43,120 nt of DNA from an uncultured Opitutia bacterium (lineage in GTDB: Bacteria > Verrucomicrobiota > Verrucomicrobiia > Opitutales > UBA953), in assembly GCA_903889525.1 (NCBI GenBank), contig CAISXT010000063.1, forward strand, positions 1 through 43,120, given 5' to 3'. The position numbers and the translations under genes were made by a program. Below are positions 1 to 43,120 of this stretch, one piece after another. The notes under the pieces were generated by a model. That model saw only the letters and a program-made list of their open reading frames with translations, was not told the origin of the DNA and made no database searches. The stretch's first letter is position 1. Each line of letters starts with the position of its first letter.

Positions 1-423
1 GAGCGCACCCGCGTGCTGCGCTTTGGCGGATTATACGGACCGGGGCGTCATCACCTTGTAGATCAATTGCGCCGCGGCGAAAATGTGATCGGCGGCCGCG
101 TGGACCATTTTATTAATTATCTGCATCGCGATGATGCGGCATCTTCCATTCTCACTGCAATCACTGGTGGCCCGCTGGGCGCGCGCGTTTACAACGTCGG
201 TGACGGCCGGCCCGTGACAAAGGCTGAACTTGCTAAGTGGATTGCGAAACGCCTCGGCCAGGCCGAGCCCATCTTCGATGCCACCGCTCCCGCAGGCCCC
301 CGCGTGGCCAAAGGAGGGCGGACCCAGCCCAACCGAATTGTCGCGGTGGGTCGAATTAAGGCCGAATTAGAGTGGTTTCCTCAGTTTACGGACGTTTTTC
401 AGGGTCTTAGTCAGCTATTCTGA
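1..423 (+). CDS. NAD-dependent epimerase/dehydratase-like protein, C-terminal part (5' end outside window)
   Basis: The reading frame is open from base 1 and stops at 421-423, so only the last 140 residues are visible. The motif FGGLYGPGRH near the start and the later HRDDAASSI and VYNVGDGRPVTKAEL match the substrate-binding half of extended short-chain dehydrogenases (NAD-dependent epimerase/dehydratase family, YeeZ-like). The Rossmann motif and the catalytic YxxxK must lie upstream of the window. Such proteins change sugar nucleotides or related substrates; the substrate cannot be told from this part. No terminator is obvious before the porin gene that follows after 110 bases. Confidence 0.8.
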   Translation, partial: ERTRVLRFGGLYGPGRHHLVDQLRRGENVIGGRVDHFINYLHRDDAASSILTAITGGPLGARVYNVGDGRPVTKAELAKWIAKRLGQAEPIFDATAPAGPRVAKGGRTQPNRIVAVGRIKAELEWFPQFTDVFQGLSQLF

Positions 424-533
424 CCGTGATTCCCGTCTAAGTGTGGCGAGTTTAAGGCACTTTCTTCACCACTTCGACATCATCCTGTAACATTGGGATG
501 AGATAGTCCCGTCGCATAACCGCACCAACACCT

Positions 534-1907
534 ATGAATAGCACCCTCAAGTCCATGCTCATCGCAGCTGCCGCCATTACGTCGGTTTCTGCGTACGCCC
601 AAGACAAAGCCACGCTCGACCTCCTTGTGAAGAAGGGCGTGATCACCGCCGAAGACCGCGCTAAGACCCTAGAAGAGGCCGCCACCGCGCGCACCGCTTC
701 TGGAGCTGGCCGCGTCTGGGCTAAGGAAGACACCACCAGCCGCCTGACTTTCTCCGGCTACTTCCAGACCCAGTACGAGAACTTCGGTTACTCGCAGACC
801 GTTGGCGCCACCGGCGTCAAGACCAGCGACTACCGCGCCCAGAGCGCCTTCCTGATCCGCCGCCTTTACCTCGAAACCTTTGCTGACCTCGGTTCCGGTA
901 TCTCCGGTGACGTCGTCTTCGACATGTCTGGCAACACCGCCAACAGCATCGACCGCGCGATGGTTTCCCTCGCCGGCAGTTACGGCTCCTTCGACTTCGG
1001 CTACCGCAAGGTGACCTGGGGTTATGAAGAGTCCACGCTCTCCTCGCTCTTCAAGGCTTCCTCCTCGAAGCTCTACACCGTCGAGCGCGGTATCACCAAT
1101 CGCTACTGGAACGAACAGGAAAACGGTTCTGCCACTGCCACGACCCGTTCTGACGGACGTCGTCTCGGCTTCGGCGCCCACCACCTCGGCCTTCACTACA
1201 ATAGCGTCACCAACACCAACGGCCTCGAGTACGGTGCTTCCGTCACCAACTCTGCCCAAGGTTTCAATAACTACAAGGGACTCAATGATCTCGGCCTCTA
1301 CGCCAACGTCGTCTGGAACAACAAGATCGGCGACAACGAGAAGTATGCGGTCGGCGTGAACTACGGTAAGGCTTCCTACTTCAATGCCACGGCGGTCGCT
1401 CAGTCCACGGCCAAGATCGAAGGTTACAACCCCTTCATTCAGGCCCAGTACTTCAAGTGGACCCTGCTGGCTGAGTCGATGAACACGAAGGTCAATCAGT
1501 CCGCTGATGCCGCCAACGTGAACAACACGGACCATACCCCTAAGGGCTATGATCTGACCCTCGCGTACGACTTCACCCAGAACTGGCAGGGCGTCATCCG
1601 CTACACCAACCTCGACTCTGATGGCCGTGGCCAGCAGATCGGTGATGGCGAGCGCGATTTCGCCAGCGTCGGTGGCCTCGGTGGCACGACCTTCAACAAG
1701 TCTGACTCCTACTACATCGGTGTGAACTACTTCTTCACCGTCAATGCTCTGGGCAAGGAAGTCGCCGGCACCAACGCGAAGATCCAGCTCGGCTACGAGA
1801 TGGCTACCTTCAAGGACACGCTCACCTCGGCTGGTCTCGTGACCACCGGTGCGGGTGACCGCGCCAAGGTGAACACGATCCGCCTCCAGGCTCAGGTCGC
1901 GTTCTAA
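534..1907 (+). CDS. Outer-membrane porin, OprO/OprP (phosphate-selective porin) type
   Basis: The 457-residue product starts with a signal peptide (MNSTLKSMLIAAAAITSVSAYAQ, written here as about 23 residues ending AYA-Q). A short helical leader follows with the motif LLVKKGVITAEDRAKTLEE. The rest alternates polar and aromatic residues in strands (LTFSGYFQTQYENFGY, FDFGYRKVTWGYEES) and ends in LQAQVAF, a C-terminal phenylalanine typical of outer-membrane barrels. Family members form trimeric 16-stranded channels for anions or general solutes. Ligand specificity is not inferable. Two hairpins follow the stop codon. The start is chosen because the signal peptide begins there. Confidence 0.85.
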   Translation: MNSTLKSMLIAAAAITSVSAYAQDKATLDLLVKKGVITAEDRAKTLEEAATARTASGAGRVWAKEDTTSRLTFSGYFQTQYENFGYSQTVGATGVKTSDYRAQSAFLIRRLYLETFADLGSGISGDVVFDMSGNTANSIDRAMVSLAGSYGSFDFGYRKVTWGYEESTLSSLFKASSSKLYTVERGITNRYWNEQENGSATATTRSDGRRLGFGAHHLGLHYNSVTNTNGLEYGASVTNSAQGFNNYKGLNDLGLYANVVWNNKIGDNEKYAVGVNYGKASYFNATAVAQSTAKIEGYNPFIQAQYFKWTLLAESMNTKVNQSADAANVNNTDHTPKGYDLTLAYDFTQNWQGVIRYTNLDSDGRGQQIGDGERDFASVGGLGGTTFNKSDSYYIGVNYFFTVNALGKEVAGTNAKIQLGYEMATFKDTLTSAGLVTTGAGDRAKVNTIRLQAQVAF

Positions 1908-1932
1908 GTCGGTTTCGGTAGGATGCTTCATC

Positions 1933-1962
1933 GAGGGGCCGACGGGAGTCGGCCCCTCTTCC
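1933..1962 (+). terminator. Intrinsic terminator after the porin gene
   Basis: A perfect 11-bp stem (1933-1943 with 1948-1958, GAGGGGCCGAC and its complement) closes a GGGA loop and is followed by TTCCTTT. It begins 26 bases after the porin stop. The T-run is interrupted, so efficiency is uncertain. Confidence 0.7.
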
Positions 1963-1984
1963 TTTGGCGGGGTTCCCGCCGCGA

Positions 1985-2012
1985 CAGCCGCCCATCATCG
2001 GGCGGCTGCTTT
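1985..2012 (+). terminator. Second hairpin behind the porin terminator
   Basis: A 9-bp stem, CAGCCGCCC (1985-1993) with GGGCGGCTG (2000-2008), closes a 6-base loop and is followed by CTTTG. It could be a back-up terminator in tandem with the one at 1933; the T-run is weak. Confidence 0.45.
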
Positions 2013-2319
2013 GTGTCTGGCGCTTACCTCGGCGGCCAATCGTGCGATACATATGGCCCCCGAGTTGCGGTCGATGGGCGGAACGAGCGCAGTGTGCTCG
2101 AGGCAAGAATCCACAGGCGGAATAATGCGGGGGCTGGGGTGGCGGCGACCCGGGTGCGGTGGCAGGAGTGGGGCAACCCTTCATCTTCTCCTCGAGCCCA
2201 GTCGTCTTGTCCGTCGATGGGTGTTTCTGGTACTCGCTATTCAGCTCAGGGTGGGTGCCCTAAATCTCGCCGGAGGCTCTGCCTGAATAAAACCGAGGCC
2301 AACTGGGTGCGGAAGCGCC

Positions 2320-2443
2320 GCGGCAACTCCAGCCTATGTCGGTGGGGTTTGGCGGCTAATGGGTTAATGGGGGCATGGCCTCAACCCCGTGCGTGCGCAT
2401 CCAAGGGTTTCATAAGCAGGCAGGGCGTGCGGCAACTCCAGCC
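2320..2443. repeat. 15-base direct repeat GCGGCAACTCCAGCC, two copies
   Basis: Exact copies lie at 2320-2334 and 2429-2443, 109 bases apart start to start, in the gene-free stretch. The first copy is inside the possible RNA fold; the second lies between the outer stem and the terminator-like stem. Confidence 0.7.
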
Positions 2444-2446
2444 AAC

Positions 2447-2470
2447 AAAAAACCCGACCAAGCGGTCGGG
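2447..2470 (-). terminator. Intrinsic terminator for the coiled-coil gene
   Basis: CCCGACC (2453-2459) pairs with GGTCGGG (2464-2470) around an AAGC loop. Read on the minus strand the stem is followed by TTTTTTG, a good U-run, 25 bases beyond the stop of the minus-strand gene at 2495. On the plus strand the tail CTTTG is weaker but could also end a plus-strand RNA. Confidence 0.75.
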
Positions 2471-2494
2471 CTTTGTCTCAACTGAGCGCTTAGC

Positions 2495-3094
2495 TCAGAG
2501 TGCGCGGTAGTTAGGCGAAGCGTTGTCGGAGCCCTTAGCCTGATCCCGGAGGCGACGATTCTCTTCTTCGACTTCAGCCTGCTTGGTGATGGCGGCAGCC
2601 GCCTTGACGTTGGCTTCGCGGAGGGCGACGGAGGCGGCTTCGAGGTCAGCTTCGGCCTTCTTTTGCTTGGCGACGGCCGCTTTGACTTCAGAGCCGTCAC
2701 GCAGATTGGCGATTTCGGTGTTGAGCTCGTTGATGCGAGAGGTGGCCTCGGAGCGGGCCTTTTCTAGTTCAGCAACTTTGGTGGCAGCCTTGGCGAGGTC
2801 TTCCTTGGCTTTGGCCAAATCGGCGATGGCCTGCTTGGACCCGTCGATAGAGGAAGCGGCTTTCGCGGAAGCGGCGTTTTCGGAGGCTAGGGCGGACTTC
2901 ATACGGGTGACGGACTCCTCGGCTTTACGCTCGGCGGCGACAAGTTTCGCGCCGTTAGCACGGAGGGACTCGGTGTGTGTTTTGCGGGCCGCGTCGAGAT
3001 TGGAGAGGGCGGAGGCTTCGCCGCTCCAGGAGACCACGGCAATACCGCCAAAGGCGGCGGCAATCAGGATGAGAATATATTCACGAGGCTTCAT
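2495..3094 (-). CDS. Membrane-anchored coiled-coil protein of unknown function
   Basis: The 199-residue product begins MKPREYILILIAAAFGGIAV, a single N-terminal membrane segment or uncleaved signal anchor (about residues 5-24). Residues 30-190 are almost wholly Ala, Lys, Glu, Asp and Ser in heptad-like order (for example DLAKAKEDLAKAATKVAELE), predicting a long coiled coil outside the membrane. I recognise no named family. It has its own promoter-like sequence 10-45 bases upstream and its own terminator, so it need not be co-expressed with the polyamine genes that precede it on the same strand. Coding appears real from the strict heptad composition. Confidence 0.75.
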   Translation of the reverse strand: MKPREYILILIAAAFGGIAVVSWSGEASALSNLDAARKTHTESLRANGAKLVAAERKAEESVTRMKSALASENAASAKAASSIDGSKQAIADLAKAKEDLAKAATKVAELEKARSEATSRINELNTEIANLRDGSEVKAAVAKQKKAEADLEAASVALREANVKAAAAITKQAEVEEENRRLRDQAKGSDNASPNYRAL

Positions 3095-3111
3095 AGGATT
3101 TGATTACGGTA

Positions 3112-3140
3112 TTTATTGCCCGAAACCGCCAAGCGGTCAA
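3112..3140 (-). promoter_or_regulatory. Sigma-70-like promoter for the coiled-coil gene
   Basis: On the minus strand TTGACC (3135-3140) is followed after 17 bases by AATAAA (3112-3117). Five of six and four of six bases match the consensus. Transcription would start near 3105, about ten bases before the ATG at 3094. Confidence 0.5.
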
Positions 3141-3154
3141 GAGCCTACCCCTGC

Positions 3155-4330
3155 TCAGGAAAGGCGATTTTTGTAATCAGCGTAACCGAACTTCCGAATC
3201 AGCTGAATCTGGCCGACCGCCGGGTCGAAGCTCGCGATCGCGGGCAAGGGGACGCCATTGAAAGTCGTGTTCTTGACGAAGGTATAATGGGACATGTCCA
3301 AAAATACGATTCTTTGGCCGATTTTAAGCGGGGCCGGGAAGGAGTAGTCACCGATGACATCGCCCGCCAGGCAGGTGACGCTGCCGAGTCGATAGGTGTG
3401 CGGGAGTTGGCCTGGCAGGTCGGCGTCGATGATGTCGGCTCGGTAGGGCATCTCTAGCGTGTCCGGCATGTGGTTGGTCGCCGAGATGTCGATGATGGCG
3501 ATATCCAGCCCGTTATGGACAAGGTCGAGCACCGTGCCGACAAGGACGCCGGTGCCGATGCCGATGGCTTCTCCGGGTTCGAGGTAAATTTGGAGGTGCT
3601 CGCCCCAGCGTTGCCGGAAGCCGGCGATAACTCGGACGAGGCGATCGAGGTCGTAGCCTTCGCGGGTGATGTGATGCCCGCCGCCAAAATTAACCCACTT
3701 CATCCGTGGGATGAATTCGCCGAACTTAGCCTCAAAGGCCGCAACCGTGCGTTCGAGCACATCGGAGCCTTGCTGGCACATCGTGTGGAAGTGGAGGCCT
3801 TCGAGGCCCTCGAGGTCGGCCACCGATTTAATTTCTGAGCGGAGGGTGCCGAGTCGTGAACCGGAGGCGCAGGGATTGTAGAGCTCGACGTCGACCTCGG
3901 CGTGCTCGGGATTGACGCGCAACCCGAAGGAGACTTTGCGACCCGAGGCGAGGGCCGCGGCCTTATGGCGCTTCCATTGCGAAGGGGAGTTAAAGGAGAT
4001 GTGGTCAGCGACGCGGAGGAGGTGGGCAAATTCTTCGTCCTTGAAGGCGGGAGAGTAAGCGTGGACTTCGCCGCCAAATTCTTCGCGGCCCAGCAGGGCT
4101 TCGTGAATGCCGCTGGCCGTGGTGCCTGCGAGGTATTTGCGGACGAGCTTGGCTTCGCTGAACTGCGCAAAGCCTTTGAGCGCGAGGAGAATCTTGGCGC
4201 CCGAGCGGTCCATCACGGAGCGCAGGATGCGGAGGTTATTCTCGAGTAGGCCGCGGTGCAGCACGTGGCACGGGCTGGGGACCTGGCTCAGATCGACCTT
4301 GCGGAAGGCTTCGGTGAGGGCGTCGGACAC
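3155..4330 (-). CDS. nspC: Carboxynorspermidine/carboxyspermidine decarboxylase
   Basis: The 391-residue product belongs to the PLP-dependent alanine-racemase-fold decarboxylases. Lys52 in ILLALKGFAQ is the expected PLP lysine. GGGHH (in WVNFGGGHHITREGYD) and EPGEA contact the PLP phosphate and substrate. TCLAGDVIGD carries the conserved cysteine-aspartate pair. The enzyme removes CO2 from carboxyspermidine or carboxynorspermidine to give spermidine or norspermidine. The partner dehydrogenase lies directly upstream on the same strand. The start is a GTG, which leaves the usual short lead before PSPCHVLH. A terminator-like hairpin lies in the 75-base gap to the upstream gene. The choice between spermidine and norspermidine as product is open. 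Confidence 0.9.
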   Translation of the reverse strand: MSDALTEAFRKVDLSQVPSPCHVLHRGLLENNLRILRSVMDRSGAKILLALKGFAQFSEAKLVRKYLAGTTASGIHEALLGREEFGGEVHAYSPAFKDEEFAHLLRVADHISFNSPSQWKRHKAAALASGRKVSFGLRVNPEHAEVDVELYNPCASGSRLGTLRSEIKSVADLEGLEGLHFHTMCQQGSDVLERTVAAFEAKFGEFIPRMKWVNFGGGHHITREGYDLDRLVRVIAGFRQRWGEHLQIYLEPGEAIGIGTGVLVGTVLDLVHNGLDIAIIDISATNHMPDTLEMPYRADIIDADLPGQLPHTYRLGSVTCLAGDVIGDYSFPAPLKIGQRIVFLDMSHYTFVKNTTFNGVPLPAIASFDPAVGQIQLIRKFGYADYKNRLS

Positions 4331-4360
4331 GGTGGTGAAATTGGGAGCGTCGGTGGGCGG

Positions 4361-4392
4361 TGCAAACGAAAAGCCCGCTTTGCAGCGGGCTT
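4361..4392 (-). terminator. Terminator-like hairpin between the two polyamine genes
   Basis: AAGCCCGCT (4371-4379) pairs with AGCGGGCTT (4384-4392) around TTGC. On the minus strand the stem is followed by TTTCGTTTG, counting the bases after the stem's own last TT. It lies 14 bases after the stop of the dehydrogenase gene and 41 bases before the GTG of nspC. Confidence 0.7.
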
Positions 4393-4405
4393 CGGTGACC
4401 GTCGT

Positions 4406-5605
4406 TCAGGCGACTGGGAGTTCCTTGACGTGCCAAGGCAGGCCACGCTTGTTGAGTTCGTCCATGAAGGGGTCAGGATTGAGCTCCTCCATGTTCCAGA
4501 CTCCTGGTTTCAGCCACTGGCCGCTGGCGACCAGCGCGCCGCCGATGGCGGCAGGGACGCCGGTCGTGTAGCTGATGGCCTGAGACTTCACTTCGGCGAA
4601 GCACTCTTGGTGGTCGCAGACATTGTAGATGAAAACCTTGCGGGGTTTGCCGTCCTTGAGGCCGGTAATTTCACAGCCGATACAGGTTTTGCCCTTGGTA
4701 CGCGGGCCGAGCGAGGCGGGGTCGGGCAGGAGCGCCTTGAGGAACTGAATCGGGACGATTTGATGGCCCTGGAAGTCGATGGGGTCGATGCGAGTCATGC
4801 CGACATTCTCAAGCACGCGCAGGTGGGTGAGGTAGTTCTCGGAGAAGGTCATGAAGAAGCGGATGCGCTTCAGGCCCTTAATGTTAATCGCCAAGGACTC
4901 GAGCTCCTCGTGGTAGAGCAGGTAGCTGTCCTTGGGGCCGACAACGGGGTAGTCGTACACCCACTTGACGGAGAGCGGGTCGGTTTCCTTCCATTCACCC
5001 TTCTCCCAAAAGCGGCCACGCTGGGTGATTTCGCGGATATTGATCTCGGGGTTGAAGTTGGTGGCAAACTTGTAGCCATGGTCGCCGGCGTTGGCGTCCA
5101 TGATGTCGATCGTCTCAATGGTATCGAAGAGGTGCTTCTGGGCGTAGGCGCAGAAGACGTTGGTCACGCCGGGGTCGAAGCCGGAGCCGAGGAGGGCCAT
5201 GAGGCCGGCCTTCTCGAAGCGTTCGCGGTAGGCCCACTGCCAGGAGTATTCAAATTTCGCGAGGTGGGGCGGTTCGTAGTTAGCGGTGTCGACGTAGTGG
5301 ATGCCCGCGTGGAGGCAGGCGTCCATTAGGTGAAGATCTTGGTAGGGCAGGGCGACGTTGATGAGCAGGTCGGCGCCGAAGGACTTAATCAGGGCGACGG
5401 TGGCCTTGACGTCATCCGCATCGACGGCGGCCGTGTGGATGGTGCGGCCGGTGGCGGCCTTGACATCCGCCGCGATGGCTTTGCACTTATTCTCGTTCCG
5501 GGAGGCGAGCATGACTTCCGAGAAGGACTCGGTCGCCATGGCGCACTTGTGCGTGACGACGTTGCCCACGCCGCCCGCGCCGATAATCAGGACTTTTTTG
5601 CTCAT
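4406..5605 (-). CDS. Carboxy(nor)spermidine dehydrogenase (saccharopine dehydrogenase family)
   Basis: The 399-residue product starts MSKKVLIIGAGGVGNVV, an N-terminal Rossmann fold with GAGGVG at residues 9-14 for NADP binding. Later motifs GSGFDPGVTNVF, DANAGDHGYKFATNFNPE and the C-terminal TTGVPAAIGGALVASG are typical of the saccharopine-dehydrogenase-like carboxynorspermidine synthases. The family condenses a diamine with aspartate semialdehyde and reduces the Schiff base. The ATG at 5605 is preferred over an upstream in-frame start because it begins the Rossmann strand directly. Pairing with the decarboxylase downstream supports the assignment. Confidence 0.9.
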   Translation of the reverse strand: MSKKVLIIGAGGVGNVVTHKCAMATESFSEVMLASRNENKCKAIAADVKAATGRTIHTAAVDADDVKATVALIKSFGADLLINVALPYQDLHLMDACLHAGIHYVDTANYEPPHLAKFEYSWQWAYRERFEKAGLMALLGSGFDPGVTNVFCAYAQKHLFDTIETIDIMDANAGDHGYKFATNFNPEINIREITQRGRFWEKGEWKETDPLSVKWVYDYPVVGPKDSYLLYHEELESLAINIKGLKRIRFFMTFSENYLTHLRVLENVGMTRIDPIDFQGHQIVPIQFLKALLPDPASLGPRTKGKTCIGCEITGLKDGKPRKVFIYNVCDHQECFAEVKSQAISYTTGVPAAIGGALVASGQWLKPGVWNMEELNPDPFMDELNKRGLPWHVKELPVA

Positions 5606-5715
5606 GAGATGACTGATTTCTGTCCACTCGGGGGAGAGGGGGAAGCAAAAAGGATACACAGTCGGGCAAGGGATGGGCATCGGTCGGGTGACGCCATCCA
5701 GCCAGCCCTTTCCAA

Positions 5716-5729
5716 ACCGGCGAACCGGT
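5716..5729 (-). terminator. Hairpin downstream of tRNA-Asp
   Basis: On the minus strand ACCGG-TTCG-CCGGT forms a 5-bp stem with a stable UUCG tetraloop, 21 bases past the tRNA 3' end. Only TTGG follows, so termination is weakly supported. Confidence 0.35.
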
Positions 5730-5749
5730 CAGAAAGTAACCCTTTTGGC

Positions 5750-5826
5750 TGGCGGGATGGACGAGACTCGAACTCGCGACCTCCGCAGTGACAGTGCGGC
5801 GCTCTAACCAACTGAGCTACCACCCC
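5750..5826 (-). tRNA. tRNA-Asp (anticodon GTC)
   Basis: The 77-base minus-strand sequence folds as a full cloverleaf. Acceptor GGGGTGG pairs with CCATCCC (one G-U). The D arm is GCTC/GAGC. The anticodon stem CCGCA/TGCGG encloses CTGTCAC with anticodon GTC. The T arm contains GTTCGAGTC. The discriminator is G, as expected for Asp, and CCA is encoded. Confidence 0.95.
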
Positions 5827-5844
5827 GGTAGCCAAAAGGAAGGG

Positions 5845-5875
5845 TAACAAAGGTTTCCAGTAGGGGGTCTGTCAA
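5845..5875 (-). promoter_or_regulatory. Likely promoter of tRNA-Asp
   Basis: A perfect TTGACA (minus strand, 5870-5875) lies 44 bases before the tRNA 5' end. The -10 region 17-19 bases downstream (CTTTGTTA) is a poor match, so the exact hexamer is uncertain. Confidence 0.5.
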
Positions 5876-5892
5876 ACGGAAAACCGACCGAA

Positions 5893-7152
5893 TTAGCCTC
5901 GAACCTGACCTTGGCCAACGATTTCGAACTTCCAGGTGGTCAATTCACGAATCCCCATAGGTCCGCGGGCGTGCAGGCGGTCCGTGGAGATGCCGACTTC
6001 GGCTCCGAAGCCGAACTCGCCACCGTCCGTGAAACGGGTGCTGGCATTCCAATAGACGCAGGCACTGTCAATTTGGGCCAGGAAGGAGCGGGCCGCGGCT
6101 TCGTCTGCCGTGATGATCGCGTCAGAGTGGTGGGAGCCATAGCCTTCGATGTGGGTGACGGCCTCCTCGAGGCCGCTGACAATCTTTACGTTGAGAATCA
6201 GGCCGAGGTGCTCGGTGCGGAAATCCTGTTCGGTCGCCACCTTGGCGCTTGGCATGAGCGCGCGGCTCTTTTCACAGGCGCGGACTTCGGTTTTCTTCTC
6301 CGCTAGTGCAGAGGCCATGACGGGAAGGAATTGAGCGGCCACGGCTTGGTCGACGAGTAACGTCTCTAGGGCATTGCAGGCGCTGGGGCGCTGGCACTTG
6401 GCGTTGAGCACGATGGCTTGGGCCATGGCGAGGTCAGCCTGCGCATGGACGTAGACGTGACAGATGCCAGCGTCATGTTTGATGACGGGGACTTTGGCGG
6501 AGTTGACGACGGCCTCGATGAGGCCAGGCCCACCGCGCGGGACGATGATGTCGACGATGCCACGCAGGGAGCCCAGTGCGGGCACGGCTTCGCGGTCCGT
6601 GAAGGGGAGGAGCGTGACGGCAGCGGAGGGGAGGCCGGCGGCGCGTAGGCCAGTCGCGAAGGATTTCGCGAGCGCGAGGTTCGTGTGGATGGCTTCACTG
6701 CCGCCGCGGAGTACGCAGCCGTTGCCGGACTTGAGGCAGAGGGCCGCCGCGTCGACGGTGACGTTGGGGCGCGATTCAAAGATGATCGCGACGAGGCCGA
6801 TGGGCACGCGGCGGCGGATGATACGGAGGCCGTTGGGGCGAGTCCAATCCTCGGTGATTTCACCGACCGGGTCGGGAAGTTTAGCCACCGCTTCGCAAGC
6901 TACGGCGATATCCTCAAGGCGGGCGTGGTCGAGGCGGAGGCGGTCGGTCATCGCCTCGGTGAGCCCTTTGGCTTTGGCCACCGCGAGGTCTTTGCCGTTA
7001 GCTTCAAGGATGAAGGCCGCGTCGGTACGCAGGGCCTGGGCAGCCGCGCGCAAAGCACGATCGCGGGTTTCGGTCGACGCCAGAGCCAGCGCCCGCGAGG
7101 CCTTCTTGGCGGCTCGGGCGATATCCGTCACGCGCTGGAGCAGGTCGCTCAT
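5893..7152 (-). CDS. proA: Glutamate-5-semialdehyde dehydrogenase (gamma-glutamyl phosphate reductase)
   Basis: The 419-residue length is typical for ProA. The NADPH-dependent enzyme reduces gamma-glutamyl phosphate to glutamate semialdehyde, the second step of proline synthesis. Visible marks are IIFESRPNVTVDAAALC, KSGNGCVLRGGSEA and the catalytic cysteine in SACNALETLL. C-terminal GGEFGFGAEVGIST and ARGPMGIRELTTWK are also conserved. Its ATG overlaps the proB stop by four bases (ATGA), indicating translational coupling with proB upstream on the minus strand. Confidence 0.97.
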   Translation of the reverse strand: MSDLLQRVTDIARAAKKASRALALASTETRDRALRAAAQALRTDAAFILEANGKDLAVAKAKGLTEAMTDRLRLDHARLEDIAVACEAVAKLPDPVGEITEDWTRPNGLRIIRRRVPIGLVAIIFESRPNVTVDAAALCLKSGNGCVLRGGSEAIHTNLALAKSFATGLRAAGLPSAAVTLLPFTDREAVPALGSLRGIVDIIVPRGGPGLIEAVVNSAKVPVIKHDAGICHVYVHAQADLAMAQAIVLNAKCQRPSACNALETLLVDQAVAAQFLPVMASALAEKKTEVRACEKSRALMPSAKVATEQDFRTEHLGLILNVKIVSGLEEAVTHIEGYGSHHSDAIITADEAAARSFLAQIDSACVYWNASTRFTDGGEFGFGAEVGISTDRLHARGPMGIRELTTWKFEIVGQGQVRG

Positions 7153-7919
7153 TTCTTCTGCAAGGAGAAGCGGGTGCCGAGCTTCTTGCCGGCCGCGAGT
7201 TCGATGAGCACGTTCGGGTGGCGGCCGCTGGCGATGATGGTATCGACCCCGCCTTCGGCGGCGATCTCGGCCGCGAGCAGTTTTGTGACCATGCCGCCGA
7301 CATTGCGTTCGGAGCCGGCACCACCGGCGAGGGCGCGTACGGCATCGTCAAGTTTGCGGACAGAGGGAATCAGGTCGCCCGTGCCGTCGGACTTCGTCAT
7401 CAGGCCTGGGATGCCAGAGAGGATGATGAGCAGGTCGGCACCGACGAGCACGGCGACGTGTGCGGAGAGGCGATCATTATCGCCCACTTTGATTTCCTCG
7501 TCGGCGATGGCATCGTTCTCGTTGATGATCGGGATGAAGCGCTTGCGGGCGAGGAGGAGGTCGAGCGTTGCCCGGGCGTTGCGGGTGCAGGCACGACTGT
7601 CGAGGTCCCAGTAGGTCAGGAGCATCTGGGAGCCGAGCAGTTTATGACGGCGGAGATGTTTGCCGTATTCGGACATCAGTTCGGGTTGGCCGACGGTCGC
7701 GCAGGCTTGCAGTTCGCGGGCTTCTTTGGGGCGCTTATCGAGACCCATGGCGGTCATGCCGGCGGCGACAGCGCCGGAGGTGACGACGACGACCTGGATG
7801 CCGCGTTTGTTGAGGGCGGCGACCTGATCGACGATACGACCGATTTGGACGCGGTCGACCTTGCCGTCTTTGCGGGTGAGCAGGCCGGAACCGAGTTTGA
7901 TGACCCAACGTTTTACCAT
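7149..7919 (-). CDS. proB: Glutamate 5-kinase, short form without PUA domain
   Basis: The product has 256 residues: the amino-acid-kinase domain only. KLGSGLLT at the N terminus, VVVVTSGAVAAGM, NENDAIA and GDNDRLSA are nucleotide- and glutamate-binding motifs of the family. The enzyme makes gamma-glutamyl phosphate, the committed step to proline. E. coli ProB is about 110 residues longer because of a C-terminal PUA domain, which is absent here; short forms occur in many bacteria. It is coupled to proA by a 4-base overlap and lies 62 bases after ruvB. Confidence 0.95.
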   Translation of the reverse strand: MVKRWVIKLGSGLLTRKDGKVDRVQIGRIVDQVAALNKRGIQVVVVTSGAVAAGMTAMGLDKRPKEARELQACATVGQPELMSEYGKHLRRHKLLGSQMLLTYWDLDSRACTRNARATLDLLLARKRFIPIINENDAIADEEIKVGDNDRLSAHVAVLVGADLLIILSGIPGLMTKSDGTGDLIPSVRKLDDAVRALAGGAGSERNVGGMVTKLLAAEIAAEGGVDTIIASGRHPNVLIELAAGKKLGTRFSLQKK

Positions 7920-7981
7920 GGCTTTAAGGTGCAGACCTTAGCCGATGGAAAACGCCGTTGTCCAGCGTCAGAACGCCGACC

Positions 7982-9013
7982 TCAGAACGAAGGCGGCTGC
8001 AGGCCGACGGCCAGCCAGCCCTTGGGGGCTAAAACGCGGCCCTGCGGGGTGCGCAGGACGTAACCTTCTTGGACGAGGAACGGCTCGTGGACTTCCTCGA
8101 GCGTGTGGGCGTCTTCGCCGATCGCGGCGCCGATACTATTGAGACCGACCGGGCCACCGTTGTGTTTCTCGGCCATGGCGCGAAGGAAGCGGTGATCCAT
8201 CTCGTCAAGGCCATGGCGATCAATTTCAAGGAGTTCGAGGGCCGCTGCCGTCACGGCGGCATCGGCTTTGCCGCCGGCCCGCTCAAGGGCGTAGTCGCGG
8301 GTGAAGCGTAGGAGATTGTTAACGATGCGCGGGGTGCCGCGGGCCCGTCGCGCGATTTCATCGGAGCCGCCTTGGTCGATATCCAACTGCAATAGCTCCG
8401 CATTACGGCGCACGATGCTTAGGAGTTGTTCGCGGGTGTAATAGTCGAGGCGAGTCTGCAGGGTAAAGCGACTGCGCAGGGGAGCGGTGAGTAGGCCCGT
8501 GCGGGTCGTTGCACCGACGAGCGTGAACTTCGGCAGGTCGAGGCGCACGCTGCGTGCGTTCGGTCCTTGGTCGATCATGATATCGATGCGGAAGTCCTCC
8601 ATTGCGGAGTAGAGAAATTCTTCGACCGTCTTGGGGATGCGATGAATCTCATCGATGAAGAGCAACTCGCCTTCTTGCAGGCTGGTGAGCAAGCCCGCGA
8701 GGTCCGACGCTTTTTCGACGACTGGTCCGGAGGTGACGCGAATCGGGCGACCCATCTCTTCGGCGAGGATCATCGCGAGGGTGGTCTTCCCTAGTCCGGG
8801 CGGGCCGTGCAGCAGGATGTGGTCGAGCGTGCGGCCTTCGCGCCGAGCGGCGCCGATCATCACGCGCAGGCGTTCGACCGTGCGGGCTTGGCCGACAAAA
8901 TCATCGAGCTTCGGCGGGCGCAGGGAGGCATCGAGCGAACGGTTGGCCCGCGATACGCCCTCCTTCCCGGCGGGAAGGGCGGGCTCATCGGGAGAATCCT
9001 TAGCACGGGCCAT
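7982..9013 (-). CDS. ruvB: Holliday junction branch migration ATPase RuvB
   Basis: The 343-residue product has Walker A GPPGLGKTTLA, Walker B LFIDEIHR, sensor/arginine-finger region GATTRTGLL..PLRSRF and the C-terminal winged helix (GPVGLNSIGAAIGED, EPFLVQEGYVLRTPQGR). RuvB forms the hexameric motor that drives RuvA-bound Holliday junctions. The start at 9013 (MARAKDSPD) is chosen because the longer in-frame extension is Pro/Ser-rich and unlike the family and would run into murA. It lies 37 bases after the murA stop. ruvA and ruvC are not in the window. Confidence 0.96.
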   Translation of the reverse strand: MARAKDSPDEPALPAGKEGVSRANRSLDASLRPPKLDDFVGQARTVERLRVMIGAARREGRTLDHILLHGPPGLGKTTLAMILAEEMGRPIRVTSGPVVEKASDLAGLLTSLQEGELLFIDEIHRIPKTVEEFLYSAMEDFRIDIMIDQGPNARSVRLDLPKFTLVGATTRTGLLTAPLRSRFTLQTRLDYYTREQLLSIVRRNAELLQLDIDQGGSDEIARRARGTPRIVNNLLRFTRDYALERAGGKADAAVTAAALELLEIDRHGLDEMDHRFLRAMAEKHNGGPVGLNSIGAAIGEDAHTLEEVHEPFLVQEGYVLRTPQGRVLAPKGWLAVGLQPPSF

Positions 9014-9050
9014 GGGCGCAAGGTGCGGAGTCGCGGAGGATTGGCAACCC

Positions 9051-10343
9051 TCAGTCCTCGGCGAAGCCCTTGGGTAGCTCGGAGACCGGCAGGCGTTCGA
9101 TGTCGGCCCCGAGGCTGCGCAGTCGTTCTTCAAAGCGTTCGTAGCCGCGGTCGAGATGGTAAAGCCGTTGGACCCAGGTTTCACCTGTGGCGATGAGGGC
9201 CGCAAGGATGAGGGCCGCGGAGGCTCGTAGGTCGGAGGCCATCACGGGTGCACCGGAAAGAGGCCGGTCGCCGTAGATGGCCGCGGTCGGTCCATCGATG
9301 GCGATTTCCGCTCCCATGCGTTGGAGTTCGGCCGCATGCATGAAGCGAGCGGGGTAGATTTTTTCCGTGACCGTGCTCCGTCCGTCCACCAGAAGTTGCA
9401 GGGCCATGAATTGGGCCTGCAGGTCGGTGGGGAAGCCGGGGTAGGGTTCGGTGACGATAGCGACGGCGCGCGTTGGCCGGCCGAAGGCGCGAATGAAGTC
9501 GGGTCCGGTTTCTACCCCGACGCCTGCTTCGCGCAGCTTGTCGAGGAATGTCGTGAGGTGGGCGGGATTGCAGTGCGTGACGGTGACGTCGCCGCCAGTG
9601 ATGGCGCCAGCGACTAGGTACGTGCCGGTTTCAATGCGGTCAGCGATGACCGTATGCTCACAGCCGTGCAGGGCGGTAACGCCTTCGACTTCAATGAAGT
9701 TGGTACCGTGGCCGCGGATTTGCGCGCCCATCTTGATCAACATCTCACAAAGGTCGACGACCTCAGGTTCCTGGGCCGCGCACTCGATACGGGTGATGCC
9801 CGGGGTGAGTGTTGCCGCCATTACGATGTTGGCTGTGCCTAAGACCGTGCTCCCCATGGGGCCGCCCATGAAGACCGTGTCGCCGCGAGCACGCGTGGCG
9901 TCGACCAGCACCAGCCCGGCTTCCACGTTGACGATGCAACCCATGTCCTCGAGTCCCTTCAGGTGGAGATCGATGGGTCGAGGGCCGATCACGCAGCCGC
10001 CGGGAATGGCCATCTCCGCATGGCGCAGGCGGCCGATGAGTGAGCCGAGCAGGCAGACGGAGGCGCGCATCTTGCGCACCAGATCGTAGGGCGTGCGATG
10101 CGTAATCGTGGACGCACGGATGGTCCACACGCCGGGTTCGGGGTTGGTGACGACGGCACCTTGGTGGCCGAGGATTTCGGCCATGTAGCGGACGTCGCTG
10201 AGGTCGGGGACGTTGCGCAGCGTCACCGTCTCGCCCGTGAGGAGCGAAGCGGCGAGAAGCGGCAGGGAGGCGTTCTTGGAGCCTGCGGCCCGGAGGGAGC
10301 CGTGCAGCACGTGACCACCGCGGATGCGTGCGACCTGGAGCAT
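9051..10343 (-). CDS. murA: UDP-N-acetylglucosamine 1-carboxyvinyltransferase
   Basis: The 430-residue product catalyses the first committed step of peptidoglycan synthesis, transfer of enolpyruvate from PEP to UDP-GlcNAc. GSKNASLPLL at the N terminus supplies the conserved Lys-Asn pair (about residues 23-24). Cys117 in AIPGGCVIGPRPIDLH is the PEP- and fosfomycin-reactive cysteine. The C-terminal DLRASAALILAAL matches the family. The start at 10343 gives the usual short N terminus MLQVARIRGG. A hairpin lies just upstream, so transcription from the preceding gene may be interrupted. Confidence 0.97.
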   Translation of the reverse strand: MLQVARIRGGHVLHGSLRAAGSKNASLPLLAASLLTGETVTLRNVPDLSDVRYMAEILGHQGAVVTNPEPGVWTIRASTITHRTPYDLVRKMRASVCLLGSLIGRLRHAEMAIPGGCVIGPRPIDLHLKGLEDMGCIVNVEAGLVLVDATRARGDTVFMGGPMGSTVLGTANIVMAATLTPGITRIECAAQEPEVVDLCEMLIKMGAQIRGHGTNFIEVEGVTALHGCEHTVIADRIETGTYLVAGAITGGDVTVTHCNPAHLTTFLDKLREAGVGVETGPDFIRAFGRPTRAVAIVTEPYPGFPTDLQAQFMALQLLVDGRSTVTEKIYPARFMHAAELQRMGAEIAIDGPTAAIYGDRPLSGAPVMASDLRASAALILAALIATGETWVQRLYHLDRGYERFEERLRSLGADIERLPVSELPKGFAED

Positions 10344-10350
10344 CGTGTAA

Positions 10351-10378
10351 AAGAGCGGGGGCGCCGTTTGGCGCCCCC
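10351..10378 (-). terminator. Hairpin between the Arg/Gly-rich gene and murA
   Basis: GGGGGCGCC (10357-10365) pairs with GGCGCCCCC (10370-10378) around a 4-base loop; the minus-strand tail is GCTCTTTTAC. A strong stem with a short T-run, placed 7 bases after the upstream stop codon. Confidence 0.55.
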
Positions 10379-10385
10379 GGTTCAA

Positions 10386-11339
10386 TCAGCCTTCGCGTGG
10401 ACCGTTGCGAGGACCGCGGTCGCCTCGGAAATCTCCGCGACCACCGCGGGAGCCGCCACGATCGCCACCGCGATTCCCATCGCGATTCCCATCGCGGGAG
10501 CCGCCACGGAAGTCGCCACGGCCACGTCCACCCCGCTGGCCGCGGTCAGAGCGTTCGCCTCGGTTTTCACCGCGGGGCTGTTGGGCTCGTCCGGATGGAA
10601 TAAGGACGGCCTTATTAGGGATACCGAAGAGCGTGGCGATTTTACGTTTCACCGAAGCCCAGAAGCCAATCGGTGCCTGGACCGGGATGACGACGGGCTC
10701 GATCTGGATGCGCGGACGGTCTTCGCGACGCGGGCGGTCTTCGCGACGAGGACCACGGTCGCCTTCAGGTCGAGGGCCACGATCGCCTTCGGCGCGCGGT
10801 TCGCGACGAGGACCGCGGTCGCCTTCGGCACGCGGCTCACGCCGAGGGCGGTCGCCCTGCGGGATGCCGGGTTGGCGGCCTTCTTCGGCGGCGCCTTCGG
10901 GGCGGCGTTCGCGCGGTTCACGGCGGGGACCAGGCTCGCCTTCGGCGCGCGGTTCACGACGTTCACGCGGTTCACGCTGCTCGCGCTGTTCCGGTGCGTT
11001 CTGCTTGGCGAGGGAACCGGTGAGGTTCTCAGTTAGCTGAGACGGGTCTTCGACGACGCCGCAGGTTGGGCGGGCAGCCTGACCATTGGCGGCCGACGGA
11101 GCGGCGCCACGGGGCGTACCACGGCGACCGAACTGCTTCGGCGTCGTGATGGTGCCGGGTTTGGCGGCGGGTTCACTGGAGGCACCGATCACAGACAGCG
11201 GGGGGAGTTCCGCGTGGGCGGACTCCAGCTTAGCTTCGGCAATACGGGGTGCGGGGGTGCGGACTTCATTGGCGCCTGCGTCCGCGGCGGGCTGTTGGGC
11301 GGAGACTGGCTCCTGGCCCTGGGTTTGTTCTTGGCTCAT
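10386..11339 (-). CDS. Arg/Gly-rich disordered protein with RGG-type tail, possible RNA-binding scaffold
   Basis: The 317-residue product has no recognised enzyme domain. Residues 1-110 are Ala/Pro/Glu/Gln-rich and unstructured-looking. Residues about 115-215 are repeats of EPRAEGDRGPRR and EDRPRR-like units. A short hydrophobic island follows, with RIQIEPVVIPVQAPIGFW and then ASVKRKIATLFGIPNKAVLI, which could form an amphipathic helix. The last 65 residues are RGG/RDGN repeats (RGDFRGGSRDGNRDGNRGG). RGG-type tails commonly bind RNA. It follows the RNase Y gene by 195 bases on the same strand. The function is not established; an RNA-degradation or translation partner is an inference. Confidence 0.8.
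   Translation of the reverse strand: MSQEQTQGQEPVSAQQPAADAGANEVRTPAPRIAEAKLESAHAELPPLSVIGASSEPAAKPGTITTPKQFGRRGTPRGAAPSAANGQAARPTCGVVEDPSQLTENLTGSLAKQNAPEQREQREPRERREPRAEGEPGPRREPRERRPEGAAEEGRQPGIPQGDRPRREPRAEGDRGPRREPRAEGDRGPRPEGDRGPRREDRPRREDRPRIQIEPVVIPVQAPIGFWASVKRKIATLFGIPNKAVLIPSGRAQQPRGENRGERSDRGQRGGRGRGDFRGGSRDGNRDGNRGGDRGGSRGGRGDFRGDRGPRNGPREG
10390..10990. repeat. Degenerate tandem repeats coding the Arg-rich and RGG segments
   Basis: Two repeat tracts lie inside the Arg/Gly-rich gene. About 10390-10550 holds CGCGG/CCGCGGGAGCC-type units coding RGG and RDGN. About 10700-10990 holds units such as GACGAGGACCGCGGTCGCCTTC coded as EGDRGPRRE. Copies differ at third positions and by insertion of short units, so length variation between strains is likely. 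Confidence 0.7.
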
Positions 11340-11534
11340 GTTTCTTGTGTTGGGGCGGCCTTCGTTGTGGCCGACCGGATGATGCGGGCTGCTCCGTTGT
11401 GGGGCGGCGTCGCGGTTTGTCGGACCCTTGGTGACGGAGGACGAACCTCCTTGGGGTGCCGAAAGGCGCCGGGAGTGACTCCCGGAAAGAATGTGAATAA
11501 ATAGACCCCCCTAGGTTAACAACAAGAAACTCCC
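11340..11534 (-). other. 195-base leader/intergenic region with hairpins before the Arg/Gly-rich gene
   Basis: Three inverted repeats are visible: 11436-11450 (GGAGG/CCTCC), 11455-11470 (GGTGCC-GAAA-GGCGCC) and 11469-11485 (CCGGGAG-TGA-CTCCCGG). The last overlaps the second, so they exclude each other. An AT-rich patch (11488-11520) lies between them and the RNase Y stop and may hold the promoter. None is followed by a good T-run on the minus strand, so no clear rny terminator is seen. Confidence 0.4.
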
Positions 11535-12971
11535 TCAACGGGCCTCTTCTGTGAACCTTTGTTCACGAATAAGCACGATTTTGACGGTTCCTTGGTAGGA
11601 AAGGGTCTCTTCCACCTTAAGTCGGATGCGCCGGGCCAGTTCCGTGGCCCCAAAGTCGTCCACCTTGCCAGGGTCGACGATGACCCGGAGTTCTCGGCCG
11701 GACTGGAAGGCGTAGGCCTCCCGGACGCCTTCAAAGGCGAGGGCGACTTCTTCCAGTCGGCGGACTCGCTGGGCGTAGCTCTCGAGGGTGGAGGAGCGTG
11801 CCCCCGGTCGGGAACCTGATGCGGCATCGGCGATCATCACAAGCGGCGCGTAGAGACTTTCGGCTTCGACCTCACGGTGGTGGCCGGCGACGGCATTGAC
11901 GACGCGAAGGTCTTCGCCCAGTCGGCGGAGGAGGGCGGCCCCGGCGAGGGCGTGACTACTTCCAGCTTCGGCTTCGATGGCCTTGCCCAAGTCATGCAGC
12001 AGGCCGGCGCGCTTGGCGGGAATCGGATCGATGCCGATCTCAGCGGCGAGCATGGCGCAGAGCTGTGCGACCTCGATGGAATGGGCGAGCGTGTTTTGGT
12101 TGGCGGAGAGACGGAAATGGAGTCGGCCGAGTAGTTCTTCGACCGTGGCATCCATCGGCGGCAGACCAAGGTCGCGTACCGCTTCGCGGCCGAGGCGGCG
12201 GGCGTGCTTGACGACTTCTTCGCCAGCGGAGCGCACGGAGTCTTCGATGAGTCCGGGCGAAATACGACCGTCTTTCACGATACGCTCGAGGGCGATGCGG
12301 GCGATTTCGCGCCGGACCGGGTCGAAGCAGGAAACGATAGCTAAACCTGGGGTTTCGTCGATCAGCAACGTCGCCCCGGTGCTCTGTTCGAAGGTGCGGA
12401 TGTTGCGACCTTCCCGGCCAATGAGACGTCCCTTCATATCCTCATTGGGGAGCGAGACCGAGATCGCTGTGGCGTCTTGCGTCGTCGTCGTCGTGAGGCG
12501 TTGCATCGCCGAGAGGAGTTTGCGGCGAGCTTCGTCGTCGATGTCGTGCTCGACTTGGTCAAGTAGTCCGCGGCGGAGGTGCTGAGCCTCTTCGCCGTAT
12601 TCCGCGCGCATCTTTTCGAGGAGAAGTTGGCGGGCTTCTTCCGGGGAGATTTTACCGAGGCGTTGGAGTTCGCGCTGCAGGAACTCCCTTTGGCGCTCGT
12701 TATCCGCGCGCATCTCATTGGCCGTGCGAGCCTCGTCCTCGGCGGCGGCTTTCAAGCCGGCGGCCTCACGTTTTTCGGCTTCGGCTTTGGAATGGAGTTC
12801 AGCTGCCTCGACGGTCGCTTCGCGGCGGGTAAAATCGACCTCGGTGCGTAGGCGGGCGTCCCGGATTGAGCCGAGGGTATTTTCCCGCCACTTGGCGACG
12901 GCATAAGCCACGATGGCTCCAGAAGAGAACGCCACGGCGGCGAGGATGCTTTGGTCGGCTGCCACAGGCAT
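11535..12971 (-). CDS. rny: Ribonuclease Y (membrane-anchored endoribonuclease)
   Basis: The 478-residue product has the RNase Y layout: an N-terminal membrane anchor (SILAAVAFSSGAIVAYAVA), a long Ala/Glu/Lys/Arg coiled coil (about 30-150), a KH domain with GRLIGREGRNIRTFE, and an HD domain with LAHSIEVAQL, LLHDLGKA and VAGHHREVE. RNase Y starts mRNA decay at the inner membrane in many bacteria. The start at 12971 is chosen because it puts the membrane segment at the N terminus; the longer frame would overlap rodA on the other strand. It is divergent from rodA across 115 bases. It is slightly shorter than the usual 510-520 residues, mainly in the coiled coil. Confidence 0.95.
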   Translation of the reverse strand: MPVAADQSILAAVAFSSGAIVAYAVAKWRENTLGSIRDARLRTEVDFTRREATVEAAELHSKAEAEKREAAGLKAAAEDEARTANEMRADNERQREFLQRELQRLGKISPEEARQLLLEKMRAEYGEEAQHLRRGLLDQVEHDIDDEARRKLLSAMQRLTTTTTQDATAISVSLPNEDMKGRLIGREGRNIRTFEQSTGATLLIDETPGLAIVSCFDPVRREIARIALERIVKDGRISPGLIEDSVRSAGEEVVKHARRLGREAVRDLGLPPMDATVEELLGRLHFRLSANQNTLAHSIEVAQLCAMLAAEIGIDPIPAKRAGLLHDLGKAIEAEAGSSHALAGAALLRRLGEDLRVVNAVAGHHREVEAESLYAPLVMIADAASGSRPGARSSTLESYAQRVRRLEEVALAFEGVREAYAFQSGRELRVIVDPGKVDDFGATELARRIRLKVEETLSYQGTVKIVLIREQRFTEEAR

Positions 12972-13086
12972 GGTCGTCGCGGTTTCCGGAGGTCCGGGGT
13001 CGATACCCTTGCGTCCAAAGCCCCTTCCGCAAGCCCTTTCGGGAGGTTGACCTTGCCAGCAGGGGGCAAGGCGGGTTGCCTTCGGC
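12972..13086. promoter_or_regulatory. Divergent promoter region between rny and rodA
   Basis: The 115-base gap must serve both genes. TTGCGGAAGGGG (minus, 13021-13032) and TTGACC (plus, 13048-13053) are -35-like, but no good -10 hexamer is apparent for either. CCTTGCC (13052-13058) and GGCAAGG (13067-13073) form an inverted repeat just before rodA. Confidence 0.35.
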
Positions 13087-14421
13087 ATGACACCAAACTT
13101 TATCGATGAGCCGACTCCGGCCGCGGTCTGGTGGGACAAATTTGCCAATTATTCGTGGCGGACGGACTGGACCCAGGTCGTGCTGATTCTCCTCCTGAGC
13201 ACCCTTGGGGTGGTTGCCATCCAGTCGGCGGGGAGTGCCCGTGAGTCCAGCTTCTACCAGAAGCAGATCTTTTTTATCGCACTGGGCTGGGTGGCGTATT
13301 GGGCGGTCTCGTCGGTCGACTACCGTCAGATTCAGCTTTTTGCTCGGCGGATTTACATTCTGTCGGTGACGTTGCTTATCCCGATTACGATCTGCGCGCT
13401 GTTGAAGAAGGATTTAGGGTCATTTATTCATAGCACCAATGGAGCCCGCCGCTGGATGGATTTCGGCCCGTTTTCATTACAGCCCTCCGAATTTGCCAAG
13501 GTGGGAGCACTGATTTTCTTCGCGGCAGTGCTGGCTCGTTCCCCTATCGGCTCTTTTGGTGCGAATTGGCGCACGGTGGCACTGGTGCTCGGGGCCGCGG
13601 CAGTCCCGTTTGTCTTGATTTTTGTGCAGCCTGACCTAGGTTCTGCTCTCATCTACCTGCCGCTTTCATTCATCCTGCTTTTTGTCGCTGGCCTGACCCA
13701 CAGGTTCTTCGTGGTGGCCGGGGTGGCTTCCCTGCTTTTAGCCGGAATCGTGGCCTTGGATTTGAAGGAATATGCGGTGAAAGTGACCATTTATTCGCAG
13801 ACTCATCCCGACGACCGTGACCCCGCCCGGGCAGTACGTGGAACCCATGAGGCGCAGGCATGGTTTTTCCTCCTCAAGGATTATCAGCGCGAGCGCATCA
13901 TGTCATTCGTCGCCCCCCGTGTGATTGACCCGCGGGGCCTAGGGGTGACTTGGAATGTGAACCAAGCCGTCATTGCGGTCGGGCGCGGCGGCGTCACGGG
14001 TCAGGGTTTTGGCAATGGCACCCAGGCTCGCTTCGGCTTCCTGCCGGAGGCGGCCGCCCACAACGACTTTTTATTTTCGGGGATGGCCGAGGAAATCGGC
14101 CTCACCGGCGGACTCTTGGTGATAGGCGCATTTGCTCTGTTGTTTTGGCGCGTCGTGCGAACGGCGGCCCGAGCCCCGGATCGTTTTGGTTCATTGCTGG
14201 CCATTGGCGCCGCGATCGTGCTCGGCACGCACGTGGTGGTTAACGTCGGCATGAACATTAATCTGATGCCCGTCACCGGGGTCCCCCTTCCTTTCCTTAG
14301 CTACGGAGGGTCTTTCGTTCTCAGCTGTTTCTTGCTCCTTGGATTAGTCCAGAGCGTTCACCGGCATTCGTCCGGTGGCGGCGAAGACGGAGGCTCTCCG
14401 GCAACCGGCTTAACCGCCTGA
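13087..14421 (+). CDS. rodA: SEDS-family peptidoglycan glycosyltransferase RodA
   Basis: The 444-residue polytopic membrane protein has about ten hydrophobic segments. It has the family marks GARRWMDFGPFSLQPSEFAK (about residue 118 onward), FVQPDLGSALIY, GQGFGNGTQARFGFLPEAAAHNDF and PVTGVPLPFLSYGGS. RodA polymerises glycan strands for cell elongation with a class B PBP. RodA is preferred over FtsW because of its loop and the adjacent RNase E/G gene, a pairing seen in rod-shape loci, but the two paralogues are hard to separate by eye. Rng starts 5 bases after its stop. Confidence 0.9.
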   Translation: MTPNFIDEPTPAAVWWDKFANYSWRTDWTQVVLILLLSTLGVVAIQSAGSARESSFYQKQIFFIALGWVAYWAVSSVDYRQIQLFARRIYILSVTLLIPITICALLKKDLGSFIHSTNGARRWMDFGPFSLQPSEFAKVGALIFFAAVLARSPIGSFGANWRTVALVLGAAAVPFVLIFVQPDLGSALIYLPLSFILLFVAGLTHRFFVVAGVASLLLAGIVALDLKEYAVKVTIYSQTHPDDRDPARAVRGTHEAQAWFFLLKDYQRERIMSFVAPRVIDPRGLGVTWNVNQAVIAVGRGGVTGQGFGNGTQARFGFLPEAAAHNDFLFSGMAEEIGLTGGLLVIGAFALLFWRVVRTAARAPDRFGSLLAIGAAIVLGTHVVVNVGMNINLMPVTGVPLPFLSYGGSFVLSCFLLLGLVQSVHRHSSGGGEDGGSPATGLTA

Positions 14422-14426
14422 CCGAG

Positions 14427-16148
14427 ATGCCCGACAATACCGAACCCGAAGATATTAACGACGAGTCGCCCGAAACCGGCGAACAAACCACCCCGATCGA
14501 CCAGCGCCAACTGGCCGACGAGGCCACCAAGCGACGCAAGGAGCTCCCGCTCCTCCAGCGCATCGTCAAGCACTTCTCCAAAGACCGAGCCGTTTACCGC
14601 GAGCTCGTCATCAACGCCGAGACGCTCGAGAAGCGGGTCGCGCTCCTCACGAACGGCGTGCTCGACAAGTTCGAGATCGAGCACAAGGGCGAGAACCGGA
14701 TGGTCGGCGCGATCTTCAAGGGGCGCGTGCAGAATCTCGAGTCCGGCCTCAAGGCCGCGTTCGTGGATATCGGCCAGCCAAAGAACGCCTTCCTGCATTA
14801 TTGGGATATGCTCCCGGCTGCCAATGACTCCCAAGTCGAATTCATCCGCGACAACGAGTCCGCCGAGCAGAAGCAGCGCAAGGCGCGCTATCAGGCGAAT
14901 GACATTCCGCAGCTCTTCCCGTCCGGCTCCGACATCGTTATCCAGGTGGTGAAGGATCAGATCGGGACGAAGGGTCCCCGTTCGACGACGAACATTGCCC
15001 TGCCGGGTCGCTACCTCGTCCTGATGCCTTTCAGCGGAGCGTGCGGCGTTTCCCGTAAGATCGAGGACGACAAGGAGCGCGAGCGGCTCAAGGACATCCT
15101 CCGATCACTGACCATTCCCGAGGGGATGGGTGTCATCATCCGTACCGCCGGCGAAGGCAAGCAGGCGCGCTGGTTCGTGCGCGACTTGCACGTGCTGCTC
15201 AAGTGTTGGCAGGCGATCGTCGAGAAGATTAATGCTCCCGACCGCAAGCCCGTGCTACTCTACCAGGAGCCCGGCCTCATTGAGCGCACCGTCCGCGACT
15301 TCCTGACCGAAGAAGTTGACCGAATTCTCGTCGATAATCCCGAGGACTTTAAATTGGTCCAAGACCTAGTCGGCGTCGTCTCTCCGCGTTCCCGTTCAAG
15401 GGTCGAGCGCTACAATGACCCGATTCCCGTCTTCGAGCGCTACAATATCGAGCGGCAGATCGAGCAGCTTTTCCAGCGTCGCGTCCCACTCCCGAGCGGC
15501 GGCGAAATCGTCATCGACGAGACGGAGGCGCTCACGGCTATCGACGTCAATACCGGCGGCCACCGCGGTAAGGACGGTGCGAAGGACGGCAACTTCATCA
15601 CCCAGGCCAATCTTGAGGCGGTGACCGAAGCGGCCCGCCAAATCAAGCTCCGCAATCTCGGCGGCCTCATCATGATTGATACCATCGACATGAAGAACCC
15701 GAAGGACCGGAAGAAGGTCTACGACCGGCTGTGCGAAGCGATGGAGGACGATCGGGCGAAGCACCAAATTTTGCCGATCTCGCAGCTCGGCGTGCTGCAG
15801 ATGACGCGCCAGCGCCATACGGAGTCGAATACGACCTCGATGTACACGGCGTGCCCCCATTGTCAGGGGCGCGGTATCGTGAAGAACCCCCGCACGGTCT
15901 CCGTCGAGATCCAGCGCAAGCTGCTCAGCACGATTCGGCGTCTCCGTGAAGCTGTCGGTCCAGATAATGAACTGGAGATCAACATTCTCCTGCACCCCAT
16001 CAATCTCGAGCGGATTATCACTGAAGACCGCGAGTTTTTCCGCGACCTGATGAAGTCCTGCAAAGTTCGCCTCGGCACCAAGCCGGATCCGACCTACAGC
16101 ATCGAAGCCTTCAAACTCTTTGATGGTGCCGGCAAGGAACTACGCTGA
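14427..16148 (+). CDS. rng: Ribonuclease E/G family endoribonuclease
   Basis: The 573-residue product has an acidic N-terminal extension of about 35 residues, a helix KRRKELPLLQRIVKHFSKD, then the S1 domain region (NRMVGAIFKGRVQNLESGLK). The catalytic centre shows LTAIDVNTGG and MIDTIDM, whose aspartates bind Mg, and the zinc-link CPHCQGRG. It ends soon after the small domain and lacks the long C-terminal scaffold of E. coli RNase E, so it is RNase G-like. The enzyme cuts single-stranded RNA, favouring 5'-monophosphate ends. It forms a tight pair with rodA and ends in a strong terminator. Confidence 0.93.
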   Translation: MPDNTEPEDINDESPETGEQTTPIDQRQLADEATKRRKELPLLQRIVKHFSKDRAVYRELVINAETLEKRVALLTNGVLDKFEIEHKGENRMVGAIFKGRVQNLESGLKAAFVDIGQPKNAFLHYWDMLPAANDSQVEFIRDNESAEQKQRKARYQANDIPQLFPSGSDIVIQVVKDQIGTKGPRSTTNIALPGRYLVLMPFSGACGVSRKIEDDKERERLKDILRSLTIPEGMGVIIRTAGEGKQARWFVRDLHVLLKCWQAIVEKINAPDRKPVLLYQEPGLIERTVRDFLTEEVDRILVDNPEDFKLVQDLVGVVSPRSRSRVERYNDPIPVFERYNIERQIEQLFQRRVPLPSGGEIVIDETEALTAIDVNTGGHRGKDGAKDGNFITQANLEAVTEAARQIKLRNLGGLIMIDTIDMKNPKDRKKVYDRLCEAMEDDRAKHQILPISQLGVLQMTRQRHTESNTTSMYTACPHCQGRGIVKNPRTVSVEIQRKLLSTIRRLREAVGPDNELEINILLHPINLERIITEDREFFRDLMKSCKVRLGTKPDPTYSIEAFKLFDGAGKELR

Positions 16149-16170
16149 CCTGACGGACAAGTTTAACGAA

Positions 16171-16205
16171 AAGACCCCGGGGCTATCCCCGGGGTCTTTG
16201 TTTTA
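16171..16205. terminator. Strong bidirectional terminator
   Basis: AAGACCCCGGGG (16171-16182) pairs with CCCCGGGGTCTT (16187-16198) around CTAT and is followed by TGTTTTAG on plus; on minus TTCG follows a stem already ending in CTT. It lies between convergent rng and the metal ATPase gene and probably serves both. Confidence 0.85.
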
Positions 16206-18113
16206 GCGCTTGGGTCGGTAGCCCAGGAGCCGCAGCCCATTGAGGCAGACAAGGACCGTACTGCCTTCGTGCACCGCGACGCCGAGGGTCAGTGGGGCGC
16301 GATTGAAGACCACATAGGCGGCCATACCGAGGGCTGCACCGATGGAGACGATGATATTGAAGCGGATAGCCGCTCGGGCGGTGCGGCTGAGCTCAATGGC
16401 GTCCACTAAGCGGCCGATACGGTCATCGGTGAGGACGAGGTCGCTCGATTCGAGGGCGGCATCGCTCCCGCGGCCACCCATGCCGATGGCGACGTCAGCT
16501 GCCGCGAGGCTCGGGGCATCGTTGACGCCATCGCCGACCATGGCGACGACGTGGCCTTCGGCTGAGTAGCGACGGATGGCAGCCATCTTGGCATCCGGGG
16601 TGAGGGAGGAGGCATAGCTTTGCACGCCGACTTGCTTGGCCGCCGCCGAGGCGGCTTCTTCGCGGTCGCCGGTGAGCATCACGGTACGGATTCCTCGCTG
16701 ATGCAGGGCGGCGAGGGTCGGGGCGCTCTCGCCGCGGATCTGGTCGACCAAGGTAGCCCGCACGATGACGGTGCCATCGGATGCCCACACTTCGCTCACA
16801 ATGGCGCCGGTAGCCATCGGAGCGGGCGGCAGGTCGAGTCCGCCGACGAACTCGCGGGTGCCGACACTCCAGCGGGTGCCAGCGACGGAGCCGGCGACCC
16901 CTTGGCCGGGGGAATTGGAAAGACCAGTCACAAGGATTTGCACCGCACCTTCTTTCTGGCAGGCCTTGACCACGCCGGCGGCGAAAGGGTGGGTCGTGCC
17001 AGACTCCAGCGAGAGGAGGGCGTTGAGTGCGCGTTGCCGGTCGGCGCCTGCAGGGAAGACTTCCAGTGCGGCCACTTCCGGCTCACCCGCGGTGAGTGTG
17101 CCCGTTTTATCGAAGCAGACGCAGTCGACGTCGGCCAGCCGCTCCACGGCGGCGCCTCCGCGGAAAAGGATGCCGTTACGGGCGCCTGCGGCGATGGCCG
17201 CGAGCACGGCAGAGGGCACCGAGAGCACCAAGGCGCAGGGGCTCAGCACCACCAGCAGTGTCATGGAGCGGTACAATGCCGAACCCTGCCCTCCAGTGAT
17301 GGGCGAGTCTGTCATCGCTATCAGCCCCATGAAGAAGAGGGCGGAGGCGGATAGGGTGAAGATCGCGTAGGTATCGCCCCAGCGGTCAATGGTGCGCTGC
17401 GCGGGGGCTTTGCTTTCTTGGGCTTCGCGGATGAGGCGAACGATGCGCTGCAGGGCGCTATCCACTTCCGCCTTCGTCACGGTGACGACCAAGCGCCCCC
17501 ACGTGTTAAGGGTGCCGCCAGCGACCTCCGATCCAGGCTTCTTGGCGGCGGGTTTGGCTTCCCCGGTGAGGTTGGATTCATCCACGGCGCTTTCCCCGGC
17601 GAGCACCTTGCCGTCTGCGGGGATGAGTTCGCCTGGCAGGATGACAACGCGGTCGCCTGGGCGCAGTGAGGCCACGGAGATTTCTGTTTCGGTGTCATTT
17701 TCGCCCAGTAGGCGGGCCTTTTTAGGGGCACGGTCGAGCAGGGCGTCGATGGCGCCGCGCGTCCGATCCATGGCGAAATGCTCGAGGGCGCCCGCCGTGG
17801 AGAAGAGGAAGAGAAGGAGGGCACCCTCGGCGCGAGCATCGACGACCCACGCGCCTGCGGCGACGACCAGCATGAGCAGGTGAACATCGATGCGACGCTG
17901 CTTTAGTGAGGCCCACCCGTCGATCGCCGCGTCCCATCCGCCCGCCAAGCAGGAGGCGCCGACGAGCAGGAGTGCCCACAGATCGTTATCGCCGCCGATA
18001 CGCGATACGACCAATGAAAGCAGTCCAAGGACGCCGCTGGCGCCGGCCAGCAGGGCGAGTTTTTTCCATTCGCCCGCTTCTTCGTGAGCATGGTCGGCAG
18101 GATGATCGTGCAT
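16203..18113 (-). CDS. P1B-type heavy-metal transporting ATPase, SPC subgroup (P1B-4-like)
   Basis: The 636-residue product has the P-type core: LTGEAKP in the actuator domain, DKTGTLTAGE phosphorylation site, THPFAAG and GDGVNDAPSLAAAD in the ATP-binding domain. The metal-site helix reads SPCALVLS rather than CPC, and the last helix carries HEGSTVLVCLNGLRLL. Both mark the P1B-4 subgroup, which exports Co, Ni, Zn or Fe and has no N-terminal ferredoxin-like metal domain. A His/Asp-rich N terminus (MHDHPADHAHEE) may bind metal. The ATG at 18113 is chosen; an in-frame TTG at 18134 would add seven residues. The metal transported is not decided by sequence. Confidence 0.93.
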   Translation of the reverse strand: MHDHPADHAHEEAGEWKKLALLAGASGVLGLLSLVVSRIGGDNDLWALLLVGASCLAGGWDAAIDGWASLKQRRIDVHLLMLVVAAGAWVVDARAEGALLLFLFSTAGALEHFAMDRTRGAIDALLDRAPKKARLLGENDTETEISVASLRPGDRVVILPGELIPADGKVLAGESAVDESNLTGEAKPAAKKPGSEVAGGTLNTWGRLVVTVTKAEVDSALQRIVRLIREAQESKAPAQRTIDRWGDTYAIFTLSASALFFMGLIAMTDSPITGGQGSALYRSMTLLVVLSPCALVLSVPSAVLAAIAAGARNGILFRGGAAVERLADVDCVCFDKTGTLTAGEPEVAALEVFPAGADRQRALNALLSLESGTTHPFAAGVVKACQKEGAVQILVTGLSNSPGQGVAGSVAGTRWSVGTREFVGGLDLPPAPMATGAIVSEVWASDGTVIVRATLVDQIRGESAPTLAALHQRGIRTVMLTGDREEAASAAAKQVGVQSYASSLTPDAKMAAIRRYSAEGHVVAMVGDGVNDAPSLAAADVAIGMGGRGSDAALESSDLVLTDDRIGRLVDAIELSRTARAAIRFNIIVSIGAALGMAAYVVFNRAPLTLGVAVHEGSTVLVCLNGLRLLGYRPKR

Positions 18114-18253
18114 GCCGTCAATCTGTGCATCCAACTCATCGGGTCAACCTTGCGTGGGCTCACGGAGCGTATCGATTTCACGGTTACGCATCGTCGGCGG
18201 AACGGATTTTTAGCGCATCGGCTGACACGCTTTCGCGACACCAAAGTTTCCTC

Positions 18254-18282
18254 TTGCGCAAGCGCAACTTATGCTTATCAAT
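18254..18282 (+). promoter_or_regulatory. Promoter-like sequence with palindrome before the tandem-RHH gene
   Basis: TTGCGC (18254-18259) is followed after 16 bases by TATCAA (18276-18281). The -35 hexamer is half of an inverted repeat TTGCGC-AA-GCGCAA (18254-18267). A palindrome over the -35 box could be an operator for the downstream DNA-binding protein. The hexamers are only fair matches. Confidence 0.4.
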
Positions 18283-18304
18283 CTTACTAAGAGTTAACCG
18301 CAAC

Positions 18305-18700
18305 GTGACGAACCGAACCGAAACCCCGAGCGAAAGTCTCATCACCGTGTCGCTTCCCCCGAAGCTCCACTCTGAAGCAGTCGCCTTTCAGCATCGGTCC
18401 GGATTCAGCACCTTGAGCGAAGTGATTCGTCACGCGCTCGATCGTTTCGATGACTCTCGTCCTTCCCTGGAGACCACTCGGTCGCGCCAGGTTTCTTTCC
18501 GCGTACCGTCGGAGCTCCGTACTCGTATCACCCGCCAGGCGCGTAACGCCCGGGTGAGCGTGGGGCGAATCGTCAGGGTGGCGCTTCAGGCGTTGCCCTC
18601 AAACCCAACAACGATCCAAAAAAAGGACACAACTATGGCTAAAAAGAAGGCTGCTGCTAAGAAGAGCGCCAAGAAGGCCACCAAAGCTAAGAAGAAGTAA
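18305..18700 (+). CDS. Tandem ribbon-helix-helix-like DNA-binding protein with Lys/Ala tail
   Basis: The 131-residue product, from a GTG start, shows two similar units. Unit 1 (about 11-48) reads LITVSLPPKLHSEA..FSTLSEVIRHALDRF. Unit 2 (about 61-98) reads RQVSFRVPSELRTRI..VSVGRIVRVALQAL. Each has a polar beta strand, then two helices, as in Arc/MetJ-type RHH repressors, which normally dimerise. Residues 111-131 (MAKKKAAAKKSAKKATKAKKK split by function) form a Lys/Ala tail like histone H1-type tails. A strong ribosome-binding site and ATG lie inside the gene before that tail. The longer frame reaching back to 17906 overlaps the metal ATPase antisense and is rejected. The function as a regulator or nucleoid protein is inferred. 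Confidence 0.75.
   Translation: MTNRTETPSESLITVSLPPKLHSEAVAFQHRSGFSTLSEVIRHALDRFDDSRPSLETTRSRQVSFRVPSELRTRITRQARNARVSVGRIVRVALQALPSNPTTIQKKDTTMAKKKAAAKKSAKKATKAKKK
18621..18700 (+). CDS. Possible separately translated 21-residue Lys/Ala peptide
   Basis: AAAAGGA (18621-18627) lies seven bases before an ATG at 18635, the best Shine-Dalgarno arrangement seen near any start in this window. The frame is the same as the tandem-RHH gene, so the peptide equals its last 21 residues: ten or more lysines with alanines and nothing else of note. It could be made on its own as a small basic nucleic-acid-binding peptide, or the site may be accidental. Confidence 0.45.
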
Positions 18701-18758
18701 TTCTTCCTAGTCTTTTCCGTCCCTCGGGGCGGATGGCGCCGGCACCCCCGGTTATAAC

Positions 18759-18791
18759 AAGGACCCTCGCAAGGGGGTCCTTTTCTTTTTT
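18759..18791 (+). terminator. Intrinsic terminator after the tandem-RHH gene
   Basis: AAGGACCC (18759-18766) pairs with GGGTCCTT (18775-18782), followed by TTCTTTTTT. It separates this gene from icd. Confidence 0.85.
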
Positions 18792-18871
18792 CCCACATTC
18801 CTGGAGGCGCGGTTAGCGTATAGGCTTGAAATCGGCCCCCCGAACACGGTTTCTTATTAGCCTTAGACCTC

Positions 18872-20125
18872 ATGAGCACCCCTGCATCCGGACGTATCAC
18901 TATCGCTAACGGCAAACTGACTGTCCCCGATCATCCGGTGGTTCCCTTTATCGAGGGCGACGGCACCGGCCCTGATATCTGGCGCGCCTCCGTTCGGGTT
19001 ATCGATGCCGCGGTCGCCAAGGCTTACGCTGGTAAGCGCAAAATCGAGTGGCTTGAAGTCCTCGCCGGCGAAAAGTCCTTCAAGCAGACGGGCGACTGGC
19101 TGCCGGAAGCAACCTTGACCGCTTTCCGCGACTACCTCGTGGGCATCAAGGGTCCGCTCACCACTCCCACCGGTGGCGGTATCCGCTCGCTTAATGTCGC
19201 CCTGCGTCAGCAGCTCGATCTCTACGTCTGCCTCCGTCCCGTGCAGTGGTTCATCGGGGTGCCTTCGCCCGTGAAGCATCCCGGTAAGGTCGACATGGTT
19301 ATTTTCCGCGAGAACACCGAAGACATCTACGCCGGGATCGACTTCGAGGCGGGGTCCGAAGTTGCGTTGAAGACGCTCGACTTTATCAAGACCAACTTCC
19401 CGAAGGAGTTTAAGAAAATCCGTTTCGGGGCTGAGCAGCCAGAGACCGTGGGCTTGGGCATCAAGCCGGTCTCTCGCCCGGGTTCGGAGCGCCTGATCCG
19501 CTCCGCTCTCCAGTACGCCATCGCGAACAAGCGTAAGTCGCTCACCCTCGTCCATAAGGGTAATATCATGAAATACACCGAGGGGGCGTTCATGAAGTGG
19601 GGCTACGATCTCGCCAAGAGCGAGTTCGGTGCCGAGGAAATCGACGGTGGGCCTTGGTGCAAGATTCCGGAAGGCAAGCCTGGTGCGGGCCTCATCATCA
19701 AGGACGCCATCGCGGACATCACCCTGCAGCAAATCCTGACGCGCCCGACCGATTTCGATGTCATCGCCACCCTTAATCTCAACGGCGATTACCTCTCCGA
19801 TGCCCTGGCGGCGCAGGTGGGCGGCATCGGGATCGCCCCTGGCGGCAACATCAATTACCTGACCGGTCACGCGATCTTCGAAGCGACCCACGGCACGGCG
19901 CCGAAGTATGCTAACAAGGATGTCGTCAACCCGGGTTCGGTCGTTCTCTCCGGCGAGATGATGCTCCGCTACATGGGTTGGATTGAGGCTGCGGATCTCG
20001 TGCTGAAGGGTCTCAATGGTGCCATTGGCGGCGGCCGCGTGACCTACGATTTCGCACGCCAGATGCAGGGTGCGACGGAGATCAAGTGCTCTGAGTTTGG
20101 CGACGCGATCATCGCGTCGATGTAA
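18872..20125 (+). CDS. icd: NADP-dependent isocitrate dehydrogenase
   Basis: The 417-residue product matches the homodimeric E. coli-type Icd. [13 protein letters not shown] carries the isocitrate-binding serine that AceK phosphorylates in enterics. [11 protein letters not shown] and [13 protein letters not shown] are active-site motifs. [17 protein letters not shown] holds the Lys-Tyr pair that gives NADP preference. It makes 2-oxoglutarate in the TCA cycle, which also feeds the glutamate needed by the proline and arginine genes here. No aceK is in the window. A hairpin terminator follows. Confidence 0.97.
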
Positions 20126-20150
20126 GCGACTCGAGATTTTTACAGATCAT

Positions 20151-20197
20151 CTGGTTGGCCATCCCCTAGTCCTTGGGGCTTGCCAACAGGTTTTTTG
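20151..20197 (+). terminator. Intrinsic terminator after icd
   Basis: CTG and TTGGC (20151-20159 with one bulge) pair with GCCAA and CAG (20182-20189). After an internal loop CCCC pairs with GGGG. A T6 run follows at 20191-20196. Confidence 0.75.
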
Positions 20198-20227
20198 GGG
20201 GCAAAACAGAGAGTCACAACCCTATCC

Positions 20228-20989
20228 ATGAAGCACACCCTCACCGCCCTCGCCCTCGCCGCTTTTGCTGCCGGCGCCTCCGCCCAGAACGCCCCGGCTC
20301 CCGTGGCCGCCGCTAACACCGACATCGCCGTCCGCGGCAGCGTCTCCTGGAATGGAAAGAATGTCTTTCGCGGCATCGATCGTTCCGACTCCGCCGGGCT
20401 CGTGCAGTCGGCCGTCACCATTGAATACAATATCCCTGGTTTCACCGGCGTCTCGACCTACCTTAACTTCTTCAACGCCGATGGCGTTGAGCGTACCTAC
20501 ACCCTCGGTGCCAAGACCGACTCGCCTTACGGTATCCTCGATGTCGGCATCCAGCGCCTGACTTCGCCTTCCGTTCGTACGCTCGCTTCCAACGGTTTCA
20601 CGCAGCTTCGCTCCAACAACGAAATCTACGTTGGCACGACCCTGTCCGCCGTCGCTTTCAAGCCTTCGGCTTACGTCTACTACAGCAACGATCTTAAGCA
20701 GTACACGCTCGAGCTCGCCGGCTCCAAGAGCTTCGCTGGTTCCAGCGTCGGTCTTTCGGGCTTCGATATTGTCGCCAAGGTTTACGGCGGCTACAGCAAC
20801 GCCTCGGCCAGCACTTACGACGTTAAGAACGCCTATGAGTACTTGGGCGCCTCCGCTGACCTTACCCGTGCCGTTGGCCAGGGTGCCGTGTTGGGTGCTG
20901 GCGTGAATTGGGCCTATAACACCGATGGCCGCGCCCCGACCGCTGGTTCTTCGGCCTGGGTTCGCGTTTTCGCTAACTTCAAGTTCTAA
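20228..20989 (+). CDS. Small outer-membrane-type protein of unknown function (TIGR02001-like)
   Basis: The 253-residue product begins with a clear signal peptide (MKHTLTALALAAFAAGASAQ). The mature part starts with strand-like DIAVRGSVSWNGKNVFRGID and continues with alternating aromatic strands (GVSTYLNFFNADG, YVYYSNDLKQYTLELAGSK). It ends WVRVFANFKF, a C-terminal Phe typical of beta-barrels. The spaced 'NVFRG..S' pattern resembles the TIGR02001 family of putative outer-membrane proteins. The start at 20228 is chosen for the signal peptide. It is transcribed alone between two terminators. No ligand is known. Confidence 0.8.
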   Translation: MKHTLTALALAAFAAGASAQNAPAPVAAANTDIAVRGSVSWNGKNVFRGIDRSDSAGLVQSAVTIEYNIPGFTGVSTYLNFFNADGVERTYTLGAKTDSPYGILDVGIQRLTSPSVRTLASNGFTQLRSNNEIYVGTTLSAVAFKPSAYVYYSNDLKQYTLELAGSKSFAGSSVGLSGFDIVAKVYGGYSNASASTYDVKNAYEYLGASADLTRAVGQGAVLGAGVNWAYNTDGRAPTAGSSAWVRVFANFKF

Positions 20990-21017
20990 GCCCTCCCTTA
21001 TAAGGGGACGGTAATCC

Positions 21018-21053
21018 GGGGGGCGCAGTTTAGGCTGCGCCTCCCTTATTTTT
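21018..21053 (+). terminator. Intrinsic terminator after the small outer-membrane gene
   Basis: GGCGCAG (21022-21028) pairs with CTGCGCC (21035-21041), extended by one G-U and two G-C pairs, and is followed by CTTATTTTTGG. Confidence 0.75.
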
Positions 21054-21138
21054 GGCTTATTTTGCCCATACCTCCCTACGGGTGTATTCGAGTGTTGACG
21101 GAGGGGGGCCCTTTCTCATGTTCCCGCTTTCCCTCTTT

Positions 21139-21570
21139 ATGAAGACCACGCTAGCCAAGAACGTGCAGCTCAAGGACAAGACCTGGTATGTCGTTGACGC
21201 CAAGGACCAAGTCCTGGGCCGTATTGCCGTCAAAATCGCCAACATTCTCCGCGGCCGCCACAAGCCCACCTACACCCCCCATGTCGACACGGGTGACTAC
21301 GTCATCGTGATCAACGCCGACAAGGTGCGCCTCACCGGCTCTAAGGAAGAGGACAAGACGTACATGTTCTTCACCGGCTGGGTGGGTACCGCCTACCGTC
21401 GCACGGCTGCCGCCATGCGCACCCGTCGCCCTGAGTTCTTGGTCACCCACGCCGTCAAGGGCATGCTCCCCAAGAACCGCCTCGCCAATGACATGCTCCT
21501 TAAGCTGCGCGTCTACGCCGGCGACAAGCACGAGCACGCCGCTTCCAACCCGATCCCGTTCAAGGGTTAA
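21139..21570 (+). CDS. rplM: 50S ribosomal protein L13
   Basis: The 143-residue product matches L13 in length and in motifs: WYVVDAKDQVLGRIAVKIANIL near the N terminus (split over the conserved VDA..LGR), YVIVINADKVRLTG and AVKGMLPKNRLANDMLLKLRVY. It binds 23S rRNA early in large-subunit assembly. The ATG at 21139 is chosen because L13 starts just before the WYVVDA strand; the open frame upstream reaches into the preceding terminator. It is paired with rpsI 18 bases downstream, the usual order. Confidence 0.97.
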   Translation: MKTTLAKNVQLKDKTWYVVDAKDQVLGRIAVKIANILRGRHKPTYTPHVDTGDYVIVINADKVRLTGSKEEDKTYMFFTGWVGTAYRRTAAAMRTRRPEFLVTHAVKGMLPKNRLANDMLLKLRVYAGDKHEHAASNPIPFKG

Positions 21571-21588
21571 TCTATCCTCCTCTTTGCA

Positions 21589-21987
21589 ATGAGCGCCAAG
21601 TCCCCCGCCATCACCGCCGTCGGCCGTCGCAAGACCGCTTCGGCCCGCATCCGCCTGACCCGCGGCACCGGCACCATTTCCATCAACGGTAAACCTGCCG
21701 AGGAGTACCTCTACACCGAGGCCCTCGTTAAGGCTGCCACGTTGCCCATCCGTACCGCCGGCCTCGAAGGTCAGGTGGATGTGATCGTCCTCGTCATCGG
21801 CGGCGGCCCTAACGGTCAGGCCGGAGCCATCTCCCATGGCCTTGCCCGTGCCATCCAGAAGATGGACCCCACCCTGCGTGCCCCTCTCAAGAAAGAAGGC
21901 CTGCTGACCCGCGACGGCCGCATGCGCGAACGTAAGAAGCCCGGCCGTCCTGGTGCCCGTAAGCGTTTCCAGTTCTCCAAGCGTTAA
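21589..21987 (+). CDS. rpsI: 30S ribosomal protein S9
   Basis: The 132-residue product has AVGRRKTASARIRLTRGTG at the N terminus, GLEGQVDVIVLVIGGGPNGQ in the middle and the basic C-terminal tail KKPGRPGARKRFQFSKR that reaches the decoding site in known ribosomes. It is co-transcribed with rplM and ended by a strong terminator. Confidence 0.97.
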   Translation: MSAKSPAITAVGRRKTASARIRLTRGTGTISINGKPAEEYLYTEALVKAATLPIRTAGLEGQVDVIVLVIGGGPNGQAGAISHGLARAIQKMDPTLRAPLKKEGLLTRDGRMRERKKPGRPGARKRFQFSKR

Positions 21988-22014
21988 TCCGCGGCGAGAC
22001 AGGAATCCACGAAG

Positions 22015-22038
22015 GCCCCGGCACCCCGGGGCTTTTTT
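22015..22038 (+). terminator. Intrinsic terminator after rpsI
   Basis: GCCCCGG (22015-22021) pairs with CCGGGGC (22026-22032) and is followed by T6 (22033-22038). Confidence 0.87.
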
Positions 22039-22098
22039 GTTGCCCAGTTTTCTGTGTCCATTCCGCCAATCGTCATCTAATAACCACACACTCAAGCT

Positions 22099-23148
22099 AT
22101 GTCCCCCAACCTGACCAAGGTCGGCATTGTCGGAGCCTCGGGCTACACCGGGGAGGAGCTCGTGCGCGTGCTCGCCCGGCACCCCCGGGTGAAGTTGGCT
22201 GCGGTCTGCTCTCGCACGCTCGCGGGTAAGCTCGTCGCCGACGAAATCCCTCGCCTGCGCGGAGTCGTGGAGGCGACCTTGGCTTTCTCGGCTTCCTCGC
22301 CCGAAGAGTGCGCAAAGTCCGACGTGGAGGTTTGGTTCCTAGCCTTACCGCACGGCGTCGCCGCCGAATATGCCCAGCCATTGGTGGCCGCCGGCAAGCG
22401 GGTGCTCGATTTATCCGCGGACTTCCGGCTGCGCGACCTGGCTAACTATAAAAAATATTACGGACACGATCATCCAGCGCCAGCCCTCGCCGCGCAGGCT
22501 TTTTACGTCATTCCCGAGTTGCAGACGGATGATGCCTGGAAGTCCGCTCAACTGATCGCTTGCCCCGGGTGTTACCCGACGAGTATCCAGATTCCGCTGG
22601 TCCCGCTCTTGCGTGCTGGCCTGATTAAGCCCGAGCCAGGGCGGCTCATTATCAATTCGTCCAGTGGTGTCTCCGGGGCCGGTAAGAAGGCCGAGGTGGG
22701 GCTGCTCTTCTCCGAGCGGGACAACTCGATGAAGGCCTATGGCATCCCTGGACACCGGCATATCGCCGAGATTGAGGAGGCATTCACCGCCGCGGCCGGT
22801 CAGCCGGTCGTGATTCAATTTAATCCGCATCTTGCGCCCATGCACCGGGGGATCGCCACGACGATTGTGGTGCCTGCTGCGGGGGTGACGGTCGCGCAAG
22901 TCGAGGCCGTATGGCAGCAGGCCTACGTGGGACGGCCGTTTGTGACGTTGCTCAAGTCGGGCGACTTCCCAGATACCGCGCATGTCGCGAATACTAATCG
23001 GGTGGCCTGTTCCGTCGTCGCCGATGCGCGCACGGGTAATCTGATTATTACCTCAGTCATTGATAATCTCCTCAAGGGCGCTGGCGGTCAGGCCGTTCAG
23101 AATCTGAATCTCATGATGGGCTGGGGTGAGGCTGAAGGGCTCCGTTAA
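22099..23148 (+). CDS. argC: N-acetyl-gamma-glutamyl-phosphate reductase
   Basis: The 349-residue product reduces N-acetylglutamyl phosphate to the semialdehyde, the third step of arginine synthesis. VGIVGASGYTGEELVRVL at the N terminus binds NADPH. Cys158 in ACPGCYPTS is the catalytic cysteine. HRHIAEIEE and FNPHLAPMHRGI are family motifs. It is the first gene of a same-strand arginine operon; argJ starts 5 bases after its stop. No clear ARG box was seen upstream. Confidence 0.97.
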   Translation: MSPNLTKVGIVGASGYTGEELVRVLARHPRVKLAAVCSRTLAGKLVADEIPRLRGVVEATLAFSASSPEECAKSDVEVWFLALPHGVAAEYAQPLVAAGKRVLDLSADFRLRDLANYKKYYGHDHPAPALAAQAFYVIPELQTDDAWKSAQLIACPGCYPTSIQIPLVPLLRAGLIKPEPGRLIINSSSGVSGAGKKAEVGLLFSERDNSMKAYGIPGHRHIAEIEEAFTAAAGQPVVIQFNPHLAPMHRGIATTIVVPAAGVTVAQVEAVWQQAYVGRPFVTLLKSGDFPDTAHVANTNRVACSVVADARTGNLIITSVIDNLLKGAGGQAVQNLNLMMGWGEAEGLR

Positions 23149-23153
23149 TTTTC

Positions 23154-24383
23154 ATGTCCATTGAATTCACCAATGATTCGCCCGGGATTTCCGACGTCCC
23201 GGGCTTCCGGGTCGGCGCGGCCGCCTGTGATATCCGCAATAAAGGCACGGACCGTCTCGACCTGACGCTCGTGGTCGCTGATCAGCCTTGCGCGGCCGCA
23301 GGCGTCTTCACTACCAATGATGTGAAAGCTGCGCCCGTCCGGTTCTGCCAGCAGGTCTTAGCCGTCTCGGCGGATAAGATTCGCGGCATCGTCGGCAACA
23401 GCGGTAACGCCAACGCCTGCACTTCCCAGCAGGGCGATGCCGATACCGTGGCCATGGCTAGGCTGGCGGCGGCCGCGGTCGGCTCCGGCGGGGATCAATT
23501 CTTGGTTTGCTCCACGGGTCGCATCGGCGAACTCCTGCCGATGGCGAAGATTGCTGCAGGCCTCAAAATCTCAGCTGCGCGGCTCTCTCGGGATGCGGCC
23601 GAGGGCGTGCGTTCCGCTAACGCAATCCTGACTTCCGACACCCGGCCCAAGTCGGTGACGGTACGTTTCCCGTGGCAGGGAAAGACGGTCACGATCGCGG
23701 GTATCGCCAAAGGGGCTGGCATGATTGAGCCGAATATGGCTACCATGCTTGCGTTTGTGTGCACGGATGCGTCGGCTTCCCCTGCGGAGCTCAAAGCGTC
23801 GCTCAAGTCTGCCTCTGATCAGTCCTTCAACTGCGTCAGCGTCGATGGAGATATGTCGACCAATGACACGGTATTGCTGCTCGCTTCCGGGGTGTCTGGG
23901 GTCGTCGTGGGCGCCTCCGCCGAGCCGGCCCTCCGCCAGCTTTTCCAAGAGGCGCTCGATAAAGTCTGCTTTTCCCTAGCCGAGAAGATTGTCGGCGACG
24001 GGGAGAAAATCACCAAGGTCGTCGCCGTCGAGGTCGAGGGCGCCCGCACGCGGGCCGATGCGGAGAAGGTCGCCCGCGCCATCGGCAACTCCCTCTTGGT
24101 GAAATCCTCCTGGTATGGCGAAGACCCGAACTGGGGACGACTGGCGGATGCCGCCGGCTACGCCCGGACCGGCTTAGACGAGTCCAAACTCGATATCTTT
24201 TACGACGACGTCCCCGCCGTGCTCGGCGGCAAGCCGCTCCCAGAGAACAAGCCCCAGTGGAAACTAGTGGTGAAGGCTGCTCGTTTCGCGGTCCGGTTGA
24301 AGCTCAATCTGGGCGACGCCAAGTTCCGGCTCCTGGCTGCTGACCTCACCGACGGGTATGTTAATTACAACAAGAGCGAGTAA
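23154..24383 (+). CDS. argJ: Bifunctional glutamate N-acetyltransferase / ornithine acetyltransferase
   Basis: The 409-residue precursor cuts itself at [14 protein letters not shown] (about residue 190), where the Thr becomes the nucleophile. [10 protein letters not shown] and the oxyanion motif CSTGRIGE are present. The protein recycles the acetyl group from acetylornithine to glutamate. This cyclic route makes an argE deacetylase unnecessary, and ArgJ may also act as acetylglutamate synthase. It is placed between argC and argB. Confidence 0.96.
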
Positions 24384-24433
24384 GGTTTTCCGTTTACTCT
24401 GCCGACCCTAGTCCCGACACTTCGCACCGAAAG

Positions 24434-25315
24434 ATGAGCACACCCGCCGCGCAAAAAGCCGAGGTCCTTCTCGAGGCGCTTCCCTATATCCACAAGTTCC
24501 GTGGCTCCACCTTCGTGGTGAAGTATGGCGGCAGCTTTATGGATGACCCAAATCCCGAGGGGCGTGACCGGGTCGCCACGGACATCGCTTTCTTGGCGGC
24601 TGTCGGCATCCAGGTCGTCGTCGTTCACGGCGGCGGCAAGGCCATCACGCGGGCCATGGACGCGGCAGGCATTAAATCCGAATTCCGGGGGGGCATGCGC
24701 GTCACGGATGCTGCGACCGTAAAAATCGTGGAGGAAACCCTTAATGTGGAAATCAACGGTCAGATTTGCGAATCACTGAAAGCCCGGGGCGGCAATCCGC
24801 TCGGCATGCCGGGTAATCACGTCAACCTTTGCGAGAAGCTCATGGGCACCGACGAAAAGGGTGAGCCCATCGACATGGGTTTTGTCGGCGATATCAAGTT
24901 CGTGAAGACGAAGCTGATTAAGAAGGCCCTTGCGGATGGCTTCCTGCCGGTCGTCTCCCCCATCGCTCTCGACGCGGAGGATCATCCTTATAATACCAAT
25001 GCCGATGTCGCGGCGGCCGCCGTGGCACATTCGCTGCGGGCGCGGAGGCTCATTTTCATGAGCGACGTCCCCGGCCTGTTGGCTGATGCGAAAGACCCCG
25101 CTTCGCTTATTACCACGCTGAAGGTGAGTGAAGTGGACGAACTCAAGAAGAAGGGCGTGATCGCTGGCGGGATGATTCCTAAAGTCGACAGCGCTGTGCG
25201 GGCCCTGAAAGAAGGGGTGCGGCGCGTCCACTTCATCGATGGCCGCGTGCCCCACGCATTGTTGCTCGAAGTCTTCACCGATAAGGGGATTGGCACGGAA
25301 ATCGTGCACGGTTGA
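24434..25315 (+). CDS. argB: Acetylglutamate kinase
   Basis: The 293-residue amino-acid kinase phosphorylates N-acetylglutamate, the committed step. [12 protein letters not shown] and [12 protein letters not shown] bind ATP and substrate. [11 protein letters not shown] and [18 protein letters not shown] are family motifs. An N-terminal segment of about 20 residues ([17 protein letters not shown]) matches the helix that makes hexameric, arginine-inhibited forms, so feedback control by arginine is likely. The A of its TGA is the first base of the argD ATG. Confidence 0.96.
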
Positions 25316-26535
25316 TGAGCGGACCTTCCCCAGATCCGGCCGCTGAACACTACGCAGCCAACGTCGCCCGTAACTACGGGGCTCCCCCCATCACGCTTGT
25401 GAAGGGGCAGGGCGCTTATGTCTGGGACGTCGCCGGGAAGCGGTACCTTGATTTCGCCGGCGGAATCGCGGTCAACTCCGTCGGTCATGCCCATCCGCAT
25501 TGGTTGAAGCGCGTCACCGAGCAGGCCGGCAAGCTCGTCCACGTTAGCAATCTCTACCGGAATGAACCGCAGGGTCAGCTGGCCCATGCCCTCGCGCTGC
25601 GCTGCGGACCAGGTCGCGTCATCTTCTGTAACAGCGGAGCTGAGTCCAATGAAGGACTGCTCAAGCTCGCCCGGCTGCATGGTCTGCGTAAGTCTGGCCT
25701 CGAGGGTGCCTGCATCGGCGTAGTCGTCGCCGAGAAGGCTTTCCATGGCCGCACCTTCGGGGGGATGTCCGCCACCCCTCAGGAGAAAATTCAGAAAGGT
25801 TTCCGTCCGTTGCTCTCTGGCTTCACCACCGCGCCGCTGAACGATCTTGCGGCCTGGGATAAGGCCATCGACGCCAAGACCACCACCGCAGTTTTGATTG
25901 AATCAATCCAAGGCGAAGGGGGGGTGAATCCGGCGACGCCAGCCTTTCTGCAAGGCATCGAGAAAATTTGCCGGGAGCGCAACGTGCTCTTGATGATCGA
26001 TGAGATCCAGTGCGGTATCGGCCGGACTGGAAAGTTCTTTGCCTTCGAGTACGCGGGCGTGAAGCCCGACGCGATCGCCATGGCCAAGGGCTTAGGCGGA
26101 GGATTTCCCCTCGGGGCAATTTGGATGGCTCCGCCTCACGACGACCTTTTCCAGGCGGGATCGCATGGTACCACTTTTGGCGGCGGGCCGCTGGCCGCTA
26201 CGGCGGGTCTGGCGGTACTGGAGATTATTGAATCCGAGAAACTCATCGCGAAGGTTGCCCAGCAGTCGATTGGCTGGCATGCGGAGCTGCGCAAGCTCAT
26301 TGAACTGCGCCCCGACCTGGTGAAGGAAGTTCGCGGTGCTGGCTACATGGTCGGCGTAATCCTCTCGATTGACCCCGTTCCCTTGGTCACTGCCTTGCGT
26401 GATGCGGGGATGTTGACCGCGCCGGCTGGCGGCGTCGCTGTCCGCTTGCTGCCCCCGCTCAATGCCTCTCCCGAGGAGTTGGCCGAGTCAGTGGCGATTC
26501 TGCGACAGGTGCTTGTCGGCTGGAAGGCCGCTTAG
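25315..26535 (+). CDS. argD: Acetylornithine aminotransferase
   Basis: The 406-residue class III aminotransferase uses PLP. The binding lysine lies in AMAKGLGGGFPLGA; IDEIQCGIGRTGKFFAFE is the conserved active-site strand. It converts N-acetylglutamate semialdehyde to acetylornithine with glutamate as donor. Translation is coupled to argB by a TGATG overlap. An in-frame TTG three bases earlier is less likely as start. Confidence 0.96.
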   Translation: MSGPSPDPAAEHYAANVARNYGAPPITLVKGQGAYVWDVAGKRYLDFAGGIAVNSVGHAHPHWLKRVTEQAGKLVHVSNLYRNEPQGQLAHALALRCGPGRVIFCNSGAESNEGLLKLARLHGLRKSGLEGACIGVVVAEKAFHGRTFGGMSATPQEKIQKGFRPLLSGFTTAPLNDLAAWDKAIDAKTTTAVLIESIQGEGGVNPATPAFLQGIEKICRERNVLLMIDEIQCGIGRTGKFFAFEYAGVKPDAIAMAKGLGGGFPLGAIWMAPPHDDLFQAGSHGTTFGGGPLAATAGLAVLEIIESEKLIAKVAQQSIGWHAELRKLIELRPDLVKEVRGAGYMVGVILSIDPVPLVTALRDAGMLTAPAGGVAVRLLPPLNASPEELAESVAILRQVLVGWKAA

Positions 26536-26602
26536 GCGGTTTTCTCCCTTATTTTCCTCTGTCCAAACGGTGCCGGTCGCCTATGTTTAAACGCTTTCCG
26601 AG

Positions 26603-27550
26603 ATGCGTCATTTCCTGAAGGAGACCGATCTGACTGTGGCCGAAACGGCTCAGGTCTTCGCCGCCGCGGCCGCCCTCAAGGCAAGTCGGGGTAAGTCCGA
26701 TGCGCTGGCGCTGGCTCGTCAATCATGGGGGCTCATGTTTTTCAAGAAAAGCACGCGCACCCGCGTCTCCTTTCAGGTCGGCGTCCATGAGCTCGGCGGC
26801 ATGCCGGTAATGCTCAATGCGGATGACCTCCAGATTTCTCGCGGAGAGACGGTGGCGGACACTGCCCGCGTCCTTTCGCGCTATCTGCATGGGATGGTGA
26901 TTCGTTGTCATGAACATAGCCTGCTCGAGGAGTTCGCTCGTTGCGGCACGATGCCGATTGTCAACGCGCTTTCGGACTTCCTCCATCCGTGCCAGTTCAT
27001 GACGGATATGTTCACCTTGGCGGAGCGCTTCTCCCCTGGTCGCCCGGAGCAGTTTGCCGCATCCTTGAAGGGCAAGAAGGTCGCCTTCCTTGGCGACACC
27101 GCCTGTAATATGGCCAACTCGTTTGTGCTCGGCGGGGCCGCTCTCGGCGTCGAGATCGCCCTCGCTGGTCCAGCTGGCTATGCGCCCGGTGCTGAAATCC
27201 GCGCCCAGTTGAAGAAGGACGGTCTCCCTGAGACTTTCACATTCTCCACGGACCCTGCGGTCGCCGTGAAGGGCGCGGACATGGTCTATACCGACGTCTG
27301 GGTGAGCATGGGCATGGAAGCCGAGAAGGCCGAGCGCTTGCGCACCATGCAGCCTTATCAGGTCAATGCGAAGCTGATGGGACTGGCCAAGCCGGGCGCC
27401 TACTTCATGCATTGCCTGCCGGCCCACCCTGGAGAGGAAGTCTCCGCCGAGGTGCTCGAGGGCAAGCAGAGCATCATTTTCGACCAAGCCGAGAACCGTC
27501 TGCACGTGCAGAAGGCCATCCTCGCCCACCTCGCCGCCGCGCGCGGTTAA
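26603..27550 (+). CDS. argF: Ornithine carbamoyltransferase
   Basis: The 315-residue product has the carbamoyl-phosphate loop KKSTRTRVSFQ, the HPCQ motif (SDFLHPCQFMTD), the ornithine SMG loop (DVWVSMGMEAE) and HCLPAHPGEEVS. The SMG loop favours ornithine over acetylornithine as substrate. It forms citrulline. The first Arg-binding position reads STRTR, a common alternative to SMRTR. It follows argD after 67 bases and precedes argG by 15. Confidence 0.95.
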   Translation: MRHFLKETDLTVAETAQVFAAAAALKASRGKSDALALARQSWGLMFFKKSTRTRVSFQVGVHELGGMPVMLNADDLQISRGETVADTARVLSRYLHGMVIRCHEHSLLEEFARCGTMPIVNALSDFLHPCQFMTDMFTLAERFSPGRPEQFAASLKGKKVAFLGDTACNMANSFVLGGAALGVEIALAGPAGYAPGAEIRAQLKKDGLPETFTFSTDPAVAVKGADMVYTDVWVSMGMEAEKAERLRTMQPYQVNAKLMGLAKPGAYFMHCLPAHPGEEVSAEVLEGKQSIIFDQAENRLHVQKAILAHLAAARG

Positions 27551-27565
27551 TTTTTCCATACACAC

Positions 27566-28822
27566 ATGAGCAAGCAGAAGAAAATCGTCCTGGCCTACTC
27601 CGGTGGCCTCGACACCTCCGTCCTCCTTTCCTGGATCAAGGAAAAGCATAACGCCGAGATGATCGCGTTCTGCGCCGACATCGGCCAGGAAGATGAACTC
27701 AAGGGCCTCAAGCAGAAGGCCATGAAGACGGGAGCCTCCAAGCTCTACGTCGACGACCTGCAGGCTGAGTTCGCCCGCGATTTCATCTTCCCGATGATGC
27801 AGGCGAGTGCCATCTACGAAGGCCAGTATTATCTGGGTACCTCCATTGCTCGTCCGCTCATCGCTAAGCGCATGGTGGAAATCGCCCGCAAGGAAGGCGC
27901 CACCGCTATCGCCCACGGCGCCACGGGCAAGGGCAACGACCAAGTTCGCTTTGAGCTGACCTGTGCCGCGCTCGCCCCCGATCTCGAGATCATCGCCCCT
28001 TGGCGCAATGAGGCCTTCCGTAAGGACTTCCCCGGCCGCGCCGAGATGATCGCCTATTGCGCCGACAACAAAATCCCGGTCGAAGCCAGCGCCAAGAAGC
28101 CTTACTCTTCCGACCGCAACCTCCTTCATATCTCGTTCGAGGCTGGCATCCTCGAGGACCCGTGGATGGATGCCTTCCATCCTTCGAACAAGGCCATGTT
28201 TAAACTCTCCGTCTCCCCAGAAGACGCGCCGGACAAGCCCGAGTACGCCGAACTCGAGTTCCGTCAGGGCGACTGCGTCGCCGTCAACGGCAAGCAGCTC
28301 GATCCCTTGGGCGTCATGCGCACCCTCAATAAGATTGGCGGCCGCCATGGCGTCGGCCGCGTCGATATGGTCGAGAACCGGTTCGTCGGCATGAAGAGCC
28401 GCGGTGTCTACGAGACCCCGGGCGGCACTATTCTACACTTCGCCCACCGTCAAATCGAGTCCCTCACCATGGACCGCGAGGTGATGAACCTGCGCGACTC
28501 GCTCGTCCCGCGCTACGCCACCCTCGTCTATAACGGTTTCTGGTATGCTCCGGAGCGGCTCGCCCTCCAGGCCTTGATCACCGAGTCGCAGCGCAACGTC
28601 TCCGGCACCGTCCGTGTGAAACTCTACAAGGGCTGCGTTTACGTCGCCGGCCGCAAGAGCCCGCGTTCGCTCTACAACCCGCACATCGCCACGATGGAGG
28701 CCGACCCGACCAAGGCTTATAATCAGGACGACGCCACGGGCTTCATCCGCCTCAACGGCCTGCGTCTGCGCGTGAACTCGAAGGTCAACGGCGTCGCCAA
28801 CCTCAGCAAGACGGTCCGCTAA
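27566..28822 (+). CDS. argG: Argininosuccinate synthase
   Basis: The 418-residue product begins [18 protein letters not shown], the ATP pyrophosphatase loop. [14 protein letters not shown] and the following aspartate- and citrulline-binding segments match the family. It joins citrulline and aspartate. It is the last gene of the operon; argH, which would finish the pathway, is not in this window. A 13-bp terminator stem follows 18 bases after the stop. Confidence 0.97.
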
Positions 28823-28840
28823 GGTCAGTCTCAGGAAAGA

Positions 28841-28877
28841 AGCAGGGCGTCCCGGTCTGGGACGCCCTGCTTATTTT
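28841..28877 (+). terminator. Intrinsic terminator of the arginine operon
   Basis: AGCAGGGCGTCCC (28841-28853) pairs perfectly with GGGACGCCCTGCT (28859-28871) around GGTCT, followed by TATTTT. Confidence 0.88.
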
Positions 28878-28881
28878 AAAC

Positions 28882-28956
28882 TGGAGGCGCGGGTCGGAAT
28901 TGAACCGACGCATGGGGCTTTTGCAGAGCCCGGCCTTACCACTTGGCTACCGCGCC
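28882..28956 (-). tRNA. tRNA-Cys (anticodon GCA)
   Basis: The 75-base minus-strand sequence folds with acceptor GGCGCGG/CCGCGCC, D arm GCC/GGC, anticodon stem GGGCT/AGCCC around CTGCAAA (anticodon GCA) and T arm GTCGG-TTCAATT-CCGAC. The discriminator is T, as expected for Cys, and CCA is encoded. Confidence 0.95.
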
Positions 28957-28975
28957 TGAAGACTGACAGGACCAC

Positions 28976-29004
28976 AAAATGCCCCCTCGGGGAGGGCGTT
29001 TCAA
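28976..29004 (-). promoter_or_regulatory. Possible promoter of tRNA-Cys
   Basis: On the minus strand TTGAAA (28999-29004) is followed after 17 bases by CATTTT (28976-28981), a weak -10. It lies 20-50 bases before the tRNA 5' end. Confidence 0.4.
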
Positions 29005-29056
29005 GGGTTTTGTGCAAGGGCTTCCCTTTCGACCCTTTATCGCCTAATGATCTGCC

Positions 29057-29551
29057 ATGGCTCCGCCCGTCCCACCTTTCCGCGTCGGCCTCGGTTACGA
29101 TATCCATCCGCTGGAGGCAGGGCGTCCGTGCATTTTAGGCGGCGTCTTGATTCCTTCCGAAGTAGGGCCGGTCGGCCATTCCGATGCGGATGTCTTGCTT
29201 CATGCGGTGGCCGACGCCATTCTTGGCGGGGCCAGCCTGCGCGATATTGGGCATTATTTCCCCAATTCCGACAACGCTCTCAAGGGCCTAGATTCCGCTA
29301 AAATTTTGCAGAAGGCCGTCGCCGAGGCCAAGGCCCTTGGGTGGTGGGTGGGTAATGTTGATATAGTGCTGATTGCTGAACGCCCAAAGGTGCTCGCCCA
29401 CGTGCCAGCTATCCGGGCAAAGGTGGCCGAAATCATCGGGATCGAACCCGCTCAGGTGGGGGTGAAGGCCACCACCAATGAGGGCATGGATTCAATCGGC
29501 CAAGGCAAGGCGCTGGCGGTCCAGGCGGTTTGTTTGCTTTTTAAACCCTAA
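29057..29551 (+). CDS. ispF: 2-C-methyl-D-erythritol 2,4-cyclodiphosphate synthase
   Basis: The 164-residue product carries GLGYDIHPLEAGRP, whose Asp and His bind the metal, and GHSDADVLLHAVADAILGG with the third ligand His. DIGHYFPNSD and KATTNEGMDSIGQG are also conserved. It is the fifth step of the non-mevalonate isoprenoid pathway. The enzyme works as a trimer with Zn. It stands alone here without ispD, which is often its neighbour or fusion partner. Confidence 0.97.
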   Translation: MAPPVPPFRVGLGYDIHPLEAGRPCILGGVLIPSEVGPVGHSDADVLLHAVADAILGGASLRDIGHYFPNSDNALKGLDSAKILQKAVAEAKALGWWVGNVDIVLIAERPKVLAHVPAIRAKVAEIIGIEPAQVGVKATTNEGMDSIGQGKALAVQAVCLLFKP

Positions 29552-29586
29552 AATCTCCCGATTTTGGCGGCCTGGGGGGTTCGGGC

Positions 29587-29615
29587 TTGTCAACCGCTGG
29601 CGAAAAGCGAATACT
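29587..29615 (+). promoter_or_regulatory. Sigma-70-like promoter of ndk
   Basis: TTGTCA (29587-29592) is followed after exactly 17 bases by AATACT (29610-29615): five of six and four of six consensus matches. Transcription should start near 29622, leaving a leader of about 25 bases. Confidence 0.6.
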
Positions 29616-29645
29616 GAACAACCCTTCAGTCCGAAGGGGTCACCT

Positions 29646-30080
29646 ATGGAAAAGACTCTTATCATCCTTAAACCCGACTGCATGGAGCGTCGTCTCTGCG
29701 GCACCGTTCTGGCTCGCTTCGAGTCCGCTGGATTCGAGATCATGGCAAGCAAGATGGCCCGCCTGACGACTGCCCAGCTCCGCGAGCACTACGCCCACGT
29801 CGCTGACAAGCCGTTCTATCCCGAAATCGAGGCCTTCATGTCTTCGCGCCCGGTGATTATCGCCGTCCTCGTCGGGGATAATGTCATTTCCCGCGTCCGT
29901 GAGTTACTCGGACCGACCAATTCTAAAGTGGCCCCCAAGGGCACCATCCGGGGCGATTTCGGCACCGAGATGATGCGCAATGTTTGCCACGCCTCCGATA
30001 GCCCCGCGGCAGCGGAAGCTGAGGTCCTCCGTTTCTTCAGTTCTGACGAAGTCTTTGCCCCCGAGGCAAGCCGAGTCTGA
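29646..30080 (+). CDS. ndk: Nucleoside diphosphate kinase
   Basis: The 144-residue product has the full NDK layout: TLIILKPDCMERR at the N terminus, the Kpn loop region, and His115 in RNVCHASDS as the phosphate-accepting histidine. It balances NTP pools. The ATG at 29646 follows AAGGGG by a suitable distance and gives the standard N terminus; the longer frame overlaps ispF. A strong terminator follows. Confidence 0.97.
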   Translation: MEKTLIILKPDCMERRLCGTVLARFESAGFEIMASKMARLTTAQLREHYAHVADKPFYPEIEAFMSSRPVIIAVLVGDNVISRVRELLGPTNSKVAPKGTIRGDFGTEMMRNVCHASDSPAAAEAEVLRFFSSDEVFAPEASRV

Positions 30081-30100
30081 CCCGAGGCATAGCACCAAAA

Positions 30101-30137
30101 ATAAGCCCCGCAGTTCGCGCTGCGGGGCTTATCTTTT
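30101..30137. terminator. Bidirectional terminator between ndk and the DUF4337-type gene
   Basis: ATAAGCCCCGCAG (30101-30113) pairs with CTGCGGGGCTTAT (30120-30132). A CTTTTT run follows on plus; on minus the stem is followed by TTTTGG. The flanking genes converge. Confidence 0.88.
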
Positions 30138-30155
30138 TACGAGTATCGCGATGGC

Positions 30156-30761
30156 TTACTTCGCGGCCTTAGGGGCCTCCGCATGGACGGGCGCGACGGG
30201 CGGAGGGTTGAGCTTCTCGTAGAGCGGCCAAGCGTAGGTGAGGAAGCCGACGCCGATGGCCCCTGCGCAGAGGCCAACAATCCAGAAAGACTGCTTCTTC
30301 ATTAAGGCTGCGATGGCTGAGAGCATGATGGCGATTTGCAGGAACATGATCGCTAGGCCGAAGTTGCCGCCGCGTGCTTGGCTATAGGCGGCTTCGGCGT
30401 CGAGGTAGACGGCGTCTTTCATAATCTCGGCCTTCTCGCTCTTGTAGCGCTTGATCTCTTCATCGGCCTTATCGATGGCCTTGCGGGCAATCATCTTGGC
30501 TTCAGGGGCCGGCGTGGCGGCTTCGATCACCTTGATGATGGTGCTTTCGGTGTCGCGGGCGGTCTCTTTCAGGCTCTTGGCCTGATAGTAAGCCCACTTG
30601 TTCGACGCGCTGACGGTGGCCAGCTGGGTCTTCGTAGAGAAGCTTCCACCCTTCAGGGTCGCGAAGGCGGCGCACACGGCGAGGAGGGTGGTCGAGAGGG
30701 CGACCCACTTGGTCCAGGCATCAGGGGCCGGGGCGGGGGAGTCTTTTTTAGCTTCAGTCAT
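30156..30761 (-). CDS. DUF4337-type inner-membrane protein
   Basis: The 201-residue product has one N-terminal membrane segment (WTKWVALSTTLLAVCAAFATL), a soluble helical stretch with the typical NKWAYYQAKSLKETARDTE, a charged coiled part (EEIKRYKSEKAEIMKDAV), then two membrane segments (FGLAIMFLQIAIMLSAIAAL and SFWIVGLCAGAIGVGFLTYA). This order fits DUF4337 family proteins, whose role is unknown. The start at 30761 is chosen because it gives a short hydrophilic N terminus; the longer frame runs antisense through serS. It is divergent from serS. Confidence 0.8.
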   Translation of the reverse strand: MTEAKKDSPAPAPDAWTKWVALSTTLLAVCAAFATLKGGSFSTKTQLATVSASNKWAYYQAKSLKETARDTESTIIKVIEAATPAPEAKMIARKAIDKADEEIKRYKSEKAEIMKDAVYLDAEAAYSQARGGNFGLAIMFLQIAIMLSAIAALMKKQSFWIVGLCAGAIGVGFLTYAWPLYEKLNPPPVAPVHAEAPKAAK

Positions 30762-30890
30762 GGTGGTGTCGATGGAAGCAAAGGATTTCAGCCCTTGGCT
30801 CAATGTATTTCTTTCCTGAAAGCCCTTGCGGCAAGGGTGCGCGATACTTCCCCGTTGCCCTTGGGCGGGGGGACTGGGCAAAGTCGAACC

Positions 30891-32159
30891 ATGCTGGATC
30901 CCAAGTTCCTTCGCGAAAATATCGACCTCGTCCGCAAGGGCGTCGCCCGGAAGAAGTTCCAGGTTGATCTCGATGCCGTCTTGGCCGCCGACGAAGCCCG
31001 TCGCCACGCGGTGGCCGAGTTCGAGGTCGCCCGTTCCGCTCAGAACGCCGCGAACAAGGAGATGGCCGCGATGCCGAAGGGTTCGCCGGAATTTCTGGCT
31101 AAGGTCGCTGAGATGAAGGCCGCTTCCGCCAAGGTGAAAGAACTCGAGAAGAAGGTCTCCGAAGCCGATGAGCAAATGAAGGCCGCCGCGCTTTCCGTCC
31201 CGAACATCCCGCACGATTCCGTGCCCGAAGGTCGCACCGAGGCCGATAATAAGGTCATCCTCGAGTGGGGCGACCATGCACAGCTCATCTCTGCGGCCGC
31301 CAAGCCGCACTGGGATATTTCCTGGTTCAGTAAGGCGATCGACTTCGAGCGTGGCGTGAAGGTCGCCGGCGCGGGCTTCCCGTTCTATATCGGCGACATG
31401 GCCCGGCTCGTCCGCGCGCTGATTCAGTACTTCCTCGAGGAGGCCGGCGCCAACGGCTATACCGAGGTCCATGCGCCATTGCTCGTCAACGCCGCGTCTG
31501 CCACGGCCACCGGCCAGCTGCCCGACAAGGAAGGGCAGATGTACCACGCGCAGACGGATGATTTCTACCTGATCCCGACCGCGGAGGTGCCCGTTACGAA
31601 TTTCTTCCGCGATGAGATCCTCGACGAGGCCTCCCTGCCAGTGAAACGCGTCGGCTACACGCCTTGCTTCCGCCGCGAAGCGGGTAGCTGGGGTGCGCAC
31701 GTGCGTGGCCTCAACCGCCTGCACCAGTTCGACAAGGTCGAGCTCGTGAAGTGGACACACCCCGACAAGTCCTTCGAAGAGCTCGAGCTTCTGCGCGGCG
31801 ACGCCGAGCGCCTGCTCCAGAAGCTCAACCTGCCTTACCGCGTGCTGATGATCTGCGCCGGCGACATCGGTTTCTCGCACAGCAAGCAGTATGACCTTGA
31901 GGTCTGGGCCGGCGGCCAGAAGCGCTGGCTCGAGGTGTCGAGCTGCTCCAACTTTACCGACTTCCAGGCCCGTCGTGCCGGGATACGATTCCGCTCGAAG
32001 GATGCAAAACCCGAGTTCGTGCACACCCTCAACGGTTCCGGCCTCGGCCTGCCGCGCGTCCTCGCCGCCATCTTGGAGAACAATCTCCAGGCCGACGGCA
32101 CCGTCCGCGTGCCCGAAGCGCTCCGTCGCTGGTACGGCAAGGAAACGCTGTCGTTCTGA
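30891..32159 (+). CDS. serS: Seryl-tRNA synthetase
   Basis: The 422-residue class II synthetase has the N-terminal tRNA-binding coiled-coil arm (about 1-110, starting MLDPKFLRENIDLVRKGV). The catalytic core shows TAEVPVTNF, motif 2 CFRREAGSWG..RGLNRLHQFDKVE and motif 3 NGSGLGLPRVLAAILEN. It charges tRNA-Ser and tRNA-Sec. The ATG at 30891 gives the standard start; the open frame upstream is antisense to the neighbour. Confidence 0.97.
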   Translation: MLDPKFLRENIDLVRKGVARKKFQVDLDAVLAADEARRHAVAEFEVARSAQNAANKEMAAMPKGSPEFLAKVAEMKAASAKVKELEKKVSEADEQMKAAALSVPNIPHDSVPEGRTEADNKVILEWGDHAQLISAAAKPHWDISWFSKAIDFERGVKVAGAGFPFYIGDMARLVRALIQYFLEEAGANGYTEVHAPLLVNAASATATGQLPDKEGQMYHAQTDDFYLIPTAEVPVTNFFRDEILDEASLPVKRVGYTPCFRREAGSWGAHVRGLNRLHQFDKVELVKWTHPDKSFEELELLRGDAERLLQKLNLPYRVLMICAGDIGFSHSKQYDLEVWAGGQKRWLEVSSCSNFTDFQARRAGIRFRSKDAKPEFVHTLNGSGLGLPRVLAAILENNLQADGTVRVPEALRRWYGKETLSF

Positions 32160-32212
32160 CGTCCGCTTTGGATTGGCAGGGCTTCGGCGCTGCGTAGTCT
32201 GACCGCGTGCCG

Positions 32213-33598
32213 ATGAGTCTGCCTACTCCTGATGTCTTGCGCGCGGTCGCCATGCGGCTGCCGCGGTTGCCGTCCGCACCGGCTTCGGCTGGCCCGATTG
32301 CGGTCGCGGTCTCGGGTGGCGCGGATTCGATCTACCTGCTCTGTGCGCTCTGGGCGGACGAAGTCGTGCGCCCGCGCCTGCGCGTCCTGCATTTTGATCA
32401 CCGGGTCCGTGGCGAAGCCTCCGCGGAAGCCGCCCGTTTCGTGGACGTACTCTGCGCCGCCCTCGGCGTGCCTTGCGTGCTGGGCTTACGCGAAGGGGAG
32501 GGGGCTGCTTCGGAGGCAGACCTCCGCACGGCACGCGATGGTTTCTTCGCGGAACAGCGAATGGCTATCGGCTTTGAAATTCTTTGCACCGCTCACCATC
32601 TCGATGATGTCGTCGAGAATGCACTACTGCGCCTCGCTCGCGGTGCGGGGCTAGCCGGGCTGGCGGCACCGCGGGCCTTGCAGGAGTTTCGCGACGGCCA
32701 TCGCCGCTGGCGGCCGCTCATTGCCGCAGGCCTCATGAAGGACGACTTACTCTCCGCCCTCCATGCCGCCGGCATCCCTTGGCGCGAGGATGCAACGAAC
32801 ATTTTGCCCATCGCGGCCCGCAATCGCATCCGGGCCTGGTTGGCCGAAGGCGGAAAGGCGGCCCTCGGCACAGGTTATCAGGCTGGTTTCGCTCGCTCGG
32901 CCCGCATCATCGGCGAATCGCAGAGGGCGCTGGCGCAGTGGGCGCGGGAGCTCGGCTGTGTCATGGTTGATGGCGCTCTGCCCGTGGCTCAGCTCCGCGG
33001 CCGTCCGGTAGCCCTGATTCAAGAATGCCTCCGCGAGTTCCTTTATGCCCATGGTATCTTCGATCCGAGCGGCCCATCCCTTGAGTCATTGACGGCCGCG
33101 CTGGGTGCCGGTCAGGACGCCCAGTCAGCCGTTCGCGGTTTGCTCGTGCGCGTGCAGGGGGGGTGCCTCTCGGTGTTGAAGAATTCTCCTGTATATGGTC
33201 AAATTGAACGTCCGTTACTCATTGGTGTGCCGGATGACGAGTGCGGGCTACTGGCCGAGGTCGCCGATGTCGACGAGGTGCGGTGGGCAAGTCTGTCCCG
33301 GGGAGACATTTCGCCCACCCAGGAAGTGTATCTTGTCGCTCCGCCCGGGCCGCTGGTCTGGCGTGGTCGCGTGGACGGCGATCGCTATCAGCCCCTTGGT
33401 TCGTCCGGCTCGGCCAAGTTATCAGACCATCTCATTAATCGGAAAATCCCTGCAACCCAGCGGGAAGCGTTGCCGGTGGTCATGGCTGTAGGGCAGATTC
33501 TCTGGGTGCCCGGATTGCCGCCGGCGGAATTTGCGCGTTTGGCTGGGCCCACCAAGGGGGCTCTCCGGTTGACTTGGCTTGGCCCCTGCTTAGATTAA
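32213..33598 (+). CDS. tilS: tRNA(Ile)-lysidine synthetase
   Basis: The product has about 461 residues. The PP-loop AVSGGADSIYLL lies near residue 35, followed by HFDHRVRGEAS and CTAHHLDDVVENALLRLARG. The C-terminal TilS domains are present (LVWRGRVDGDRYQPLG, SDHLINRKIP). The enzyme changes C34 of tRNA-Ile(CAU) to lysidine so that it reads AUA. A GTG at 32207 in the same frame is an alternative start. It overlaps no gene; ftsH starts 11 bases after its stop, an order (tilS-ftsH) common in bacteria. Confidence 0.95.
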   Translation: MSLPTPDVLRAVAMRLPRLPSAPASAGPIAVAVSGGADSIYLLCALWADEVVRPRLRVLHFDHRVRGEASAEAARFVDVLCAALGVPCVLGLREGEGAASEADLRTARDGFFAEQRMAIGFEILCTAHHLDDVVENALLRLARGAGLAGLAAPRALQEFRDGHRRWRPLIAAGLMKDDLLSALHAAGIPWREDATNILPIAARNRIRAWLAEGGKAALGTGYQAGFARSARIIGESQRALAQWARELGCVMVDGALPVAQLRGRPVALIQECLREFLYAHGIFDPSGPSLESLTAALGAGQDAQSAVRGLLVRVQGGCLSVLKNSPVYGQIERPLLIGVPDDECGLLAEVADVDEVRWASLSRGDISPTQEVYLVAPPGPLVWRGRVDGDRYQPLGSSGSAKLSDHLINRKIPATQREALPVVMAVGQILWVPGLPPAEFARLAGPTKGALRLTWLGPCLD

Positions 33599-33609
33599 AA
33601 CATCTGCCC

Positions 33610-35598
33610 ATGAGCCAAAACGATAATCAGGATAATCGCAACGGGCCGCGCATGAACGCCAAGCCTGTGTTGGTCTGGTTGCTCCTCATGGCCGCCATCA
33701 TCGCCCTTTTTAATATCCCGAACGCCGCCACGGTCGGCGCCCCTCAGAAGATGACGGTTTCTCAAGTCTTGGCCGCCGCTAAGGAGGACAAGATTCAGAG
33801 TCTCTCGCTGCGCGGTGACCGCAGTGCGGGTGAAGGCTGGGTGCACCTGTCAGGGGAGCTTAAAGTTGCCGGGGCCAAGCCTGGAGATGATAACAAGTTT
33901 ACCGCCGATGGCTCCCTCACGCCGGCGGACCGCGACCTCTTGCGCACCCGGATTCCGACGGAGTCGTTCAAGGACGTCGCCGAGCAGACCGGGTGGTCCA
34001 TGTTCCTCTACAGCACGCTGCCGACGCTGCTCGTCTCGGGCATCGTGTTGTTTATGATGTATCGCTTTCTGAAGAATGCGAACCGCGGTGCGATGCAGTT
34101 CGCCAAGTCCCGGGCGCGGCTCAATGCCAATGATAAGGAGGCCACCACTTTCAAGGACGTTGCTGGCTGTGATGAAGCGAAGGAAGAAGTTAAGGAAATC
34201 GTCGACTTCCTGAAGGATCCGAAGCGCTTTACGCGCATCGGCGCCAGCATCCCTAAGGGTGTGCTCATGGTCGGGCCTCCCGGTACCGGCAAGACGTTGC
34301 TCGCCCGCGCGGTCGCCGGCGAGGCGGGGGTGCCTTTCCTGAGCATCAGCGGCTCGGATTTTGTTGAGATGTTCGTGGGCGTGGGTGCCGCCCGGGTGCG
34401 TGACACCTTTGAGCAGGCCCGCAAAATGGCGCCCTGCATTATCTTTATCGACGAGATCGATGCGGTTGGCCGCCAGCGCGGTGCCGGTGTCGGCGGTGGC
34501 AATGATGAACGCGAGCAGACGTTGAACTCCTTGCTGGTCGAGATGGATGGCTTTGATGGCCAGGCCGGCGTGATTGTGATCGGGGCGACCAATCGCGCCG
34601 ACGTGCTGGATGCCGCCCTATTGCGTCCTGGTCGCTTTGATCGCCAGGTGTTCGTTGATCTTCCTGATTTACGCGGACGCGAGGCCGTGCTTGCCGTGCA
34701 TGCCAAGCGGTTTCAGCTCGCCCCCACGGTGGATTTGCAGCGGGTCGCGCGTATCACGACCGGCATGTCCGGTGCCGACCTTGCTAATCTTTTGAACGAA
34801 GGTGCGCTCCATGCGGGTCGTCGTAATCGCGAAAAGGTGGAGATGTCGGACATCGAAGAAGCTCGCGACAAGATCGCCTATGGCCGCGAGCGCAAGAAGG
34901 TCATGGATGATTCCGACCTCAAGAACACTGCCTACCACGAGGCCGGACATGCCGTGGTGCAGGCTTTAATCGACGACGGCGCTCTCCCGCTCCACAAGGT
35001 CACCATCATCCCTCGTGGCCGCGCTCTCGGGATGGCGATGCTCATGCCGACCAAGGAAATCTTGGGATACACCCGCAAGCGGCTGCTCGACTACATTTGC
35101 ATGGCCATGGCAGGGCGGGTCGGCGAGAAAGTCGTGTCCGGGGAGATTTCTAACGGTGCGTCGAGCGACATCAAGCAGGCCACCCGTTTCGCCCGCCAGA
35201 TGGTGTGTGACTGGGGGATGAGCGACCTCGGACCCATCGCCTTCGGCGAAAACTCCGACACGGTTTTCCTCGGCCGCGAAATTTCGCGCACCCAGAATCA
35301 CAGTGACGAGACCGCCCGCCGGATTGACGAGGCCATCTCCCTTATCGTGAAGGAGCAGTACGCCCGCGCGGAGAAACTCATCGCCGACAACGCCGATGCC
35401 CATCGCAAGATCGCCGAAGCCCTCTTGGAGTTCGAGACCCTGGATGGCGTGCATGTCATGGAAATTCTTAAGACTGGAGCTATCCAGACGCCTATCGTCT
35501 CGGCGCCTGAGGTGGTCGCCCCTGCCGCCACGACTTCCCCTGTCCCGACTCGGGCGGAGCCCGACTCGGGGATGCAGTCGGCGCCTAGCCCCGCTTGA
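33610..35598 (+). CDS. ftsH: ATP-dependent zinc metalloprotease FtsH
   Basis: The 662-residue product has two membrane segments (about 18-36 and 133-153) around a periplasmic part. The AAA module has Walker [12 protein letters not shown] (222-), Walker [16 protein letters not shown] and the SRH region. The protease site HEAGH lies at 443-447. The hexamer degrades membrane and regulatory proteins. The C terminus is a Pro/Ala/Thr-rich tail without structure. The start at 33610 is chosen because the alternative upstream start lies inside tilS. Confidence 0.97.
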
Positions 35599-35635
35599 GG
35601 TTTGCCTCGTCGGCCTAGCTAACTAGGCTCACGGC

Positions 35636-36211
35636 ATGGTCATCGGACTCACTGGCGGGATAGGCTGCGGAAAGTCCGTAGCGGCCGCTTTCTTTGCTGA
35701 GTTGGGCTTTCAGGTCATTGATGCCGATAAACTGGCGAGGCAGGTCCTCGAGTCCCCGGCCTGCGTCGCCCAGCTTCAGGCTCACTGGGGTCGCGACTGT
35801 CTTGATTCAGTCGGCCTGCCTAATCGCGCTTGGATAGCCGCCAAGGTTTTCGCCGAGCCTGCGGAGCGGGTGTTTCTGGAGGGGTTGACTCATCCCGAGG
35901 TGGCCCGGCAGCGCCAAAACCTGATTGCTCAGCACAATGGCGATACGGTCGTTGAGATCCCGTTGCTTTTTGAGAAGAATTTAGGCGCTGAGTTTTCGGC
36001 TGTCGTTTGCGTAGCAAGTTCTGACGCCATTCGCCGGGGGCGGTTACGCCTTCGCGGTCTTTCGGAGGCGCAAATCGCCGCGAGGATTAATTCACAAATA
36101 CCTATTGAGCAGAAGGTTAAGGGCTCAGACTTTGTGATTTGGAACGATGGAGAGCTTTCTTTTCTTCGGCAGCAGGTCGGGCGATTGGTCACCCAGTTGC
36201 GCGGTCGATAA
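35636..36211 (+). CDS. coaE: Dephospho-CoA kinase
   Basis: The 191-residue product starts MVIGLTGGIGCGKSVAAAFF, the P-loop at residues 7-14, then VIDADKLARQVLE, LTHPEVARQR and VVEIPLLFEKN, all CoaE marks. It performs the last step of CoA synthesis. It follows ftsH after 37 bases, which contain a small hairpin (GCCTAG-CTAA-CTAGGC, 35613-35628) lacking a T-run. Confidence 0.95.
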   Translation: MVIGLTGGIGCGKSVAAAFFAELGFQVIDADKLARQVLESPACVAQLQAHWGRDCLDSVGLPNRAWIAAKVFAEPAERVFLEGLTHPEVARQRQNLIAQHNGDTVVEIPLLFEKNLGAEFSAVVCVASSDAIRRGRLRLRGLSEAQIAARINSQIPIEQKVKGSDFVIWNDGELSFLRQQVGRLVTQLRGR

Positions 36212-36338
36212 AATCGTTAGGTTTCCGCTTAATTTGCGGTTGCGGGTAAGGTTCCCTGTTTTAGGTTATTTTCCACGCTGTCCCTCTTCCAGAGGCACGG
36301 CATTTCTACCCCCATCTTCCGCTCCGGACTTCCCTACT

Positions 36339-38057
36339 GTGACGACCGCCGACGACTACGTCATTCAATTCATTCAGGACAAGGGGCTCGTGTCCCCCGC
36401 CGACGTGACGCTGGCCAGGGCGGACCTTGGCGCTATCCCCGATGGGCAGAACCCCGACACCTTGGCTTTGGCTAAGCTGGTGGAGACCGGCAAGGTGGCG
36501 TGGGCTAAAATCACTGAGGCGCTCAGCAAGGAATTCGATATGGAGCTGGTGGATCTTTCACAGATCGCCCCTGCCGAGGATGTGCTCAAACTGATTAGTC
36601 GCGACCAAGCCGAGCGTCATAATATCCTGCCGCTGCAGATGGACGGCGTCGAACTGGTCGTCGCTATTTCCGACCCCCTCGACACCGAGACTATCGACTC
36701 GATTTCCCGGATGCTGAAGGTGGCCCTGAATCCTAAGCTGGCCCCGCCCGAGGAGCTTAAGGCGGCAATCTCTCGCTGCTATAATGGCGGCCAGATGAGC
36801 GTATCCTACGATGATATTTTAGGTAAGTCCGAGGAGGGCGGTTTATCGGTAGAGCTCCCGCAGGGTGGCGACGTCAAGGAGGACGACGCTCCCATCATCC
36901 GCTATGTCAACTCCCTCATCGTTGACGCCATTCGCCGCAAGGCTTCCGATATTCACCTCGAGCCCCTAGAGAAACGCTTCCGCGTACGCTTCCGTATCGA
37001 CGGGGTGCTCCAGGAAATGAAGGGCCCACCCAAACGCCTCCAGGCCTCCGTGATTTCCCGTCTCAAACTGATGGCGGAAGTTTCGCTCGCCGAGAAACGC
37101 ATCCCGCAGGACGGTCGTATTCAGGCCCGTACGGGCGGCCGCGATATCGATTTGCGCGTCTCCGTCCTTCCCACGGTTTACGGCGAATCCATTGTCATGC
37201 GAATCCTCGACAAGGAAGGCCTTAAGCTCGGCCTGCCGGAGTTGGGCTTCTTCGCCGACGATCAAGCAAAGTTCCAGGGGCTGATCTCAGGTTCCGACGG
37301 CGTTTTCCTGGTGACCGGCCCGACGGGCTCCGGCAAGTCCACCACCCTTTATTCAGCGCTTAACTACATTAATAAGCCGGACCGAAAAATCATCACGGTC
37401 GAGGACCCGGTCGAATACCAGATGGCGGGCATTAATCAGGTGCAGGTGAAGCGCGATGTTGGCATGACCTTCGCCGCCGCCCTTCGCGCGATGCTTCGTC
37501 AGGCCCCGAATATCGTGATGATCGGGGAAATTCGAGATCTGGAGACCGCCGAAATCGCCATCAATGCGGCGCTCACCGGCCACATGGTTTTTTCCACGCT
37601 GCACACCAATGATTCCGTCAGCTCGGTCACTCGACTTGTTGATATCGGAGTCAAACCGTTCCTGGTTTCCGCTGCGCTCCGCGGAGCGCTGGCGCAACGA
37701 CTCGTCCGCCGCATCTGCCAGTCCTGCGCCCAGCCCTACAAGCCCAACGCCAAGGAGCTCTATTCCATCGGTATGTCTGAGCAGGATATGGCGGGGGCGA
37801 CCCCGATGAAGGGCGCTGGTTGCGTCAAGTGCGGCGAGCGAGGCTATAAGGGCCGGCGAGGGGTCTTTGAGATGTTCGTCATTACCGAGGAAATCCAGGA
37901 GATGATTTACGGCGGTGCGAATCTCGTCGACCTGCGGCGTAAGGCGCGCGAGGCGGGCATGCGCACGATGCGCGAGGATGGCCAGCGCAAGGTTGCCTCG
38001 GGTATGACCACGATTGAAGAGGTCATGGGCGCCACCGTGGCCGACGACATTATCTAA
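36339..38057 (+). CDS. Type IV pilus/type II secretion assembly ATPase, PilB/GspE family (first copy)
   Basis: The 572-residue product has an N-terminal MshEN/GspE-N domain (about 1-150), then KASDIHLEP, Walker [19 protein letters not shown], the Asp box (TVEDPVEYQMAGINQ), Walker [15 protein letters not shown], the His box (FSTLHTND) and a four-cysteine zinc motif (CQSC..CVKCG). These ATPases power pilin assembly. A GTG at 36339 is the start: no ATG fits before the domain, and the longer frame overlaps coaE. pilT follows after 5 bases. Its exact role versus the second copy is not clear. Confidence 0.92.
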   Translation: MTTADDYVIQFIQDKGLVSPADVTLARADLGAIPDGQNPDTLALAKLVETGKVAWAKITEALSKEFDMELVDLSQIAPAEDVLKLISRDQAERHNILPLQMDGVELVVAISDPLDTETIDSISRMLKVALNPKLAPPEELKAAISRCYNGGQMSVSYDDILGKSEEGGLSVELPQGGDVKEDDAPIIRYVNSLIVDAIRRKASDIHLEPLEKRFRVRFRIDGVLQEMKGPPKRLQASVISRLKLMAEVSLAEKRIPQDGRIQARTGGRDIDLRVSVLPTVYGESIVMRILDKEGLKLGLPELGFFADDQAKFQGLISGSDGVFLVTGPTGSGKSTTLYSALNYINKPDRKIITVEDPVEYQMAGINQVQVKRDVGMTFAAALRAMLRQAPNIVMIGEIRDLETAEIAINAALTGHMVFSTLHTNDSVSSVTRLVDIGVKPFLVSAALRGALAQRLVRRICQSCAQPYKPNAKELYSIGMSEQDMAGATPMKGAGCVKCGERGYKGRRGVFEMFVITEEIQEMIYGGANLVDLRRKAREAGMRTMREDGQRKVASGMTTIEEVMGATVADDII

Positions 38058-38062
38058 TCCCG

Positions 38063-39136
38063 ATGGCCTACGAGATGAATCAGTTACTGGAGGCGATGAC
38101 CGAGAATGGTGCCTCCGACCTACACATTCATGTGGGCCGCGCCCCCTGTCTGCGCGTCAATGGTAGCATCGTCTCCGTGGATGGTCCCGGGCTCACCGAG
38201 GTCGAAGCCGAGCGGCTGATGCGGTCAGTCGTCCCGGCTTCCCAGCTCGCGCGCCTCGAGAAAGATGGGGGGTGCGACTTTGCTTTTTCTTTTCGCGGAA
38301 AATGTCGCCTGCGGGTGAATGCTTTCCGTGGCCACGGCGCCTACGGCATGGTTCTGCGGCTCCTGCCTTCGGCGATGTTAACGCTTGAGCAGCTGCGGCT
38401 CCCTTCCGTTATTAAGGATTTACTCCGGCGGGCCCGCGGTTTGGTGCTCGTCACCGGCCCGACCGGCTCCGGCAAGTCCACCACGCTCGCCTCCATGATC
38501 AACTGGATCAACGAAAATGAGCAGGGGCACATCATCACGATTGAGGATCCCATCGAGTATACGCACCAGCACAAGAACTGCATGGTGACGCAACGCGAGG
38601 TGGGGGCTGATTTGCCATCCTTCGCCGAAGGCGTCCGGGCAGCCCTTCGACAGGATCCGGATGTCATCCTGATCGGGGAAATGCGTGACCTCGAAACCAT
38701 CGAGGCTGCGGTCACCGCCGCCGAGACGGGCCATCTGGTGCTTGCCACCCTCCATACTTCCGGCGCCGCGCGTACCATTGACCGAATCATCGATGCTTTT
38801 CCGGCGAATGCTCGCGAACAGATTCGGGCCCAGCTTTCGACCTCGCTGACCGCCGTCATCTCGCAGTGCTTGCTGCAAACCAAGGATGACAAGCGGGTCG
38901 CCGCCTTCGAGATTATGCTCCGCACCGATGGCGTCGCCGCGAAGATTCGCGAGGGGAAAACCTACCAGCTGCTGACGGATATCGAAACGGGTGGCGTTCG
39001 CGGAATGCGCACCTTGGACAGCGATCTGCTTTCACTCCACCATCAGGGCCTCGTTTCGGAGGAAGAAGTCTTCAACTACTGTCAGAACCCCGAAGCGATG
39101 CGCGACCGCCTCAAGGCCGGGACCACGGCCCGCTAA
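38063..39136 (+). CDS. pilT: Type IV pilus retraction ATPase PilT
   Basis: The 357-residue product has the PilT layout: an N-terminal PAS-like part with [17 protein letters not shown], Walker [17 protein letters not shown], the Asp box [14 protein letters not shown], Walker [15 protein letters not shown] and the His box [16 protein letters not shown]. It lacks the zinc cysteines of PilB. PilT disassembles pili and drives twitching. The AIRNLIRE motif of enteric PilT is replaced by [16 protein letters not shown] near residue 295. It is flanked closely by two PilB/GspE-like genes. Confidence 0.94.
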
Positions 39137-39162
39137 ACTTTCCCGCCCCTTATTCTATTCCC

Positions 39163-40848
39163 ATGTTTGACGACCACAGTGACCTGATCCGCGATATCGC
39201 CCTTGAGGCGGGACTCGTCTCGCCTCCCCAAGCCGAGGAAATCTGGGAGTCGCACTCCCTTACCGGCAAGTCCTTCTCCGAATCGATGGTCGATGCCGGG
39301 CTGGCCGACCGTCCCACCATTCTCCAGGCGGTCGCGGACCACCTGCATGTCCAGTTTTATGCCGCCGTCCCACACGAACTCGGAGATGAGCTGGTCAAGC
39401 TGCTCAAGCCGGCACAGGCCCATAAATACGTCGTGGTCCCGGTTTCCGATGAGGCGGGAAAACTCACGCTGCTCGCCAAGGACCCCTTCAACTCCTCGGC
39501 CGTCAACGAACTTACTTTTATTCTGCAGCGCGATATCGAGTTGGCCGTCGCCGACCCGGCCTTGGTGGAATCTGCGGTCATCCGCTTTTACGGTGAGCCG
39601 TCGGCTTCTTCGATGGAGGACCTCTTGGGCGAGTTTGACCAAGTGGAGGGTGGCGTGCCTGTCACCGACGAGGACGTTGTCAATCAGGCCAGCCAAGCTC
39701 CGATCATCCGCTTCGTCGACCTCGTGCTCCAGGAGGGCGTCAAGGCCAAGGCTTCGGATATTCACTTCGAGCCTTTTGAGCATGAGTTCCGGATTCGCCT
39801 GCGCATCGACGGTTCCTTGTATGAAATGGCGCCGCCCCCCAAGAATCTCGCCTCGGCCGTCATTGCTCGCGTCAAGGTTCTCTCCTCGCTGAATATCGCC
39901 GAGCGTCGCGTGCCTCAGGATGGTCGCATTAAGACCACGATCAGCGGGCGGGCCATCGATTTGCGCGTCTCGACCCTGCCGACCCAGTTCGGCGAGTCCG
40001 TCGTGCTCCGAATTCTGGACAAGACCGTCGTCAACCTAAGCCTCGACGCGCTGTCGATGCAGGACGACATCAAGGAAGGCATCCGGGCGATGGTTAGCCG
40101 CCCCAACGGCATTTTCATCGTCACTGGTCCGACGGGGTCCGGTAAGACGACCACCCTTTATTCCGCGCTCCGCGAGGTGAATACCGAGGACATGAAAATC
40201 CTCACGGCCGAAGATCCGGTTGAATACGAAGTCGAAGGCATCATGCAGGTTCCGATCAACCATCAGGTCGGGCTCACCTTCGCCGCCGCCCTCCGCTCTT
40301 TCCTCCGACAGGACCCCGATACCATCATGGTCGGTGAAATCCGTGACCTTGAGACCGCGCAGATCGCCGTGCAGGCCTCCATGACTGGCCACGTCGTGCT
40401 CTCGACGCTGCACACCAACGACGCCCCGGGCGCCGTGACTCGATTGATTGATATGGGCCTCGAGCCCTTCCTTATCTCGGCGTCGCTTGAAGGCATTCTC
40501 GCCCAACGTCTGCTCCGTCGTATCTGTAAGTCCTGTCGCACCGCCTACGAGCCAGACAAGGACGTCATTAATATGCTCGACGTGGACACGTTGGAGATCT
40601 CCAACAGGAAGTTCTACTTCGGCAAGGGTTGCGCGGAGTGTAATCGTGCCGGGTATCGCGGCCGCCAAGGTCTCTTTGAGCTGATGTCTATCAACGACAA
40701 TATCCGCACGCTTATCACGCAAAAGGCTCCGACCTTGGTGCTCAAGCAGAAGGCCATTGAATCCGGCATGCGCCCGCTTCGTGAAGACGGTCTGCGTTGC
40801 ATCTTTGACGGGCTCACTACTATCGAAGAAGTTCTCAAGTACACCTAA
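39163..40848 (+). CDS. Type IV pilus/type II secretion assembly ATPase, PilB/GspE family (second copy)
   Basis: The 561-residue product has a GspE-N domain (about 1-150), [21 protein letters not shown] split across the conserved SDIH, Walker [18 protein letters not shown], the Asp box [15 protein letters not shown], Walker [15 protein letters not shown], the His box [12 protein letters not shown] and zinc cysteines (CKSC..CAEC). It lies directly before pilC, the usual partner, so it may be the main assembly motor of the pair. It differs from the first copy throughout, so the duplication is old. Confidence 0.92.
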
Positions 40849-40868
40849 CCCTTTACCCAGCCACCCCT

Positions 40869-42128
40869 ATGCCCGACTATAAGTACACCGCTATCGACAA
40901 AGGCGGCAACCAAACCACTGGAACTGTCGATGCCGCCAGTGATGAGCAGGCACGCGCGAAGCTCATGGCCCGAGGCTTGATGGTCACGACATTGAATGCC
41001 AATGCCGGCGGCCCTAAGTCTCCGTCCGCCGCGACCTCCGTGCCTGCTGCCGCCAAGTCGTCGGGATTATCCGGGCTCTTCGGCGCCAAGGTTTCGTCCG
41101 ACGACGTCACGCTCATGACGCGTCAGCTCGCGACGCTGATTATCGCGGGTTTGCCGCTTCTACGGGCTCTCGAACTGATTACCAAGCAGGAGCGCAATCC
41201 AGCCTTCAAGGCGGTCCTCGCCAATGTCGCCGATAGCGTCTCCCAGGGTAATAACCTCTCCGAGGCCCTGCAGGCCCATCCGAAGGTCTTCGACCGCCTC
41301 TTTGTTAACATGGTGCGAGCGGGTGAAGCCGGCGGCGTGCTTGATAAGGTTCTCGATCGTCTGGCCAAATTCCGGGAAAAGGCCGCCCGCATCCAGAAGA
41401 AGGTGAAATCCGCCATGGTGTATCCTGGCGTCGTCATGTCGGTCGCCATCATCATCGTCTACATCCTGATGGTGAAGGTCGTCCCGTCTTTCCAGAAGTT
41501 GCTGGATGGCCAGAAGACCCAGATGCCGCCGTTGACCCAGTTCGTCGTGGGCATCTCCAAGGCTCTCACGGTTTACTGGTGGGCTACGCCAGTCATCATC
41601 GTTGGGATCGTCGTTGGCCTGAAGCAGGTTCTGTCGAGCGAGAAGGGTAAGGAGCTCTTTGACCGCATCATCTTAAAAGTACCGAAGGTCGGTGCTTTCG
41701 TCACGGTCGTCACCGTCTCCCGCTTCGCGCGTACCTTCGGTACTTTGATGGCTTCCGGGGTGCCGATTCTCCAGGCTATCACGATCACCCGCGACACCCT
41801 CGATAACGCCGTCATCGCGAAAGCATTGGAGAAAGTGCATGACCGAGTTCGCGATGGCGAAGCGCTTTCTGTGCCACTCGAGCAATCGAAGTTATTTCCG
41901 CAGATGGTGACCTCGATGATTCAGGTCGGCGAAGAAACGGGTCAGCTACCTGAGATGCTTAATCGCGTCGCGGACATCTATGACGAAGACGTTGATAACG
42001 CCGTGACCGCGCTCACTTCGATCATCGAGCCCATCCTTATCGTTTTCCTGGCCGTGGTGGTCGGCACGATTGTGCTCGCAATGTTCCTGCCGCTCATCGC
42101 GCTCATCACGAAGATGACCGGGGGCTAA
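40869..42128 (+). CDS. pilC: Type IV pilus/type II secretion inner-membrane platform protein
   Basis: The 419-residue product has the PilC/GspF plan: an N-terminal segment (YKYTAIDKGGNQTTGTVDA), two repeated T2SSF domains (LMTRQLATLIIAGLPLLRAL.. and ..RFARTFGTLMASGVPILQAI), each with AGEAGG- or GEETGQ-type loops, and three membrane segments (about 180-200, 235-255 and the C-terminal LIVFLAVVVGTIVLAMFLPL). It anchors the assembly ATPase at the inner membrane. Two terminators follow. Confidence 0.94.
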   Translation: MPDYKYTAIDKGGNQTTGTVDAASDEQARAKLMARGLMVTTLNANAGGPKSPSAATSVPAAAKSSGLSGLFGAKVSSDDVTLMTRQLATLIIAGLPLLRALELITKQERNPAFKAVLANVADSVSQGNNLSEALQAHPKVFDRLFVNMVRAGEAGGVLDKVLDRLAKFREKAARIQKKVKSAMVYPGVVMSVAIIIVYILMVKVVPSFQKLLDGQKTQMPPLTQFVVGISKALTVYWWATPVIIVGIVVGLKQVLSSEKGKELFDRIILKVPKVGAFVTVVTVSRFARTFGTLMASGVPILQAITITRDTLDNAVIAKALEKVHDRVRDGEALSVPLEQSKLFPQMVTSMIQVGEETGQLPEMLNRVADIYDEDVDNAVTALTSIIEPILIVFLAVVVGTIVLAMFLPLIALITKMTGG

Positions 42129-42146
42129 TCAGCCCTTCAGCAAAGC

Positions 42147-42186
42147 AAGAAGCCCGGTCCAAGTGGATCGGGCTTCTTTGTTTTGG
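42147..42186 (+). terminator. Intrinsic terminator after pilC
   Basis: AAGAAGCCCGGTCC (42147-42160) pairs with GGATCGGGCTTCTT (42165-42178) with one G-U, followed by TGTTTTGG. Confidence 0.87.
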
Positions 42187-42211
42187 TCAGAATCGCGACC
42201 CCCTAAAATGG

Positions 42212-42250
42212 AGGCGGCTTGCATACCCCTATGCAAGCCGCCTGTTTTTT
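42212..42250 (+). terminator. Second strong terminator close behind the pilC terminator
   Basis: AGGCGGCTTGCAT (42212-42224) pairs perfectly with ATGCAAGCCGCCT (42231-42243) around ACCCCT, followed by GTTTTTT. Only 25 bases separate it from the terminator before, and no gene lies between. Confidence 0.85.
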
Positions 42251-42393
42251 ACTGCTTTATCTTACTTACCCCATTGTCCCGTAGGACAAAGTTAATACCT
42301 GATACCGTGCAATTAAGTCGGACGTCTTCAAGACTAATTCGCGGACTTTTTAGGATTTGTTGATTAAACCACTATCAATCAACGATTTAAAAT
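42251..42393. other. AT-richer intergenic stretch with small hairpins beside the Met tRNA
   Basis: No coding frame is convincing. Base composition is clearly lower in GC than the surroundings. Inverted repeats: TTGTCC-CGTA-GGACAA (42274-42289), GTCTT-C-AAGAC (near 42324-42334) and GTTGATT with AATCAAC (42359-42365, 42377-42383). The stretch lies just past the tRNA 3' end, the classic position of island integration, but no integrase or tRNA-end repeat is visible. Confidence 0.5.
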
Positions 42394-42471
42394 TGGGTGC
42401 AGGGGTAGGATTTGAACCTACGACCTTCAGGTTATGAGCCTGACGAGCTAACCGGGCTGCTCCACCCTGCA
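42394..42471 (-). tRNA. tRNA-Met (anticodon CAT) with initiator features
   Basis: The 78-base minus-strand sequence folds with acceptor TGCAGGG/CCCTGCA, D stem GAGC/GCTC, anticodon stem TCAGG/CCTGA around CTCATAA and T arm GTAGG-TTCAAAT-CCTAC; CCA is encoded. The A11-U24 pair, GTGGAGCAGC start, GCTCGTC junction and TTCAAAT loop match initiator tRNA. Departures: position 1-72 reads U-A instead of a mismatch, the anticodon stem has A29-U41 in place of the third G-C pair, and the discriminator reads C. The Met anticodon is certain; initiator identity is probable. Confidence 0.9.
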
Positions 42472-42619
42472 ATAAGTGGGAAGCGAAGGAGAAAGGGGAC
42501 AACCCCGAGTCGCAAGCCATTTTTTAGGCCAGTTCTGCGCGGCCGATTTGCCTATTCCTTGGGGCAAAAAGGGTTGAAGCGGGGAGGGGGAAGGCAAAGA
42601 TATCAGAACCCCCTAAGCG
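42472..42619. other. Intergenic region between the Met tRNA and the glycine-rich gene
   Basis: These 148 bases must contain the tRNA promoter (minus) and the promoter of the plus-strand gene at 42620. TTGCGA and TTGTCC occur on the minus strand near 42511-42500, but no -10 is clear. Nothing else is seen. Confidence 0.4.
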
Positions 42620-43120
42620 ATGAGCGAAGAACTTCCTGCGAACCCTCCTGGAGAGACCGTCCAGCCAGCCGCACCCGTGCAGGTTGAAACGGCTTCGCTT
42701 GGCTCCAAGCGCATGAAGCTCCCATTTTGGAAGCGTATCGGTGGCGGGGGTCTTACGGTGTCGCTCGCCATTCACGGGGTGCTTATCTTTATCGCGGCGG
42801 CTTATGTCATCTCGACGGTCACGGATAACGCCAAGAAGGACCCCAATACTTTTGCAACCGGTGCTGGTGGTGGTTCCGGTGGCGAGCGCGTGAAGAGCAC
42901 GCAGCACAAGATCCAGCCCAAGAACGTCAAGTCTCTGGCCAAGACGACAACTCGGATTACTTCCAAGAGCGCTTCGGCTTCAATCGCTTTACCGGACATT
43001 CCCAATTCTGCATCTGCCTCTTCCATGGTTGCGGGTGCGATGGCTGGCGGTGCTTCCAAGGGCTTCGGCGGCGGTGCCGGCGGCGGCATCGGTGCTGGCA
43101 AGGGGATGGGTTCCGGCGGC
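42620..43120 (+). CDS. Membrane-anchored glycine-rich protein, N-terminal part (runs off the window)
   Basis: The frame from ATG 42620 stays open to the window end (167 codons). Residues 1-37 are Pro/Ala-rich and cytoplasmic (MSEELPANPPGET..). A single membrane segment follows (about 45-65: LTVSLAIHGVLIFIAAAYVI). Then come a Gly-rich stretch GAGGGSGGERVK, a Lys/Thr/Ser-rich part and a second Gly/Ala-rich tract (AGGASKGFGGGAGGGIGAGKG). The SLAIHGVLI segment resembles N-terminal anchors of TonB-like energy-transducing proteins. The C-terminal function lies outside the window. Confidence 0.75.
   Translation, partial: MSEELPANPPGETVQPAAPVQVETASLGSKRMKLPFWKRIGGGGLTVSLAIHGVLIFIAAAYVISTVTDNAKKDPNTFATGAGGGSGGERVKSTQHKIQPKNVKSLAKTTTRITSKSASASIALPDIPNSASASSMVAGAMAGGASKGFGGGAGGGIGAGKGMGSGG

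Follow-up and report, generated by a model that had tools for sequence, protein, structure and literature searches.

The locus and its flanks

The window (the whole stretch of 43,120 nucleotides analysed here, from an uncultured Opitutia bacterium) carries at positions 18305-18700 an open reading frame encoding a protein of 131 aa, with a GTG start codon at 18305 and a stop codon at 18698-18700. In the genus, a group of uncultured Opitutales known from metagenome assemblies, 40 distinct full-length sequences share this GTG, the frame and the architecture. Upstream, on the opposite strand, lies a P-type ATPase gene; downstream, an isocitrate dehydrogenase gene is recognized by the match of 18872-20125 to Pfam Iso_dh. 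The features discussed below, among them two ribbon-helix-helix (RHH) units, are the following.

18254..18281, forward strand: promoter-like element TTGCGC-N16-TATCAA, overlapping a palindrome (18254-18267) pointed out in an earlier note on this DNA
18305..18700, forward strand: gene of the two-RHH protein with a Lys/Ala tail; GTG and frame kept in the genus, family found across Opitutales
18335..18448, forward strand: RHH unit 1 (residues 11-48; predicted strand 10-17, helices 19-32 and 37-47), assigned from an AlphaFold2 model, a weak CopG/NikR profile match and homology to unit 2
18485..18589, forward strand: RHH unit 2 (residues 61-95; predicted strand 61-68, helices 69-81 and 86-95), assigned from Pfam RHH_1 and the near-invariant Q62, S64 and R66
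18563..18634, forward strand: codons 87-110, nearly devoid of synonymous variation (permutation test), directly before an internal ATG
18575..18599, forward strand: conserved RNA hairpin AGGGTGGCGCTTCAGGCGTTGCCCT inside that segment (RNAalifold)
18623..18627, forward strand: a Shine-Dalgarno-like motif, AAGGA, 7 nt upstream of the internal ATG, in 12 of the 13 genus loci tallied
18635..18697, forward strand: Lys/Ala tail, residues 111-131, MAKKKAAAKKSAKKATKAKKK, also a putative internally started peptide of 21 aa; Met111 in 40/40 genus sequences, in a start-like context
18716..18733, forward strand: hairpin of the 3'UTR, TCCGTCCCTCGGGGCGGA, conserved in the genus
18759..18782, forward strand: intrinsic terminator AAGGACCCTCGCAAGGGGGTCCTT followed by a T-rich run, conserved, separating the gene from that of isocitrate dehydrogenase

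A strict sigma-70 consensus match was not found at the promoter-like element 18254..18281. CTTGCGC with a 16-nt spacing to TA is present in 43/43 relatives, 44-46 nt upstream of the GTG, and this is the pattern expected of a promoter. The palindrome that overlaps it had been put forward as an operator, an idea that does not hold up since the full palindrome occurs in just 3 of the 43 relatives. The last 15 nt or so of the leader together with codons 1-9 (AGAGTTAACCGCAACGTGACGAACCGAACCGAAACC; 18290-18331) are nearly invariant, contain AACCG repeats, and are possibly a start region or an operator. The 3'UTR (18701-18790) is also strongly conserved in the genus; it holds the terminator and two hairpins, that at 18716-18733 and a variable one, and a few of its pairs show pairing-preserving changes. 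Given its own promoter-like element upstream and a conserved terminator downstream, the two-RHH gene appears to be monocistronic.

This protein is a member of an unnamed family that is typical of the order Opitutales and single-copy in most genomes. A single-sequence search retrieved relatives from 199/373 Opitutales genomes, corresponding to 58/100 genera. In a profile search of genomes of 90% completeness or more, drawn from across the phylum, 33 of the 39 listed Opitutales genomes were positive, 32 of these 33 with one copy, and the family was found in none of the roughly 200 genomes of the draw from outside the order. The locus is adjoined by icd in families f1, f20 and f21 and by other recurrent neighbours elsewhere; such recurrence speaks for vertical inheritance. 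A SecG gene is found near the two-RHH gene in some loci, and a flanking ORF family, a fragment of which has no Pfam match, recurs near it in about 70 loci of other families. Evolution of the gene is very uneven between genera; in genus g22, which belongs to the same family, the RHH core is strongly diverged and the tails are richer in Pro.

Two homologous units in one chain

The earlier note had described two similar strand-helix-helix units in this 131-residue chain, and profile comparison bears this out. Profiles of residues 11-50 and 58-98, derived from 25 sequences no two of which were more than 85% alike, were aligned to each other by hhalign with a probability of 91.6, an E-value of 8e-7 and a score of 29.0; the best score of 200 column-shuffled controls was 17.4, so that 0/200 did as well. 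As judged from these profiles, the two units are homologous. Assignment to the RHH fold is more direct for unit 2. In the full 131 aa, Pfam RHH_1 (PF01402) matches residues 63-96 with an E-value of 0.001 and 19.3 bits, just below the curated cut-off of 20.5, and with the 93-aa core alone the score rises to 21.1 bits, above it. The same Pfam family is matched by 17/17 members of a diverse alignment, the best relatives reaching an E-value of 9e-13 and some of them showing two matched stretches. Unit 1 alone had no match in the Pfam scan of the window's own sequence, and the family profile over this unit matches CopG, NikR and ParD weakly (E 0.02-0.2). Thus, the expectation that each half should match RHH profiles held for unit 2 and for members of the family but not for unit 1 taken alone, which is detectable only via relatives and profiles. 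Of the three outcomes that the earlier note listed as refuting its idea, this is the only one encountered, and only in part, so that the described anatomy largely stands.

Both units are retained by the homologues from families sampled across the order, in line with what had been anticipated. Outside the genus, Q62, S64 and R66 are found in 131, 131 and 133 of 133 loci, respectively, and position 14 is T or S in 126 of them. In Arc, the strand residues Gln9, Asn11 and Arg13 read DNA bases, and they correspond to the ribbon residues Q62, S64 and R66. The near invariance of the latter therefore indicates that the DNA-reading face is conserved.

An AlphaFold2 model computed from an alignment of close relatives only gives the strand-helix-helix order twice, with the boundaries listed above, and a disordered tail. 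Confidence in this model is moderate: pLDDT is about 80 in both units, the mean is 68 and no residue exceeds 90. Its top structural match is a chain of the F-plasmid relaxosome (9f10_E; Z 11.1 over 94 residues, 2.7 Å, 12% identity). The F-relaxosome chains superpose on model residues 9-103 with 10-12% identity, far above the unrelated rows, and were identified as TraY since the paper on the relaxosome describes three TraY molecules (PMC12117103). Next come an engineered single-chain Arc (1u9p, Z 7.7), then DndE, AvtR, MJ0366 (Z 6.1) and VirC2 (Z 4.4). A Foldseek search with the model returned no match below an E-value of 0.001, so that the fold assignment rests on its probability-1.00 rows and on the structural Z-scores. 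Within these bounds, the model and its superposition on TraY and Arc agree with the N-terminal strand that had been predicted for each unit, and suggest that the two strands pair ahead of the helices as in RHH proteins.

The two homologous units lie in one polypeptide, which is what defines a single-chain duplicated RHH protein. The formation of the whole ribbon by one chain is supported here, but it is known in nature. F TraY is a monomer in which one polypeptide holds the entire RHH-dimer fold (PMC12117103), and VirC2 and MJ0366 have been described as duplicated RHH proteins (PMC2848546). With these natural cases, the single-chain plan is not unprecedented; the novelty that had been suggested goes too far as regards the two units in one chain, a plan already represented by TraY, VirC2, MJ0366 and the engineered Arc 1u9p.

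A variable basic tail and a conserved internal ATG

The Lys/Ala tail recognized in the earlier note is real, and it is not a fixed part of the family. Among 146 loci, 100 have a longer basic tail of 22 to about 250 aa, mostly Lys and Ala, and the other 46 have just 3-21 residues past the domain, mostly basic. The tail is thus a variable addition, dispensable for the conserved core function. Its first part after the Met residue at the junction with the domain contains 48% Lys and 26% Ala, Ala and Pro together making up 33%; this is a low-complexity basic segment rich in Lys, Ala and Pro, as in histone-H1-like proteins. Curated families do not include it: long-tail members match no H1-like family of Pfam, and they reach 17.7-20.9 bits with the NCBIfam model hist_H1_lk_Burk, the cut-off of which is 80. 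No separate Lys/Ala gene was detected nearby in the 46 short-tail loci, the sole match being the RHH protein itself. Searching the genome with Lys/Ala sequence alone was uninformative, as a known tail was missed. A -1 frameshift at the slippery A-AAA-AAG before the tail was considered and rejected: this species has the motif, whereas AAATAAG or AAACTAAG stands in its place in relatives.

Two characters of the region had escaped the earlier note, the conserved internal ATG (18635) and, ahead of it, the strong constraint on nucleotides. Of the 100 long-tail loci, 70 have a tail that opens with the junction Met; they represent at least eight families, although they are not independent of each other. 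In 65/71 cases it is followed by Ala or Pro, despite the 48% Lys found downstream, and the linker that precedes it has diverged between families. Within the genus, the synonymous difference over codons 87-110 is 0.060 against 0.255 expected (ratio 0.23; 0/20000 permutations as low), and it is exactly 0 over codons 101-110. Elsewhere in the gene, the ratio is 0.36 for codons 2-10, 1.42 for codons 11-59 and 1.01 for the tail, which keeps pace with the gene as a whole. The same constraint before the Met, although weaker, is observed in family f11 (ratio 0.68, p 0.01).

The AAGGA motif is notable in this position because the genome hardly uses Shine-Dalgarno motifs. In 229 kb of the genome (the window and 20 further contigs), such a motif precedes 5.7% of 87 confident ATG starts, compared with 11% of 839 internal ATGs. 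In the related genus g25, an AGG-type core is present in 7/8 junction-Met loci, with varying encoded residues (NKD, TED, SKE, PERSK); in g23, g22, f11, f20 and others, no AAGGA precedes the junction Met. The anti-Shine-Dalgarno sequence GGATCACCTCCT was found in 6/8 genomes of the order that were searched and in neither of the two from the genus, and the search of genus assemblies for the 3' end of 16S rRNA found no 16S. With a start model built from the genome's own genes, the ATG at 18635 outscores 62% of starts and 98.3% of internal ATGs. It is also within the most open 2.3% of internal ATGs and has an A-rich context, as at real starts. The hairpin 18575..18599 keeps its pairs in almost all of 18 sequences, with almost no covariation in RNAalifold, and since the pairs are almost invariant, covariation offers no proof of it. 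The fold of the whole region is not clearly better than that of shuffled sequences (z -0.80), and nothing near the gathering score was found in Rfam.

Taken together, these data leave internal initiation at 18635 in the genus at about even odds. Nucleotide constraint is by itself no proof of translation initiation, and it could reflect another RNA or DNA element, such as an mRNA processing signal, a hairpin or a binding site, Met111 being an inherited linker residue and the 131-aa protein alone being made. We give this alternative a chance only a little short of one in two. It would account for a constraint that begins about 70 nt upstream, includes the hairpin and stops at the ATG, the codons past which are free to vary; it also fits the several genera that have the Met and lack the Shine-Dalgarno-like motif, as well as the scarcity of such motifs at real genes of the genome. 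On the other hand, it does not readily explain why a Met followed by Ala or Pro persists in many families while the linker diverges, why g25 keeps the AGG-type core though the encoded residues differ, or why the A-rich, open context resembles that of real starts. The conserved internal start is in any case a new and testable point.

A candidate nucleoid protein of Opitutales

The best overall explanation, which we hold to be as probable as its contrary, is that Opitutales possess a DNA-binding protein of the nucleoid-associated type, accompanied in the genus by an internally started H1-like peptide. As in F TraY, the two RHH units of one chain would pack together to form one complete RHH domain, and the two-stranded ribbon (T14 and S16 of unit 1, Q62, S64 and R66 of unit 2) would enter the major groove of DNA. 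The Lys/Ala tail may add sequence-independent, charge-driven binding and compaction, as bacterial histone-H1-like proteins do, and the role would be architectural rather than limited to a single operon. Ribosomes of the genus, and possibly those of many relatives, may also start at the internal ATG, in the same frame, thereby releasing a free 21-aa H1-like peptide besides the full protein. One frame would then yield two chromatin proteins, the RHH reader with its H1-like tail and the tail alone, in a ratio set at translation by the Shine-Dalgarno-like site; we regard this last proposal as tentative, slightly on the doubtful side of an even bet. The two homologous units, their predicted fold, the conservation, the tail and the nucleotide constraint are results of computation, whereas DNA binding, architectural role and internal initiation are all inferred. 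HU is also encoded, in 2 copies, so that the RHH protein is not the sole candidate nucleoid protein.

The serious rival to an architectural role is that of a dedicated repressor, sequence-specific and acting perhaps on its own gene or on a small regulon, the basic tail just raising affinity. RHH proteins are most often repressors, the almost invariant ribbon residues would also fit a sequence-specific regulator, and the strong conservation that runs from the promoter-like element through codon 10, with its low synonymous ratio in codons 2-10, could be that of an operator. However, inheritance is order-wide and mostly single-copy without a fixed partner gene, neighbours vary between families (icd, the SecG gene, the recurrent flanking ORF family), the proposed palindrome is not conserved, and tails of up to about 250 aa are hard to explain in this way. 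We consider a repressor the less probable of the two, if well worth keeping in mind. A conjugation-accessory function like that of TraY, suggested by the best fold match, is largely refuted by the genomic setting, the gene occurring throughout the order next to housekeeping genes such as icd, and with an identity of 10-12% and no TraY family match in Pfam and NCBIfam scans it is highly improbable.

If the architectural reading is correct, one bacterial order has its own chromosome organiser, built from a natural single-chain RHH reader with an H1-like tail attached. If the tail has its own start, this would be a straightforward example of a single gene giving two DNA binders, one of them targeted and the other untargeted. 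The junction Met, together with the differing lengths of the tail, would, moreover, provide a natural series for asking what the tail does. To our knowledge, no bacterial histone-H1-like protein has an RHH domain, and our literature search found no papers joining RHH domains with H1-like tails or dealing with nucleoid proteins of Opitutales.

Several known systems share one part or another of this plan. CdbA of Myxococcus xanthus, an RHH nucleoid-associated protein that binds more than 500 chromosomal sites and is important for nucleoid organisation, provides a precedent for an RHH nucleoid protein; it differs in having one RHH unit per chain, in being a tetramer and in binding c-di-GMP, and no Lys/Ala tail is described in the parts of the paper drawn upon here (PMC7156744). 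F TraY shares the two RHH units per chain that form an RHH-dimer fold (PDB 9f10, PMC12117103), but it is a plasmid conjugation protein with little sequence identity, and the sections of its description used here make no mention of a Lys/Ala tail. VirC2 and MJ0366 also have a duplicated RHH in a single chain, theirs being knotted; their fold match is lower, and a Lys/Ala tail does not figure in the portions of the source that we cite (PMC2848546). As for the tail, Chlamydia Hc2 (PMC2848022) and Pseudomonas AlgP (PMC9239181), both bacterial histone-H1-like proteins, have a similar lysine-rich, repetitive basic segment, and the length of Hc2 varies too, whereas the tails of the present family match no curated H1-like family. 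As a whole, the predicted combination of a folded domain and a basic tail is roughly comparable to a linker histone.
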